Assembly: GCA_001769655.1 (NCBI GenBank) | Contig: MEPC01000019.1 | Span: 1-64,000 of the forward strand | DNA from: Bacteroidetes bacterium RIFCSPLOWO2_12_FULL_37_12 | Lineage (GTDB): Bacteria > Bacteroidota > Bacteroidia > 2-12-FULL-37-12 | Length of the DNA: 64,000 bases | Direction: 5' to 3' | Part shown: one piece after another, positions 1 to 64,000 of the stretch | Layout: the number at the start of each line of letters is the position of its first letter | How positions within the stretch are numbered: the first letter of the stretch is position 1 | Translations under genes and position numbers: made by a program | Notes under the pieces: model-generated | Told to the model about the DNA's origin: nothing | What the model saw: only the letters and a program-made list of their open reading frames with translations | Databases searched by the model: none

Positions 1-270
1 CTCTATGTTTCGCTTACATTCTTTTTCCAAATGCCGTGAAGAACGAATGTGATTAAGATAACCATACACATAAAGTTTCAACAACTCCTTAGGGTGGTAG
101 GCAGGTCGGCCTTCGAGAGTTGTTTTGATGATAAACTTAAAATCAGAAAGATTTATGCTTTCTGCAAAAAGATCTATCATGCGAACATCATTATCTTGTT
201 CGACAAAATGATCAAGCGTTTCAGCTATTATTACGCTATCGGTTCTGTTTTTTCCTTGTATAAATTTCAT
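1..270 (-). CDS. IS1182-family transposase, N-terminal part, cut by window edge
   Basis: On the minus strand an ATG at 268-270 opens a reading frame that runs without a stop to base 1. It encodes MKFIQGKNRTDSV at the start, then GRPAYHPKELLKLYVYGYLN and RSSRHLEKECKRNIE. These are the hallmark N-terminal blocks of IS1182/DUF772-type transposases. The DDE catalytic part would lie beyond the window, so completeness cannot be judged. The IS terminus should lie between 271 and about 400. No IS1182 terminal repeat could be fixed there, but a strong inverted repeat begins at 363. Confidence 0.88.
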   Translation of the reverse strand, partial: MKFIQGKNRTDSVIIAETLDHFVEQDNDVRMIDLFAESINLSDFKFIIKTTLEGRPAYHPKELLKLYVYGYLNHIRSSRHLEKECKRNIE

Positions 271-362
271 ATACAAAGATTATCCGTAGTTAACAATAGT
301 TAGAATGAAGTATTAAACTTAAAAATGTGGGTATCTATAGTTTTTAGACAGATTGACGTTTC

Positions 363-492
363 GGGGATTTATGAAGTTTATTTTTTGGGGGATTAGAAGC
401 GTAATACTTTCGTAAACCACAAACCTATTATAAAAGCAGAAAAATTTGATTACTGATGTCTGCCCCCAAAAAATAAATTTCATTAAATCCCC
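363..492. repeat. Near-perfect 29/30-bp inverted repeat with 71-bp spacer
   Basis: The left arm at 363-391 (GGGGATTTATGAAG...TTTTTTGGGGG) and the right arm at 463-492 are reverse complements with one indel and one substitution. The repeat lies between the IS1182 transposase start and the 3' end of the nuclease-like gene. It could be a small palindromic element, an IS-end relic or a bidirectional stem-loop. I found no attC core sites matching its ends, so an integron attC is not supported. Confidence 0.7.
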
Positions 493-506
493 TGTTAGCG
501 GCTGCT

Positions 507-1779
507 CTATTTTGTCTCATAATATGTCTGCAATAAATATTTCAAAGTTGATTCAGTTTTCATTTTTATAGTCATTAGTTGTTTGTCGGTCAATTTGGAT
601 TTTACGGCATGAGTTCCTTCTTGAAACAAGTCAATAAACTGTAGTGTAGCTTTTATGTCTGCCTCAATAAATGATGTAAAGTGTTCATTATTTACTTCTC
701 TGTATATGTAAAGCAGACGGGCTTTCCTTGTCGGTTTTTTATTTTGAATATGTTCAGTTGGGTTAGTTGTCCATTTAATTAAGTCTTGGTCTGGTGATAA
801 ACTATGTAACACTTGAGTAACTAACTCTCTTATGGATGTTGTAAAATGTCTAACCTTGTCGGCATTATCAGATTCCAGAGATTGTTTAGCACCTAACCAC
901 ATATTCAATAAGTCGGGATTTAATTTCGGCAAAAGTGTAGTTAAAGTTTCTTCGTTTTCAATTAGTAAGTCGCTTGCCAATAATTCTTCTTCCGTGTCAT
1001 CACTATCGTCAACAGAAATTTTCTCTATAAGAGTAGAAGTGTTGAAATATTCAATTGGTGGAATTCGTAAGAGTGTAGGTGATAATTCAATAAATGTTTT
1101 TGGTGTAGATTCGTATGACTTCCATAAGTCAGAAAAAGATTTTGAATAGGCAGTTAAAGTGTTTGAAAGGAGAGGTTGGATTTTTTCGCTAATATCTATT
1201 CGTGAACCAAGGTTAGATAAATTGAAAGTTGCAAAGTTTTTTTTCTGCTTGCAAAGAATATTCTGCTATTCGTCCAAGATTGGAAGAAGCAGCAAACAAA
1301 GATGTAAGTGATTTATCAATAGTTGACAATGAAGCAAGTTTTGCGATGCTACTTTCATGTTTAAGGTATGAACTTAATGGATTTGAAAGTGCTGCCAATG
1401 AACTGTGAGTTGAAAAAATAGAATGGCTTGCTTGCATAGCTTTACTCATTTCAAAAATTGAATTAGTCCCAACTAGTCTTGATATAGATAAGTTAGCTTC
1501 TCTTGCTGATGCTAAAGCTGAGGATTCTTGCACCATACGACTAATGTCGGGAAGTCCACCGTAAAGCGAATTCATTTTTGAAAATTGTCTGCTGATGTCA
1601 GTGAGTGAATTATAAAGGGAACTTCCCAAAAATCCCTTGGAAAGAAAACTTGTCTGTGAAGCCAAAATGTTCGCTTTGTTATTTATACCAGCTATTCTTT
1701 CAATAGCAGTTTTATAACTGTCATTTATGTTTTTGCTTTCATCTTCCATTGTTGATTGTTCGTTGTCTTTGTCATTCAT
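507..1779 (-). pseudogene. Predicted pPIWI-associating nuclease-like protein, frameshifted
   Basis: Two minus-strand frames read as one protein if one T is removed from an 8-T run at 1237-1244. The first, from ATG 1777-1779, stops at 1213. The second continues in the next frame through residues such as LSPTLLRIPPIEYF and ends at 507. The second frame has no ATG of its own, since its first listed codon at 980 is TTG. The C-terminal 150 residues carry WLGAKQSLES, VRHFTTSIREL, PTRKARLLYIYRE and LFQEGTH, a pattern I know from the predicted pPIWI-associating nuclease family (pP_pnuc, HEPN-like helical fold). The joined protein would be about 424 residues. The Ser/Ala-rich N-terminus (about 1-190) is of unknown function. 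The shift may be a decayed gene, a phase-variable homopolymer or a sequencing error. The family call is from memory of the motif pattern. Confidence 0.55.
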
Positions 1780-1830
1780 TAGTAAATATATTTTTTTGGT
1801 CTGTCGGTTCAAATTCGCACTATCGCCAAA

Positions 1831-1920
1831 TGTCCCGTCCTAAAAAATGTTTACACTTTTTAAATACTAATCCTGATACAAATTTACATTTTATTTTTAA
1901 TCCTGAATAATGTTTACACT
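1831..1920. repeat. Left IS end with three TCCT...TTTACA boxes
   Basis: The left inverted repeat (1831-1856) is followed by two further copies of its core. TCCT starts at 1838, 1871 and 1901, each followed 9-10 bases later by GTTTACA or ATTTACA. The spacing of 33 and 30 bp is about three helical turns. This suggests an array of transposase-binding boxes at this end only. Confidence 0.6.
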
Positions 1921-2022
1921 TTTTATTATTTTTGCATTACTGGTGAAAGCAGAAGCAAGCTCTGCAGAGGTGCAACCTGCCAGGAAATAAACCAGTGTGT
2001 GACGAAGTATATCGTTTTATTT

Positions 2023-2044
2023 AGCCAAGTGTAACAACTTGGCT
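2023..2044. terminator. Stem-loop with flanking T/A runs
   Basis: AGCCAAG, an 8-base loop, then CTTGGCT and TTTTT. The perfect 7-bp stem is followed by T on the plus strand and preceded by A/T-rich bases, so it could end transcription either way. It lies inside the IS just after the orfB stop and probably insulates the transposase transcript. Confidence 0.55.
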
Positions 2045-2084
2045 TTTTAATATATACTTTAGAACACCTATTACCTAAAAAAAC

Positions 2085-2963
2085 CTACGTAACCATAGCC
2101 ACCTCCTTTTCCTTTTTTAGTGAATAATAATTCTTCCAATGTTTCTTCAACAACCCACTTTGGGTGTGCGCCACTGCCGGAGTGAGCATATCTATACTGC
2201 TATGCGGTCGTTGATGATTATAAATACTGATGGCGGTTGCCACCCCCATCTGTGCCACCGCAAATGTTTTAAATCTTTGTTCCAGCAATTCATCTTTTAA
2301 AATCCCGTTCACTCTTTCTGCTATAGCATTTTCCAACGGATCGCTGTGTTCTGTCATACTGATCCTGCACACGGGCTCTAACAATTTCACATAATCCGCA
2401 CTGTAATATTGCAAACCTCTATCGGAATGGTGAATGAGATTTTCCCGTTCAGGATTATTTTTTAATGCCATTTTCAGTGCAACGATACAGCCCTTCGCTG
2501 ATAAGTCATTACAAAGAAAAAATCCGACAATCTTTCTTGAGTAACCATCGGTAATTAAACTCAGATAACCAAAACCCTCTCCGATATGAATGTAAGTAAT
2601 ATCGCTTACCCATAGTTGATTGGGACTGGTAGGAATAAAGCCCTTTGCCAGATTGGGGTACCGATACATCCAAAAGCACGAAAAGGTGGTTCTCGGTTTT
2701 CTGCATTTTCTTTCCCGTACTAATAAATTTTGTTCCCTTAATAACTCAAAGAACGCATCCCTTCCAATACGTATGCGGTGCTTCTGCATAAATCCACCTA
2801 ACAGAAAAAAAACTTTTCTTGTTCCGAGCCGTTTCTGATTTTTTCGGATACGCAACACTCCCTGCACTAACAGTTCGCTTTGCAAAGCTTCTTTTTCTCT
2901 GTACCGCTGATGCTGATAATGGGCTTGCCGGGAATAGCCAAGCAGTGTGCAAAGCGATGACAA
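2085..2963 (-). CDS. IS3-family transposase OrfB (DDE integrase core)
   Basis: This is the catalytic subunit of the IS3 transposase. An N-terminal helical region with LGYSRQAHYQHQ and KRLGTRKVFFLL (HTH_21-like) precedes an rve core with the DDE triad visible as WVSDITYIH, IHHSDRGLQYYS and DPLENAIAERVNGILK. The first codon listed is TTG and no ATG serves this frame, so the protein is most likely made only as an OrfAB fusion by -1 slippage at 3011-3017. The frame is open from the slip site through to this region. Length (about 290 residues) is normal for the family, and no internal stops were seen, so the element may be active. Confidence 0.92.
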   Translation of the reverse strand: MSSLCTLLGYSRQAHYQHQRYREKEALQSELLVQGVLRIRKNQKRLGTRKVFFLLGGFMQKHRIRIGRDAFFELLREQNLLVRERKCRKPRTTFSCFWMYRYPNLAKGFIPTSPNQLWVSDITYIHIGEGFGYLSLITDGYSRKIVGFFLCNDLSAKGCIVALKMALKNNPERENLIHHSDRGLQYYSADYVKLLEPVCRISMTEHSDPLENAIAERVNGILKDELLEQRFKTFAVAQMGVATAISIYNHQRPHSSIDMLTPAVAHTQSGLLKKHWKNYYSLKKEKEVAMVT

Positions 2964-2989
2964 GCATCTCTTTTCGCTTTGCTCTACAC

Positions 2990-3331
2990 TTACAACTGCT
3001 TGGCTCCATACTTTTTTCTGATACTTACTTTCAACTGCTCCTCCGCTATATCTATCATGGCATTGAGCAGTTTATTGTGCAGCCGTTCTTTGCGAAGTTC
3101 TGCCTGCAAGTGTTTCACCTCAACAGGAATGGATTCTTCTTCAGATACAAGAGATGCGGGTGAAATTTTCACCTTCACCTTTTTTACTCGTTTCTTCCCT
3201 TGAAACATCTGAACCCATTGGTGAATGGTTTGAAAGCTGACGCCATACTTGGCTGATAGTTTCCGGTAGGTTATTTCTCCCGCCAGATACTCGGCTATTA
3301 TTGCCTCTTTTGTTATTGTTTGTCTGTCCAT
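2990..3331 (-). CDS. IS3-family transposase OrfA (helix-turn-helix)
   Basis: A 113-residue protein starts at ATG 3329-3331. Residues about 10-45 form a helix-turn-helix (EYLAGEITYRKLSAKYGVS then TIHQWVQMF). A Lys-rich linker follows, then a leucine-zipper-like helix (VKHLQAELRKERLHNKLLNAMI) typical of IS3 OrfA, where it mediates multimerisation. It ends 27 bases from the first OrfB codon listed. Translation slips near its end, at SIRKK, to make the OrfAB transposase. OrfA alone normally binds the ends and represses transposition. Confidence 0.9.
   Translation of the reverse strand: MDRQTITKEAIIAEYLAGEITYRKLSAKYGVSFQTIHQWVQMFQGKKRVKKVKVKISPASLVSEEESIPVEVKHLQAELRKERLHNKLLNAMIDIAEEQLKVSIRKKYGAKQL
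3011..3017 (-). promoter_or_regulatory. A6G slippery heptamer for -1 programmed frameshift
   Basis: The minus strand reads AAAAAAG within the OrfA codons for R-K-K. A -1 shift here continues VWSQAVVSVEQSEKR and then LSSLCTLLGYSRQ, the open OrfB frame. This is the standard IS3-family signal. No downstream pseudoknot was evaluated. Confidence 0.8.
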
Positions 3332-3346
3332 TTGTCTACAAATTTA

Positions 3347-3372
3347 TTGTAAACCTATATCAGGACGAGACA
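3347..3372. repeat. Right terminal inverted repeat of the IS3-family element
   Basis: Read inward from 3372 on the minus strand it starts TGTCTCGTCCTGATATAGG and continues into TTTACAA. It matches the left end at 20 of 26 positions. Only one box is present here, unlike the left end. The repeat supplies the premature TGA of the interrupted recombinase at 3360-3362. Confidence 0.75.
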
Positions 3373-4415
3373 ACTTTGCGTTCTTGTACTAAGTGTAACA
3401 TATATTCTTTTATTTCAGATTCAGTAATTTCATTCAATGACTTGTCCGGATAAAAATTTATGAATTCTTTAAATGAACCCATGTATACGCGTATGGTGTT
3501 GGTACTATATCTCTTTAACTCAAGTTTATCAAGATACTCCTTTGGACAATCTCTAAATTTAGGTTTGAAAACTAATGGCTCCCTCTTTTTTTCTTTTTCT
3601 TCTCTGTATTCAATACGAAATTTTAATCCTTCAAAATACATTTTTATTTCCTTTAAAATCACTTCCGTATGAGGTATCATCCAACACATCAGAGATTCAT
3701 TCCACCCCGCATAAGGTATGCTCTTTACAAATTTTACTACTTCTTTATTGTAGTTGAAATACAATTTTATTTGTCGGTTTCCATTAGAAATGATTCGAAT
3801 TACTCCTTCATCTCTAACCATTAACCGCTTGACAGCAGGTGAAATCAGCCGTTCCGGTGGATAATTTTTTCTTTTCAATCTTGTTTCAAAATGTTTTTCC
3901 AGAAGAAGTAGATTGTTACCCTCATTGGCTAATGACCAGCATTTTTTTTCTTTATCAAAAAATATTCCTTTTAAGCCCTTTAAAAAATTGGTGTTCTTCA
4001 ACTCCTTCCTGATAAATATCAAAATCCTGCTCCCATAAAAAAATATATTACATTCATCCCCTTTCGGATATAAATCTTTGTATGAATTACCATTACTTTT
4101 CTCCTGCTCAATCTGGGTAGGTTTAGGTTTTGTTTCCGCCGGATATAAATTTTTATATGAATTACCATTACTTTTCTCCTGCTCAAGCTGGGCAGGTTTA
4201 GGTTTTGTTTCCGTAGGAACCGGTCTTATTCCCGGAAATAAAACCAAAAGATTATTATATGCATCTTTAGAATACGGTATATGCCATGTGGACTTGCTCT
4301 GGCTCCACAATGTACCCGGAATCGCTCTTAACTTATCTATAAGATTTTGTTCCCTTGGAAAATGAACCGCAATGCGGTATTCCCCCTTGTGATGGATTTT
4401 TTCAACGGTAATCAT
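3360..4415 (-). pseudogene. Tyrosine recombinase/integrase, 3' part removed by IS insertion
   Basis: I place the start at ATG 4413-4415 (MITVEKIHHKG), because the upstream in-frame extension to 4517 overlaps the adhesin stop and lacks protein character. The N-terminal half carries repeated WxxP-type modules (GTLWSQSKSTWHIPYSKDAY, KKCWSLANEG, NESLMCWMIPHTEV), as in Bacteroidota integrases. A SAM-like core-binding domain (YSTNTIRVYMGSFKEFINFY ... EIKEYMLHLVQERK) follows at about 280-345. The protein then ends VVSS in the IS end. The catalytic domain (Arg, HxxR, Tyr) is missing and is not found beyond the IS, so it cannot recombine DNA. A 25-residue segment is duplicated (see 4066-4215). Confidence 0.85.
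4066..4215. repeat. 75-bp tandem duplication inside the recombinase gene
   Basis: 4066-4140 and 4141-4215 are direct copies differing at a handful of bases. They encode ETKPKPAQLEQEKSNGNSYK and ETKPKPTQIEQEKSNGNSYK, each followed by a short Leu-Tyr-Pro tail. The unit is a multiple of three, so the frame is kept. It probably lengthens a flexible linker between two N-terminal modules. Confidence 0.9.
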
Positions 4416-4439
4416 AGGTGAATAGGTTAAATGTCGGCA

Positions 4440-4447
4440 CAAACTTA
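4440..4447 (-). promoter_or_regulatory. Bacteroidota -7 box upstream of recombinase
   Basis: The minus strand reads TAAGTTTG, an exact TAnnTTTG, about 25 bases before the ATG at 4415. No clear TTTG -33 element was seen at the usual spacing. Confidence 0.4.
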
Positions 4448-4513
4448 CACTAAATTTTCGAATTAAGAATTTGAAACGAAATAAGATATACAGAGTTGGT
4501 AACAGAGTGCTAA

Positions 4514-7500
4514 TCACTCCACCTTCACCATCATCCTATAAACATCCTCTTCCCCCGTTATAATAAGAAAATAACTGCCATTTGAAACCTGATTAATATT
4601 TATAGAACGTAAACTAGTGGCATTTGCAATTTTATAGGTCTCACGATGCACCAGACGTCCCGTTAAATCTATCAATTGAATTTCAACTTTATCATCCGGT
4701 ATTTTTCCAAATTCAATATTCAGAATTCCCTGCGTAGGATTCGGATATACCGAAATATTCTTTGAGAACTTATTCTCTGTTAAAATATCTGGAAAATCAA
4801 TAAAGACGGTATCCGTCACCATACATCCTTTGGAATCAGTTAGTGTCACTGTGTATGTTCCGGTTTTCAGATTAATCGCTGTGGAAGTGGTTTGAGGCGG
4901 TATGGTACTCCATGAATACGAATAAGGCGAAGTGCCACCGGTTGGAGTGACACTCGCTGTTCCATCTGACGCAGTGGAACCGGTTGCATCCGTTTTCGTT
5001 ATCGAAATAATAATGGCTGAGGGTTCCACTAAAATAATATCCGCTGACTGAGTGCAATTTTTTGCATCGCTTACGGTTACTGTGTAAGTTCCTGCGGGTA
5101 ACCCGGAACGGTTTTGAGTGGTTGATCCTCCATTCCATTTATACGTGTAAAAACCAGCACCTCCGCTTGGTGTCGTGCTTATACTACCTTCCGTGCCGCC
5201 GTTACAGTTAGGGTTGGTTCCAGATAAGGATAGAGCAATTGCAAGTGGCTCGGTTAAAGTTACATCCCCGGTAGCCGTACAACTGTTCCCGTCGGTTACA
5301 GTAACAGTATATGTTCCTACTGCTAAGGTTGAAAGAGTGGAGGTAGTCGCTGAGGTTGACCATAAATAGGTAAATGTACCTGTTCCTCCGGTTCCTGCTA
5401 CAGTTGCCGTTCCGTTATTTCCTCCATTGCAAATTGGGCTGGTTCCAGTGACACTTGCAGTAACAACCGTGGGATTTGTGAGAGTGACACTTCCCGAAAC
5501 AGAGCAGGTTTTAGAATCCGTAACCGTTACGGTGAAAGTCCCTGCTGATAAACTGGAAAGATTTTGACTTGTTGCTCCTGCGCTCCATGCATACGTGTAT
5601 CCCGGAGTTCCACCGCTTGTTGTAAGTGAAGCCGTTCCATTGGATCCTCCATTGCATCCGGGGCTACTGCCGGTGACCGTGACAATTAATGCCGATGGAA
5701 CAGATACCGTTGCAGAGCCGGAAACCGTGCACCCCTTTGCATCAGTGACAGTAACTGTATAACTACCATTTGACAAATTTGTAACAGAGGATGATGTTTC
5801 TCCTGTTGACCAGCTATTCGTGTAACCGGCTGTGCCACCACCGGCAGTAGCGCTTGCTGTACCTTTCGTTCCGGTATTGCAATTAACATTGGTTCCTGTG
5901 ACACTTACCGTTAAAACAGGAGGAGCTGTTAGCGTTATGTTTGACGTAGCTGTACAATTGTTTCCATCGGTGGCAGTAATGGTATAGGTACCGGCTGTTA
6001 ATGCCGATATGGAAATAGTAGTCATTGCATTAGACCATAAATAAGTAAATGCCCCCGTACCCCCGGCGCCTGTCGCGGTAACACTTCCATTATTTCCTCC
6101 TCCACAAACAGGATCAGTGCCGGTAAGTGTCACTGTTACCGCAACCGGTTCATTAAGTGTCGCACTTCCAAAAAGAGTGCAATTTTTTGCATCCGTAACA
6201 GTTACGGTATAGGTGCTTGACGGCATACTGCTTATGGTAGCCGTAGTTTGCCCACTGCTCCACTGATAAGTGTAACCAGGTGTTCCGCCCCCTGCTGTAA
6301 TTATAGCGCTTCCATTACTATTCCCGTTGCAGGTAGGGTTAGTGATAGTAAAAGATAATGTTATGGCGGCGGGATTTGTCAGAGTTATATTTCCGGAGGC
6401 AGAACAACTTTTTCCATCCGTTATGGTTACCATATAATTTCCTCCCGCTAAACCGGATGTTGAATTACCGGTTTCAGCATTTGACCATAAGTACGTGTAG
6501 GAACCCGTTCCGCCGATTCCGTTAACAGTGGCACTTCCGTTGGTCTGACCATTACATTCCGGATTAGTTCCGGTGACACTTACTATTACAGCCGTAGGAT
6601 TTGAAAGAGTGACACTTCCGTTGATTGTGCAGTTGCCGGCATCGGTAACGGTTACCGTATAAGTTCCCGCCAATAAACCTGAAAGGTTTTGAGTTGTTGC
6701 TCCTGCGCTCCATGTATAAGTATAGCCGCCGGTTCCACCTCCAGGTGTTGATATCACCGTACCATTTGCACCTCCATTACAGCTTGGATTGGTTCCGCTT
6801 ACGGTTAATGTTAACAGAGAGGGTTCCATAAGGGAAACAGAATTAGTACGTGTACAGGCATTGGCATCAGTTACCGTTACAAAATAAGTCCCTGCAGTTA
6901 ATCCGGATAGGTCTTCTGTGGTTTGTCCTTCGCTCCATAAATAGGTATAGGTTCCTGTGCCACCGGAAACGGTTAAATCAGTCATTCCATTGGATTGACC
7001 ATTACAGGCAGGGTTTGAACTGCTGATAGAAGTAATTATGATTGCCGGCTCAGTTAGCAATACAGAACCGGTTTGTGAACAGGATTTCCCATCGGTAACG
7101 GTAACTTCATACAGAACTCCTGCTGATAAGTTAGCGGCTGTAGCGTTAGTGACACCCGTTGACCAATTATAAAAGTATGCTCCGGTTCCACCCGATGCTG
7201 TGCCAGTAGCTGAACCGTTAGATTTTCCATTACAAGCAGGGTTAGTGCCACTTACCGTTAATGATAATGCAGGAGGGTCTGCAACAATAAATGAATTGGT
7301 AAGTGTGCAGGAATTGGCATCGGTGATGGTTACTGTATAAGTTCCGGCTGACAACCCGCTTATAGCGGAAGTCGTTTGCCCGCTACTCCACATATAGCTA
7401 TAAGGTTGAATGCCGCCGCTAACAGTGACTGACGTTGAACCATTAGCACCTCCATTACAAGCGGGGGATGTACCGCTTACATTACTTGTAAGTGCGGTCG

Positions 7501-10500
7501 GTTCAAGTAGTGAAACAGAACCGGACTTTGTACATGAATTTCCATCAGTGACATTGACAGTGTAATTGGCAGACGATAATCCTGTACTGGAAGAAGTATT
7601 GTCTCCGTTATTCCAGGAATAGGAGAAAGAACCGGTTCCTCCGGTAGCTGTTACCGTAGCAGAACCGGAAGTGCCTCCATTACATATTAAATCTGTTCCA
7701 ACAATGGAAAGAGAAATTGGCTCTGGATCAGATAAAATGACACCGGCAACTCCCAGACAATTATTTACATCCGTAACTGTTACCTGGTATTCAACATTTC
7801 CACTTAAACCGGAAATGAATGAGGTAGTTGCTCCTGAAGACCATGAATATGCATAAGGAGCTGTACCCCCTGCAAGATTTACGATAATTACACCATCGCT
7901 ACCCCCATTACAGTTCGGAGGTGTTGCATTGAGAGTAACTGTAGGACCCGTTATATTATCTACAAAAATTGCCTGTGAAGCAGTGCATAAATTTACATCA
8001 GTGACAGTTACAGTATAGCTTCCGGCAATAAGCGCTGTATTAACGGAATCCGTCACTCCGTTAGACCAACTATAAGAGAAGGGTGCCGCGCCTCCCGAGG
8101 ATATAGTGGCTGAGCCATTTGAAGTTACACAAGCCGCATTTACAACACTGGCGGAAATGATTATGCCGGCAGGATCACTGAGCGTAATTGTCTTGATTTC
8201 TTTACATGAGTTTGCATCGGTTACTGTTACTGTGAAATTACCGGCAGAAAGATTTGAAATAATGTTTATAGAGGAAGCATTAGACCACGAATAGTTAAAC
8301 GCACCTGTGCCACCAGAAGCAGTAGCAGTCGCAGAACCATCAGAACTCCCATTGCAGGATGGATCCGTTCCATTCAGAGTAGTAGTGATTATTGATGGCT
8401 GTGAAAGTGTCACTGAACCGGTTTGACTGCAAGAATTAGCATCCGTTACTGTTACATTGTACGACACACCTGAAGATAAATTGTTTGCCTGGGGTCCGGT
8501 TGCGCCGTTTGACCAATCGTAAAATAAAGGACTAGTGCCACCGCTAACCGATGCTGAGGCAGTGCCATTTGGAACTCCATTACAGGAAGGATCTGTACCG
8601 TTTATGGTAACAGAAATTAGTGTGGGTTGATTTAAAGTAATGGAATTTGTCTGAGTGCATGAATTAGCATCGGTAATAGTTGTAGTGTATGTGCCAATGG
8701 ATAATCCGTTTATAACCGCCGATGTTTGTCCGCTACTCCATGAATAACTCAGCGCACCAAAACCACCGGATGCAGTCACAGATGCAGAACCATCCGTACC
8801 ACCACTACAAGCCGGAGAAGTGCCATTAGTAGATGAGAGCAGGGCATTAGGAGCTGATAATGAAACCGAAGTTGATTTTGTACAGAAATTTTCATCTGAA
8901 ACTGTTACTGTATAGGTTCCTGCTACTAAGGAGGAAGACAAAGCAGTATTTTCTCCTGAAGACCATACGTAAGAAAGTGTGCCACTGCCGCCGTTTCCTG
9001 CCGCAAGAGCTGAACCATCTGCACTACCACTGCAGGAAAGATCATTTCCAGTTGCGTTTACGGTAAGTAGAGAAGGATTTGTCAGGATTACAGAACCGGA
9101 TGATGTACATGAATTTGCATCAGTGACAGTAACGGAATAGTTTCCAAAAATTAACGCATTGATGGAAGGAGTGTTATCTCCGGTACTCCATAAATAAGAA
9201 TAACCCGATGTTCCTCCTGCAGGTATGGCTGAGGCGGAACCGTTGCTTTCTCCGTTACAACCAGGATTAGTGCCATTGATTGAAAGCGTTAATGCAGACG
9301 TGTTCGATATAATTACTGAGCCGGTCTGCGTACATAAATTTTGATCTGTGACAGTCACCGAATATGTTCCGGGAGATAAACCGGAGAGGGTTGCCAAAGT
9401 GGAACCGGTTGACCAGAAATAATTATATACACCTGTCCCTCCGGTTGCTGTAGTTAAAGCGGTACCATCAGAAGAGCCACTACAAGCTGGGTTAATTCCT
9501 GTCATAGTTAACGTAAGCGATACCGGATCATTTAATAAAATACTCGCTGATACCGTGCATGTCTTGGAATCGGTGACTGTCACTGAATAAGTGTCACCAT
9601 TTATACCGGAAAGATTCGGTGATGTCTGAGAATTTGACCAACTAAAAGTATAAGGTGAAATACCTCCGGTTACGATGGAATTAATTTCACCATCTGTTCC
9701 TCCATTGCATTTTGGAGATACAGGAGATAAAGCAACATTTAATCCGGAGCAGGAAGTAATAATATTTAGCGAATAATCTTCTGTTTCTCCATATTGTAAT
9801 TGATTACAAGGATCGGCGGGAGCTCCATTTTGATAATATTCCGCCCTGATTCTCAGGCGATGTTGTCCTGTTATTGCTGTAAGCGGAATAACAATACTAT
9901 CTGTTACCGTTGATAAATTGGAACTGTTGGTTATTGTAAGCAAAATTTCAGTTGTTTCAAATATCCCATTATCATTCAAATCCGCCCAAATAGTATAGGC
10001 GGAACCGGCTCCTCCTGATGAAGACAATGAAATGGGTAATGAGGAACCCGGTGAAGCTGAAATGATTTGGGAAGAGGAGAAATTCTCATAAGAAGTGCCG
10101 CTAGAACAGGCGGTGGTTACGTTTATGGAATCAATAGTTACGTTACTGATTGGGGTATATGCACATGGACTTGTTGATGTCGGTGGGATGCAGTAACATT
10201 CCAAAATATTTGTATTTATATTTACAAGAACCGGAGCGGAAGCAGTAGAGCCAATACCCGAGCAAGTAACAATACATTGATAATAGGTGTTTGCAGTTTG
10301 ACTTGTTACGAGTGAAGAATTAGTGGCACTACTAATAGTTGTCCATGTTATTCCATCCGGAGATGACTGCCACTGATAAGACAATCCTGATTCATATATT
10401 ACGTTTTGAATACTTAGTGAAAAACTTTTTCCCGGACAAACTAACGCATCGGAAGATAAGGTATTACCCGGTGAAGGCAAAGCCGAACAAGCAACAGGAT

Positions 10501-13500
10501 ACACAATGGTAATCATATATTCTTCTGCTTCGCCCGAACCGCCGGTACGGCAGGCATCCCCGGCGCCATTTTGATTACCCGTTGCTCTTGAGAAAACACG
10601 CATTCCTGTAATACCTGAAAGGGCTGAGTCGGGGATGAGAATATCAATCGTGGTAGGTACGCCAGGAGTGGAAGATAAACTAACTTGTTGCCATTCCCAG
10701 GTATCATACGTACCACTATGGTTGAAGTCAATCCATACAGAAATTATTGCGTCACCATCTGTAGTGACACTCAGTGGATAAGTCATTCCTGATAACAGGG
10801 TAGTGGTGGCGGATTGTTTGTAATCACCGACTCCACACCCACTTGTGGTGTTATTTAATAAGTCAATAGTGACATTGGTAATACAAGGATTACTTCCACT
10901 TGTTATGGGAGTACAATAACATTGTGTAGGGGGTGCATTACTGATAAGTGTGGGGTTTGATGCTGTGGAACCGTAACCGGTGCAAGTTACAATGCACTGG
11001 TAATAAGTACTAGCCATTTGGTTTGTTACCAATGAAGAAATTGTGTCACCGCTTATATCTGTCCAGGTAGCCCCATCAGGAGATGACTGCCACTGATAAG
11101 ACAAACCTGCTTCGATTGGATTATTTTGAATAGTTAAGGTAAAGTTAGTTCCAGGACATCCGGTTGAATCGGATGCGAGAGTGTTTCCCGGGGATGGAAG
11201 AGCGGAACACGAAGGAGCGGCAATAATGTTTAATGTATAATCTTCTGTTTCAACACGATTTAATTGACTGCAAGGGTCAGTTGGTGCACCGTTATAATAA
11301 CGTTGTCCCCTGATTCTCAAACGGTGTGAGCCAACCGTTGCATTTATTGGAATTGAAAGATTATCTGTAATGGTTAATAAATTGGATCCATTATTTATGG
11401 TGAGCAAAATTTCATTTGATTCAAAGACACCATTATCATTTGTATCCAGCCAGAGTGTATATGCAAGTCCATAATTATAAGAAGAAAGAGAAATGGGAAT
11501 TACAGATCCCTGCATGATAGAAGTACTTTGCGAAGAGGAATAGTCCTCGTATGTAGTACCGGTTGAACATGCACTTGTTACATTAATGGAATCAATGGTT
11601 ACATTAGAAATATAATCAACACAAGGGTTAGACGAAACCGGTGGGATGCAATAACATTGAGTTATACCTGCCATGCTTATGAAAATAGGAGTAGAAGCAA
11701 TTGAACCAAAACCTGCGCAGGTAACAACACACTGATAATAGTTAGCATCAGTTTGATTAGTAACCAAGGTAGCTGAACTTGCACTGATAATGTCCATCCA
11801 TGTAACTCCATCGGTAGAGAATTGCCACTGATAGGATAAACCTACTTCTATTGGATCATTTTGGATGCCTAATGTAAAGTCAATACCGGAACAAGCGGAT
11901 GTGACGGAAGATAACGTGTTTCCGGGAGATGGAATTGCCGAACAGATTGGTGCGGCAGTAATGTTCAATATATAATCTTCAGTTTCCCCATACTGTAATT
12001 GATTGCAGGGATCTGTTGGAACCCCATACCAATAACGCTCACCTCTGATTCTCAACCGGTGCTGTCCTGTTGGAGCATTTATGGGAATTATAAGATTATC
12101 AGTCACAGTAGATAAACCTGTGCTATTAATTATAGTAAGAATGATTTCACTTAATTCAAAGACACCATTATCATTCAAATCCAACCAGAAATTGTATGCA
12201 AAACCATTAACGTAAGAAGAAAGTGAAACCGGAATAACCGAACCCTGCATGATGGAAGTACTTTGGGTTGAGGAATAATTTTCATAAGAAGTAGAGCATG
12301 TACTTGTTACATTTATAGAATCAATGGTTACGTTGCTGATATAATAAGTGCAAGAATAAATGGATGAAGGTGGGATGCAATAACATTCTAACATATTTGT
12401 ATTTTGGCTTACAAGAACCGGAACCGAGGTAGCAGACCCAAACCCTGAGCAAGTAACTATACACTGATAATAAGTGCTTGTAGATAAACTTGTAACAAAA
12501 GTTGAAGAAGTGGCACTGTCAATATTTATCCACGAAATACCATCGGGTGAGGATTGCCACTGATAGGATAAACCTGATTCAATTACTATATTTTGGATGC
12601 TTAGTGAAAAGTCAATTCCAGCACATACAGTTGATTCTGAGGCGAGGGTATTTCCCGGAGATGGAATCACTGAGCATGGAACAGCGGCTAAAATATTAAT
12701 TTTATAGTCCTCAGTTTCCCCGTAACCATAAGTTAAACAAGGGGTAATGTTAGTTCCATCATACCCCTCAGCGTTAATAACCCGCATCAGAGTATTTCCC
12801 ACAGTTGCATTAATAGGAATCGTGAAATTTCCTGTAACGAAATGAGGACCGTCTGTAGTACCTGTTGTTCCATAAGCCAGTTCTCCTGCGTCAGTAAATA
12901 AACCATTTTGATTATAATCAATAAAAATTGCAGTGCCACTGTTGTAATTTCCTCCGCAGGTACCTATTTCAACAGAAAAAGAAACTGTTACCCCTTGCAT
13001 AATATCGGGCACCGCCACCATAGAAGTGTAATCAGAATATCTGCTTAAAATTGAATTACCACCTCCCGTAGTAGTGCAATTGGATGTATTATTTAATGAA
13101 CCAACCGTTACATTAAATATTTCCTCGTCACCTGATGTATTAGCCGTTGAAGCGCAATAACAGTTGAATAAAGTTCCCATGGTGACATTTAAAGGAGTAG
13201 AATTATCAGACAATCCACTGACCGTGCAAGTAACGACACAACGATAATAAGTTGCAACTGATTGGCTTGTGACATAGAAGGAATCCGTTGCTCCGGAAAT
13301 ATTTGTGTAACTTATATTATCGGACGATGATTGCCATTGATGGGTTATTCCACTTGCAACGGTGGATCCGGATAAACTTAATGAGAAATTTTGTCCACTA
13401 CAGGCAGGGTTTGCAGTAGATATAGTGGCTCCTGCAACAGGTGTCCCTGTGCAAGGTGGATAGGATACAGACAGAATTGCCGAATTGGAAATGGCAACGG

Positions 13501-15454
13501 GTGGACAGGTTCCTGTAATACTACATCTGTATTGATACCCATTCATAGAAAGAGTGGCGCCGGTAATATTCATAGTAGTAGTTGTAACATTGCTATAAAC
13601 GCCTCCATCAAATAAATTATTAAATCCAAAACCTTGATTCATTTGCCATTGATAAGAAAGTCCTGCGCCGGTTGCTGTGACACTGAAACTTGCATTAGTG
13701 CCGATAAAAATACTGCTATCTGAAGGTTGAGATAGGATGCTTGGAACACTACCGCTTACTATAACAGAAAGAGTCCTTAGTGCACTTGCACCGCATGCAT
13801 TGGAAGCCATAACGCTTAAATCACCGCTTGTAGCCGATACACTGAAATCAACAATTACATCATTAGTGTTTCCGTTGGTAATAGTAACATCGTTGCCTGA
13901 ATAAGACCAATTATATGTTACAAATGGGTCAAATGGAACAATATAGCTTATTCCTGTTTGTCCTGCACAAACAGTTGAAGAACTTGTTGTAAAATTTAAT
14001 GGTTGGTTAGGAGTAGAATTTACTGTTATCCCAATAGTCCTTGCTATACCTGTGCCGCATGTATTGGATGCAGAAACACTTAAGTCACCGCTTGTAGCTG
14101 AAGAATCAAAATCAACTGTCACTGAGTCAGAAGTTCCGATAATGGTTGCACCTGTTCCCGAATAAGCCCAATTATAGGTTACCGTGGAATCGTTTGGAAT
14201 TATATAGCTCACCCCACTTTGCCCTTGACAAACAGCAGGACTGTATGTAGTAAAGTCAGCCGGTTTAGGAGCGCCAATCTTTAAAACTGCAATGTCAGAA
14301 GTAGCTATAGGATTACATATTCCGATGACGGATACATCATAATTACCCGTATCACTTATTGCTACGGTATCAATAGTGTAAGAAGAATCCGTTGCTCCTG
14401 TAATATCTACACCGTTCTTTCTCCATTGATAAGTTAATCCTGTTCCTGTTGCACTTACAGAAAATGTGACGGGTTGTCCCAAGCATACGCTTTGAGAAAT
14501 TGGTTGGCTTGAAATAAGAGCAGATGTAGATTCAAGTGCATTATTTAATTCAGCAGGATCAAAAATGTATGAATAAGCGAAAGTAGCTGTTTCCCCTGGA
14601 GCAAGATTTCCGAAATAAAATGAAATGGATATTGCTTTATCATCGAACGCACTACCACTTGAAGAAAGTCCGCCGGTGCCATTCCATATATCAGATGCGT
14701 TTCTATTGTCAAAGCCACCGTGAGTGACTCTTGCTCTGCAATCTTTAGAACCTAATCCTAAATAACAGCCAAAAGAACCACCCACAGCACTTACCAATGC
14801 AGTATTTTGAGCATTAGGATTCTGTTGATCTATAGTATTAGTTGTAATATACTCACCTCCAGCTAATGTTGCTTCATTATCCGGGTCTAAACTACGCATA
14901 TAATAAACATTATTTAATGTAGAACCTGTTGTATTTTTTACTACAACCTCTGTAGTGATGTAAAGAGAATTAATTGAAAAATAAGTTCTGGCACTTATAG
15001 TTAAACCGGCAACTGTGCCTTCCCAGGTAGTTGCTATTTCAGCTCCTGAATTAGAATAGGAGATAATTGAACCTGAAATTTCGTTAAACACACAAATTTG
15101 GTTGTTATTGTAGTTAGTTCCGTCGATTTGAACCCCCCAACCTTCTTCAGGAGTACCTGGCAGAAAATAATCTCCGCAATAATCTGGAGAACCAACAGTC
15201 CACCCATCTTTAGTTGCATCGGAGATAAATCCTAATTGATTTGGTGTACTACTACCTCCTCTCGGATAGTACCCTGAAGGAGCATCCACTGATGTTCCAA
15301 AAGTACCACAAGGACTGAGTCCACCCTGAACAAAATTTCCTTTGAGAAAAGCATTTCCACTAATAATTTGTGAAAAGCTGAAAGTTACGGTCATGTTTAA
15401 AACACATGTCAGGAATATAGTTTTTATAATTCCTGATAGATTTTTGTTGCTCAT
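4514..15454 (-). CDS. Giant SprB-repeat/GEVED adhesin with T9SS type A sorting domain
   Basis: A 3646-residue exported surface protein starts at ATG 15452-15454, with a signal peptide ending near FSFSQ (about residue 29). In order: an unrecognised beta-rich N-terminal domain (about 30-310); Ig-like and PKD-like domains (about 312-760); five GEVED domains (near 765-918, 1023-1161, 1265-1408, 1510-1651 and 1751-1898), each opening with CYC and closing with a GETEDY-like motif and separated by Ig-like domains; 22 SprB repeats (about 1900-3555) of about 75 residues with CNGG, GYTYxWS, GTYTVTVTD and C; then a type A sorting domain (VYPNPTQGILNIEF ... NGSYFLIITG). SprB repeats are known from the mobile gliding adhesin SprB of Flavobacterium. 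GEVED domains occur in secreted Bacteroidota proteins and their ligand is unknown. Expected to be exported by T9SS and anchored at the cell surface. Confidence 0.93.
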   Translation of the reverse strand: MSNKNLSGIIKTIFLTCVLNMTVTFSFSQIISGNAFLKGNFVQGGLSPCGTFGTSVDAPSGYYPRGGSSTPNQLGFISDATKDGWTVGSPDYCGDYFLPGTPEEGWGVQIDGTNYNNNQICVFNEISGSIISYSNSGAEIATTWEGTVAGLTISARTYFSINSLYITTEVVVKNTTGSTLNNVYYMRSLDPDNEATLAGGEYITTNTIDQQNPNAQNTALVSAVGGSFGCYLGLGSKDCRARVTHGGFDNRNASDIWNGTGGLSSSGSAFDDKAISISFYFGNLAPGETATFAYSYIFDPAELNNALESTSALISSQPISQSVCLGQPVTFSVSATGTGLTYQWRKNGVDITGATDSSYTIDTVAISDTGNYDVSVIGICNPIATSDIAVLKIGAPKPADFTTYSPAVCQGQSGVSYIIPNDSTVTYNWAYSGTGATIIGTSDSVTVDFDSSATSGDLSVSASNTCGTGIARTIGITVNSTPNQPLNFTTSSSTVCAGQTGISYIVPFDPFVTYNWSYSGNDVTITNGNTNDVIVDFSVSATSGDLSVMASNACGASALRTLSVIVSGSVPSILSQPSDSSIFIGTNASFSVTATGAGLSYQWQMNQGFGFNNLFDGGVYSNVTTTTMNITGATLSMNGYQYRCSITGTCPPVAISNSAILSVSYPPCTGTPVAGATISTANPACSGQNFSLSLSGSTVASGITHQWQSSSDNISYTNISGATDSFYVTSQSVATYYRCVVTCTVSGLSDNSTPLNVTMGTLFNCYCASTANTSGDEEIFNVTVGSLNNTSNCTTTGGGNSILSRYSDYTSMVAVPDIMQGVTVSFSVEIGTCGGNYNSGTAIFIDYNQNGLFTDAGELAYGTTGTTDGPHFVTGNFTIPINATVGNTLMRVINAEGYDGTNITPCLTYGYGETEDYKINILAAVPCSVIPSPGNTLASESTVCAGIDFSLSIQNIVIESGLSYQWQSSPDGISWINIDSATSSTFVTSLSTSTYYQCIVTCSGFGSATSVPVLVSQNTNMLECYCIPPSSIYSCTYYISNVTIDSINVTSTCSTSYENYSSTQSTSIMQGSVIPVSLSSYVNGFAYNFWLDLNDNGVFELSEIILTIINSTGLSTVTDNLIIPINAPTGQHRLRIRGERYWYGVPTDPCNQLQYGETEDYILNITAAPICSAIPSPGNTLSSVTSACSGIDFTLGIQNDPIEVGLSYQWQFSTDGVTWMDIISASSATLVTNQTDANYYQCVVTCAGFGSIASTPIFISMAGITQCYCIPPVSSNPCVDYISNVTIDSINVTSACSTGTTYEDYSSSQSTSIMQGSVIPISLSSYNYGLAYTLWLDTNDNGVFESNEILLTINNGSNLLTITDNLSIPINATVGSHRLRIRGQRYYNGAPTDPCSQLNRVETEDYTLNIIAAPSCSALPSPGNTLASDSTGCPGTNFTLTIQNNPIEAGLSYQWQSSPDGATWTDISGDTISSLVTNQMASTYYQCIVTCTGYGSTASNPTLISNAPPTQCYCTPITSGSNPCITNVTIDLLNNTTSGCGVGDYKQSATTTLLSGMTYPLSVTTDGDAIISVWIDFNHSGTYDTWEWQQVSLSSTPGVPTTIDILIPDSALSGITGMRVFSRATGNQNGAGDACRTGGSGEAEEYMITIVYPVACSALPSPGNTLSSDALVCPGKSFSLSIQNVIYESGLSYQWQSSPDGITWTTISSATNSSLVTSQTANTYYQCIVTCSGIGSTASAPVLVNINTNILECYCIPPTSTSPCAYTPISNVTIDSINVTTACSSGTSYENFSSSQIISASPGSSLPISLSSSGGAGSAYTIWADLNDNGIFETTEILLTITNSSNLSTVTDSIVIPLTAITGQHRLRIRAEYYQNGAPADPCNQLQYGETEDYSLNIITSCSGLNVALSPVSPKCNGGTDGEINSIVTGGISPYTFSWSNSQTSPNLSGINGDTYSVTVTDSKTCTVSASILLNDPVSLTLTMTGINPACSGSSDGTALTTATGGTGVYNYFWSTGSTLATLSGLSPGTYSVTVTDQNLCTQTGSVIISNTSALTLSINGTNPGCNGESNGSASAIPAGGTSGYSYLWSTGDNTPSINALIFGNYSVTVTDANSCTSSGSVILTNPSLLTVNATGNDLSCSGSADGSALAAGNGGSGTLSYVWSSGENTALSSSLVAGTYTVTVSDENFCTKSTSVSLSAPNALLSSTNGTSPACSGGTDGSASVTASGGFGALSYSWSSGQTSAVINGLSIGTYTTTITDANSCTQTNSITLNQPTLISVTINGTDPSCNGVPNGTASASVSGGTSPLFYDWSNGATGPQANNLSSGVSYNVTVTDANSCSQTGSVTLSQPSIITTTLNGTDPSCNGSSDGSATATASGGTGAFNYSWSNASSINIISNLSAGNFTVTVTDANSCKEIKTITLSDPAGIIISASVVNAACVTSNGSATISSGGAAPFSYSWSNGVTDSVNTALIAGSYTVTVTDVNLCTASQAIFVDNITGPTVTLNATPPNCNGGSDGVIIVNLAGGTAPYAYSWSSGATTSFISGLSGNVEYQVTVTDVNNCLGVAGVILSDPEPISLSIVGTDLICNGGTSGSATVTATGGTGSFSYSWNNGDNTSSSTGLSSANYTVNVTDGNSCTKSGSVSLLEPTALTSNVSGTSPACNGGANGSTSVTVSGGIQPYSYMWSSGQTTSAISGLSAGTYTVTITDANSCTLTNSFIVADPPALSLTVSGTNPACNGKSNGSATGTASGGTGAYFYNWSTGVTNATAANLSAGVLYEVTVTDGKSCSQTGSVLLTEPAIIITSISSSNPACNGQSNGMTDLTVSGGTGTYTYLWSEGQTTEDLSGLTAGTYFVTVTDANACTRTNSVSLMEPSLLTLTVSGTNPSCNGGANGTVISTPGGGTGGYTYTWSAGATTQNLSGLLAGTYTVTVTDAGNCTINGSVTLSNPTAVIVSVTGTNPECNGQTNGSATVNGIGGTGSYTYLWSNAETGNSTSGLAGGNYMVTITDGKSCSASGNITLTNPAAITLSFTITNPTCNGNSNGSAIITAGGGTPGYTYQWSSGQTTATISSMPSSTYTVTVTDAKNCTLFGSATLNEPVAVTVTLTGTDPVCGGGNNGSVTATGAGGTGAFTYLWSNAMTTISISALTAGTYTITATDGNNCTATSNITLTAPPVLTVSVTGTNVNCNTGTKGTASATAGGGTAGYTNSWSTGETSSSVTNLSNGSYTVTVTDAKGCTVSGSATVSVPSALIVTVTGSSPGCNGGSNGTASLTTSGGTPGYTYAWSAGATSQNLSSLSAGTFTVTVTDSKTCSVSGSVTLTNPTVVTASVTGTSPICNGGNNGTATVAGTGGTGTFTYLWSTSATTSTLSTLAVGTYTVTVTDGNSCTATGDVTLTEPLAIALSLSGTNPNCNGGTEGSISTTPSGGAGFYTYKWNGGSTTQNRSGLPAGTYTVTVSDAKNCTQSADIILVEPSAIIISITKTDATGSTASDGTASVTPTGGTSPYSYSWSTIPPQTTSTAINLKTGTYTVTLTDSKGCMVTDTVFIDFPDILTENKFSKNISVYPNPTQGILNIEFGKIPDDKVEIQLIDLTGRLVHRETYKIANATSLRSININQVSNGSYFLIITGEEDVYRMMVKVE

Positions 15455-15800
15455 GATAGTTAGTTGTTAAAGTTGAAACTTAATTTGAAACTTGTGAAAT
15501 CAAAAGAAAATAAAGGAAAAATGGTTACTGTTCAGCCAAAGATGAAAAAATACAATTTAGCCACAGATTGCAAGGATTAATGTTAAAAAAAACTTAAAAC
15601 AATTTTTAATCCGTGTAATCAGTGGCTAAATTTTTTTATTATCCAATTTGTGGTTTATTGGCGTTGGTACTGAACAGTAACAAAAAAAAAGAAAAGTAAA
15701 GATAGTTAATGTTTTTTTAAAAACAATGACTTTTATCAAAAAATGGAGATATATTTTTTTTCGGTGAAATTCCAAACATCTCGACGTCCTAATCCACCCC
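15455..15800. other. Intergenic region between the two giant adhesin genes
   Basis: 346 bases with no credible gene. It holds the nested palindromic element at 15524-15681. The remaining flanks are A/T-rich, and neither a clear promoter for the 15454 gene nor a strong terminator for the gene ending at 15801 stands out. Confidence 0.7.
15524..15681. repeat. Nested-palindrome intergenic element, family I, copy 1
   Basis: The outer arms GTTACTGTTCAG (15524-15535) and CTGAACAGTAAC (15670-15681) are perfect reverse complements. Inside lies a second imperfect palindrome of 23-bp arms (15557-15579 TTAGCCACAGATTGCAAGG.. and 15607-15629). Length is 158 bp. A second element at 33528-33687 has the same build, related outer arms and nearly the same length. 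It encodes nothing, so it is MITE- or REP-like. Confidence 0.75.
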
Positions 15801-18800
15801 CTACTCCACCTTTATCGCCTTCCACCTGACCGTCTTATTCCCTTTCCCTTTCATCTCAAAATAGTAAATCCCAGGAAGAAGTTTTCGACAATCAATTCTT
15901 TCAGTGAAGTTGGTTATATGGATGTTCTGTACCTGCAAGCCCTGACTGTTGTAAATTTTCAAGTCAGTAAAACTACCGGAATATCCTTCAGAAAATTTAA
16001 CCATTAATTCACTGCTGAATGGATTTGGAAAAACCAATACAGAAGGGGATGTGTCACTAAAATTAATGGATAATATTTTCGGAACATTAATAGTGTCACT
16101 CTCGCTGCAGTTCTTGCTGTCTTTTACGGTAAGAGTGTAATTACCTGAATTTAATCCCGAAATATCTTCAGTAACAGCCCCGTTAGACCAGCTATAGGTA
16201 TAGGGCGCAGTGCCACCGGTTACGGTGACATTAATTGCTCCATCCCCACTTTGTTTTACAGAATCCACCACAAAACTAATTACCATTGGCTCCGGTGAAT
16301 CTACCTCAGCAATTTTTGCCGTCTTACATCCTTTGGCATCCGTTACCGTTAGAAAATACGAACCGGCAGATACACCAGTTATGGATGATGCTGTTGTTCC
16401 ATTAGACCATGAATAAGTGTAAGGAAGCACTCCTCCGGTTGCAATTGCTGACGCTTTCCCATCCGAAGAGTAAGAGCAATTGGTTGATGTAGTGGTTATG
16501 CTTACCGTTGCCGCTCCCGGATCCGAAAGGGCTGTGCTCTCCGTTTTCTCACATCCATTCACATCAGTGACAGTCATAGAAAAAATGCCCGTGGTCAATC
16601 CACTCAAACTATTTGTAATTGCACCTGTATTCCAGGAATAAGTGTAAGGAGAAACTCCTCCCGAAACCAGCGAAGTCACTGTACCATCACTTACACCACA
16701 GGCAGTAGGATTCGCAGGAGTTAGTGTCACTAATAACTTTTCAGGTTCAGTGACAGTAATGGAGGATGTTACCGTGCAAGCGTTTGCATCGGTTACCGTT
16801 ACATCATAAGAACCGGAAACAAGATTGTTATTGACTGATGTTGTAATACCATTTGACCAATTATAGGAATAGGGTACGGAGCCACCGGTGATAGTTGCAG
16901 TGGCACTTCCTGTAGCTGACCCGTTGCACAATACATTTGCTGAACTATTGGATAGCGTTAAAATAGCCGGTTCAGTTATAGTAATGGAAGAGGATGCAGT
17001 ACAAGCATTTGCATCAGTGACAGTCATCTGATATGTACCCGCCACAAGATCCGATAGTGTATTTAATGTAATCCCGGTGTTCCAATTATAAGAATACGGC
17101 GATGTGCCACCAGACAAGACAGCAGTGGCACTGCCTGTGGAACCACCGTTGCACAATACATTCGAGGAAGAGAATGAAAGTGCTAAAGTAGTGGGCTCAG
17201 AAACAAGTGCGGAGTCCATTCCCTTGCATCCTTTTGAATCGGTAATGGTTAATGCATAAACACCTCCTGAAATATTTGTTTGGCTTGTACCCGTGTTTCC
17301 ATTGGACCATTTATATCCGTAGGGTGCATTTCCTCCCGTAATTATTGTACTTATACTGCCGCTATTATCTCCATTGCAAGCAAGTGACACTGTTGTAAAA
17401 TCAAAAACAAACGTTGCCGGCGCTGATACATTTGCGTTGACGCTTGCCTTACATCCTTTAGAATCAGTTACTACAAGGTTGTAATTTCCTCCGGTACTGA
17501 TGTTTCCGAGATTTTGAACCGTAGATCCTCCTGTCCATAAAAATGTAAATGGAGGTGTACCACCGGATACAGTAGCATTTATACCTCCATCGGATAATCC
17601 GGGACAAGAAACATTAGTTACAGAAAGAGCTACGGTCGGCGAACCGGGATCCGAAATGGAAACGGTTGCGACTTTACTGCAAGAGTTTGCGTCTGTCACT
17701 GTCACCATATATGCTCCGGCTGATAAAGAAGAAATGGTTAGTGTGTTTGCACCATTGCTCCAAGCAATCTGATATGCAGGATTTCCACCGGAAATAGTTG
17801 CAGTGGCACTGCCGTCGCTTACTCCACAGGAAGAAGGATTTGTTCCAACAGCATTTAGTACGAGTGATATTGGCTCTGTAATAGTTGCTGTTGCTGTCTC
17901 AGAACATCCGTTAAAATCGGTGACAGTGCATTGATAATTTCCTGCTGAAAGATTATTTATAAAATCATCAGTGACACCGTTTGACCATGAATAACTGTAG
18001 GGAGTAACTCCGCCGGTCACCGTTAAATTTGCAGTTCCGGAATTTGTTCCGAAGCATGCGATATTTACGGTATTAACTGTTGCCATGACTTTTGCGGGCT
18101 CTGTTATCACGGCAGTTTTTGTATTTGTACATCCTTTTGAATCAGTGACAGTGACTGTATAATTTCCAGAAGATAATGTTCCGATAGTGACACTTGAACT
18201 GCTATTTGACCAAAGATATGAATAGGGCATGTTTCCACCAATTACTTCGGCTGTGATGGTTCCTGAATTGGTTCCCGAACATGTAATATCGGAACTATTC
18301 AAATTAACCGTCAATAAGTCCGGCTCAGTAAGAATGGTTGAATTTGATTGATTACATCCATTGGCATCATTGACAGTAACACTATAGGTTCCGGGAGTCA
18401 GATTGATAATTTTTACGGCATTAGCTCCATTAGACCAAAGGAATGAGTAAGAAGCAGTGCCACCGGTAATTATGGCTACTATTTCTCCTTTATTTTCTCC
18501 TGCACATTTTGTCTCAGTTTTTTCTAACGTAATTACAATCTGTGCTGGCGAAACCACATCTACGCTTTTTACTACTTTGCATCCTCCGGCATCAGTGACA
18601 GTTAATAAGTAATTACCTCCTGTAATCCCTGTCAGGTTTTGCGTTAATAAACCAGTTGACCATGAGTATGAATAGGGAGGAGTTCCTCCTGTTGTGGTTG
18701 TGGAAATAGCGCCATCGGTACTTCCGAAACACGATACATTGATAGTGGAAAGAGTAACGGTTTGTGCTCCTGGATCGGAAATGGAAGCGTTGGCTGTTTT

Positions 18801-21668
18801 GGTGCATGCGTTCACATCCGTAACAGTTACGACATAAGCGCCTGATGATAATCCAGTAATAGATTTGGAAACTGCTCCCGTATTCCATAAATAAGTGTAA
18901 GGAGGTATTCCACCGGTGACATTTACTGAAGCGAGTCCGTCTGAAGTGCCGCAGGATGATGTATTAAATTGTGTAATCGCTAAAACCAACGCAGGGGGTT
19001 CAGCTATATTGCCTTCTGAAACAACGGTGCATCCTTTTGAATCAGTGATTGTACAGGTGTATAATCCTGCCGAAAGATTATTTATATCTTCATTAATTTG
19101 TCCGCCTGACCATTGATAATTATAAGGAGCGTTGCCCCCGTTCACAGAAAGATCTATCGCTCCTGTAGCATTGCCCGCACAAAAAATATCTATGGTAATA
19201 ATTTGTGTGCTTATGGAATTGGTTCCCTGAATATCTGAAGAACTTGTGGAAGAGCAATTTTTACTATCTGTAACCGTTAACTGATAAGTACCATCTGCAA
19301 GTGCATTTATTTGCTGAGTATTTCCTCCATTAGACCATTGATAACTGTAAGGAGGGTTTCCACCGGAAACTGTTGCCTGAACTGATCCATCGTTTAAGCC
19401 AGGACATGATGGGTTAACAGGTGTTAAAGAAAGAGAAATGGGAAGAGGTTGTGTAATGGTTACTGAGCCGGTAGTGTTGCAGGATTTATTATCAGTTACT
19501 GTGACATCATAAGAACCGGCAACCAGATTTGCGTTAGTTGCTGTAGTGACACCGTTTGACCAGTTGTATGAATAGGGCAACGTGCCACCAATTGCGGTAA
19601 CCGTTGCATTGCCATTCATATCTCCGTTGCATAATACATTTGTAGAAGAAACAGTGAGTGTTATCGAAGACGGATTAGTGACAGTAAATGTCTTTTGATT
19701 TTTACAACCATTGGATTCTGTGACAGTAACTGTATAGTTTCCTGATAAAAGATTTGTTATGGTGGCTGTTAAAGAACCATTATTCCACGAGTAGGAATAA
19801 GGAGTTACGCCACCGGAACCTAAGACGGTAATCTGCCCATCGTTTGCACCGGAGCAAGTTGGGACGGTGACACTTCCGTTTACTGTCACTGCAGTAACCT
19901 CTATGTAATTTGTTTGAATAAGTGTGTCGGAACCATTTGCATTGATTGCAATCAATGTAACGTTGTACATACCGGCTGTAGCGTAAGTTACTACCGGATC
20001 TTTTAATGTGGACGTTGAAGGACTTCCGCCGGGGAACGTCCATTTGTAAGAGGTGGGATTATTGGATGACGTATTTGTAAATGTCACATCATCTCCCGTA
20101 CATATTTTAGTATTTGACGATGTGAAGTCCGCAACCGGCGGTGGAGGGAGATTTCCTTCATAACATTGAACATCATCTACAACCATATATTCCGTGGCAC
20201 TGCTTTGCGTGCCGCCATATCCATGAAATCCAAAATAATAAATTCCGGTGGCTGTGGGCGTAATCTCATAACTTCCGGTAACAGGTCCGGAATTGGCATT
20301 CAGCGGAGAAATAACAGCAATATAGGTTGTCATGGCAGATGGATTTTGTGCGTTGCCAAAATACACGTCTAAGGAAAAGTTGCCTGCCGCAGATTCCTGA
20401 TATATAAAATTAAAATTATATTTTGTCCCGCCGGTTAGATTAATGCAATTAGAAAAGATCCAATCATCAGTTGTTGCTGTATTACTTCCCAGAATTCCCA
20501 GCATAGAATTACCTCCTAAATCACCCCGGAACCATGTTCTGGTGTCACCATCAGTGTCCTCAATGTACCAACCATCCAACGCAGAGACACTTGTAAAGTC
20601 ATTGAATAAAGTGTCACCCGAATCGGTAAGATAATCTTTTACAACTATTTCTGCAGTGTCATTAGATGCGTTTCCATCCCCTGTTAACTTGCTGAAAGCA
20701 GTAATTGTATATTGAGACAGAGTGCTTAAGTTCGCTTTTGTAGAAAAACTGTAACTATTGGGAATGTTAGGTAATACGGTAAAGCCACCAACATTTTCCA
20801 CAACCGGTGTATTTCCATTTATGGAATATGCAACCTCAAAACCGGTAATTGATTGAGTACCGAGATTTGAAATCGTTATGCTTACGGTTTCTGAACTTGA
20901 TAAATTACAACCACTAACAGGAGAATCTACAGACACAACCGTAGCATCTAACGTTGAACTTTCCACCACTTCCACATCATCCACAAACCAATAATAATCA
21001 TAGTCACCTGTCCATGAAAATTTTATATAAACGGTTGATTGATTTCCTGCTGATGCTGAAATATCAAAATCCTGTGACAAGGGATTAAGCGTACCCTCAT
21101 TTTGTCCTAACCCCGTATGCACTTCATGATACAAAGTCCAGTTTGTGCCATCATTACTTACGTAAACTCTTCCTGTACTAGCGGCATATTGTCTAAAATA
21201 TTCATTGAATTTGAGACGCACAAAACTGGAAGCGGAACAATTGATGGAGGGAGTTATGAGTTCTGCTTCTTCCCCACCAATAGATGCGTTGCTTCCGTCA
21301 CTATCAAACATAACGTACCCGTTTCCGGAAGTTGAGTTTGTTGAACCCGGATCTAATTCTCCCGGAGCACTTCCTTTACTGGGTCCGGTGTTCCATTCCC
21401 AAACTTTTCCGGTGCCTTTTATATCAATATTTTGCCACGTTCCAGGAATACTTCCCCCACTAAAATCTTCAGAAAAAAGTGTCGCCTCCACTTTTGAAGA
21501 GGAAACGAAGTCCTTTGATTTTATTAAACGTGAACCTGTTGCATTGTTATAAATTGCAGAGGTTCTGTTCTTAGTTAGTGTCACAGAATTAATTTTTTCC
21601 TGTGCGCTTGTCTCTGAACAGACAAAAAGCAGTAAAAGCAAACGGGTAATAAGTTTGATATTTTTCAT
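15801..21668 (-). CDS. SprB-repeat adhesin with anchor-J-like domains and T9SS type A sorting domain
   Basis: I choose ATG 21666-21668 (MKNIKLITRLLLLLFVCSETSAQ, a signal peptide). The longer in-frame version starting at 21776 would overlap ada. The protein is about 1955 residues. It begins with a choice-of-anchor-J-like sandwich (LFSEDFSGGSIPGTWQN ... YYWFVDDVEV, about 60-240), then a CARDB-like domain (about 245-345), a second similar sandwich (about 350-520, ending EYMVVDDVQCYEG) and a PKD domain (VADFTSSNTKICTGDDVTF, about 525-610). Seventeen SprB repeats follow (about 612-1860). A type A sorting domain (VLVFPNPFSSELMVKF ... PGIYYFEMKG) ends it. It lies head-to-tail with the 3646-residue adhesin and shares its SprB repeat type but not its N-terminal domains. 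Likely a surface adhesin exported by T9SS. Confidence 0.93.
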   Translation of the reverse strand: MKNIKLITRLLLLLFVCSETSAQEKINSVTLTKNRTSAIYNNATGSRLIKSKDFVSSSKVEATLFSEDFSGGSIPGTWQNIDIKGTGKVWEWNTGPSKGSAPGELDPGSTNSTSGNGYVMFDSDGSNASIGGEEAELITPSINCSASSFVRLKFNEYFRQYAASTGRVYVSNDGTNWTLYHEVHTGLGQNEGTLNPLSQDFDISASAGNQSTVYIKFSWTGDYDYYWFVDDVEVVESSTLDATVVSVDSPVSGCNLSSSETVSITISNLGTQSITGFEVAYSINGNTPVVENVGGFTVLPNIPNSYSFSTKANLSTLSQYTITAFSKLTGDGNASNDTAEIVVKDYLTDSGDTLFNDFTSVSALDGWYIEDTDGDTRTWFRGDLGGNSMLGILGSNTATTDDWIFSNCINLTGGTKYNFNFIYQESAAGNFSLDVYFGNAQNPSAMTTYIAVISPLNANSGPVTGSYEITPTATGIYYFGFHGYGGTQSSATEYMVVDDVQCYEGNLPPPPVADFTSSNTKICTGDDVTFTNTSSNNPTSYKWTFPGGSPSTSTLKDPVVTYATAGMYNVTLIAINANGSDTLIQTNYIEVTAVTVNGSVTVPTCSGANDGQITVLGSGGVTPYSYSWNNGSLTATITNLLSGNYTVTVTESNGCKNQKTFTVTNPSSITLTVSSTNVLCNGDMNGNATVTAIGGTLPYSYNWSNGVTTATNANLVAGSYDVTVTDNKSCNTTGSVTITQPLPISLSLTPVNPSCPGLNDGSVQATVSGGNPPYSYQWSNGGNTQQINALADGTYQLTVTDSKNCSSTSSSDIQGTNSISTQIITIDIFCAGNATGAIDLSVNGGNAPYNYQWSGGQINEDINNLSAGLYTCTITDSKGCTVVSEGNIAEPPALVLAITQFNTSSCGTSDGLASVNVTGGIPPYTYLWNTGAVSKSITGLSSGAYVVTVTDVNACTKTANASISDPGAQTVTLSTINVSCFGSTDGAISTTTTGGTPPYSYSWSTGLLTQNLTGITGGNYLLTVTDAGGCKVVKSVDVVSPAQIVITLEKTETKCAGENKGEIVAIITGGTASYSFLWSNGANAVKIINLTPGTYSVTVNDANGCNQSNSTILTEPDLLTVNLNSSDITCSGTNSGTITAEVIGGNMPYSYLWSNSSSSVTIGTLSSGNYTVTVTDSKGCTNTKTAVITEPAKVMATVNTVNIACFGTNSGTANLTVTGGVTPYSYSWSNGVTDDFINNLSAGNYQCTVTDFNGCSETATATITEPISLVLNAVGTNPSSCGVSDGSATATISGGNPAYQIAWSNGANTLTISSLSAGAYMVTVTDANSCSKVATVSISDPGSPTVALSVTNVSCPGLSDGGINATVSGGTPPFTFLWTGGSTVQNLGNISTGGNYNLVVTDSKGCKASVNANVSAPATFVFDFTTVSLACNGDNSGSISTIITGGNAPYGYKWSNGNTGTSQTNISGGVYALTITDSKGCKGMDSALVSEPTTLALSFSSSNVLCNGGSTGSATAVLSGGTSPYSYNWNTGITLNTLSDLVAGTYQMTVTDANACTASSSITITEPAILTLSNSSANVLCNGSATGSATATITGGSVPYSYNWSNGITTSVNNNLVSGSYDVTVTDANACTVTSSITVTEPEKLLVTLTPANPTACGVSDGTVTSLVSGGVSPYTYSWNTGAITNSLSGLTTGIFSMTVTDVNGCEKTESTALSDPGAATVSITTTSTNCSYSSDGKASAIATGGVLPYTYSWSNGTTASSITGVSAGSYFLTVTDAKGCKTAKIAEVDSPEPMVISFVVDSVKQSGDGAINVTVTGGTAPYTYSWSNGAVTEDISGLNSGNYTLTVKDSKNCSESDTINVPKILSINFSDTSPSVLVFPNPFSSELMVKFSEGYSGSFTDLKIYNSQGLQVQNIHITNFTERIDCRKLLPGIYYFEMKGKGNKTVRWKAIKVE

Positions 21669-21688
21669 GTTTTTATTAATTTGAAGGT

Positions 21689-21696
21689 GCAAGGTA
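21689..21696 (-). promoter_or_regulatory. Possible -7 box for the 21668 adhesin gene
   Basis: The minus strand reads TACCTTGC, a near match to TAnnTTTG, 20 bases before the chosen ATG and just after the ada stop. It supports the downstream start and a separate transcript. No -33 element is evident. Confidence 0.3.
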
Positions 21697-21714
21697 GGAA
21701 AAAAAATGGAATTT

Positions 21715-22755
21715 TTATTGTTTGTTTTGCTGTTCATGTTCAAGCAACCATTTTTTTCTCCATACACCGCCACCATATCCTGTCAAATTCCCATTGGAAC
21801 CAATTACCCTGTGACAGGGAATAATTATCGCAATCCGGTTTATCCCATTGGCGCCGGCAACTGCACGAACCGCTTTAGGTTTTTTAATTGCCAAAGCTTG
21901 CTGCTGATAAGAACGGGTTGAACCGTAAGGAATTTTTTTCAATTCATTCCAAGCCATTTTTTGAAATTCTGTCCCCGGTGTAAATAAAGGAAGTTCAAAT
22001 TCTTTTCGTTTGCCCTCAAAATATTCATTGAGTTGCAATCGCAATATTCCGAAGTGTTTGTTTTCTCCTTGAATGATGTTGGCATTTAAAAGTTTAGACA
22101 GGGCTTTAAATTCTGTTTCTAGCATTCTCCTGTCACTGTATTCCAAAAGACATACACCTTGCTCTACTGCGCAAGCAATCATGGGTCCTATGGGTGTCTC
22201 CAGCCGGGTTAAGTTTATTACAGCTTTGCTTTTACTGTTGGGGGGCGAAACTCCTATAAGAGATTTGAAAGAGTCGTTAAATCCACTTAACGATGCGTAT
22301 CCTGTATCAAAAGCAACGGAAGTTGCAGATTCCCCGTTTTGTATTTTTCCAAATGCTGTGTTAATGCGTAGCATTCGTTGATAAGATTGAAATGTAATTC
22401 CATGATTTTTTTTGAACCACCGGCGGATATTAGCCGGTTCAATCCCTTGGCAACGCAAATCATAATCTTTGAATTTTTTCGCAGGGTTATCGTTAAGTTC
22501 ATTCAATATTTTTTTAATGTAGTCAGGTGTTTCTCCCAATTTTTCCAGGGGAAAACATACCTTGCATGGTCTATACCCGTGAGTGATTGCTTCGGTTGAT
22601 GTTTTGAAAAATTCCACATTTTCTTTTTTGGGTTTTCTTGCTGTGCAGGTTGGACGGCAAAAAATACCTGTTGTTTTAACAGCAACTACAAACAGACCTT
22701 CATAAGAAGAATCTTTATTGATATGCGCTTTATACATTAGATTTTCTGACAACAT
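21715..22755 (-). CDS. ada: Bifunctional Ada: alkylation-response regulator and O6-methylguanine-DNA methyltransferase
   Basis: A 346-residue protein repairs alkylated DNA and activates its own regulon. The N-terminal Ada zinc domain has all four ligands, C33 and C37 (TGIFCRPTC) and C64 and C67 (PCKVC); one of them is normally methylated by phosphotriesters. An AraC-type helix-turn-helix follows (IRRWFKKNHGITFQSYQRM, SVAFDTGYASLSGFNDSFK). The C-terminal methyltransferase domain has the active-site PCHRVIG with Cys near residue 314, and the preceding block IPYGSTRSYQQ. Length and order match E. coli Ada. It stands alone, 46 bases upstream of the adhesin start, with no alkB or alkA neighbour. 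Expected to be cytoplasmic and self-inducing. Confidence 0.95.
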   Translation of the reverse strand: MLSENLMYKAHINKDSSYEGLFVVAVKTTGIFCRPTCTARKPKKENVEFFKTSTEAITHGYRPCKVCFPLEKLGETPDYIKKILNELNDNPAKKFKDYDLRCQGIEPANIRRWFKKNHGITFQSYQRMLRINTAFGKIQNGESATSVAFDTGYASLSGFNDSFKSLIGVSPPNSKSKAVINLTRLETPIGPMIACAVEQGVCLLEYSDRRMLETEFKALSKLLNANIIQGENKHFGILRLQLNEYFEGKRKEFELPLFTPGTEFQKMAWNELKKIPYGSTRSYQQQALAIKKPKAVRAVAGANGINRIAIIIPCHRVIGSNGNLTGYGGGVWRKKWLLEHEQQNKQ

Positions 22756-23201
22756 TGGTTTTTGTATTTAGGATGCAAATCTAAATGGATTGTAAGAAAC
22801 TAACAACCGAAAAATGGACAAGTAATTTTGGGGTTGTTTGAAGGTTGTCCCGCTGTGGTGGTATAAATATTCCGAGCGTGTCATTTGAAGATACAGTTAA
22901 CCAGCTTTAAATAAGGAACCTTTTTAATTACCATATTCCAAATACTTATGGATATTTTTTCCCGTTTCAGAATAAAATCAAAGGAGATAATGAAAAAAAT
23001 TAATTAAATCTTTTTTTGTGTGAGAGATTAAAAAAATTATCCGATATTTTTCCTAAAAGGGTAGAATAAGTTGGATTAAAACTCCATAGTAAAAAAATTT
23101 GGTCTGACTACCTACAGTCAACCTGCTCCGTAGCGAAGCGGTTTGGGGTTCAATACAGGTTTAAATCGTACTTTTACGAAAAGCGAAGCTGCGTTTAATT
23201 C
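22756..23201. other. 446-bp intergenic region without a gene
   Basis: No reading frame of protein character, tRNA or clear hairpin was found on either strand. It is A/T-rich and would hold the ada promoter at its left end. Confidence 0.6.
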
Positions 23202-23846
23202 TTAAATGTTAGTGGTAGTTTGTTTGGACTTTATATCTGTCTGATATTTTATTTCAATAAAGTTTTTGTAATTGTCAACATAAAACTGATAAACATCGTC
23301 TATACCTGTCAAAAATGTGTCTTTAGTTAACGCTCCGAAAAGATAATTATTTTCACAAAGTTCATTTCGGTTGGATTCCTTGTCCTTTTGATACTGATTT
23401 TTATTTTCATCTCTATTTTTTTGTTTAATTTTTATTTTGTCAAACACGAGGGAAATGGTAAAGTCAAGTTCTGCGAGTGTTTGTTTTTTGAGCAAAGTAA
23501 TTTTAAAATTTTCTGGTACTGTGTCTATGTAACGAAGGGAATAACAAGCGTCCAGACGATGAATAAATTCTTTGTTAAGTTTTTTATAAAGTGATATGTC
23601 AAAATTTTTTATTGAAGGAAGAAAATTTTTAATACTATGAGTATGTTTAATCGTGTCTCCCTTAAACATCAAAATAGCTTTAAAATATTTTTCAATAGAT
23701 GTATTTGCTAAAATAGCTCCTTGAAGAATTAAATTATGATTAAGAAGAGCCCTTGAAGCAAGATAATCGTCATAAGCATTTTTCAAAAACCCCAATAATT
23801 TCAGTCCGTCTTGATGAGTAATACTTTTTGTCCTGATTGATGTCAT
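23202..23846 (-). CDS. HEPN-domain-like protein
   Basis: A 214-residue cytoplasmic protein starts at ATG 23844-23846, with no signal peptide. Residues about 20-75 (NAYDDYLASRALLNHNLILQ, GAILANTSIEKYFKAILMFK, KHTHSIKNFL) resemble HEPN four-helix domains, in which a helix carrying an Ala/Ser-x-EKxLKA-like motif packs before a TH-x-I/L segment. The catalytic RNase motif Rx4-6H of toxin HEPNs is not clearly present, so it may be a non-catalytic or substrate-binding HEPN. Residues about 140-165 are Lys/Asn/Glu-rich. No MNT nucleotidyltransferase partner lies beside it, so a HEPN-MNT toxin pair is not supported. Confidence 0.6.
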   Translation of the reverse strand: MTSIRTKSITHQDGLKLLGFLKNAYDDYLASRALLNHNLILQGAILANTSIEKYFKAILMFKGDTIKHTHSIKNFLPSIKNFDISLYKKLNKEFIHRLDACYSLRYIDTVPENFKITLLKKQTLAELDFTISLVFDKIKIKQKNRDENKNQYQKDKESNRNELCENNYLFGALTKDTFLTGIDDVYQFYVDNYKNFIEIKYQTDIKSKQTTTNI

Positions 23847-23948
23847 TTTATAAATTTTCTATAACTCTTTCCATATTTTCCACCAAATATATTCAAAAAG
23901 GTGCGAAAATCTCTATTTTACAAAAATAAATTACTTTAAGACAACAAG

Positions 23949-24602
23949 TTACCGGCAGTGAATTTCTTTTGTTTTACTGTCGAATTTTATTTGCAATATT
24001 TTCTGTTGAATTATTGATTTTTCATTCTTTATTGCAGGTGTCCATTTTGGAATTAAACCGGCAACCCTGATTACTTCTTTGTCATAGGGAGGAATTAGTC
24101 CCTTTATAATTTTTATTCCGGTAACTACTCCGGTAGTATCAATCACAAAACTTAAAAAAATTACCCCTGTATTGTTTTCTGAATAATTAGCTTTTTTTAA
24201 ATCCAGGTTGCAATATATAAATTTCATCAACTCTTTTTCTCCACCCGAAAATACTGCTTGCTTGTCACAACCACCACAGATATCAACAAGTTCAGCTTTT
24301 TTGGTTATTTTTTCAAAAATGTCTTGCCCAAATTTTTCCTTTATTTTAGTGTGCATAAATTTGGAATAGCAGTCCAGTTTCTCGTCAAACAGGCACCCCG
24401 AATAAATAGCGTCAATCCCATATTCTTCTTTTAAAATTTGTCCAAATGTCGTTGAACTTTGTAAGCCGGAAATATAGATTTTGTAGATTCCTTTCTGGAA
24501 GTCAGCGTTTGCATTGTCCATCCCGTCAATACATTCTTTGGTTTGCGCGTTAACCCTAATGCTGAAAAAGATTAATATTAATATGAAAAAGTGTTTTCTC
24601 AA
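23949..24602 (-). CDS. Secreted protein with TonB C-terminal domain
   Basis: A 217-residue protein with signal peptide (FFILILIFFSIRVNAQ). Its C-terminal 80 residues match a TonB C-terminal domain (FVIDTTGVVTGIKIIKG, DKEVIRVAGLIPKWTPA). The N-terminal 120 residues are unrecognised and carry seven cysteines, including CGGCD. It lacks the membrane anchor and Pro-rich spacer of an energy-transducing TonB, so it is probably a periplasmic stand-alone domain, common in Bacteroidota, rather than a true energy transducer. The only start available in frame is TTG at 24600-24602, because the nearby ATG is out of frame and meets TGA within eight codons. Confidence 0.75.
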   Translation of the reverse strand: MRKHFFILILIFFSIRVNAQTKECIDGMDNANADFQKGIYKIYISGLQSSTTFGQILKEEYGIDAIYSGCLFDEKLDCYSKFMHTKIKEKFGQDIFEKITKKAELVDICGGCDKQAVFSGGEKELMKFIYCNLDLKKANYSENNTGVIFLSFVIDTTGVVTGIKIIKGLIPPYDKEVIRVAGLIPKWTPAIKNEKSIIQQKILQIKFDSKTKEIHCR

Positions 24603-24671
24603 AATGTGTAAATTAATTTCATTATAGTTAAGCTTTACCCTTTCTATTATAATATTCGGGATTGTTTCATT

Positions 24672-25730
24672 CTAATTATTTTTATTATTTTTAATTTCAT
24701 TTAAATAACTAATGAATTGCGTTAAGCTTTTTTTCATTTGTAGATTAATTATCAAAGCTTCTTTATCCTTAATAGCATAACCATCATTTATCATTTCGTC
24801 AATAATATAACTTCCTTTACGGTCTTTATCAAAATATTTGGGTCTGAAAAACTCTTTGTCTAATAAATTTTCGTTATTAAGTAAATCTAAAATGAAAAAT
24901 AATAAACCACTATCTTGATTTTTAAATCTTGAAAATATAGCGTCATCCATTCGGCTGTACTCATATGTCTTTAGATTCTTAAAGTTCATGACAATTTTAA
25001 TTCTTTTACGTTTTTCTACATAATCGGAAATTTTAGATATTACGATTGAAATTCCTATTAAAATTAGTATGATTACAAATGAGTATAATATATCTCTTGC
25101 TATTTGTGCAAAAGAAATTATAACAAAGGGTTCTAACCAAAACGATATTTGATCTTTTGTCTGTTTAACATGAGAAATCAAAGGAATGTTATTTTGACCA
25201 GCGATTTTACCAAATGAATTTAGAGTAGGGTTTATGCGGGAAGGATGAAGAACTAATATTTTAATTGTAAAATATTGATTTGCATCTAAAATAACATCAT
25301 TGAAAGTTAATCGACCAGAGCTATCAAATTTTATTTGCAAATTATTTTTTAAATAATTATTACTTGTGTTTATAAGTTCTGGTTGTTCAATAATCCTTCC
25401 GTTGGTTATACTTAACCCCAAAGGATCATTGTTATCGTAATAATTTTTAAGTATACTTTCACTTCCGCTATTTCTTATGCATAGATTTATGATTCTCAAA
25501 TTTTCATTTTTGTTTTTCAAACTTGTTCCATCATAACTTATATCAAGCTTTGTAATATTAGCGTTAATGTCTAGAACATTTGTATCAGTTAAAATTTCAT
25601 ACTCAACAAATACTTTTTTATCTTGAAAAAAGAAAACATAAATTCCAATTACAGCACTAAATAGTCCTATGAAAGATACAATTATTTGGAGTAATTGTTT
25701 AGTTGTAAGTTCCTTATTAATATTGTACAT
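24672..25730 (-). CDS. Unknown membrane protein, two transmembrane segments
   Basis: 352 residues, ATG 25728-25730. One membrane helix lies at about 13-35 (LLQIIVSFIGLFSAVIGIYV) and a second at about 212-235 (ILYSFVIILILIGISIVIS). The roughly 175 residues between look like a beta-rich extracytoplasmic domain (NLRIINLCIRNSGSESI resembles a hydrophobic-core beta sandwich). The cytoplasmic tail of about 115 residues may be a winged-helix-like or regulatory domain (DEMINDGYAIKDKEALIINL). No family recognised. It is oriented like its neighbour at 25928-26701, about 200 bases away, also a membrane protein. A sensor or defence role is only a guess. Confidence 0.7.
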   Translation of the reverse strand: MYNINKELTTKQLLQIIVSFIGLFSAVIGIYVFFFQDKKVFVEYEILTDTNVLDINANITKLDISYDGTSLKNKNENLRIINLCIRNSGSESILKNYYDNNDPLGLSITNGRIIEQPELINTSNNYLKNNLQIKFDSSGRLTFNDVILDANQYFTIKILVLHPSRINPTLNSFGKIAGQNNIPLISHVKQTKDQISFWLEPFVIISFAQIARDILYSFVIILILIGISIVISKISDYVEKRKRIKIVMNFKNLKTYEYSRMDDAIFSRFKNQDSGLLFFILDLLNNENLLDKEFFRPKYFDKDRKGSYIIDEMINDGYAIKDKEALIINLQMKKSLTQFISYLNEIKNNKNN

Positions 25731-25927
25731 ATGTATATTGTTGTAATGTTGTAAAAATATTTGCTGTTAACGAAGAAAGGATCAAAAAATTATAAAAATA
25801 AAGAATTAAATATACTCATATATAATCAAGATACGCTGTTTGTTAGAAGCGCTAGTAATCGATTACAGAATAAAGCCCTTTTTCTTGACTTATTAAAAAA
25901 TATTGCAATTATGTGCATCTGTTTCCC

Positions 25928-26701
25928 TTACTCTATCAATTTTTCAATATTCTCTATCATTGAATTTTTTTCAATAAATAAAAACCATGCGTCAAGCTTA
26001 TTAATTATTCCGTTATTGTTTTCATAAAAAATTAGTCCTCCAGAGGCATCTGGTTGATTAGTCTTTTCATTTGAAATCCCATGAAATGTAATTCTTAAAA
26101 ATGCCTTGTCTATAATCGTAAATGACATATATATTTGATATCGTGTCTTTGTAATCCTCAGAGGGGTTAACTTACCATTGAAATCTTTGCTTATTTCAAA
26201 TAATTTTTTCAAATGAATTGTTAAGTTATCTGATATGCCCGATTTAGTGATTTGATCTAAATGGTAAATAGTTGAATGTTTAAAATTTATGTTATTCCGT
26301 TCATCATATATTTTTTTTTCCAGCGCTTCATAATATGAGGTGGGAGTATTTGTGCCAAGTATTGGGTTTGATGAAGTAAAATAATCATTAAAAGTCAATA
26401 TTTCATATTTAGCCAGCTTTACTAATTCTGTTGCGGAAGTATAATAATCATCTTTATTGTCGTAGTAAATGCAATTTTTTCCTTGAATTGTATTGTTAAT
26501 TACAGTAAGTGATTCAGCTATATTAGAAGACTCCTTGTTATTCAAATAAAAATTATATAGAAAAATAATAATTGTGACAACGCCAAAAATTATTAATAGT
26601 GTGTCACGGAGATTGTCCAAGTTCGCAAACCATCCAATTAATACTCCTAAAATAGTCGTTAGGATAGCAATGATTAATTCAGCTGTTATTTTCTTTTTCA
26701 T
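25928..26701 (-). CDS. Unknown membrane protein with C-terminal cytoplasmic domain
   Basis: 257 residues, ATG 26699-26701. Two close membrane helices at the N-terminus (about 7-27, LIIAILTTILGVLIGWFA, and 33-52, LLIIFGVVTIIIFLYNFYL) leave a roughly 200-residue soluble domain. The segment YYTSATELVKLAKYEILTFN and the later YQIYMSFTIIDKAFLRITFH resemble the architecture of PLD-like or sensor domains anchored by two helices, but no HKD motif is visible. Function unknown. Same strand as the flanking unknown membrane gene and the restriction endonuclease gene. Confidence 0.7.
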   Translation of the reverse strand: MKKKITAELIIAILTTILGVLIGWFANLDNLRDTLLIIFGVVTIIIFLYNFYLNNKESSNIAESLTVINNTIQGKNCIYYDNKDDYYTSATELVKLAKYEILTFNDYFTSSNPILGTNTPTSYYEALEKKIYDERNNINFKHSTIYHLDQITKSGISDNLTIHLKKLFEISKDFNGKLTPLRITKTRYQIYMSFTIIDKAFLRITFHGISNEKTNQPDASGGLIFYENNNGIINKLDAWFLFIEKNSMIENIEKLIE

Positions 26702-26782
26702 GATTCATAAAGGGATTGTTTTATTTGTTTTTGAGTGTTAGTTAATTTGGATATTGTAGCTTTAGGGATTCTGACAATCTTT

Positions 26783-27901
26783 TCAATCTTCCTCATCAGT
26801 TTCTTCGTAGTTGAACTCCACTTTGCTTTGTGTTACAATCTCATCAAGAATTTTGGTGCGATAACCTTGTTTGACTGCATCATTAAACCTGTCATGAAGA
26901 GTTGGAATGTTTATCACTTCCTCGATGCAGTTCATATATTTGTCAACGATGGCTTTGATTGAATACGTTTTGCTGGCGTTAACTCTGATTTTATTCAGAA
27001 GGTCTTTTGTCGGTTCGTCTGATTTGATTACAAATGTTATTGGATATTTCTGAATCTTATCAATGTCAAGAAAATATTTTTTGAAATCCAAAGTTTCTGT
27101 TACTTGAAAAAATCTGCCAAGTGGTTTCATAACAAAATCAATTCCTCCGTCATTTGCATTTGTTCTGCCTGTCTTGTAAAGTTTCAGATTCTCTTTGTTG
27201 AGTTTATCCATTTCAAATCCCCAAATAATTTGCTGGTCGTGATAATAAAATTTGAGAATGGAATAACTCACGATTTCAAAAAGTCGTGCATCAACATTTG
27301 GTGCAAGTAAACCAATTACATACTCCTCAATTTTCTTGGGAGTTGTTTTACCAATCTTCTGAAGTTTTTCGCAAGATTTTACGAAACGCTGAAAAGCATC
27401 CTGCTTTGTTTTTGCATACTCATCAATGATTTCAATGATAACTTTTGCGATATTAAAGTTTGCTTTACCAACTTTAATTTTCAAAAGATTTTCATTTATC
27501 CAATAGCGATTGGTTTCCATGTTCCGAAGAATAGGAATGAATTCTGAACTTGGAAAATATTTTTGAAACTCAGAATTCATTCTGTTATTCAACGCATGGT
27601 TTTGTAATTTACTTCCAAAAGGTAATTCCCTTTGTCTTGCGAAAAGTTTGTTGAATAAAGCTCCTTTATACTTTGAGTAATCTCCTTTCTTGTCAAAGCT
27701 GTTAGCGATGTAATCTTCAATAATTACATAGATGGCGTAAAGGTTGGCGAAACTGGAACGGGCTTTTGATCCCTTATTTGCAGAACGGGTTTTCTCATTG
27801 ATATATTGAATGAGTTGGCTCTTTTCAAAAATATCATCAGCGCCTTTTCCAAAGTGTTTTCCTAAAACAGATTTAATGTTTGTTGTGAATATATTTTCCA
27901 T
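26783..27901 (-). CDS. Type II restriction endonuclease, partner of the 27873-28760 methylase
   Basis: ATG 27899-27901 (MENIFTTNIKS) gives 372 residues; an in-frame start four codons upstream is possible. It overlaps the end of the methylase gene by about 29 bases, the tight coupling usual for restriction-modification pairs. The region NDGGIDFVMKPLGRFFQVTE (about residues 250-270) looks like a PD-(D/E)xK nuclease core: Asp in GGID, then a beta strand ending Q-V-T in place of E-x-K. By coupling to a YhdJ-like methylase it is expected to cut ATGCAT (inference; the target of this pair is untested). Cytoplasmic. Confidence 0.75.
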   Translation of the reverse strand: MENIFTTNIKSVLGKHFGKGADDIFEKSQLIQYINEKTRSANKGSKARSSFANLYAIYVIIEDYIANSFDKKGDYSKYKGALFNKLFARQRELPFGSKLQNHALNNRMNSEFQKYFPSSEFIPILRNMETNRYWINENLLKIKVGKANFNIAKVIIEIIDEYAKTKQDAFQRFVKSCEKLQKIGKTTPKKIEEYVIGLLAPNVDARLFEIVSYSILKFYYHDQQIIWGFEMDKLNKENLKLYKTGRTNANDGGIDFVMKPLGRFFQVTETLDFKKYFLDIDKIQKYPITFVIKSDEPTKDLLNKIRVNASKTYSIKAIVDKYMNCIEEVINIPTLHDRFNDAVKQGYRTKILDEIVTQSKVEFNYEETDEED

Positions 27902-28760
27902 GTGTCTCTTCAAATAATTTTAAATTGTTGGCAGTAGCCAATTTTACAGTTTCAAACGTGCGGATTTCCTTTTGCAATTTTTCACCTTTGAATTCTTTGG
28001 CTAATTGCAATCTGCGTAATCCGATTTTCACATACTCGTCTTGTAACTCTATGCCAATGGAATTTCTACCAAGTTCTTTTGCAACAAAACAAGTTGTAAA
28101 TGTTCCCGAAAAAGGATCAACAACCAAATCACCAACATTGGAACTTGCTTTAATAATTCTTTCAAGTAATGCAATTGGTTTTTGTGTCGGATGGTTTTCG
28201 TATTCGTCCATGCGATAACGCACTCTTGCATACTCCCAAACATTTCCTGGAACTTTTTCTGAATTGTAAACTGTCGGGATTGTTTTTCGGTAGTCAATAA
28301 GTTTTCGCTTTGCTCCTGTTTTTGCTTCAACTAAAATATCTTCTGTATTAAAAGTGTATTTGTCTTTGTCTTTTACGCAAAACAAAATAGGTTCATACAT
28401 AGAACCGTAATATTTTTTTGCCTGCACTCCAGAACTGTCGTAATACCAAACCAATCGTGAAAGTATGTTCAATCTTTTGCGAAGGTAGATGTCAAAGAAG
28501 GGCATGAATTGTGTTGCAGTCATTACATAAAAGCTGCCGTTGGATTTGAGCTTCTGAACGCACAAGTCCAACCACTTGTAACACCACTCCAAATAATCTT
28601 CTTCGGTTGCCCATCTGTCCTTGTGCCCATTGAAATTTTTCCCTATATTATATGGTGGGTCGGCAAAAATTAAATCAACGGAATTGTTTGCAAGAGTTGT
28701 CAATGCTTGCAAAGCTTCGCCATGAATGATTTTATGCCTGTCGTTACCGAATATTTCCAT
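27873..28760 (-). CDS. Adenine-specific DNA methyltransferase, YhdJ-like (beta class)
   Basis: ATG 28758-28760 gives 295 residues. The longer frame start at 28787 is a TTG lying inside a -7 promoter box. Motif IV DPPYNIGK (residues 34-41) comes before the AdoMet motif DPFSGTFTT, the beta-class order. Long blocks match E. coli YhdJ: YDSSGVQAKKYYGSMYEPIL, VEAKTGAKRKLIDYRK, VPGNVWEYARVRYRMDEYEN and HPTQKPIALLERII. YhdJ methylates ATGCAT, so the same target is likely here. It is upstream of and overlaps the endonuclease gene, so it protects host DNA from that enzyme. Confidence 0.92.
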   Translation of the reverse strand: MEIFGNDRHKIIHGEALQALTTLANNSVDLIFADPPYNIGKNFNGHKDRWATEEDYLEWCYKWLDLCVQKLKSNGSFYVMTATQFMPFFDIYLRKRLNILSRLVWYYDSSGVQAKKYYGSMYEPILFCVKDKDKYTFNTEDILVEAKTGAKRKLIDYRKTIPTVYNSEKVPGNVWEYARVRYRMDEYENHPTQKPIALLERIIKASSNVGDLVVDPFSGTFTTCFVAKELGRNSIGIELQDEYVKIGLRRLQLAKEFKGEKLQKEIRTFETVKLATANNLKLFEETHGKYIHNKH

Positions 28761-28784
28761 TTTCAAATCGTGTAAAAGCCGTTT

Positions 28785-28792
28785 CAAAGATA
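28785..28792 (-). promoter_or_regulatory. -7 box for the restriction-modification operon
   Basis: The minus strand reads TATCTTTG, an exact TAnnTTTG match, 24 bases before the methylase ATG at 28760. It supports that ATG and a short leader. No -33 TTTG at standard spacing. Confidence 0.5.
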
Positions 28793-28991
28793 GTCAAAAA
28801 ATGTCTGTTTCTTGCACGAAACTTTCGGATAAAATTGCAAACCCTACCAATGCAATTAGTAAAAATAATAAGGATTGGTTGGCGTTTCTTAGAGATATCA
28901 TAAATATGCTACCCCCCCTTTATATCTTCATCAACTTAATGAACCTTGTTCCATCTGAAGATTGAAGTTGAAGTAAAAAAATCACCAACAC

Positions 28992-30578
28992 TTAATTCAC
29001 TATAAATTTTCTCACACTAAGTTTTTTTTCATTTGAGGGAATGTTCAAAAAGTATATCCCCGGATTCAGTGAAGAGGTTTGAATCTCATGAACGGGAGAA
29101 ATAATTTTTTCAGAGCGAATTTTTCTATGAAGAACATCTGTAATAATAATTTCAGGGGAATGTAAATTATTAAAACTTTCAGTTGAAATTTTCAGGAAAA
29201 AACTAGTTGAGGAAGGATTAGGAATAACCGAAAAAAGAAGATCCGGTGACACTTTCTCATTCACACCAGCGCCATTTGGACAGAGATATTCACTGCTAAC
29301 TCCTGTTTTTGTTTGGAAATTCACCACTGTTACATTCGTACCGGTATGCGTACTTGTTGAAGATGAACTTAATTGATTAGTTGCCGTAGTTACCGTTAAT
29401 GTTGTATTATATTCATTGCAGTTGGAGTTACCCGTAGAATTTGTGGTAAACAAATAAAATTCGTTATTTAAAAGAGGAGTATAATTCTGACATACTCCGG
29501 CAAATGCCATCATACCGTTATCAAGTATCTTACCCCAAACCCCATAATCATTGCTCGTTCTGCCGTAAATCTTCGTCAGTAGTGTATCACCGTTCATGTC
29601 GGTTTTAATAATAAGAATATCTCCATTTCCTGGTGTAGGGAATAATGTTTTAGCGGTTATCAAAATTTGGTTTGACGCAGAATTATAGGTAAGGACCGGG
29701 TCTTCGTCAGGAGAATTACTGCCGTACACTTTTCCCCATTTTAAAGAACCATCTGATGCAAGAAGAAGCATGAAAACATCAAGATTTCCATCACCACTGA
29801 ATCCTCCGGTTTCTCCAGCCACAAGAATATCCCCGTTAGATAATTCCAGGATAGAATTACCTGCTTCTGTGTTTGAAGTTCCCCAGTATTTTTTCCAGGA
29901 AACAGTTCCATCTGCATTTAATTTTTGAACTACCAGATCCATTCCTCCGAAACTACCCCCTTTAGATTCTCCTGCTAAAATAAACCCTTTATCGTTAGTT
30001 TCTAAAATACTCCATACTTTATCATCCGAAGAAGTACCATTCAAGTTTGACCAGACGACAGTGCCGTTTGCGTCGGTTTTTACGATATAGTTATCCTTTT
30101 TCCCTGAATTAAAACTGTACGAGTAACCCGCAAAAATATACCCTCCGTCACTAGTTTGTTTTACCGAATGAAGATTATCAATATCAGTTCCACCGTAGGT
30201 GTTAGCCCAGGATACTGTGCCGGTTGCTGTTAATTTTACCAAAAATGCATCCTGGATAGTTGTTGAAATGTTTCCGCCTACAATATATCCCCCGTCAGCA
30301 GTTTGTGCAACAGACATTGCTTTTTCTGAACTGGAACTTCCCATAAATAAATCCCACAAAATTTTACCGTCAGCGTCAGTATTTACAATCATAATGTCTT
30401 CGGAGCCGTAGCCGCCGCTCCAGGACTCTCCCACCATCATAAAGCCCCCGTTTTGGGTTTGAATAGCGGCTTTTATATTGTCGCCTTCACTACCACCATA
30501 GTACCGGTGAAAGGTGGTTTGTGAATTACAGAAAATTGAAGTGGATAGGAATAGAGAGAGTGCGAGGAGATTTTTCAT
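28992..30578 (-). CDS. Beta-propeller T9SS type A sorting-domain protein
   Basis: A 528-residue exported protein starts at ATG 30576-30578, with signal peptide MKNLLALSLFLSTSIFCNSQ. Residues about 25-385 are six or seven propeller-like blades, each with a form of QTxDGGYIVxG followed by DxxLVKxxxxGxxxWxxxYGG (for example AQTADGGYIVGGN, KQTSDGGYIFAGYS). A Ser/Thr-rich linker follows and the last 80 residues are a type A sorting domain (FSVIPNPSSTSFFLKI ... PGIYFLNIPS). No catalytic residues are evident; such proteins are usually surface-exposed binding scaffolds. A four-unit 8-bp tandem repeat sits directly in front of the start codon. Confidence 0.88.
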   Translation of the reverse strand: MKNLLALSLFLSTSIFCNSQTTFHRYYGGSEGDNIKAAIQTQNGGFMMVGESWSGGYGSEDIMIVNTDADGKILWDLFMGSSSSEKAMSVAQTADGGYIVGGNISTTIQDAFLVKLTATGTVSWANTYGGTDIDNLHSVKQTSDGGYIFAGYSYSFNSGKKDNYIVKTDANGTVVWSNLNGTSSDDKVWSILETNDKGFILAGESKGGSFGGMDLVVQKLNADGTVSWKKYWGTSNTEAGNSILELSNGDILVAGETGGFSGDGNLDVFMLLLASDGSLKWGKVYGSNSPDEDPVLTYNSASNQILITAKTLFPTPGNGDILIIKTDMNGDTLLTKIYGRTSNDYGVWGKILDNGMMAFAGVCQNYTPLLNNEFYLFTTNSTGNSNCNEYNTTLTVTTATNQLSSSSTSTHTGTNVTVVNFQTKTGVSSEYLCPNGAGVNEKVSPDLLFSVIPNPSSTSFFLKISTESFNNLHSPEIIITDVLHRKIRSEKIISPVHEIQTSSLNPGIYFLNIPSNEKKLSVRKFIVN

Positions 30579-30610
30579 TGTTATATGGTTATATGGTTAC
30601 ATGGTTACAT
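30579..30610. repeat. 8-bp tandem repeat abutting a start codon
   Basis: Four units (TGTTATAT, GGTTATAT, GGTTACAT, GGTTACAT) end exactly at the ATG of the 28992-30578 gene. They occupy its ribosome-binding region. Slippage here would change leader length by eight bases. Confidence 0.75.
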
Positions 30611-30720
30611 TGTCAAAGTGGATTATTATGACCTTTTAATAATACAATAATAAAACAATAGAACAATGATTGCGTTGCAAAAATAGATAAATTAAATAAA
30701 CTTCTCAATTATCTAATTCT

Positions 30721-30909
30721 CTATTTTTTTAAGAAGTGTTTTCTCTCGATATAGCTTAGCCGGGAATGTCCAAGATATGTTTTTCTTTGTGACAATGGAT
30801 GTAGGATAAAATATATAAGTTTTTCGCTTTCGTAGATGTCAATTAGCCGGTAGTAGTCAACCCATATCCATGCAATAAAAACTGCGATTAAAATGTACAC
30901 GATTAACAT
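30721..30909 (-). CDS. Small membrane protein, 62 residues
   Basis: ATG 30907-30909. One N-terminal membrane helix (MLIVYILIAVFIAWIWVDYY), then RLIDIYESEKLIYFIL and a basic tail. The start resembles the first helix and D-x-Y-E-x-E segment of PrsW-like membrane proteases, so it may be a truncated relic. No catalytic part exists downstream. The family link is weak. Confidence 0.35.
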   Translation of the reverse strand: MLIVYILIAVFIAWIWVDYYRLIDIYESEKLIYFILHPLSQRKTYLGHSRLSYIERKHFLKK

Positions 30910-30943
30910 AACTGCAGATTGGTAACACGAATTTTATTTTTGT

Positions 30944-31132
30944 TTAATCTTTACAATACTTCTTAATTAATTCAGATACCTCAGACCCATAAAATTCTTC
31001 AAAACCATACTCTTTTGCAGAAAATAAATTTTATTTTAGAGTTATTAAAAGATCGCTTTCAAATATACTTGCAGGAGAAATTACCCATTCTTCTTGTTCA
31101 TTGTGTATAAACTTGAAACAGACAACAGGAAT
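30944..31132 (-). pseudogene. Gene remnant with an in-frame stop
   Basis: One minus-strand frame of 62 sense codons has protein character on both sides of a TAA at 31031-31033: FKFIHNEQEEWVISPASIFE before it, NLFSAKEYGFEEFYGSEVS and ELIKKYCKD after it. It has no start codon and begins straight after the stop of the 31137-31946 gene. Probably the tail of a decayed cytoplasmic protein gene. Family unknown. Confidence 0.4.
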
Positions 31133-31136
31133 CTAA

Positions 31137-31946
31137 TCACGAAGAACCATATTTCCCATGTCGTTCATATTTTGAAAATACTAAAATGAATTTTTTTGAG
31201 CTTTTGTCAAATGGAAAATAAAGTTTGTAATCACTTTCTTTTGTCCAAAAGTGCGTGTCTTTGGTTTTGTTAGTGAAAAACTTCTCTAAATAATTGCAAT
31301 CTTGGATTTCGCATTTATAAAATGAATTTCCGTAAAAAGGTTTTTTTAATGATTCGTTATTCTCCCATTGTGTGATTTCAAGATAGGTAAGTTGTCCATC
31401 ATACTTATCGCTTACGATAAGATGAACAGATGGAAATTTCTCCTTTTGGTTTGAAAGAAACTTCAAAATCTCAGGAATGTCGTTAACTTTAGCTGTATCG
31501 GAGAGTCCTATCGAAATTTTATTGATGCTTTCTGAATAACGGATAATGATATCATTCGCTTCATTAACAAGTTTGTTCTTTTCATTCTGTCTCGTAAAGA
31601 AATCTCCAAGAAAAAGAAATGTCACCAGAGCAATAACAAGCCCTGCAACTACGATGAAAAATCTTTTTGTAATAAAACTTTGTCCACTGTCTTTAATGAC
31701 TTGGACTCTGCTATCCGCAATTAGTCCAATATTTAAGCTGATATTGAGAATGGCAGAACAAATTACTAATACTGCTGAAAAACCTATAAAGGAATAAATG
31801 AATTCCGATGTCTGTTTAGTAAACACATTCAGGTCAAATGTTAATGTAGTAACGAACCCAATAAAGAACAACGAAATAATACAGATTGTAATTAACATTA
31901 TCCATGTCGTCAGATTGGCAAGTTTAATTTTATTGGTTGGGTTCAT
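31137..31946 (-). CDS. Unknown membrane protein, three transmembrane segments
   Basis: 269 residues, ATG 31944-31946. Membrane helices at about 14-36 (WIMLITICIISLFFIGFVTT), 48-73 and 94-114 (FFIVVAGLVIALVTFLFLGD). A soluble domain of about 155 residues follows, with mixed helix and strand (KYDGQLTYLEITQWEN) and two cysteines in CEIQDCNY. No family recognised. It is followed at 3 bases by the gene remnant at 30944-31132, so it may once have been part of a two-gene unit. Confidence 0.7.
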   Translation of the reverse strand: MNPTNKIKLANLTTWIMLITICIISLFFIGFVTTLTFDLNVFTKQTSEFIYSFIGFSAVLVICSAILNISLNIGLIADSRVQVIKDSGQSFITKRFFIVVAGLVIALVTFLFLGDFFTRQNEKNKLVNEANDIIIRYSESINKISIGLSDTAKVNDIPEILKFLSNQKEKFPSVHLIVSDKYDGQLTYLEITQWENNESLKKPFYGNSFYKCEIQDCNYLEKFFTNKTKDTHFWTKESDYKLYFPFDKSSKKFILVFSKYERHGKYGSS

Positions 31947-32038
31947 ATTTGTAGTTATTTGTTATAGTAAAAATAAATATAAGGATTAAAAATCAAAATT
32001 ATCAGGATGATGATCTGTATTTTCATTTTTATATCTAG

Positions 32039-32452
32039 TTATTTTAACCTAAACCGTATGGGCAATGCTTGTTTAACTGCCACATTTTTTCCTTTTTGAA
32101 CACCCGGAGACCAAGCAGGAATTTTTTTTACTAATTCTAATGCCGCCTGATCTAAATCTTCTCTCACGCCTTTTGCAACAATAGGATTTGTAATTCTTCC
32201 ATTAGTATCAATAACATACGTTATAATAACCCTGCCTTCTATACTGTCTTTTTTGGCGGTTTCAGGATATTCTAAATTGTTTCTAATGAAAGAAGATAAT
32301 GAATCCATTCCCCCTGGAAATTCAGGAAGTTTTTCCACAATAATAAAAATTTCGTCATCTTTTGGTTTTGAGTCCTTTTCGTTATTAATAATCTGCCCAA
32401 AAAGAGTTTGAAAGGATAGTAAAATTAATAAGTTGACTACAATTTGTTTCAT
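32039..32452 (-). CDS. Small secreted TonB C-terminal domain protein
   Basis: 137 residues, ATG 32450-32452, signal peptide ending LFGQ. The rest is almost only a TonB C-terminal domain: EFPGGMDSLSSFIRNNLEYP, VIDTNGRITNPIVAKGV, DQAALELVKKIPAWSPGVQK, VKQALPIRFRL. The FPGG motif and the YP-x-A-K-K segment are typical of the Bacteroidota energy-transducer family. There is no membrane anchor of the usual TonB kind, so it is probably periplasmic. Its 5' side is an 8-bp-period repeat. Confidence 0.88.
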   Translation of the reverse strand: MKQIVVNLLILLSFQTLFGQIINNEKDSKPKDDEIFIIVEKLPEFPGGMDSLSSFIRNNLEYPETAKKDSIEGRVIITYVIDTNGRITNPIVAKGVREDLDQAALELVKKIPAWSPGVQKGKNVAVKQALPIRFRLK

Positions 32453-32493
32453 AACGGTTTATTGTTATCTGATATTGCATTTATTCTTCATAC

Positions 32494-32576
32494 TTCTATA
32501 CCGTAATACCTCTATACCCCTATATCCCTATACCTTATGCCCCTATACCTCTATTCCCCTATACCCCCATCCCCTT
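32494..32576. repeat. Degenerate 8-bp tandem repeat (CCCTATAC type)
   Basis: About nine units of CCCTATAC or variants (CTCTATAC, CCCTATAT, CTCTATTC), with one 7-base unit. It spans the gap between the TonB-domain gene and the epimerase-like gene and enters the last codons of the latter, encoding its GMGV end. Confidence 0.75.
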
Positions 32577-33500
32577 ATAAGCCATCGTCCTGTCATTTCT
32601 TCGCTTTAATTCATTTGCGTATTCCATTCCAACGGTGTTCTTGTTTGCTTTCAGCCAATCTGTTAGTTTGGTTTTACCTGCTGGCGGTGAATCGGTATAA
32701 AGCAAATCTGCTTTTAATCCTTTTATTTCTTCACGGGTTACTAAAAAATCACCTTGAATGGTTCCGACAATTTTCGAAAGCCAATAACCTATTTCATCTG
32801 ATATTGAAATGGTTTTGCGTTCTTTCCCTAATATTATTTTTGATATCGTTTTCACTAATTCTTTGTATGAAAATGTCTCAGGTCCTATAGCATCAATGAC
32901 GGCATTTTCGTTTTTTTCTCCTTGTGCAATTGCCAGATCGGCATAGTCCTCAACAAAAATAGGTTGCAGGCGATATTGTCCATCACCAAAGATACCAAAA
33001 ATTGGAAACTTACGAATCATCCACGCAATATTATTAATCAAAATATCTTCCTGTCCGAAAATTATAGCAGGACGCAAAATGGTGTATGAAATGCCTGAAT
33101 TAATGAGCGCTGATTCAAGAATACCTTTTCCTGCAAAGTATTCCAACTTTGAATTTTTATCAGGATTGGTTATGCTGGTATGCACTATTCTTTTTACACC
33201 CGCTTTTATTGCCGCTTCAAAAAGTTTAAGCGTATTGTCAACGGCTTCCGAGTGTTGAAATGTCTTATAATTAAAGCGAACCCAGTAAGTATTATATAGT
33301 ACCGATACCCCTTCTAATTCCGTTATCATTTTTTTGGGATTATCAAAATGATACGGCGAAACAATTATTTTATTTTGAAATTCGTTCTTCCGGTTGATGG
33401 AATTTGTGAGGGTTTTAACCAAAATATTTTTAGCTAACAATCGTTGAGCAATGTATTTTCCGGAAAATCCAAATGCTCCTGTTACAAGTTGTGTTTCCAT
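32559..33500 (-). CDS. NAD(P)-binding epimerase/NmrA-like protein
   Basis: 313 residues, ATG 33498-33500. Extended SDR fold: the N-terminal dinucleotide motif is GAFGFSGKYIAQ (residues 8-19), followed by VSVLYNTYWVRFN, VKRIVHTSITNP, SYTILRPAIIFG and VEDYADLAI. The classic YxxxK is not obvious (KLEYFAGKGILE is the nearest match), as in atypical SDRs such as the NDUFA9-like group. It may act on a membrane quinone or sugar substrate; this is unproven. The stop lies inside a tandem repeat. Cytoplasmic. Confidence 0.8.
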   Translation of the reverse strand: METQLVTGAFGFSGKYIAQRLLAKNILVKTLTNSINRKNEFQNKIIVSPYHFDNPKKMITELEGVSVLYNTYWVRFNYKTFQHSEAVDNTLKLFEAAIKAGVKRIVHTSITNPDKNSKLEYFAGKGILESALINSGISYTILRPAIIFGQEDILINNIAWMIRKFPIFGIFGDGQYRLQPIFVEDYADLAIAQGEKNENAVIDAIGPETFSYKELVKTISKIILGKERKTISISDEIGYWLSKIVGTIQGDFLVTREEIKGLKADLLYTDSPPAGKTKLTDWLKANKNTVGMEYANELKRRNDRTMAYKGMGV

Positions 33501-33527
33501 AAATTTATTAAATATTTAACGCAATTC

Positions 33528-33687
33528 GTAACTACTCAGCATAAAAAAAGTTCTCACGCAAAGTTGCAAAGAGCGCTGAGAAAAAAATTATAAATGATTT
33601 TTTTCTCTTCGTACTTAATGCTTTGCGTACTTTGCGCCTTTGCGTGACATAATATTTGTGAGAAATAACACCTACTTGAGTAGTTAC
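33528..33687. repeat. Nested-palindrome intergenic element, family I, copy 2
   Basis: The outer arms GTAACTACTCA (33528-33538) and TGAGTAGTTAC (33677-33687) are exact reverse complements, with further partial pairing outside. The inner arms TCACGCAAAGTTGCAAAG (33554-33571) and about 33629-33646 (ends TTTGCGTGA) form the second palindrome. Length 160 bp, against 158 bp for copy 1. The outer arm matches copy 1 at 9 of 12 bases. Confidence 0.75.
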
Positions 33688-33702
33688 CGTAATTCGCTTA
33701 TT

Positions 33703-33762
33703 AAACAAAAAGACACAAAGTTTTATCCGAGCTATTCTTAATTTCTTAGTGTCTTAGTGTTT
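33703..33762. repeat. Inverted repeat of the ACTAAGACACTAAG type
   Basis: AAACAAAAAGACACAAAG (33703-33720) pairs with CTTAGTGTCTTAGTGTTT (33745-33762) at 15 of 18 positions. It directly follows the family I element. Confidence 0.6.
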
Positions 33763-33954
33763 AAATTTTATTTTTTTTTGACTTACGCAAGAGTTCTATA
33801 AATTTATGAGCCGGTTTTATTGAATCATTAATTTCCTACTTTTTTTGTTTTCGGTTTCGCTACGTTATAATGGATACTGATTTTCAATTTTATTGAGTTT
33901 ATTTTATTGGTTTTCCTTAATGTTTGGTATCATTTTGTTGTTTTTTAAACTCGC

Positions 33955-34470
33955 TCATTCGATTGTATCGTGTCCACATTGTTCCATTTGTGCAAGCAAA
34001 ATTTTTTTATCATACCAAATTGTATGTTCTTTTGGTGTCAAGCTGTTGACCAATTCAATAGCTTTTCCAATATTTTCTTCATAATAGTTACTTAATTGCA
34101 CGTTTTTAATAACACTGTCCATTTTAACTGAAACATATATTTGTGAACCGTCCTCGATACAAGGATTCTCATAATGTTCTTTTAGATTTCTAATATCAAT
34201 GTTACTTAATTGTAAAAGTGTATCGGAAGTTGATAATTCCTTTTTAAAAATAACTGAATCTTTTTCGCCAACAAGATCTCCGTGAAATACTATGCATAAT
34301 TCTTTTTCAGTAAGTTTGAAAATTTTTGAGTAAGCCATTGAATAATCGCTGTCATACACTTTAATTTCAAATGGTTTGATTGCCAGCTTGGTGCCATTCA
34401 TCGAAGGTTTATTTGAATTTCTACAAGAAAAAATTATTAAAACCAAAATCGATAATGTAGAGTGTTTCAT
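33955..34470 (-). CDS. Unknown lipoprotein
   Basis: 171 residues, ATG 34468-34470. The N-terminus (LSILVLIIFSCRNSNKP) ends in a lipobox-like FSC, so Cys16 or so is likely lipidated. The rest is soluble with two more cysteines (NPCIEDGSQ, EQCGHDTIE). No family recognised. It lies alone between the transglutaminase-like gene and the palindrome-rich gap, on the same strand as the epimerase-like gene. Confidence 0.65.
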   Translation of the reverse strand: MKHSTLSILVLIIFSCRNSNKPSMNGTKLAIKPFEIKVYDSDYSMAYSKIFKLTEKELCIVFHGDLVGEKDSVIFKKELSTSDTLLQLSNIDIRNLKEHYENPCIEDGSQIYVSVKMDSVIKNVQLSNYYEENIGKAIELVNSLTPKEHTIWYDKKILLAQMEQCGHDTIE

Positions 34471-34582
34471 AAATGAGAAATAACTTCAGTTTGTGCAAAA
34501 TCCGCCCCCCAAATGTGTATAAAATTACTAAATAAAAACAAAACCCCTTGATTTCCTTAAAACTCTTTTTATGACCGTAACC

Positions 34583-35731
34583 CTATTTCCCCTGAATTCC
34601 CGGAGATGCATAAAAATCGTTTACTGAATTTGTATAAATGTAATAGTCCCTTTTATGTATAATTTGAAAAATTGTCGGCTGGGTTACTCCAATAGGAAGT
34701 AACATTAAATGACTTTTTCCATTTATTTTTTTTGAATCGTTATTTGTTCCTTCCCTGTTGTCAAATGAAATCACAAAATGGTATAGATAGGGATTAATCC
34801 AGTCAATATAATGTTTTTTTGATAAATTGGATGAGGTTCTTATTTCAAGTTCGTTGTAATTCTCTGCAATTGCTTTTTGAAATTCCACTGCATTGAGCGG
34901 AATGTTATTCAGCACCGGCATAGCATCCCATTGTCCGTCAAGTAAAACCCATTTTTTTAAATCGTTCAGAAAAACTTCTAATAAAACATGACCGGCTCCA
35001 TATTGCCTTGTTTCAACATCTTTCGTTTGTAATCCCAACGTCCTTGCTTTTAACCCAATGGCATTTAAACAAGCAGTGCCTACAATTCCATATTCAACAC
35101 AACGAAAATTTTTTCCTTCCTTAACTTCTTCAAGAATGGAAATAGCGTCATTTTTTTTTGGCTCATTATTACCGTTATGTTGCCACCGGTTATGCACCCA
35201 TTGAAGTATTTTCAATGCTTTTTCCGTATCTGTTTTTGTATCTATAATCAAACTGTCAATTGGATATTTTGAACGGAGAAGGTTTAAGTATTCATTAGGG
35301 TTGTTGTGTTCATGCCAAAATTGCAGTTTCTCATCTTTTGATTTTGTGTCAAACTGTAAAACCGAAAAATTTGGTTTAATACCTTTTACTACTGTCAGAG
35401 CGTAAGCCGTATCGTTAAGGCAAACGTAGAATTTATGAGTCAGTTCCGGTGCCAGTTTAAAAACAATGCTATCTTTGCCGGTATAAAAAGCAAATTCTTC
35501 GCTGTTGGAATGACACGAAATAAGTAAGCTGTCAAATTCAATTTGAGGGGAAATTGTCCAACTACCTTTTACCCAGTCATTACCTATTCTATAATCGGAT
35601 TTTGCAGAATTTGCATTAATCAGTGGAAATCCATTATAGGTTGTTTGTCCGAATACGGCGAGTGTAAATATATATAAGGACAGGGTTGTTGTAATTTTTT
35701 TTATTTGTCCCCATCTATTATTATGTTTCAT
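34583..35731 (-). CDS. Secreted transglutaminase-like protein
   Basis: I place the start at ATG 35729-35731 (MKHNNRWGQIKK), which begins a signal peptide (LSLYIFTLAVFGQ). The longer frame to 35818 lacks one. 382 residues. A transglutaminase-like core carries the expected triad: Cys211 (FRCVEYG), His248 (GAGHVLLEV) and Asp265 (VLLDGQWD). The N-terminal 150 residues look beta-rich. Such proteins act as cysteine proteases, amidases or cross-linkers in the periplasm or outside; the substrate is unknown. No operon partner. Confidence 0.82.
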   Translation of the reverse strand: MKHNNRWGQIKKITTTLSLYIFTLAVFGQTTYNGFPLINANSAKSDYRIGNDWVKGSWTISPQIEFDSLLISCHSNSEEFAFYTGKDSIVFKLAPELTHKFYVCLNDTAYALTVVKGIKPNFSVLQFDTKSKDEKLQFWHEHNNPNEYLNLLRSKYPIDSLIIDTKTDTEKALKILQWVHNRWQHNGNNEPKKNDAISILEEVKEGKNFRCVEYGIVGTACLNAIGLKARTLGLQTKDVETRQYGAGHVLLEVFLNDLKKWVLLDGQWDAMPVLNNIPLNAVEFQKAIAENYNELEIRTSSNLSKKHYIDWINPYLYHFVISFDNREGTNNDSKKINGKSHLMLLPIGVTQPTIFQIIHKRDYYIYTNSVNDFYASPGIQGK

Positions 35732-36117
35732 AGTTTCGGTTTGTATAAAAAATTCTTTCAAAGAACAAAAATGGGATTTATTTTTCGATAAAAAAAATAA
35801 AAAATTCTTATGCTCCATGCCTGCTTTTTAACTCCTTTGCTATAATTCGGTAGCCAGATAATCATAAGGATAAATAACTTTCACCTAAAGTTGATACATT
35901 GAAAAATGACAAAAAATCTGTTTTTCTGTAAACTTTTATTTTACACTTGTAGAATTTAATTTTACACAAAGACGTAATAATCCCATCCTCATGAAAAATC
36001 ATTTATCTATTCACTATCTTTGCTTTTTGCACACATAACAAGAAGCAATACTTCGTTATTTACAAAGTATTTGCTCCTGTTTATGTGCAAGGAATTTTTT
36101 CAACCAGGCGGTTGCTA
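35732..36117. other. 386-bp intergenic region
   Basis: No gene of protein character. On the plus strand TATCTTTG at 36015-36022 matches the -7 consensus but drives only into the antisense of the repeat-peptide gene, so its meaning is unclear. It may be chance, since the word occurs about once per 2 kb per strand in DNA of this composition. Confidence 0.4.
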
Positions 36118-36498
36118 TTATATTCCGTCGGTTTGGTCAAACACGGTAGAGGGTTTTGCCCTTACGCCATCCGTTTGGTCAAACATGGTGGAAGGTTTTG
36201 CTCTCACTCCATCCGTCTGATCAAACATGGTTGAAGGATTTGCTCTCACGCCATCCGTTTGGTCAAACATGGTTGAGGGTTTTGCCCTTACTCCATCCGT
36301 TTGGTCAAACATGGTAGAAGGTTTACTTTGCATGAGGTCAAAAGTTTCTTTGAACTGTGGATTTGATTCAAGAAACCTCGTCGCATCGGGACCCGAAAGT
36401 TTTTCAAATAATTCTTTTTCGGTCAGGCCCAAGCCCGAAAATCCCGGCATCTGAAATATATTCAGCGCCAGGAGCATCGAAATGATGATTGATGACAT
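36118..36498 (-). CDS. Small secreted protein built of five 14-residue repeats
   Basis: 126 residues, ATG 36496-36498. A hydrophobic N-terminus (MSSIIISMLLALNIFQM) looks like a signal peptide. A roughly 35-residue leader follows (LTEKELFEKLSGPDATRFLE). Five copies of KPSTMFDQTDGVRA (14 residues, 42 bp) then run to the stop, the last ending FDQTDGI. Between copies nearly every base change is synonymous in this frame (GTA/GTG, AGG/AGA, CCC/CCT, GAC/GAT, CAA/CAG, GGA/GGC); only K to N and M to V change residues. The opposite strand is broken by TGA in one repeat. So the peptide is under selection. No modifying enzyme, protease or transporter is adjacent. It could be a multi-core peptide precursor, an adhesive repeat or a binding array; function unknown. 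Confidence 0.8.
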   Translation of the reverse strand: MSSIIISMLLALNIFQMPGFSGLGLTEKELFEKLSGPDATRFLESNPQFKETFDLMQSKPSTMFDQTDGVRAKPSTMFDQTDGVRANPSTMFDQTDGVRAKPSTMFDQTDGVRAKPSTVFDQTDGI

Positions 36499-36664
36499 GG
36501 TTTTAGGGTTTAGTTAAAATATTACCCTAAAGATGGTCACCCGTTATGAGGTAGAAAAAGACAGTAAAGCCCCTAAAACTATCTTATAAATGCATTTTTT
36601 TCTTTATTTTAAGAATGAAAATTACTTTTTCAATCTGAAATAGTTTTTCAAAAAAAAATATTCA

Positions 36665-38224
36665 ATGAAGGATCTTGCCAAACTGATAAAATCCCTTAAC
36701 CGGGTTGAAGTGTCTGCTTTACGCCATTTTTACGTTAAGAAAACAAGGAAAAAAGTTGCCAAACGGTTAAAACTTTTTAATTTGCTTAGAAAAAACCCAC
36801 AGGCAAATGAAGAAAAAATCTCAAAAGTTTTTTTTGGAGCAATTCATGACACCCGGCTGGATGTATTAAAATATCAATTAATACATGACGTATTAGATAC
36901 ACTTCTTATCAACTATTCATCTTCTAAGTATAAAACACCGTATTTACAGGCATCTGCTGAATGTAGAAAACTAATCCTGCAAGGAGATATCCTGTTAAAA
37001 AGAGGTTTTCTAACTTTGGGATTGGAATTTATGGAAAAAGCATCACTCAAAGCGCAAGAGTTCGATATCCCTTTACTTCAGCTTCAAGCCGATGAGATTT
37101 TATTTAACCATAAGCTGGCACGCGATGGTGAATCGCATCTGAAGGATTATTTTATTAAAATTAAAGATTCGCTGGAAAAAGCAAGATGTATTTTTCTGGC
37201 GCAGGAATACCTGGCTGAAATTGATAGCCAGAATGCTTTTCATTCCAACGTAAGAAACCGTTTTTGTAAAAAGATATATGACTCTATCGGCGAGCTAAAC
37301 ACATTTTATCTATTAACCCGTTCCCCGAATGTGGGCTATTATTTTTATTACACTTCCATCGTCGGGTATCGTTTATGCAAAGAATATCTGAAAGCAAAAT
37401 CAGCCGCTGAATTGCTTTTTGCACTTCTGCAAAAAGAGAAGGCAATATACTCTGAAATAAGAATGGGCATGTTGCTGTTGCAAAAAAGCACTATCGCCAT
37501 TCATCTCAAGGAATACACAAGGGCTGTTGAACTTTCCAAGGAAGGTATTTCCCTCTTTAATAAAGATTCGTTTAATGAGCTGAGGGCGATGGAAATTTTA
37601 TTTGAAGCCCTGTTTCATGCCAAACAATACGGAGAAGCAGAACGACTGATTCAAGCTGCACAAAAACATTCCCGGTATAATTATTCACGATTCAGTGAAA
37701 AAAAATGGAATTTCTATCGTAACAATTTACTCTTTGCCACACGGCGATATGAAGAAATGAATTTTGACCGTCCTACGATTGACGAATTAATGAAAGATAA
37801 ATCAGGATTTTACCCTGGATGTAAAATCTTAGAAATCATGTCATTCATCGAACGGAAAGAATTTAATCAGATAGACGACAAACTGTTTGCTCTCGAAAAA
37901 ATTCTCTTGCGCCAAAGCGACATTCCCATGAATAAAATCATACAAAACGGCTATAATCCGGATTTAAAAAGAATAATTGTTATTTTTAATTTGTTGAAAT
38001 TTCTGATTAATAAAAATTATAATGCTTTACAGCTCAAATCACATTATGATTTCATAAGAACTCTGGAAGAACGTAATCAATTTTTTAATCTTCTTAAAAA
38101 TGGACAAGATGATTATGAGTGGAATCCCATCGGATACGAATACATACGTTTTGATGAGTGGTTGAAACAAAAGGCGGAGGAGCAGGGTGTTGAAGAGAAA
38201 AAGGGCATGCAGGTAAATGGTTAG
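36665..38224 (+). CDS. Large alpha-helical protein of unknown function
   Basis: 519 residues, ATG 36665. It has no signal peptide or membrane helix. The first 55 residues are very basic (KKTRKKVAKRLKLFNLLRKN). The rest is alpha-helical and TPR-like but without canonical TPR spacing (YTRAVELSKEGISLFNKDSF, EALFHAKQYGEAERLIQAAQ). Proteins of this length and build are common in Bacteroidota without a known role. The 3' end runs into an 8-bp tandem repeat. It is convergent with the acetyltransferase gene. Confidence 0.75.
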   Translation: MKDLAKLIKSLNRVEVSALRHFYVKKTRKKVAKRLKLFNLLRKNPQANEEKISKVFFGAIHDTRLDVLKYQLIHDVLDTLLINYSSSKYKTPYLQASAECRKLILQGDILLKRGFLTLGLEFMEKASLKAQEFDIPLLQLQADEILFNHKLARDGESHLKDYFIKIKDSLEKARCIFLAQEYLAEIDSQNAFHSNVRNRFCKKIYDSIGELNTFYLLTRSPNVGYYFYYTSIVGYRLCKEYLKAKSAAELLFALLQKEKAIYSEIRMGMLLLQKSTIAIHLKEYTRAVELSKEGISLFNKDSFNELRAMEILFEALFHAKQYGEAERLIQAAQKHSRYNYSRFSEKKWNFYRNNLLFATRRYEEMNFDRPTIDELMKDKSGFYPGCKILEIMSFIERKEFNQIDDKLFALEKILLRQSDIPMNKIIQNGYNPDLKRIIVIFNLLKFLINKNYNALQLKSHYDFIRTLEERNQFFNLLKNGQDDYEWNPIGYEYIRFDEWLKQKAEEQGVEEKKGMQVNG

Positions 38225-38272
38225 ATAGTTAAATGGTTAGATGGTTGGATGGTTGGATGGTTAAATGGTTAG
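38217..38272. repeat. 8-bp tandem repeat (ATGGTTAG type), seven units
   Basis: ATGGTTAG, ATAGTTAA, ATGGTTAG, ATGGTTGG, ATGGTTGG, ATGGTTAA, ATGGTTAG. It covers the stop codon of the 36665 gene and lies between two convergent genes. It shares its period, and partly its sequence, with 30579-30610. Confidence 0.85.
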
Positions 38273-38758
38273 TTAAAAAATTATCTGCCAGATTTCTACG
38301 TCAAGCCATTTTCCGAATTTGAATCCCACTTCTTTCATCACACCGGTTTTTTCGAAACCTGCTTGCTTGTGTAGGTGAAAGCTAACCTCGTTATCTTGTG
38401 TGATACGGGAGATTACCGTGTGAAATTTGCGCTTTTTTCCTTCTTCCAATAATGCCTCCATCAATTTTTTTCCGGCTCCTTTGCCCCGGAAAGATTTATC
38501 TACATACACTGAAAATTCCACTGTGCTTTCGTAGGCACACCGGTCTGACCAACGGGATAAAGATGCCCAGGCAATCACTTCATTTTCCAACATACAAACA
38601 AAAACAGGGTATCGAACTCCATGACTGTGCCACCATTCAACACATTGTTCTTCTGTACGGAATTCAGTATCGAAAGTAGCGGTTGAATTTAATACTGCAT
38701 CGTTGTAAATGCGGTTAATGGCAGGTAAATCGGAAAAATCTGCGGAACGGATATGCAC
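38273..38758 (-). CDS. GNAT acetyltransferase, phosphinothricin acetyltransferase-like
   Basis: 161 residues with a GTG start at 38756-38758; the ATG a little upstream is out of frame. The acetyl-CoA loop is RGKGAGK (residues 91-97) after the strand VEFSVYVDKSF. The C-terminal signature VSFHLHKQAGFEKTGVMKEV and FGKWLDVEIWQ matches the Pat/Bar/YncA group, which N-acetylates phosphinothricin, methionine sulfone or related amines. The real substrate cannot be read. Cytoplasmic, single gene. Confidence 0.88.
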   Translation of the reverse strand: MHIRSADFSDLPAINRIYNDAVLNSTATFDTEFRTEEQCVEWWHSHGVRYPVFVCMLENEVIAWASLSRWSDRCAYESTVEFSVYVDKSFRGKGAGKKLMEALLEEGKKRKFHTVISRITQDNEVSFHLHKQAGFEKTGVMKEVGFKFGKWLDVEIWQIIF

Positions 38759-38825
38759 GATGGAGTGTTTTTGGATTCATCTCAATTATACTTATACGAA
38801 ATAGGCTTGTCGTAAAAAACATTTG

Positions 38826-38853
38826 TAGCCCCATTGTTAAAAGTAATGGGCTA
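38826..38853. terminator. Stem-loop TAGCCC..GGGCTA
   Basis: TAGCCC(C)ATT pairs with AATGGGCTA across a 9-base loop and is followed by TTT. It lies in the gap upstream of the acetyltransferase and is not directly after any gene, so its use as a terminator is uncertain. Confidence 0.4.
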
Positions 38854-39083
38854 TTTACATTTTTTTGTTGATACTATTTTTGTGTAAAGTAAATAAGATT
38901 TGGGACAAATATAACACTTTGTAGCCGTATGAAAAAGTTTCTTACGGATAAACAAGTTTTGGAATATTAATTTTTGAACAATTGATTTTCCAAAAACGCA
39001 ACTATGAACAATAAAAAACAATAATTTCTAACGGATTGCAGGTTTACTTATCTGTCCTACGATAATAAGTTTTTAAACAAATA

Positions 39084-39107
39084 AGCGAACTATCAAATTA
39101 GTCCGCT
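39084..39107. terminator. Stem-loop after the sorting-domain remnant
   Basis: AGCGAACTA and TAGTCCGCT (one mismatch, 6-base loop) are followed on the plus strand by CATTTTTATC. It sits just past the stop of the minus-strand remnant that ends at 39113. Confidence 0.4.
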
Positions 39108-39112
39108 CATTT

Positions 39113-39403
39113 TTATCTTTCCTGACAACCAATTAATGTATATTGCTGAACAACAATTTTCTGATTATAAATTTTTGTACCGTCAGATATTTTAATAAAA
39201 TAAATTCCTTTTGGAATGTTGGAAATGTCTATTCCAACATTGCTTTTTTGTAGCAAAATTTTTTCTCCCATCAAATCGTAAATTTCAATACTCATTGAGT
39301 GATGACTGTTTTGAAACTCAATGTTAAGTTTTCCATTGGATGGATGTGGATAAATATTAACTTTGTTATTGAGAGCTAATAAGGGAATCCTGTTATTGTA
39401 GAG
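39113..39403 (-). pseudogene. Remnant of a T9SS type A sorting domain
   Basis: The frame is open from a stop at 404-406 past 39000 down to 39113. It encodes VNIYPHPSNGKLNIEFQNS, then MSIEIYDLMGEKILLQK and PKGIYFIKISDGTKIYNQ, the three blocks of a type A sorting domain. It starts inside the domain and has no signal peptide or N-terminal cargo, so it is the 3' relic of a deleted secreted-protein gene. Confidence 0.75.
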
Positions 39404-39451
39404 TCAAACCGCAATAATGATGGTTCTCTTGTTTGTCTGCGTATACTGTGT

Positions 39452-39478
39452 CGTTTTTTTAATTGGGCTCTGACTCCA
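39452..39478. repeat. Direct repeat, copy A, flanking the 39496-40362 gene
   Basis: CGTTTTTTTAATTGGG and then CTCTGACTCCA. It matches 40452-40479 with about three substitutions or indels. The two copies are exactly 1000 bp apart at their first base. Confidence 0.6.
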
Positions 39479-39495
39479 CTTTTGTTTGTTGTTAA

Positions 39496-40362
39496 CTATT
39501 CACCTGACAGACCGTCTTTTTGTTTTTCCTCTTTGTTGGATAAACTGGGTACCTCAAATCCCAAACTAATTGCGAATCTAAACAGTAAGAAATAATTATT
39601 GAATATACCAGGCTTCAAGCCAAATTCAATCCCACTTTTAGTGTATAACCCCCAGATACTTGCGCCTGTCCACATACATCCCATTCGATATCCAAAACGA
39701 TTTGTAAAAGAAGAATCATTCACATTGAAATCACCAATAGTAACTACGGCGCCATACATTACGTCAATATAAAAATTCTTCCTTGTTTCACAATCTGTTA
39801 AATCGCTCCTAATTCCACTAATATCAATCATTCTGTTCCTAGTGGTAATAATAGAAACACCAGTGTAAATACCTTTCGTGTTATATATCTCGTAATTGTT
39901 ATAATCAAGTACCCCACCTCTTACTCCATATTGTTTTAAAACTTTACATGGAACTTTCACCGTATAACGCATACTAGCATCCGTCCAACTAAACTTTACC
40001 TTGCCATTTCTTAACCAGGATGCAAAACAAAATGTGCCTCCTGCTTCTAAATAAGCGGGACTTGGAATATCGTCAGCACCTATCGCATGGCTCAGCCATT
40101 CTTTACTGTAATCAAAACTGAATAAAACTCTTTTATTCAATTGATAATCTGCTCCGACTCCAACCATAAGCTCCGGCAAACCTATCGGCATGCCAACATC
40201 AAACCAATGCACATTCACTATTAAACTCTTCCATGTATAGGGGTTGTCCCATATATTTTTATAGCTTACTTGATCTTGGCCTTGGGCTTGTGAACCAAAA
40301 AGAATGAAAACAAATATCAACATTGTGGTTGATGTTTTCAAATATTTAAATAGTTGTTTCAT
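39496..40362 (-). CDS. Probable outer-membrane beta-barrel protein
   Basis: 288 residues, ATG 40360-40362, with signal peptide (STTMLIFVFILFGSQAQGQ). The mature part alternates hydrophobic and polar residues with many aromatics (VLFSFDYSKEWLSHAIG, NYFLLFRFAISLGFEV), as in small outer-membrane barrels. Four cysteines are spread through the chain. No specific family recognised. The gene is boxed by direct repeats at 39452 and 40452, which may mark an insertion or a duplicated border. Confidence 0.6.
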   Translation of the reverse strand: MKQLFKYLKTSTTMLIFVFILFGSQAQGQDQVSYKNIWDNPYTWKSLIVNVHWFDVGMPIGLPELMVGVGADYQLNKRVLFSFDYSKEWLSHAIGADDIPSPAYLEAGGTFCFASWLRNGKVKFSWTDASMRYTVKVPCKVLKQYGVRGGVLDYNNYEIYNTKGIYTGVSIITTRNRMIDISGIRSDLTDCETRKNFYIDVMYGAVVTIGDFNVNDSSFTNRFGYRMGCMWTGASIWGLYTKSGIEFGLKPGIFNNYFLLFRFAISLGFEVPSLSNKEEKQKDGLSGE

Positions 40363-40451
40363 GATTTATTTGACTTTAGTTGTGATAAAATAAATTGTAA
40401 TAATTATGCATTAAAAATTTTGACCTTCTCACAAAGCTTTTCGGTTACGCC

Positions 40452-40479
40452 CGTTTTTTTAAGTGGGTTCTGGACTCCA
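40452..40479. repeat. Direct repeat, copy B, flanking the 39496-40362 gene
   Basis: CGTTTTTTTAAGTGGG and then TTCTGGACTCCA. It pairs with copy A at 39452 and is followed at once by the family II element at 40482. Confidence 0.6.
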
Positions 40480-40481
40480 GC

Positions 40482-40665
40482 TTATATTAAAAACAACTCA
40501 GATTTTAGAAAAAAAACATATAACATACAACAAGAAATGAATAATGATTAAGTGTTGCCCTTCCGCAAAAACCCACTCAAAAATCTAAGAATTTATACCA
40601 CTTTTGATATTAATAATTTTTTGTTATATGTTATTTATTTTTGGGAAACCTAAATACCTTTGGTA
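40482..40665. repeat. Palindromic element, family II, copy 1
   Basis: About 184 bp with imperfect roughly 50-bp inverted ends (left AACTCAGATTTTAG then A-rich then ATAACAT; right GTTATATG ... GGGAAACC ... CTTTGGTA). It matches the element at 51249-51432 in both ends and in length. It lies 3' of a T9SS gene on the minus strand. Confidence 0.65.
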
Positions 40666-40677
40666 TAAATTTGAGTT

Positions 40678-40710
40678 TAAAAAAAAAGCCGATCACATCC
40701 GTGCCGGCTT
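40678..40710 (-). terminator. Rho-independent terminator
   Basis: On the minus strand AAGCCG, a 13-base loop, CGGCTT, then at least seven T. It lies about 220 bases after the stop of the 40929-44096 gene. It is inside a 70-codon minus-strand frame (40631-40843) that I do not accept as a gene. Confidence 0.6.
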
Positions 40711-40928
40711 GAAAAATATTGAAAAAAAATCTTGAGGAATTATTTTCTTTTACAGAGGGGAAATCGTGTGGGGAGGGGTAAAGATAACTCTTTGTAGATG
40801 TTGCAACAGAAGTGATGTAGTGAGGTTTTAAAGGCATTTTCATAACGGGTTAAAAATGCGAATTCAATGCGAATGTAAACAATATTTTGAATTTCCAAAT
40901 AAAAATATTTACAACCGCTGTACTATTC

Positions 40929-43900
40929 CTACCTCCCAATTTTCATCACCCTCTTCCCGTAATTCCCCGTCTCCCCTTTCACTAATAAATAATATATTCC
41001 GCTACTAAGGTTCTTTATGTCAACATCAATGGACCGTTTGTATGTAGCAGAATTTAATGCTTTACGATAAACCGGTCTTCCGGTATTATCAAGCATCAGT
41101 AGCGTGTGTGGTTTTACATTTTCATAATTTAAAATAAAAACACGCAACAGATCTCCATTCACCGGATTAGGATAAACCATCAATGAGCGCTCCGACAGGT
41201 TTTCATTCATCCCAACCAGACAATCAATGTGCAATGAATCTGAATAAACCGTAGTGGCGCCATTTCCATCAGTTGCTTTCACTGAATAAGCATAAACCCC
41301 AACGGTATCAAATAAATAAATTGGCTCGGTTGATAATAGAATTCCTTTATCCACAGTCCACTCGTAAGTGTATGGTTCAGTGCCACCAGTTGCTACCGGA
41401 TAAAATTGAATCCCTTCTCCGGCACACGCAGTATCCGTAGTGACAGTTACTTCAAAATAGGGTTGAACTTCGGATGTTTTCCCGAATGAATATTGTCCTT
41501 GTCTCGAACTGGATGCAGGAATTTTAACTTGTAAAACCTCCTTCATGCCCCTTCTGACTCTCGTAGAAGGAAGTATTCCCCAGTCACCTGCCGAATTTGG
41601 ACGGTATAAAACCCGTTGATATCCGTAGTTTTCAAATCCTACTGCTGTTGAATCATCAAAGTCCAATATAATATCATTGCGGTTTTCTCCATAAAATTCC
41701 CAGAACACTTCAAGAATTTCAGTGACACTTTGTGGCATATCCCCGCCCGGATTCATATCATAACGAATGGATTGAATTGTATCCGTTTTACCGGCATCAA
41801 GTAGAGAAAAAACGTTAATGCCACTTTCTTTATACTCCTGATAGACGGTATCAATGCCGCCGGTCATATTTCCCAACACGGTATCAATTGCCACTTTGGC
41901 ATCAGGTTTAGTAATCGCCAATGCCCAATTGCTGAAATGGTCGGTTCGAAAACATATCTGGTTTCCATTGATGGAAGGTTTTTCGCCTATTAAATCCCAA
42001 CCGGCACCGCTATGCTTTTGAAATACCAAACTTAACTTTTCAATTCTGCGGGTATTGAATTTTGTGGAATCAAACGTAAAACAAACTTCGGCTGACAAAC
42101 TGTCGAGCGTAGAACCCAGCTCCCAGAATTCGTTGTTGAAGATAGTGGCGACACTGTCATCGTTGACAATATCCGAAATGTTTTCAAAGTATTGCACAAC
42201 GGTGGCGTTCGTTGAATCCGGAGAGGTCTGTGAAATAAAAGAACTAAAATTTAGTGTCACTCCGGTACTATCGAAGCGGATGGGAGTATTAAGACCCGTT
42301 ATAGGTTTTCCCTGTGCCACAAAAGGTCTTTTGATAGGAACTATTTCCATATCGGTGGCATATTCATGGTAGCCCCCTCTTTGCAGTGTATCAAAATTCG
42401 AAAAAATTCCAATAAAGAAATCATTTCCCAACGCAGAAAATTCATCGGAAAGGTCTCCTGGTAATTTTTTAAATCTTCCCACCATTCTGCCTGCATGGGC
42501 TTCTCCGCAGGTAAAGTTCCCTACAATGCTGATATCTGTTAAACTCAAAACCGGAATATAGGTATCGTTAATTAATCTTCTTTCAATCACTCCACTGCCT
42601 CCGGTATAAATTCGTCTGTGTCCCGGAGGGGTTGAAAAATCAAGAAACCCAAGTGTCACTGGACTCAGTTTTAACCGGAATCTATCGGGAGGAATGGAAT
42701 CAAACAAGGAAGTGTGCTGGTCAAAGCAAGCACCCATTGCTTCCACCGAATCAACCGGTCGTTTAAATATTAATCGTTTAAAAATAGTATCCTCACAAAG
42801 TTGTTGGTCGGGCTTTTTAAGTGGGTCAACTCCATAGAGGGTTTGCCGGAACGATAGTGAAGGGAGTAATGAATTTATAACTTTTACGGCAACATGCGCC
42901 ATGTTACCACAACCATTTGCCGCTACCAATACAGAATAGGTCGTGCTTATAGGAGGATTAACAGTTATACTTTTTGAGGAATCCCCTGTGTTCCAATAAA
43001 ATTTATCACCGCCACTTGCGGTGAGTGTCACTGATTGACCTGCATTGATGGTTGTATCATCCCCTGCTGATGCGGCGGGGGCTGGTCTTACATATAATAA
43101 TCGCTTGACGGTATCTGTGCAAATATCATTTGATGCAACGAGTTCCATCGGGTACACGCCCGGAACATTAAATTCTCTTCCGAAAAATTCGGCAGTATCA
43201 ATGGGTATTCCCAATAAGGACCAATTGATAGTAGCATTCAGAAAATTGTTTATTCGCCTGAAATACACTTTTTTTCCTGCACAAATCAACGTGTCACTGG
43301 CTAAGAATGCACCCAGCGGACATCGTGTTGGGAGTGTAAATTTTGCTTCTTTAAAATCTGTTAACGTAGAGTCGGTTTTTATTTGCATCACCACAAAATC
43401 ACCATAGAGCGAATGGTTTTGAATCCAGTGAAACTCATACTCGCTAAACGTTGTGTCTTGAATATACTGATAGGACAATAGGGTGTCATTCCACATAAAT
43501 AATGAGTCGTATTGGATTTTTTCGCTTCTGAGACGAAGTACATTTGAAAAAGTACCTACCGGTGTTTTAACCGTACCATACGCATCGGCTGTTATTTTTT
43601 TCATAGAATAGGATTTCTGATACATGTTTCCTGCATATAAATGGAGAATGCTGTTATTGTTTTTAAAATCATTATAGGTAAAATTATATGGGAAAAACAA
43701 ATCGGGAGGGTCGTTTCGCGTGGCGCGGATATAACCTGGTTTTTCAAAATATACCCCCATGAAATAAATTCCAGTGGAATCACTTTTGTAATATGCCCAC
43801 ATACTGTCTTTTTCAAAATGTATGGAAAGATTGGATGTTGGAAAAGAATCGGTGTAGGGTGTTAATTTGGCGGAGATGATATTAGTATAACTTGTATCAG

Positions 43901-44096
43901 CCGGGATAAAACTTCCCGAGTAATCCCAGAATTGATTAGGTCCGCTTCCAAAAACATTGAGATTGGTGAGCATGGTATCTTCTACTTCATAAAAATCCGT
44001 GCCTTGCGGAGGAATAAGATTTGATTTCAGTGTTATTTGCGCCTGTGATTTATACAGACCAAAACACAATACAGGGATGAGCAGTAATTTTTTCAT
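40929..44096 (-). CDS. PKD/Ig-domain T9SS type A sorting-domain protein
   Basis: 1055 residues, ATG 44094-44096, signal peptide [20 protein letters not shown]. Residues about 20-260 are an unrecognised N-terminal region. A PKD-like domain spans about 262-345 and an Ig-like domain about 346-410 ([20 protein letters not shown]). An unrecognised region spans about 415-600. From about 605 a module follows that is shared with the protein at 47547-51230 ([55 protein letters not shown]), then a PKD domain and a type A sorting domain ([13 protein letters not shown] ... [10 protein letters not shown]). It is divergent from the rfaE2-like gene. Probably a surface protein; no enzymatic motif is visible. 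Confidence 0.88.
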
Positions 44097-44119
44097 GATT
44101 ATTTTGTTAAAAGAAAAGC

Positions 44120-44127
44120 CGAAGATA
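44120..44127 (-). promoter_or_regulatory. -7 box for the 44096 gene
   Basis: The minus strand reads TATCTTCG, one base off TAnnTTTG, 24 bases before the ATG. The plus strand of the same gap has TAACTTTA at 44190-44197, five bases before the rfaE2-like ATG, so the gap holds a divergent promoter pair. Confidence 0.4.
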
Positions 44128-44202
44128 CTGCATTTAATTCAGAATAACAATATAAAAAATCAGGATTACCAAAATTTGAGTTTTTTTACTAACTTTAGCC
44201 CG

Positions 44203-44673
44203 ATGAAAAAAATCACTTCCTTATCTCAACTACTTCACCAGAGAAAACTTTGGCTAAGAGAAGGCAAAACGTTGGTCTTCACAAACGGCTGTTTCGACCT
44301 CCTTCACCTGGGGCATGTGAAATACCTTGAAAAAGCGAAATCATTAGGAGATATTTTAGTAATAGGATTAAATTCCGACAAGTCGGTAAAGAAACTAAAA
44401 GGAAAAACCCGTCCTATTTTAGACGAAAAATGCCGGGCAGGGCTACTCGCTTCTTTTTTCTTTGTAGATTTCGTAATTTTGTTCCATGATTTGACACCCT
44501 TGAAGCTGATTGAAGAACTCAAACCCGATGTCCTCGTAAAAGGCGGTGATTATAAAATTAAAGATATAGCGGGTGCTGAATCAGTGAAAAATAATGGAGG
44601 AAAAGTGATAGTGATTCCATTCATCAAGGGATATTCAACTACAAAAATTATTAATAAAATAAAAAACACATGA
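44203..44673 (+). CDS. rfaE2: D-glycero-beta-D-manno-heptose 1-phosphate adenylyltransferase-like
   Basis: 156 residues from ATG 44203. The longer frame from 43999 runs antisense through the neighbouring gene and is rejected. Nucleotidyltransferase motif [20 protein letters not shown] (residues 27-46) with the HxGH active site; later KTRPILDE and VKGGDY. It matches the stand-alone HldE C-terminal/RfaE domain II that makes ADP-heptose for lipopolysaccharide, though related enzymes use other substrates and no kinase-half gene is nearby. Its stop overlaps the protease start by four bases (ATGA), so the two are co-translated. Confidence 0.85.
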
Positions 44674-45350
44674 ACTACATTGTAATCATGCTTCTATTCG
44701 CCGGCTTAAGCTGGTGGGTAGGAAACACACTAAAAAGAAAATTTGCCGAATATTCTCAAATTCCCCTCGCCTCGGGCATGAGCGGAAGAGAAATTGCAGA
44801 AAAAATGCTATACGACCATGGGATTCATGATGTGAAAGTGACTTCCGTGGACGGACAACTCACCGACCATTATAACCCTTTGAATAAAACCGTAAATCTC
44901 AGTGCGGAAGTTTATCAGGGTAGAAACGCCGCCGCCGCCGCAGTTGCCGCACACGAATGTGGTCATGCCGTGCAACATGCTGTTGCATACTATTGGCTTG
45001 GACTTCGCTCCGCTTTGGTTCCGGTGGTCAGCGTAAGCTCGCGTTTCGTTATGTGGATTTTGTTACTTGGTGTATTAATGATCAATGCATTTCCAAGTTT
45101 GCTATTGGTAGGCATTGGCATTTTTTCTCTCACTACTTTGTTTTCAATTATCACCTTACCTGTGGAATACGATGCCAGTAATCGCGCGCTCGCATGGATT
45201 GATCGCAAAGGAATTGTTACTGCCCGTGAACATGAGATGTCGAAAGATGCGTTGAAGTGGGCGGCAAGAACGTATGTAGTTGCGGCGCTTGCTTCCATTG
45301 CTACATTGTTATACTATATTTCCATCTTTATGGGAAGGAGGAGGGACTGA
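44670..45350 (+). CDS. Zinc metallopeptidase, YugP/Zn_peptidase_2 family
   Basis: 226 residues. The first membrane helix lies at about 3-18, followed by a conserved cytoplasm- or periplasm-facing segment ([18 protein letters not shown]). The zinc site HECGH is at 95-99. Two further membrane helices lie at about 115-165 and one near the C-terminus ([20 protein letters not shown]). [13 protein letters not shown] is the family's third block and supplies a likely Glu ligand. It starts inside the stop of the rfaE2-like gene. Substrate unknown; the family is implicated in membrane-protein quality control. Confidence 0.9.
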
Positions 45351-45371
45351 GATAAAGATTGTTACGGGTTG

Positions 45372-45379
45372 TATATTTG
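45372..45379 (+). promoter_or_regulatory. -7 box for the TPR protein gene
   Basis: TATATTTG, an exact TAnnTTTG, 32 bases before ATG 45411. It supports that ATG over the in-frame TTG at 45369, which would lie upstream of the transcript. Confidence 0.45.
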
Positions 45380-45410
45380 CAAATCCAATTTTCACACGCA
45401 AAATACTCCC

Positions 45411-46922
45411 ATGCACACAATTTTCTCGAACCTAAAAAAACTGGCTCCCCTGTTTGGTATTCTTGTCTGCCTTTCCATTACAGCCAAAAACACAACCCGT
45501 GATTCTTTGCTCGCTCTTGTTAAGAACGCCAGCGAGGATACCGTTAAATTAAACTCCTTTATTCAACTTGGTGAATTTTATAAGCCCAGTAACCCGGACT
45601 CAGCGTTACTGTATTTTCAACAGGCAATCAACATTTCAAAACAATGCAGGAATCAAAATGGACTTGCAAAAAGTTATAATGCCGTTGGTACTATTTATTT
45701 CCGGCTCGGCGATTTTACAAATGCCCTTTTGAATTATCAACATTCCTTAAAATCACTCACAAAACCAGTAGATCCGGGTATTCTTTCTAAGACATTCAGC
45801 AATATCGGACTTGGATATTATTATCAGGGGGACTATGCATCCTCTTTAAAATATTTTCACAAAGCATTTTCCCTTCAGGAGAAAATCAGCGATAGTTCCT
45901 CACAAGCAAATAGTTTGAATAACCTTGGTTTGGTTTATTATTCAAAAGCGGAATATGACAAGGCGTTGGAATATTACCAGATGTCACTTAAAATTATGGA
46001 GAAGTTAAAAAATAAAAAGGGTGTTGCATTCAGCTTGAACAATATTGGCACTGTGTATTATTCACTTCAGAATTATTCTCCCGCTTTGGTTTATTACCAA
46101 CAGTCATTGGCTTTGAGAGAGGAGTTGAAAGATAAATACGGCATTGCAACTTGTATTAATAACATAGGAGGAATTTATTATGATCTTAAAGATTATCCTA
46201 ATGCGTTGGTTTATAATTTCAAGTCACTGAAACTACAGGAAGAGCTTGGTAATAAAGACGGAATAGCCATGAGTTTAAATAATATAGGCGAACTTTATCT
46301 TAAAACCGGAAAAACAAAAGAAGGGAAAGGATATTTACAACGGGCATTTGAAATTTCACAGGAAACCGGAGCAACCAATCTGGTGTTGGTTTCTTCACAA
46401 ATGCTTTATGAACAATTCAAAAAAGAAAAGGACTACAAAAGTTCTCTATTTTATCTGGAAAAATCCAAAATGGCAAATGACAGTATGTTCAATGAAAATA
46501 AAGCCAGGGAAATAGGTAAAATAGAATCGAAATACGAAATCGAAAAAAAATTAGAAGATGAAAAAAGGATACAAGATGCAATACTAATGGATTTAAAAAT
46601 CAAAAAACAGCGGAGGGATAACATTCAATACTCGGCGATAGTGCTTGGACTTTTATGTTTGTTCATTTTGGTTTTTGTAATAGGAAAGTTAAATATCCGT
46701 CCTGCTTTTATCAACGGCATGATATTTTTCAGCTTTCTGATTTTGTTCGAGTCCGTGCTAGTAGTTCTTGAACCCTATTCCAATTTATTTACCGGCGATG
46801 CTCCTTTATTGCGTTTGATGGTTAATGCTATACTTGCCTTATTCCTTGTGCCTGTACACAGATTGTTGGAAGACAGAATAAAAAAGTGGCTCGTGGTTGT
46901 GGGAGAACCTGAAATTTTATAA
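45411..46922 (+). CDS. TPR protein with C-terminal three-helix membrane domain
   Basis: 503 residues from ATG 45411. An N-terminal signal or anchor (LAPLFGILVCLSITAK) precedes six or seven tetratricopeptide repeats at about 35-330 (for example NNLGLVYYSKAEYDKALEYY, NNIGTVYYSLQNYSPALVYY). A charged coiled-coil (NKAREIGKIESKYEIEKK) follows, then three membrane helices (about 405-485). In many Bacteroidota proteins this TPR-coiled-coil-TM layout ends in a histidine kinase or LuxR domain. Here it ends after the membrane segment, so no output domain is present. The protein at 53760-55436 is a paralogue with the same end. Probably an envelope protein-protein scaffold. Confidence 0.85.
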   Translation: MHTIFSNLKKLAPLFGILVCLSITAKNTTRDSLLALVKNASEDTVKLNSFIQLGEFYKPSNPDSALLYFQQAINISKQCRNQNGLAKSYNAVGTIYFRLGDFTNALLNYQHSLKSLTKPVDPGILSKTFSNIGLGYYYQGDYASSLKYFHKAFSLQEKISDSSSQANSLNNLGLVYYSKAEYDKALEYYQMSLKIMEKLKNKKGVAFSLNNIGTVYYSLQNYSPALVYYQQSLALREELKDKYGIATCINNIGGIYYDLKDYPNALVYNFKSLKLQEELGNKDGIAMSLNNIGELYLKTGKTKEGKGYLQRAFEISQETGATNLVLVSSQMLYEQFKKEKDYKSSLFYLEKSKMANDSMFNENKAREIGKIESKYEIEKKLEDEKRIQDAILMDLKIKKQRRDNIQYSAIVLGLLCLFILVFVIGKLNIRPAFINGMIFFSFLILFESVLVVLEPYSNLFTGDAPLLRLMVNAILALFLVPVHRLLEDRIKKWLVVVGEPEIL

Positions 46923-46958
46923 GTTTGTAATAAATCTGAAGAAAAGAAACCTGAAAAA

Positions 46959-47468
46959 ATGCAGAATATAAATTTCAAAAACGAATACACGCTGGAAGAG
47001 GCCTGGCGTTATTTTGCCAATGCCAAAGAAACCCTTTTAAAAAGTCCTATTGAATATGGACGTTATTCTGATTCTAAATATGTGAGAGAAGCCGCAGGTA
47101 TCGGGTATCTTGCGGCATTAAAAGCACTTGATGTTTATTTTGTTTCAAAAGGGATTGATAAAACAAAATTACCAAAATCAATTGAAGGTTATTTTGATTT
47201 TATACGGAAATATATTCCACTTAACGGTAAATTATACGCCGCCATGAATATCGCGTATGAAAATTTACACATTTTAGCATATTATAGAGGAGGGACCGCT
47301 ATTTTAATGGTAAAAGAGGGCTTTGAAAACGTTAAGAAAATTATTGAATTGATGTCTCTGTTTATGAATAAAAGGGGGACGAACCCGTTTCCAGGAAGGG
47401 TAAATGAGGATGCGGTTGTTTATAGGAGGATGAGGGCGGGAAAAAGAAAAAAAAATCAAGCGCAATAG
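46959..47468 (+). CDS. DUF5618-like helical protein
   Basis: 169 residues, ATG 46959, 36 bases after the TPR gene. All-helical (EEAWRYFANAKETLLKSPIE, YVREAAGIGYLAALKALDVY, MNIAYENLHILAYYRGGTA). The order and the EAxRYxxNAKE start resemble DUF5618 of Bacteroidota, which looks HEPN-like. The C-terminal 30 residues are very basic. No signal peptide. Family assignment is from memory. Confidence 0.55.
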   Translation: MQNINFKNEYTLEEAWRYFANAKETLLKSPIEYGRYSDSKYVREAAGIGYLAALKALDVYFVSKGIDKTKLPKSIEGYFDFIRKYIPLNGKLYAAMNIAYENLHILAYYRGGTAILMVKEGFENVKKIIELMSLFMNKRGTNPFPGRVNEDAVVYRRMRAGKRKKNQAQ

Positions 47469-47546
47469 TTTCGGTATTTTTCTCCGATCTGCATAAGACC
47501 AACATATTATCAAAAAGAAAAAACAACACAACTAATCTTCAACAAC

Positions 47547-50500
47547 ATGAAAAAACTAACACTGTTAATCGCCATCACATTTACCTTTTTCGCAAACGCC
47601 CAAACCCCCGATTGGAATTGGGCGAAAAGCGTGGGAGGAACTTCTTATGATTATGGCAAGAGTTGCGCTACCGATGCCAACGGAAATATTTTCGTTACGG
47701 GTACTTTTAATAGCACTTCTATCACATTCGGAACAATTACTTTAAGCAATGCAGGTGGTGAAGATATGTTTATTGTAAAATACGACAAGAATGGTACAGT
47801 ACTCTGGGCTAAAAGTGCAGGAGGACCTGATCCTGATCAGGGCAATAGTTGCTCTACCGATGCCAATGGTAACATCATCGTTACTGGTTATTTTCAGAGT
47901 TTTTCCATCGTTTTCGGAACAACTACAATGTACAATTCAGGAGGTAAAGACATATTTATTACGAAATATGACCCGGATGGAAATGTCCTCTGGGCTAAAA
48001 ACAAAGGAGGAGCTGGGGATGATTTCGGATTTAGTTGTAGCACCGACGCAAATGGATTTATTTTTGTGTCAGGTTCTTTTCAGAGTTCTTCCATCATTTT
48101 CGGAACTGCTACTTTAAATTGTGCAGGTGTTTCTGATATGTTTATTGTGAAATGCGACGAGAATGGAAATGTGCTTTGGGCAAAAAGCGCAGGAGGAACA
48201 GGTGAGGAAAAAGGTAATAGTTGCTCCACTGATGCTAGTGGGAACATCCTCGTCTTGGGTACTTATAGTAGTCCATCCATCACCTTCGGAACAAATCTTT
48301 TAACCAACGTTGACAGCACTGAAGGTACTAGTGATATATTTATTGTGAAATACGACGAGAACGGAAATGTCCTTTGGGCTAAAAGTGCAGGAGGAACTTC
48401 ATACGATTATGGTAATAATTGCACCGTTGATTTAAACGGTAATATCATTGTAATTGGTTCATTTGAGAGCTTCTACATCAACTTCGGAACAAATTCCTTA
48501 TTCAATGTTGATTCAATCGGAAACACTGCTGATATTTTTATTGTTAAATATGACGGTAATGGAAATGTACTTTGGGCTAAAAGTCCGGGAGGAACTTCCG
48601 TTGATGTTGGCAATAGTTGTTCCATCGAAGCCAGTGGGAACATTATCGTTACAGGTGATTTTAGTAGTTCTTCTATTGCTTTTGGAACAACGATTTTAAC
48701 CAATGCAGAAAATTCCGAAATGTATAGTGATGTTTTTGTTGTGAAGTACGACGAAAATGGAAATATACTCTGGGCGAAAAGCGCAGGTGGAACTTCTTAT
48801 GATAATGGTATGGGTTGCTCCTCCGATGCCAATGGTAACATCAGTGTTACAGGTCTTTTTTATAGTTCTTCCATCACTTTCGGGAACAATACTTTAAACA
48901 AAACAGGCACTGCGAATATGTTTATTGCCCATCTTTCTTCAGTTCCCCCACCCGATAGCTTCCCAAAAAATTCATGGACAAAAATGAACTCCGGAACGAA
49001 TATAATCCTCCGCTCTGTTTATTTCACCGACCATCTGCATGGGGTGGCAGTCGGTGACTTCGGTACGATTATAAAAACCGATGATGCGGGTCACAATTGG
49101 AAAACTATTAGCGGCGTCACTACCGATCATCTGCTCTCCGTCAGTTTTGTAAAACCGGATATCGGCTGGGCTTGCGGGGTGAATGGAGATGTCTTTAAAA
49201 CAAACGATGGCGGCACTACCTGGGTTTCCGCTGGTACCGGATTTACCAATTCACTTTTCTCCATACAGTTTATTAATGACCTGACCGGTTTTGCTGTGGG
49301 AGAAAACGGTATCATTTTAAAAACAACGGATGCGGGTTTAAGCTGGTCAAGTAAAACAAGTGGCACTACCGACTGGTTATTTTCTGTTTATTTTATAAAC
49401 GAAACCACCGGATTTGCTGTGGGAGACCAGCAGACGGTATTAAAAACTGCCAATGGCGGAGAAACATGGACAACCACTCATTTTGTACCCGCTTCACTCG
49501 GTGTCAGTAATGTATTCTTTGCAGATGAAAACAAAGGGTGGGCGGTTGGTTACAATGGCACTATTTTAAAAACCGTGAATGGTGGAAATTCCTGGTCAGA
49601 TATTTCCTATCAATCAAATTTTGGTTTTAATTCGGTTCATTTTCCAGACACGCTGAATGGTTGGATTGCCGGCAACTCCCCCTCCAATGAAGGCATCATC
49701 ATGCACACTGATGACGGAGGCATAACCTGGCAATATGACGAAACTCCATTACCGACCCCTCCACTACGTTTCATTTATTTTATAAATGAAAACGAAGGAT
49801 ATGCCGTAGGTGAAAACGGGGTGGTATTGAAAACACTCAAGGGTTTGCAAACAGAAACCGTTATCGCTCCAGTAGTTGGCGACACCATACACCTTGATAC
49901 AGCAGGTGTACGATTGGTATTTAATAATCTCTACTCCACTTTGCCTTTAGATTCAGTGTCACTGTCGGTCCATTATTTCCCGGAAGAAATTCCTGTTTCA
50001 TCCTATAATGATTCTATCGCTACTATATTTAATAATTCCTATTGGCAAGCAATTGCTGTCAATGTAGATAGTTTTTCCGCGAATGTTTGTTTTTATTTTA
50101 ATCCTGCTGATTTTAATACAACTTATCTGCAATATTTATCCTGCCTGTATCAGGAATTCAGCGAAGAACCCTGGAATTTAATTAATGCGGTCCCTGAAAT
50201 TGATTCCAATAAAATCTGTTTTATCACCGACCATTTTTCCAATTGGTCGCTTGCCATCACCAAGTCAGATGCCCGGGTAAAAAAAGATACCATCTTATTT
50301 AATGCAACAGGTCAAACTATGTTAATTACTAAAACAGCTCCTGATGCCGATCTCACAATGCAATTTGAACTTCAACCGGGAGAGACCGACAGTGTCATTC
50401 TGAGAAGGTATGATATGAATCCGGGGGGTGATTTGCCTTTGGGAATTAATAAACTTACAGAAACGTTTTGGGAAGTAAATAGAACTTTAATTGACAGTAC

Positions 50501-51230
50501 AGATATATGGATAGACGTTAAGAATGTTAAAGGATATACTGATTCCGATTCCGGAGAATACCGAATTCTTCACCGTCCCGATGCGCTTACCGACTGGGTT
50601 GAAATCCCAACCTATCGTGTAAGAAGGGGAATGAAAGAGGTCTTGATTGTGAAAAATGCAAGTGCGCGTGGACATTTTATTGTAGGAGCAGGTACAGACA
50701 TAATGCCAGTTTTTTCTGCAAGTGTCACCACCGATTCTGCGTGTGCGGGTGACACTATTCATTTTCAATCTTCTGTTAGCGGCGGTATAGGACCTTTCCA
50801 ATACATCTGGGAAGGAGATGCAGGGCTTGGCGGAGGAGGGGAAGTAATTTCGCACGTTTATTCTGCCATGGGTGTTTATAATTATTCCTTATCCGTAGAA
50901 GATTCAACGGGCGTTGTTTCAGTTTTTGATGGCACTGTTATCATTGATTGTGTCACTGGAATTGAAGAAGGAATTGATGACCGGTTTTTTGTTTATCCTA
51001 ATCCGGTGAATCACAGCAAACTGAATATAGTTTTTAAAAACAGTGTCACTGAGAAATTGAAAATTACGGTCTATGATGTGTATGGCAGAAAAATCTATCA
51101 GAAATCAACTATTCCGGCAAAAGAAGAAAGCCAGGATGAAGTGTCATTTTCCGGAGTGTCACCTGGTCTGCATCTGGTTAAAATAGAAGCGAATGGGAAG
51201 ATATATTTGCAGAAGGTGGTGGTGCGGTGA
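47547..51230 (+). CDS. Propeller plus YCF48-like T9SS type A sorting-domain protein
   Basis: 1227 residues, ATG 47547, signal peptide MKKLTLLIAITFTFFANAQ. Residues about 20-470 hold seven SBBP-like blades with GNVLWAKSAGGTSYDYGNN-type cores. About 480-770 is a second, YCF48/BNR-like propeller (GWAVGYNGTILKTVNGGNSW, GFAVGENGIILKTTDAGLSW). From about 777 it carries the same module as the 40929-44096 protein ([56 protein letters not shown]). A PKD domain and a type A sorting domain follow (FFVYPNPVNHSKLNIVF ... PGLHLVKIEA). Likely a surface-anchored binding scaffold. Confidence 0.9.
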   Translation: MKKLTLLIAITFTFFANAQTPDWNWAKSVGGTSYDYGKSCATDANGNIFVTGTFNSTSITFGTITLSNAGGEDMFIVKYDKNGTVLWAKSAGGPDPDQGNSCSTDANGNIIVTGYFQSFSIVFGTTTMYNSGGKDIFITKYDPDGNVLWAKNKGGAGDDFGFSCSTDANGFIFVSGSFQSSSIIFGTATLNCAGVSDMFIVKCDENGNVLWAKSAGGTGEEKGNSCSTDASGNILVLGTYSSPSITFGTNLLTNVDSTEGTSDIFIVKYDENGNVLWAKSAGGTSYDYGNNCTVDLNGNIIVIGSFESFYINFGTNSLFNVDSIGNTADIFIVKYDGNGNVLWAKSPGGTSVDVGNSCSIEASGNIIVTGDFSSSSIAFGTTILTNAENSEMYSDVFVVKYDENGNILWAKSAGGTSYDNGMGCSSDANGNISVTGLFYSSSITFGNNTLNKTGTANMFIAHLSSVPPPDSFPKNSWTKMNSGTNIILRSVYFTDHLHGVAVGDFGTIIKTDDAGHNWKTISGVTTDHLLSVSFVKPDIGWACGVNGDVFKTNDGGTTWVSAGTGFTNSLFSIQFINDLTGFAVGENGIILKTTDAGLSWSSKTSGTTDWLFSVYFINETTGFAVGDQQTVLKTANGGETWTTTHFVPASLGVSNVFFADENKGWAVGYNGTILKTVNGGNSWSDISYQSNFGFNSVHFPDTLNGWIAGNSPSNEGIIMHTDDGGITWQYDETPLPTPPLRFIYFINENEGYAVGENGVVLKTLKGLQTETVIAPVVGDTIHLDTAGVRLVFNNLYSTLPLDSVSLSVHYFPEEIPVSSYNDSIATIFNNSYWQAIAVNVDSFSANVCFYFNPADFNTTYLQYLSCLYQEFSEEPWNLINAVPEIDSNKICFITDHFSNWSLAITKSDARVKKDTILFNATGQTMLITKTAPDADLTMQFELQPGETDSVILRRYDMNPGGDLPLGINKLTETFWEVNRTLIDSTDIWIDVKNVKGYTDSDSGEYRILHRPDALTDWVEIPTYRVRRGMKEVLIVKNASARGHFIVGAGTDIMPVFSASVTTDSACAGDTIHFQSSVSGGIGPFQYIWEGDAGLGGGGEVISHVYSAMGVYNYSLSVEDSTGVVSVFDGTVIIDCVTGIEEGIDDRFFVYPNPVNHSKLNIVFKNSVTEKLKITVYDVYGRKIYQKSTIPAKEESQDEVSFSGVSPGLHLVKIEANGKIYLQKVVVR

Positions 51231-51248
51231 GGGGGGGGAAAGGATTTG

Positions 51249-51432
51249 TACCAAACCAACTCAGGTTTTAGAAAAAAAAACACATAACACTAAACAAAAA
51301 ATGAAAAATGTAAAAGTATGAACTCAATACAAAAAACAATCACAAAAATTGAAATAGTGACCCCACTTAATCATTTATCGTTAAGTGTTATATGTTATTC
51401 ATTATTTTTCGGAAACCTGTTTACCTTTGGTA
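51249..51432. repeat. Palindromic element, family II, copy 2
   Basis: 184 bp. The left end TACCAAA..CAGGTTT..GAAAAA..ATAACACT and the right end read on the other strand share those four blocks in order, giving imperfect inverted ends of about 50 bp. Copy 1 is at 40482-40665. Both copies lie just past the 3' end of a T9SS gene. The right end carries TACCTTTG, a -7-like word reading outward. Confidence 0.7.
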
Positions 51433-51480
51433 TATATTGTTTTTCCTTCGTGCCACGAGGTATCTGCTAGGGTTACTCTT

Positions 51481-52776
51481 CTATCTACTTAATATATCTG
51501 CTTTTAATTCCAACAGCTCCAGCAAAGGCGGAGCTGATAAAATTTTATTTAACATAGGATTTGCATAAATATTTTCCATAGTGTATTCCGGAATAAGGGA
51601 AGAAATCCCGGACCGGATAGCATGAAGTGCGTCGTAATAATTTTTCAGAGAAATTTGACATCTTGCCAACTCAAGATAACAATAAGCAACCATCGGATGA
51701 TGATTGGAAAATGCATGACGGTAAACTTCCAACCCAAGAAAAGAATAATGCATCGCTGAGTCAATTTTTTTGTGATTCAGATACAAGGTTGAGATGTTCA
51801 GATAATTTAACCCTACATCAGGAAACCATTCCCCAAAATTCTTTTTCCGGATGATGAGTGACCTTGTATAATAAATTAAAGCAGAATCAAAAAGGTTAAA
51901 TCTTTCATAAATAACTCCAAGATTATTATACGAATCAGCTATATCGTAGTGGTCTTCAGGGAGAATTTTTAAACGCAATAAAAGGGACTTAGAATAATAT
52001 TCTTTCGCCTGTTTATAACGACCGGTTTGCTCATAAACGACACCCATATTATTTAAAACTGAAGCTGTTTGTATAAATTTTTCTCCGGAACTTTCGTTCA
52101 GTATTTTCAATGCCTTCTGATAATAATCCAACGCACTTTCGTAATCCTGTTGTCCGAGGTAAATAATACCAATATTAGAATAGGTATTTGAAAGGTCATA
52201 CGAAATTTTAGGATTGGTTAAATAAATTTTTAATGCCTCATTCAGGTAATACAAAGCTCTATCGAATCTTCCTGAGATTCTGAGTAAATTACCCATGTTG
52301 TTAAAGGTAGCCGCCAAGGATAAATCTCCCGGATCAAGAAATTTTTGTTTGAAACGGACAGAAAATCTCAGATAGTACAATGCGGAATCAACTTCTCCCC
52401 TTTCGCTGTATAAGACACCTATACCGTTAGCTGTCTGACATATAGCTTTTACATAAAGATTTGTGTCCGTTTTTCCTATAGTTAACGCCTGCTCATAAAT
52501 TTGCATGCTTTTATTCCAGTCCCCTTTCATAAAAAAACGCCAGGCGATCCGGTTTATGCAGTTTAAATAGGAAGCGGTTTTTTTATATTTTTCATAAATC
52601 ACAGATGCTTTTTCAAAATAAATAATGGAAGAATCAAATTGTGACACTCCTGAAAAAGAATCTGCTTTTATCTGAAATTTTTTTGCCAGCAGGGAATCGT
52701 TGAGATAGGTTTGTGAAAAGGAGGAAAAGGAGACTAATATCGGAAGAAAATAAATAATATTTAAAAAGAAAGACAT
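51481..52776 (-). CDS. Secreted TPR protein
   Basis: 431 residues, ATG 52774-52776. Signal peptide (FFLNIIYFLPILVSFSSFSQ), then about nine tetratricopeptide repeats (YSNIGIIYLGQQDYESALDY, NNMGVVYEQTGRYKQAKEYY, NNLGVIYERFNLFDSALIYY) covering most of the chain. No membrane segment or enzymatic domain follows. TPR-only periplasmic proteins usually serve as binding scaffolds. It is divergent from the MORN-like gene at 52950. Confidence 0.85.
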   Translation of the reverse strand: MSFFLNIIYFLPILVSFSSFSQTYLNDSLLAKKFQIKADSFSGVSQFDSSIIYFEKASVIYEKYKKTASYLNCINRIAWRFFMKGDWNKSMQIYEQALTIGKTDTNLYVKAICQTANGIGVLYSERGEVDSALYYLRFSVRFKQKFLDPGDLSLAATFNNMGNLLRISGRFDRALYYLNEALKIYLTNPKISYDLSNTYSNIGIIYLGQQDYESALDYYQKALKILNESSGEKFIQTASVLNNMGVVYEQTGRYKQAKEYYSKSLLLRLKILPEDHYDIADSYNNLGVIYERFNLFDSALIYYTRSLIIRKKNFGEWFPDVGLNYLNISTLYLNHKKIDSAMHYSFLGLEVYRHAFSNHHPMVAYCYLELARCQISLKNYYDALHAIRSGISSLIPEYTMENIYANPMLNKILSAPPLLELLELKADILSR

Positions 52777-52937
52777 TTGTCGTATATTATTTTTAAGTTG
52801 TTTTGGTGATTTTCGTTAATAGCAAAATCCCATGATGACGTGTTTTATTGCAATAATATGAATTAAATTATTAATTGTAAACGTTGCTGACAAAGTTGAT
52901 ATTTTACAGCATATTTACTTTTCTTCCAAATCTAACC

Positions 52938-52945
52938 TATCTTTG
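52938..52945 (+). promoter_or_regulatory. -7 box four bases before an ATG
   Basis: TATCTTTG, an exact TAnnTTTG, ends at 52945 and the ATG of the next gene is at 52950. A TTTA about 20 bases upstream could act as -33. Transcription would start at or next to the ATG, giving a leaderless or almost leaderless mRNA. Confidence 0.55.
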
Positions 52946-52949
52946 AGGT

Positions 52950-53744
52950 ATGAAATGCACTCATTTTATCCGGCAATTAACTAATCGTCAACTCCCCGTT
53001 TTAATTTTGTTATTTTCCGCTGTGATTCCGGTACCCGCCCAGGAAACCTCCCCCATTCGTCTTTTCCATTTTAGTTCCTCCGACTGTGATGAAAATTACA
53101 ACGCTTACCGGCAGAAAAACAAGATATTATCCAAAAAGAAAATAAAAGATACGCTCTCGGTTTCCATACAGATGGCGGCGGCTTGTTGCCTTGATTTTGA
53201 AGGGTCTGTGGATGTACGAAATCAAATTATAAATTTTGTGCTTGACGAAAAGGGATCGCCTTGCCGCTGCGTTTGCTGTTACCAGTTTTATTTCAGATTG
53301 GCTAATACAAGAGCTGAAAATTATTATTTTTTGCTGAATGGGAAAGAAATCTCTGAATCAAATATTTATTATAAGAAGTTTCGCGTAAAATTTGACATCT
53401 TAGACGGTGACACTCTCAACTTTGTGGATAACATGGGCTATTTTCAGGGTAAATGGAAAAATTATAATTCTAAAAATCAATTGATTCAGGAAGGGGTTTA
53501 TGTTAAAAATGTTTTTACCGGAACAAGAACCACCGAATACCATGATAATGGAAATAAAAAAACAGAAACTTTATGGAAAGCAGATTATTGCAATAAAACC
53601 ATAGAGTATTTTGAATCAGGAAAAATAAAATCCGAAATATTATTTAATAAAAAATTTAAACTCCACGGGGAATGTAAAGAATTTGATGAGCAGGGAAATG
53701 TGACACAAGTAAAAGTTTTTGAAAATGGAGTACAGCTAAAATAA
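52950..53744 (+). CDS. Secreted MORN/YwqK-like repeat protein
   Basis: 264 residues, ATG 52950. Signal peptide (LPVLILLFSAVIPVPAQ). Residues about 30-150 are unrecognised with a cysteine cluster (AACCLDFEG, CRCVCCYQFYF). The C-terminal half has MORN-like strands of the YwqK kind (YFQGKWKNYNSKNQLIQEGV, TRTTEYHDNGNKKTETLWK, TIEYFESGKIKSEILFNKK). Role unknown. Fifteen bases before the next TPR gene, so probably co-transcribed. Confidence 0.75.
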   Translation: MKCTHFIRQLTNRQLPVLILLFSAVIPVPAQETSPIRLFHFSSSDCDENYNAYRQKNKILSKKKIKDTLSVSIQMAAACCLDFEGSVDVRNQIINFVLDEKGSPCRCVCCYQFYFRLANTRAENYYFLLNGKEISESNIYYKKFRVKFDILDGDTLNFVDNMGYFQGKWKNYNSKNQLIQEGVYVKNVFTGTRTTEYHDNGNKKTETLWKADYCNKTIEYFESGKIKSEILFNKKFKLHGECKEFDEQGNVTQVKVFENGVQLK

Positions 53745-53759
53745 ATTAATTTTCAACCC

Positions 53760-55436
53760 ATGTTAATCCGCATAACTCTTTTATTCATTTTTATATGCCA
53801 TCCTGTATTTTTTTTGGATGCTCAAACCAAAGATGGTTCACTGACACAACAAATCAATTCACTTCGCAATGAATCACCGTCTTTTACCCGCGATACAAAC
53901 CTTATTAATTCCTTAAATACCTTAGGTTGGAGAATAATGTATGACAACCCCGACACAGCCATCCTCCTCGGAAAAGAGACAGTGTCACTTTCCAAGAAAT
54001 GCCAATGGAAAAGAGGAAGCGCAAATTCCCTTGGTAACCTGGGTTATTTTTATTACATAAAAGGCGACTATGCCGATGCACTTTCGCATTATTTCTCAGC
54101 ATTAAAAATAGATCAGGAATTGGAAAAATCTTCAAATGCAGTCGTAGCAACTTCAGGTAAGAGGGGGCTGGCTATCCGCTTGGGTAACATTGCTATCGTT
54201 TACTCCAGCCAATCTGATTATCCTAAAGCACTAAACTACTATTTCAGGTCATTGAAAATAAGGGAAGAATTAGGTGCAAAAAATCTGATTGCCAGTTGCC
54301 TTGGCAATATTGGCAACATTTATTATTTTCAAGGTAATTTTCAAAAAGCACTCCATTATTTTGTCAGAGCACTGAAGCTTTCCAAAGAACTTGAAAACAA
54401 AAGCTTGACCGAAAACTGGTTGAATAATATTGGAAATGTTTATTTGTATCAGGCGGAAGACATTAAGTCATTCCCTGAAAAAAGTGATTCATTGTTGAAT
54501 AAAGCCCAGCAGTATTATTTGCAGGCATTAATACTTGCAGAAGAACTTGCCAATAAGAGCGCCATTGCAACCGTTCTGAGTAACCTGGGCAATGTCAGTT
54601 CCGAAAGAGCCGCTTTACCTTTTATGATTCCAGAAAAAATGAAACTAAATTATGAACACAGAAAAGATTCTCTGCGGAACAGGGCGATAGAATATTATTT
54701 CAAGGCATTAAAGATGAATGAAGAACTGGGAGATAAAAATGGAATTGCCAATATCCTCGGCAACATCGGGTCTCTTTATAATACAGCTGGTAAATTTAAA
54801 TCTGCAGAAATATATCTTAACAAAGCAATTACTCTTTGTGATAGCATTAATGCATTGGATTATTCCAAGCAATTTGAACAAATACTCAGCCAACTATACG
54901 ATACGCTTGCCCATTTGAAAGAGCGTGGAAAAAAACTTTCGGGATTTGAAACCTCTACAGAATTTTGGAAACTTGCATACATACATTACAAAAATTACAG
55001 TGCCGCCAAGGACTCCATATACAACGAAGATAAAGCAAAAGACATAGGACGAATTGAGCAGAAACATGAATATGAAATGGATGAAATGAAGCGTCTTCAG
55101 GAAGAAAATGAAAGGAAACGACAGTTGACGCTCGCTGTCAGCAGGCGAAACACCCTGGAATATTCTGCAATATTTCTTGGAATTTTTATTCTCTTTATTA
55201 TTGTATTTTTCATTGCCCGGTTTAATTTACCACCCTGGGCAGTGGAATTATCGGTATTTATTCCATTTTTGATATTATTTGAATTTGCGTTAGTTTTATT
55301 AGACCCTTACATCGTTCAAATTACAAAAGATGAACCGGTATGGAAATTAATTGCTAATGCAATTCTGGCGGCAATCATTTTTCCCCTACATGGGTTTTTT
55401 GAAAAGTTGCTAAAGAAACGTATCGGTAAAATGTGA
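53760..55436 (+). CDS. TPR protein with C-terminal three-helix membrane domain, paralogue
   Basis: 558 residues, ATG 53760. Signal peptide or anchor (LFIFICHPVFFLDAQ), seven or so tetratricopeptide repeats at about 35-370 (GNLGYFYYIKGDYADALSHY, GNIGNIYYFQGNFQKALHYF), a coiled-coil (DKAKDIGRIEQKHEYEMDEM) and three membrane helices (about 460-545). The end aligns with that of 45411-46922 (EYSAIFLGIFILFIIVFFIA versus QYSAIVLGLLCLFILVFVIG). Again no kinase or DNA-binding output. It lies between the MORN-like gene and the type B cargo gene, on the same strand with small gaps. Confidence 0.87.
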   Translation: MLIRITLLFIFICHPVFFLDAQTKDGSLTQQINSLRNESPSFTRDTNLINSLNTLGWRIMYDNPDTAILLGKETVSLSKKCQWKRGSANSLGNLGYFYYIKGDYADALSHYFSALKIDQELEKSSNAVVATSGKRGLAIRLGNIAIVYSSQSDYPKALNYYFRSLKIREELGAKNLIASCLGNIGNIYYFQGNFQKALHYFVRALKLSKELENKSLTENWLNNIGNVYLYQAEDIKSFPEKSDSLLNKAQQYYLQALILAEELANKSAIATVLSNLGNVSSERAALPFMIPEKMKLNYEHRKDSLRNRAIEYYFKALKMNEELGDKNGIANILGNIGSLYNTAGKFKSAEIYLNKAITLCDSINALDYSKQFEQILSQLYDTLAHLKERGKKLSGFETSTEFWKLAYIHYKNYSAAKDSIYNEDKAKDIGRIEQKHEYEMDEMKRLQEENERKRQLTLAVSRRNTLEYSAIFLGIFILFIIVFFIARFNLPPWAVELSVFIPFLILFEFALVLLDPYIVQITKDEPVWKLIANAILAAIIFPLHGFFEKLLKKRIGKM

Positions 55437-55468
55437 AATGGATTTTGTATTTTTACACTAATCAAATC

Positions 55469-58400
55469 ATGCGTATATCAGTGTTATTGTTTTTTTCATT
55501 CTTGTTTTTTTTCACAGGAATACCCTTTTCCGGTTTTACAAATAATCCTGTTCCTCAATTCCCTTTATCTCCCACCCGTCAGCCAACTTCCCTCCGTTTT
55601 ATTGAAAACAAAAACCAATGGAACAAAAAAATTTATTTTAAACTTGAACTCCCAGGTGGCACTGCGTTTTTTGAAAGAAATGGCGTGCGCTATGTTTTTT
55701 ATGACCAACAAAAACATGAACAGATTCATGACCTTATGCATTCTGCAAAATCACAGACACAGCCCTCCGATTTCATGTTACCCAAACACTCCTATTTTGT
55801 AAAATTTGTCGGTGCTTTAGAAAATATTAAACCCAAAGGATACGATGCCTGTTCTGAATTCAGTAATTATTTTATTGGAAATGATTCTTCGCACTGGGCT
55901 AGTGATGTAAAAAGTTACGGTAAGATAATTTATCACGAGTTGTATCCGGGTATTGATTTGATTTTTACAGAAAAGGATAATACACTGAAGTATGAATTTA
56001 TTGTAAAATCGGGCGGCAATCCCGGTAATATTAAGTTTCTTTACAATTTTCCCGGTAAAATTTATCTTGAAAATAATGAGTTGAAAATTATAACCAGTGT
56101 AAATGAAGTGACAGAAAAAAAACCTTTCGCCTACACATTGTCAGGTGAAAAAATCACTTCCATTGCTTGCAATTATTTTTTAAATGACTCACTGCTTTCA
56201 TTTAAATTTCCCGGAGGATTTAATAGTACAGAAACATTGGTGATTGATCCGGTGATTGTTTTTTCCACTTACAGCGGTTCAACAGCAGATAATTGGGGAT
56301 ATACAGCCACGTATGATAACAACGGAAGTTTATACGCGGGAGGAATTGCATTTGCACAAGGGTATGATGTCACTCTTGGCGCATTTCAGACAACATTCGG
56401 AGGCGGCGGATGCGATATCAGCATCACAAAATTTACACCGGATGGAAAAAATCTTGTTTATTCCACCTATCTCGGCGGTAGTGACACTGATCAGCCCCAT
56501 AGCATGTTTGTGACTTCTAGCGGGGAATTAACTCTTTTTGGAACAACCGGCTCCAATAATTTTCCAGTGTCACCCAGCGCTTTTCAGGGAGTATTTAATG
56601 GCGGCTTTAACACCAGTACTTCCAGCTCATTGGTTTTTTCCTCCGGCTCCGATTTGTTTGTTACAAAATTTTCTACAGATGGAAAATCATTGGTTGGTTC
56701 CACTTATTTTGGCGGCTCGCATAATGATGGCTTGAATATATCCGGTTCTTTAGAATATAACTACGGGGATAATGCCCGTGGAGAAATTATTGCCGATAAT
56801 CTTGGAAACAGCTACATTGCAACTTGCACCTATTCTTCAAACATACCTGGCACCGCAGGTACTTTTCAGCCTGCTAAAAATGGAAATAACCTGGATGCGT
56901 TGGTTTTTTGTCTGAATCAAAATTTAAGTTCCTTGGTTTATTGTTCCTATCTCGGTGGTGGCGCTGATGATGCCGCGTATGGATTGCGATTAGACACATT
57001 AGGAAATTTATTTGTGAGCGGCGGTACAAACAGTTCTTCTTTTCCCGGTGTCACCGGCGGATTAAATGGTTCTTACCTCGGAGGTCAAGCAGACGGATTC
57101 ATTTCTAAAATAAATCCTGATTTTACTTCTTTAATCCAATCAACCTATCTGGGCACTGCTGTTTACGATCAGTCATTTTTTGTGGATTTGGATGAAGATG
57201 GGTTTGTTTATACTTTTGGTCAAACTGTGGGAAGTTACCCTGTATCAAGCGGCGTTTATTCAAATACCAATGGAAGGCATTTTGTTCATAAAATTTCTGC
57301 AGATTTGAAAAACACAATTTTCTCAACCGTGTTTGGTTCTGGTGGCTCAGAAATAAATATAAGCCCATCGGCTTTTATGGTTGACCAATGCAAAAATATT
57401 TATTTATCAGGTTGGGGTGGGAATGTTAATACTCGTGGCACTACCACCGGAATGTCGGTTACCGGTAATGCATTTCAGAGTACAACCGATGGCAGTGATT
57501 TTTATTTTATGGTTTTATCTGAAAATGCAGAAAATTTATATTATGCCACTTATTTTGGCGGTCCTTCACCCAGAGGAGAACACGTTGACGGAGGAACCAG
57601 CCGCTTTGACCCAAAAGGATTGATATACCAGGCAGTGTGTGCGGGTTGTGGCAACACCGATTTATTTCCGACTACTCCGGGGGTATGGTCTAATACCAAT
57701 GAAAGTAACAATTGTAATCTTGGGGCGATAAAATTTGATTTATATTATTTGTCGGCAAATATTATCATTTCTCCCTTGCCTACAGGATGCGCTCCATTCA
57801 ACGTACAACTTTCCAACAATGCTCCTCAGGGACTCATCTATAAATGGGATTTGGGTGATAATACAAGCGATTCTACATTTAGTGTCACTCACACATACAC
57901 TAAGGATGGGAATTATGAAATCGTGCTGGTAGTCACTGACACTGCCGCCTGTTCATTTTCAGACACCGCAACAGCCAACATTCAGGTTTATAAAACCCCT
58001 GTTCCCAATGCAGGTAAAGATACTGCTATTTGTCAGGGTGACACTGTACTCCTGAACGGAAGTGCAACTGATGCCACTAAATATCAATGGTCACCAAATA
58101 ATTTCATCTCAGACAATACACTCCCTGTTACCAATGCATATCCTTCCAATACCACTAACTATATATTGTGGGCTTACAATAATAATTGTTCTGCCAGTGA
58201 CACTGTTTTGTTATCTGTTTTACCGGATGTAACTCTGCTCATAAATAATGACACTACTATTTGTAAGGGCACAGTGCTGAAACTTTCTGCATCGGGTGCC
58301 AGTAATTATTTATGGAAACCCGGAAAAATTTTCAACGATTCCACTCTCGCAAACCCTGAATGGACAGCAGATACCAGCCGGTTCATTATTGTTTCGGCTA

Positions 58401-60379
58401 CGTCGCCTGGAAGCTGTACGAGAACAGATACGATAAAAATCAATGTAAATCCTGTTCCCAATCTCACTATCCCAAAAGATACCGCTATTTGCAATGCAGA
58501 TACAATACAACTTTCTGTTCAAACCAATGGAGTGATTAGTTGGTCGCCTGGAAAGTTTCTGAGCGACTCCACGATTCCCAATCCTGTTGTTTTTCCGGAT
58601 ACAAACATCAGCTATATATTAAAATCAATTAATGATTCCGGTTGCAGTACAACAGGTACGTTGAATATTTCTGTAATGGCAAATCCCGATGTTTTCACCG
58701 GATTTGATCAATGGATATGCAGTATAGACAGTGTAAAATTAGTGGCACAGGGCGCTGAAAAATATAACTGGTTACCTGCAACAGGATTAAGTAAAACAAA
58801 TGTGAATAATCCTTCCGCCTTGCCCGCGAAGAGTACATTGTACTTAGTCACAGGCATCAACAACAATGGGTGTAGTGACACTGATTCGGTGTGGGTGTTT
58901 ATTGATTCCATAATTCCTGTGGATGCCGGCACCGATAAAACTGTTTGTTCCGGCTTTAGTACTATTATCGGAGGAAACCCTACTGCCCCCGATGGTGTCA
59001 CTATACTCTGGAATCCGGATAGTACACTTTCTATTAAAAATATTCAAAATCCTGTGGCATCGCCAAAAACAGCAACGAAATATGTGGTAACAGTCAGTTC
59101 TAATAAATGCTCCGTAAAGGATTCGATGAGTGTCACTATCAACGCTGGACCGGTCGCAAGTTTTACTTCTTCGCCGGTTTGCTTGCTTGATACCATGCAA
59201 TTATCAGAAAACAGCACCATCTCCTCAGGAACGATTGTTCAGCGAAAATGGTTTTTTGGAGATGGGGATAGTTCTCTTACTCAAAACCCAACTCATATTT
59301 TTAAAAAAGGGGAGAGTGACACAATTATGTTAGTAGTTGTCTCAGATAAATCCTGCACGGATACCATAAAAAACAAAATTGAATTATTTCCCCTGCCTGA
59401 CCTAACCGGTTCTGTACAGGAAAATATTACTTGTTTTGGAAATTGCAATGGGAAAATTACGGTAATTCCCATCAACGGGAAATCTCCTTATTCATACTCA
59501 TGGCAAGGCGGACAAAGTGTTAGTCAATTAACAGGGTTATGCCCGGGGTTGCAAAGTATCGTAGTAACTGATGACAATCAATGCCGGTCACTCATGAATT
59601 TTAATATCACCGAGCCATCATTACTTGAAGTAACAAACCAACGTTCCGATGCTGTTTGTCTCGGCGATTGCAATGGAATTATAGAATTATCTGTTACAGG
59701 CGGAACTACTCCCTATAGTTATTCATGGAGTGACACTAATCTTTCTCCCGATTCACTGCAAATCTCACTTTGTCCGGGAGTTTATTTTTTTACTGTCACT
59801 GATGCAAACGGGTGTAATAAAAATGGGTTGGATTCCATTAAGAACAAGAAAACACTTCCGGTAGCAGAAATAAAGACAGACAGAGATTCTATATTTCAGA
59901 CCGAATCCATTAAACTTCAAGCCACACTTCGCCCGGGATACAGTTATCATTGGGAACCTTCTGAATGGATTAACGATGCAAACAGTCCTTATGCAAGTGC
60001 CACTCCTCCTAAATCATCCATCATCCGGTTGACAGTAACTGATGAAGCCGGTTGTTTAAATTTTGATTCATTATTTATTTATGTTAAAGAAGTAATCTGC
60101 GCGGAGCCGTATATTTATATCCCGAATGCTTTTAGTCCGAACAACGATAATAAGAATGACATTTTATATGTACGGGGTAATACCATAAATGAGTTGTATT
60201 TTGCTGTCTTTGACCGTTGGGGAACTAAAGTTTTTGACACCACGGATAAATTAAATGGATGGGATGGGAAGATAAATGGTTCAACAGCAACCTCGGGGGT
60301 TTATGTTTATTATATGCGGGCGGGTTGTGTGAATGGGGAGAAGTTTACAAAGAAGGGGAATGTGACACTGTTGAGATGA
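55469..60379 (+). CDS. T9SS type B sorting-domain protein with DUF7948, SBBP, Ig, PKD and SprB domains
   Basis: I choose ATG 55469 (MRISVLLFFSFLFFFTGIPF, a signal peptide) over the GTG at 55433, which overlaps the preceding stop. 1636 residues. DUF7948-like N-terminus at about 45-270 (RFIENKNQWNKKIYFKLELP, IIYHELYPGIDLIF). SBBP-like propeller at about 270-760 (YSTYLGGSDTDQPHSMFV). PKD at about 775-850. Five Ig-like domains to about 1240 (AGKDTAICQGDTVLLNGSA type). A second PKD, two SprB repeats (about 1315-1460), then the gliding-motility-associated C-terminal domain (YIPNAFSPNNDNKNDILYV ... GWDGKINGSTATSGVYVYYM), a type B T9SS signal. The next gene, 16 bases on, is PorP/SprF, as usual for type B cargo. 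Surface protein. Confidence 0.92.
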   Translation: MRISVLLFFSFLFFFTGIPFSGFTNNPVPQFPLSPTRQPTSLRFIENKNQWNKKIYFKLELPGGTAFFERNGVRYVFYDQQKHEQIHDLMHSAKSQTQPSDFMLPKHSYFVKFVGALENIKPKGYDACSEFSNYFIGNDSSHWASDVKSYGKIIYHELYPGIDLIFTEKDNTLKYEFIVKSGGNPGNIKFLYNFPGKIYLENNELKIITSVNEVTEKKPFAYTLSGEKITSIACNYFLNDSLLSFKFPGGFNSTETLVIDPVIVFSTYSGSTADNWGYTATYDNNGSLYAGGIAFAQGYDVTLGAFQTTFGGGGCDISITKFTPDGKNLVYSTYLGGSDTDQPHSMFVTSSGELTLFGTTGSNNFPVSPSAFQGVFNGGFNTSTSSSLVFSSGSDLFVTKFSTDGKSLVGSTYFGGSHNDGLNISGSLEYNYGDNARGEIIADNLGNSYIATCTYSSNIPGTAGTFQPAKNGNNLDALVFCLNQNLSSLVYCSYLGGGADDAAYGLRLDTLGNLFVSGGTNSSSFPGVTGGLNGSYLGGQADGFISKINPDFTSLIQSTYLGTAVYDQSFFVDLDEDGFVYTFGQTVGSYPVSSGVYSNTNGRHFVHKISADLKNTIFSTVFGSGGSEINISPSAFMVDQCKNIYLSGWGGNVNTRGTTTGMSVTGNAFQSTTDGSDFYFMVLSENAENLYYATYFGGPSPRGEHVDGGTSRFDPKGLIYQAVCAGCGNTDLFPTTPGVWSNTNESNNCNLGAIKFDLYYLSANIIISPLPTGCAPFNVQLSNNAPQGLIYKWDLGDNTSDSTFSVTHTYTKDGNYEIVLVVTDTAACSFSDTATANIQVYKTPVPNAGKDTAICQGDTVLLNGSATDATKYQWSPNNFISDNTLPVTNAYPSNTTNYILWAYNNNCSASDTVLLSVLPDVTLLINNDTTICKGTVLKLSASGASNYLWKPGKIFNDSTLANPEWTADTSRFIIVSATSPGSCTRTDTIKINVNPVPNLTIPKDTAICNADTIQLSVQTNGVISWSPGKFLSDSTIPNPVVFPDTNISYILKSINDSGCSTTGTLNISVMANPDVFTGFDQWICSIDSVKLVAQGAEKYNWLPATGLSKTNVNNPSALPAKSTLYLVTGINNNGCSDTDSVWVFIDSIIPVDAGTDKTVCSGFSTIIGGNPTAPDGVTILWNPDSTLSIKNIQNPVASPKTATKYVVTVSSNKCSVKDSMSVTINAGPVASFTSSPVCLLDTMQLSENSTISSGTIVQRKWFFGDGDSSLTQNPTHIFKKGESDTIMLVVVSDKSCTDTIKNKIELFPLPDLTGSVQENITCFGNCNGKITVIPINGKSPYSYSWQGGQSVSQLTGLCPGLQSIVVTDDNQCRSLMNFNITEPSLLEVTNQRSDAVCLGDCNGIIELSVTGGTTPYSYSWSDTNLSPDSLQISLCPGVYFFTVTDANGCNKNGLDSIKNKKTLPVAEIKTDRDSIFQTESIKLQATLRPGYSYHWEPSEWINDANSPYASATPPKSSIIRLTVTDEAGCLNFDSLFIYVKEVICAEPYIYIPNAFSPNNDNKNDILYVRGNTINELYFAVFDRWGTKVFDTTDKLNGWDGKINGSTATSGVYVYYMRAGCVNGEKFTKKGNVTLLR

Positions 60380-60395
60380 ATAACAGGAATACACA

Positions 60396-61418
60396 ATGTA
60401 TTATATCAAATATATATTTCTTCCATTTCTTATTTTCGCAGGATTAGTTGAATTCCGGACGTATTCACAGGACATGCATTTTTCCCAATCCGGGAATGTG
60501 CCACTGTTTATAAACCCGGCTACTGCGGGTGTCATGGATGGTGATTACCGATTAAATGTGGCAAATCGTTCTCAGTGGGCTTCCATTACCGTACCCTACA
60601 CAACCTATCTTGCCGGATTTGATTTAAAAGTTCCAGCAAAGAGAAAAAAACCGTATTATATTGGAACGGGAATTATCGGATATGCTGATAAAGCCGGTGA
60701 TGGAAATTTTGGAATCAGTGGCATTCAACTGGCACTCAATTACACAAGAACTATCAACCAATTCGGAAATTCCGAAGTTTCCATTGCGTTTATGACTGGA
60801 GTGAATCAGATGGGATTTGATGCCACTAAATTTTATTTTGACAGACAATTTTCCGGAGACCAGTATGTGCCTGAATCCTTTTCGGGTGAAACATTCAATT
60901 CCACTATAAAAAATGGTTTTGACCGTTCATTGGGTTTACGGTGGAAAATGAAGACCGGAAAAAAATCTCACATCGAAACGGGACTTTGCTGGTATCACAT
61001 TTTTTTATCGCCTTCTGGTTTTTATACATTGAAACCCTGGAGCAATCCTTCACGATTTTCATTTTACATTGCTCCTGAGATAAACATTTCAGACAAAACA
61101 AATCTTTTTACGGGAATCTATTTTCAATCGCAATCAAATCACAGGGAAATTTTAGCAGGCGCTGATATTAACGCACAAATTGGTTCTTCCACCTTTCATT
61201 TTATTTCCGGCGTTTGGGTGAGAATCAAAGATGCCATTATTCTGGATTGCGGCATTCAATATAAAAAATTAAAAGTTACCTTCAGCTACGACATTAATTT
61301 TTCAGACCTAAACACGGTAAGCAATTATCAGGGAGGACCGGAAATTACCTTGATTTACATCTTCCGAAAACCACACGCGGCGGCAGTGCCACAGACAACT
61401 TGTCCAGTGTATTATTAG
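60396..61418 (+). CDS. PorP/SprF-family T9SS-associated outer-membrane protein
   Basis: 340 residues, ATG 60396, signal peptide ending FRTYSQ. N-terminal signature DMHFSQSGNVPLFINPATAG, then NVANRSQWASITVPYTTYLA, barrel strands throughout, and FSYDINFSDLNTVSNYQGGPE near the end. These are the PorP/SprF blocks. Family members are needed to export or hold type B T9SS cargo (SprF for SprB). Sixteen bases after the type B gene and followed by a terminator, so the pair most likely forms the end of one operon. Confidence 0.93.
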   Translation: MYYIKYIFLPFLIFAGLVEFRTYSQDMHFSQSGNVPLFINPATAGVMDGDYRLNVANRSQWASITVPYTTYLAGFDLKVPAKRKKPYYIGTGIIGYADKAGDGNFGISGIQLALNYTRTINQFGNSEVSIAFMTGVNQMGFDATKFYFDRQFSGDQYVPESFSGETFNSTIKNGFDRSLGLRWKMKTGKKSHIETGLCWYHIFLSPSGFYTLKPWSNPSRFSFYIAPEINISDKTNLFTGIYFQSQSNHREILAGADINAQIGSSTFHFISGVWVRIKDAIILDCGIQYKKLKVTFSYDINFSDLNTVSNYQGGPEITLIYIFRKPHAAAVPQTTCPVYY

Positions 61419-61435
61419 GGAAGTAAACAAAAGCA

Positions 61436-61472
61436 AAAACCCCCTCCGATTTATCACCGAAGGGGGTTTTTT
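61436..61472. terminator. Strong bidirectional terminator
   Basis: AAAAACCCCCTCCG, a loop, then CCGAAGGGGGTTTTTT. GC-rich stem with an A run before and a T run after. It serves the plus-strand PorP/SprF gene and the minus-strand MopE-like gene, which converge here. Confidence 0.9.
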
Positions 61473-61481
61473 GCAATACCA

Positions 61482-61505
61482 TGTCAGGGTTTTAAATCCT
61501 GACAG
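61482..61505. repeat. Small palindrome TGTCAGG..CCTGACA
   Basis: Arms of 7 perfect bases, extending to about 12 with one G-T pair, around TTTTAAAT. This is the widespread intergenic palindrome type of Bacteroidota. It sits between the terminator and the stop of the MopE-like gene. Confidence 0.65.
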
Positions 61506-61521
61506 GATAAATAATATTCAA

Positions 61522-64000
61522 TTATTCAGCCACCAATATCCTGCTCACATTTTTGAAGTTCGAACCCTCAATCTTCACCTGATAAACGCCATGATGAAGT
61601 TCTTTCAGGTTGAGCGTAATCACATCGTTTTTCCTCAATGAAGAAAGCGAGTTTGAATAAACTAATTTTCCTTTTACATCGAGTACTTTCAATGTCAATC
61701 TTTCATTTACAGTTTCTCCATTGAATTTCATATAAACAATGGAATTTGCAGGAGTCGGATAAACTTCAAATGCCTGATTTGATGCGTTGAATAAATTCTC
61801 CGCTATGGACACATTGTCAATAAATCCATCGCAGTTGTTGTCAACACTGTCCACCACTTCTTCGGCGGCAGGATTAATGGCTGGGTTTGCGTCATCGCAA
61901 TCGGTGCTGTCTGAAATATAACCAACCGGTTGAGAACAATCATTAAGCGAATTTGCGGGATCTCCGTAAGTGTCCGCATCGTTATCTGCAAAGAATATCA
62001 TGGAAACGCCTTCATCAACCAGCGTGTCGCAGTTATTATCTGCCCCGTCACATACTTCAGTGGCACTAGGATGAATAGCAGAATCGGAATCGGCGCAGTC
62101 ACCACCGGTTAATATATAAGGAGCTCCTGGATCATAGCATATTGTAGCGAGGTCGTTACCATAACCATCTCCGTCACCATCATAGAACCAATCAGTAAAT
62201 GTGAGACCGTCATCAATCATGCCGTTGCAATCGTCATCCATGTCATTACAGATTTCCGTTGCAGAAGGATTGATGTTAGAATCGCTGTCAATGCAGTCAC
62301 CACCTACCGTCGTATAATTTGCTCCCGGGTCGGTGCAAGCGATTAATACATCTTTACCAAAACCATCTCCATCCCAGTCGGCAAAATACGTAGTAGGGTT
62401 GAATCCTTCGTCGGTTACTCCATCGCAGTTGTTATCTAACCCGTCGCAAATTTCCATCAATCCGGGGTTTTCCTGGTTTTGAGCATCGTTACAATCAAAG
62501 TCAACCACATTCATGGTGTAAGGAGCACCTGGGTCGAAGCAGAAATAGTAAGGAGTAGAACCTGCAAATCCATCCCCATCCCAGTCAGCATAATAAGTAA
62601 ACGGAGAGCCCTCGTCCACCATTCCATCGCAGTTGTCGTCTGAATTGTTACACGTAATTTCTGACATTCCTGGATTGGCAAACGGGTTACTATCGTCGCA
62701 ATCGCCGCCTAACAATGAAAATCCGGAACCAGAATTACATGCTAATACTCCGGCTGAGTCACCTCCAAAACCGTCTCCATCCCAATCATAATAATAAAAG
62801 TCGCCTGTACCGCCGGTCAATCCTTCGTCGGTTTCTCCGTTACAGTTATCATCCATACCATTACAAATTTCGGGAGCGGCTGGATTGATTCCATTACTCC
62901 AATCGTAGCAGTCACCTCCCGTTAAAACCCATCCGGAATCGGGCGCTGAGCAGAAGTCCATTTTATACATGTCGTCGCCAAATCCATCCATATCGTAGTC
63001 ACGATAGTAGGATGTTTTAGAGAATCCTTCATCCACATCTCCGTCGCAGTTATCATCCATTTCGTTGCAAATTTCAATGGCGCCTGGATGTACTTCTCCA
63101 TTGTCGTCATTACAATCACCGCCAATCGTTACCCAGCCGGTTGCACCTGGCAGTGCGCAACTTGCATAAGCACTCCAATCGTTACCAAAGCTGTCACCAT
63201 CGTTGTCATAATAGTAAGTGGTTGTGGTAAAACCTTCGTCAATGGATCCATCGCAGTTATCATCCATCATATTACAAACTTCCGTAGCGCCTGGATGCAT
63301 GGAAGGATCCCAATCATAACAATCTCCGCCGTCTATCACCCAAGGTAATCCGGGATCTGTACAGAAACGCATCATAGTACTATCATTTCCAAATCCGTCT
63401 GCATCGTTATCTAAATAATACATTACTGATTCTGAGAACCCTTCGTCAACAGTACCATCACAGTTATCGTCCATGCCATTGCAAATTTCAGTGGCACCGG
63501 GATAAATGTTTAAATCCCAATTATTGCAGTCACCATCAATCAGTGACCAACCCAAACCGGGGTCTTCGCAGAAATCCATACCTACCATAGCACCGTAACC
63601 ATCGCGGTCATAGTCCTCAAAATAAGTTGTTTTTGTAAAGCCCTCATCCACTAATGAGTCACAGTTGTTATTCATGTTATCGCAAATTTCAGTGGCACCG
63701 GGATGTACATTTGGATTCCAGTCCTCACAATCGCCACCATCAAGCGTCCAGGGCCAGCCAAGTGAGTCACAGGAATACATCATATCCCACATACTACCGT
63801 AACCATCATTGTCGTTATCTTTATAATAGACGAGTGAACCAGTTAGTCCTTCATTTACTTCGCCGTTACAGTTATCATCCAATTCATTACAGATTTCAGT
63901 ACCATCAGGATGAACCATAGGATTCATGTCATCGCAGTCACCGAATACTTCCGTATAATTGCTACCGGGTGTGCAGAAGAAAACACCTGCAAAGTCACGT
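61522..64000 (-). CDS. MopE-type metal-binding repeat protein with T9SS type A sorting domain, 5' end outside window
   Basis: The minus-strand frame stays open through base 64000, so the ATG at 63925-63927 is internal (it follows VFGDCDD). At least 826 residues are visible. Ten full repeats of about 65-70 residues plus one partial follow the form DWDGDGFG, then CxxPG, GGDCxD, HPGATEICNGMDDNCDG and VDEGF, the putative metal-binding MopE motif. Acidic DxDxDG loops resemble calcium sites; the name comes from the copper-binding protein MopE of Methylococcus. The C-terminal 85 residues are a type A sorting domain (FEVYPTPANSIVYMKF ... HGVYQVKIEG). Secreted by T9SS to the surface; ligand not proven. 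Confidence 0.92.
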   Translation of the reverse strand, partial: RDFAGVFFCTPGSNYTEVFGDCDDMNPMVHPDGTEICNELDDNCNGEVNEGLTGSLVYYKDNDNDGYGSMWDMMYSCDSLGWPWTLDGGDCEDWNPNVHPGATEICDNMNNNCDSLVDEGFTKTTYFEDYDRDGYGAMVGMDFCEDPGLGWSLIDGDCNNWDLNIYPGATEICNGMDDNCDGTVDEGFSESVMYYLDNDADGFGNDSTMMRFCTDPGLPWVIDGGDCYDWDPSMHPGATEVCNMMDDNCDGSIDEGFTTTTYYYDNDGDSFGNDWSAYASCALPGATGWVTIGGDCNDDNGEVHPGAIEICNEMDDNCDGDVDEGFSKTSYYRDYDMDGFGDDMYKMDFCSAPDSGWVLTGGDCYDWSNGINPAAPEICNGMDDNCNGETDEGLTGGTGDFYYYDWDGDGFGGDSAGVLACNSGSGFSLLGGDCDDSNPFANPGMSEITCNNSDDNCDGMVDEGSPFTYYADWDGDGFAGSTPYYFCFDPGAPYTMNVVDFDCNDAQNQENPGLMEICDGLDNNCDGVTDEGFNPTTYFADWDGDGFGKDVLIACTDPGANYTTVGGDCIDSDSNINPSATEICNDMDDDCNGMIDDGLTFTDWFYDGDGDGYGNDLATICYDPGAPYILTGGDCADSDSAIHPSATEVCDGADNNCDTLVDEGVSMIFFADNDADTYGDPANSLNDCSQPVGYISDSTDCDDANPAINPAAEEVVDSVDNNCDGFIDNVSIAENLFNASNQAFEVYPTPANSIVYMKFNGETVNERLTLKVLDVKGKLVYSNSLSSLRKNDVITLNLKELHHGVYQVKIEGSNFKNVSRILVAE

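Follow-up and report, generated by a model that had tools for sequence, protein, structure and literature searches.

The repeat ORF and its surroundings

The window analysed here, a stretch of 64,000 nucleotides taken as a whole, carries on its minus strand an open reading frame (ORF) for 126 amino acids that ends in an array of 42-bp units encoding KPSTMFDQTDGVRA. The first-pass annotation had placed this ORF exactly, in coordinates and strand, and its description of a five-unit array with 14-residue repeats also held. Units 1–4 are full (42 bp, 14 residues), and the partial unit 5 consists of 12 codons followed by TAA. Tandem Repeats Finder places the array at 36131..36324, with a period of 42, 4.6 copies and no indels. 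The features of the locus are as follows.

36118..36498, minus strand: orphan repeat protein ORF, 126 amino acids, stop codon included; coordinates and strand verified exact
36325..36498, minus strand: N-terminal part, residues 1–58, a hydrophobic stretch (4–15) followed by short helices, from hydropathy and AlphaFold2
36283..36324, minus strand: repeat unit 1, KPSTMFDQTDGVRA
36241..36282, minus strand: repeat unit 2, KPSTMFDQTDGVRA
36199..36240, minus strand: repeat unit 3, NPSTMFDQTDGVRA
36157..36198, minus strand: repeat unit 4, KPSTMFDQTDGVRA
36121..36156, minus strand: partial repeat unit 5, KPSTVFDQTDGI, then stop
36027..36090, minus strand: 64-nt single-copy hairpin, 27 nt past the ORF stop codon, fold z-score –6.5
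34583..35731, minus strand: next same-strand gene, transglutaminase-superfamily protein with a signal-like N-terminus, PF01841 (Transglut_core), E = 1.7e-8
36665..38224, plus strand: divergent neighbour, 519 amino acids, of a widespread uncharacterised family of about 500 amino acids, with matches in 25 of 99 genomes sampled

The hairpin is a possible transcript end, and its minus strand has no U-run. No second copy was found in the genome. Comparison with Rfam gave only sub-threshold scores of miRNA type, which we took as chance. No repeat ORF was found beside relatives of the divergent 519-residue gene, including its true paralogue (G000:C9); a neighbour at another locus (L024) was rejected as the paralogue. 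A general link between ORFs of about 500 amino acids and short arrays was dropped because the ORFs proved unrelated.

The first-pass annotation had recognised no adjacent modifying enzyme. The Transglut_core match of the gene that follows on the same strand corrects this, and cysteine, histidine and aspartate are found at the expected places by eye. Each of the five repeat units retains one glutamine despite variation in its codon, and four of the five contain one lysine. The repeat protein might therefore be a substrate of its neighbour, cross-linked through the glutamine and lysine of the units. However, none of the five relatives of the enzyme examined (of eight in all) adjoins a repeat peptide, so adjacency with the ORF may mean nothing and is not conserved; a strong hairpin also separates the two genes, and the bacterial proteins of this superfamily are probably proteases for the most part. 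A link between the two genes is speculative, and we consider the substrate relationship extremely unlikely. If it were true, the locus would make a bacterial cross-linked extracellular polymer of lysine- and glutamine-bearing 14-residue repeats for the transglutaminase-like protein, an outcome to which we give very little credence.

Other features of the window and genome were recorded. Window positions 26783–28787 and 23202–23846 contain a DNA methylase (N6_N4_Mtase, E = 2.5e-59), an overlapping 376-residue ORF that follows it and matches no known family, and a HEPN-domain protein close by; the 376-residue ORF could be the restriction partner of the methylase. Arrays with periods of 7 or 8 bp account for 38 of the 61 tandem arrays in 501 kb of the genome and are mostly intergenic, for example GGGGTATA, TTAAATGG and ATTTTCT; short-period loci include window positions 32506–32579 and 38214–38272, and L048–L067. 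Similar intergenic heptamer repeats (TAACTGA) have been reported from Beggiatoaceae, cyanobacteria and five Bacteroidetes (PMC4679880).

Silent variation between the repeat units

Twelve columns vary among the units; third codon positions account for ten of them and first positions for the other two (binomial p = 5e-4). A minimal-change count infers 13 base changes between units, of which 10 are silent in the minus frame. When 13 changes were placed at random, keeping the observed mix of transitions and transversions, a mean of 3.4 were synonymous and 10 were reached in none of 20,000 draws. Both tests assume independent changes, so their p-values are approximate. The mainly synonymous third-position variation noted at first pass was thus confirmed. 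Its statement that K/N and M/V were the only replacements needs amending: both are present, together with a third, V/I, in the last unit.

Third positions of the opposite-strand frame encoding ALTPSVWSNMVEGF coincide with those of the minus frame, and this frame is equally quiet, with 10 synonymous changes. It is broken by a base change that creates a stop codon in one unit; the first-pass annotation had noted an in-frame stop on this strand. The minus frame stays open, with no internal stop or frameshift, across the 58 codons outside the repeats. With neighbouring genes as the reference, codon-usage scoring ranked it best of the six frames in both parts: over the repeats it scored 14.3 and the second-best frame 1.0, and over the 58-codon N-terminus the two scores were –4.1 and –8.7. 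Since 16% of wrong-frame pieces match the N-terminal score, that score by itself is no proof of coding. GC content at third positions is 0.48 in the N-terminus and 0.44 in the repeats, higher than the 0.32 of neighbouring genes.

Arrays in related genomes provided a comparison. Some of these genomes contain many 21- and 42-bp arrays, and the variable sites of the scorable ones span all three phases, with counts such as [5,3,4], [4,4,6], [11,11,12] and [5,3,6]; [0,10,5] is among the most skewed. Within the bounds given by Tandem Repeats Finder the ORF array has a phase count of [0,1,8], a bias unlike that of the 15 other indel-free arrays scored. This contrast sets it apart from an ordinary intergenic array.

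Because 21- and 42-bp arrays are common in some relatives and frequently leave a frame open, and because the ORF has no homologue, we considered that it might be a non-coding tandem array, like the intergenic arrays of those relatives, left open in one frame by chance. The near confinement of variation to one codon phase argues against this, as do the 58 open non-repeat codons and the finding that no other array of three or more copies in 501 kb of its own genome has a multiple of 21 as its period. We therefore regard a non-coding origin as distinctly unlikely. The synonymous bias, seen in five units of a single genome, is best read as selection on the protein of the minus strand. The coding claim is well supported and the ORF very probably specifies a real protein, in agreement with the earlier preference for a functional peptide over a simple DNA repeat; the control intergenic arrays lack the phase bias.

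In one genome of the same class (G063), 23 of the 27 tandem arrays of at least three copies in 400 kb repeat at multiples of 21 bp; those sampled (L109–L128) are mostly intergenic, with units unrelated in sequence and no codon phase. Periods of 21, 42, 63 and 84 make up most arrays of at least three copies in some same-class genomes, further examples being L025, L129–L137 (G006), L138–L142 (G123), L147 and L148. Such genomes surfaced through a 42-bp query, and most of the G063 arrays are independent of that match. Multiple-of-21 arrays were few in a thin sample that took about 340 kb from 20 other genomes. Twenty-one base pairs correspond to two turns of B-DNA; a literature search on 21- and 42-bp arrays found nothing useful. 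Another 14-residue repeat ORF (RSLEAYP...) occupies the minus strand of the first 265 bases of L108, at the margin of this G063 locus; it overlaps a 42-bp array without codon-phase bias [5,5,4]. In a further genome of the phylum, two 42-bp arrays (L092, 1459–1586 and 2079–2291) fall within a 1121-residue frame that appears to encode a DNA methyltransferase.

N-terminus, possible export and relatives

Residues 4–15 are hydrophobic, with a hydropathy of 2.63 over 12 residues. The first lysine or arginine does not occur before residue 28, and inspection of the N-terminus for cleavage sites revealed no A-x-A/Q site and no clear signal peptidase or lipobox site. A crude rule selected 40 N-termini resembling signal peptides from 501 kb of the same genome; 34 of them have a lysine or arginine within residues 2–8 and six do not, so that its absence is compatible with export. 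An alternative start at Met17 would drop the hydrophobic stretch. A single-sequence AlphaFold2 model, of low confidence overall (mean pLDDT 53.6), predicts helices at residues 3–16, 27–35, 39–45 and 47–58 (pLDDT about 50–76) and no secondary structure in the repeats (pLDDT 42–46). Searches of Pfam and NCBIfam for a type IX sorting domain (Por_Secre_tail or CHU_C) found none on the ORF, the C-terminus of which is repeat. The signal-like N-terminus proposed at first pass stands as regards the hydrophobic stretch, but is not matched by early basic residues or a clear cleavage site. From the sequence, export of the product is plausible, and secretion a possibility.

The first-pass annotation had also suggested a multi-copy peptide precursor. 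A leader-like segment does precede near-identical repeats whose residues are strongly kept, and the protein might accordingly be cut into 14-residue peptides, as a signal peptide or RiPP-like multi-core. However, no processing motif was recognised, the last unit is partial, and Pfam scans of 15 neighbouring proteins of the window detected neither a RiPP maturation enzyme nor a dedicated peptidase-transporter. Positive evidence for such a precursor did not emerge, and we judge it very unlikely.

Searches with the full protein in GTDB r220 contigs, IMG/VR, plasmids, phages, 149 related genomes and 396 genomes of the phylum turned up no credible relative, nor did a search with the N-terminus plus two repeats in 395 genomes of the class; these genome sets overlap and cover over 600 genomes of the phylum. 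An alignment of two repeat regions scanned against GTDB r220 contigs gave no match, and Pfam, NCBIfam, PHROGs and PDB gave no credible one. Weak matches that were inspected were unrelated repeat arrays; the best of them (L005, 36%) was rejected because it lies in an intergenic 42-bp array without phase bias. Among the genomes searched, the closest relative of the source genome is no nearer than class. As far as these collections go, the predicted protein is an orphan present in one genome so far, consistent with the first-pass failure to recognise a family.

The genome encodes a second repeat protein (G000:C38:86078), in which a signal peptide and a type IX sorting domain of the CHU_C kind (E = 1.2e-20) accompany the repeats PTVITDNIDGRASE / PSVITDNVDGKEA / PSVITDNVDGKEI. 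Both proteins contain tandem P-S-x-x-x-D-x-x-D-G repeats, and 6 of 13 positions are identical between their units (shuffle p = 0.002). Each is the other's first match after itself, with E-values (6.6e-4 and 1.4e-3) that are inflated by the repeats. An intergenic array of another genome (NPPVCMTHTDGSEA), itself chosen by the search, scored p = 0.0015 against the ORF unit in the same shuffle test, and the similarity is therefore suggestive, no more. On that footing the type IX protein may be the nearest analogue of the ORF, which differs from it in lacking a sorting domain and any clear cleavage site. The ORF could be a remnant or offshoot of such a protein that has lost its sorting domain; the weak reciprocal similarity would fit, as would an NPQ-containing stretch that by eye precedes the repeats in both. 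Against this, we noticed no trace of a CHU_C domain downstream of the ORF, and the frame is intact. We consider this origin unlikely.

Interpretation and comparison with known systems

The explanation we favour, although we put it at only about an even chance, is a small protein specific to its lineage, in which a hydrophobic N-terminus of short helices precedes a disordered tail made of nearly five 14-residue motif copies. Most likely it is an orphan repeat protein of an ordinary kind, its tail floppy and possibly surface-exposed. This explanation draws on the third-position and synonymous bias absent from control arrays, on a best-scoring frame that runs open through repeat and non-repeat parts, on the low-confidence model with its disordered repeats and helical N-terminus, and on the similar PSVITDNVDGKEA repeats of an exported type IX cargo of the same genome. 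Counted against it are the absence of orthologues, of a clear signal peptidase or lipobox site and of a sorting domain, together with the weak N-terminal codon score, the raised third-position GC, the low pLDDT and the possible Met17 start. The N-terminus would insert in or cross the membrane. On the cell surface or in the periplasm, the tail would show the PSTMFDQTDG motif several times and might serve there as a linker or binding site, flexible and multivalent. The most likely role would be that of a small protein, either exported or membrane-associated, whose flexible tail is multivalent.

At this locus, silent drift from unit to unit cleanly distinguishes a real small protein, not recognisable by other means, from the intergenic arrays that fill some relatives, and the same test could serve for other orphan repeat ORFs.

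Three known systems invite comparison, the type IX protein described above being one. A stretch of the ORF (LFEKLSGPDATRFLESNPQF..MQSKPS) resembles part of Stress-induced-phosphoprotein 1, but the match to the STI1/Hop DP-like helical domain is not significant (E = 1.5–1.8). The closest published principle is that of Borg elements, in which in-frame tandem repeats are kept as amino-acid repeats (aaTR) that are mostly disordered and enriched in extracellular and membrane proteins (PMC9879509). Borg repeat proteins belong to archaeal extrachromosomal elements, whereas the ORF holds one array and lies in a bacterial genome with many short arrays of different periods, and its units show visible silent drift. 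The ORF shares with the Borg proteins, which are often small or extracellular, near-perfect amino-acid repeats encoded by in-frame DNA repeats and kept at the amino-acid level; the disorder of aaTR repeats may be a further common trait, as predicted for the ORF by the low-confidence model.
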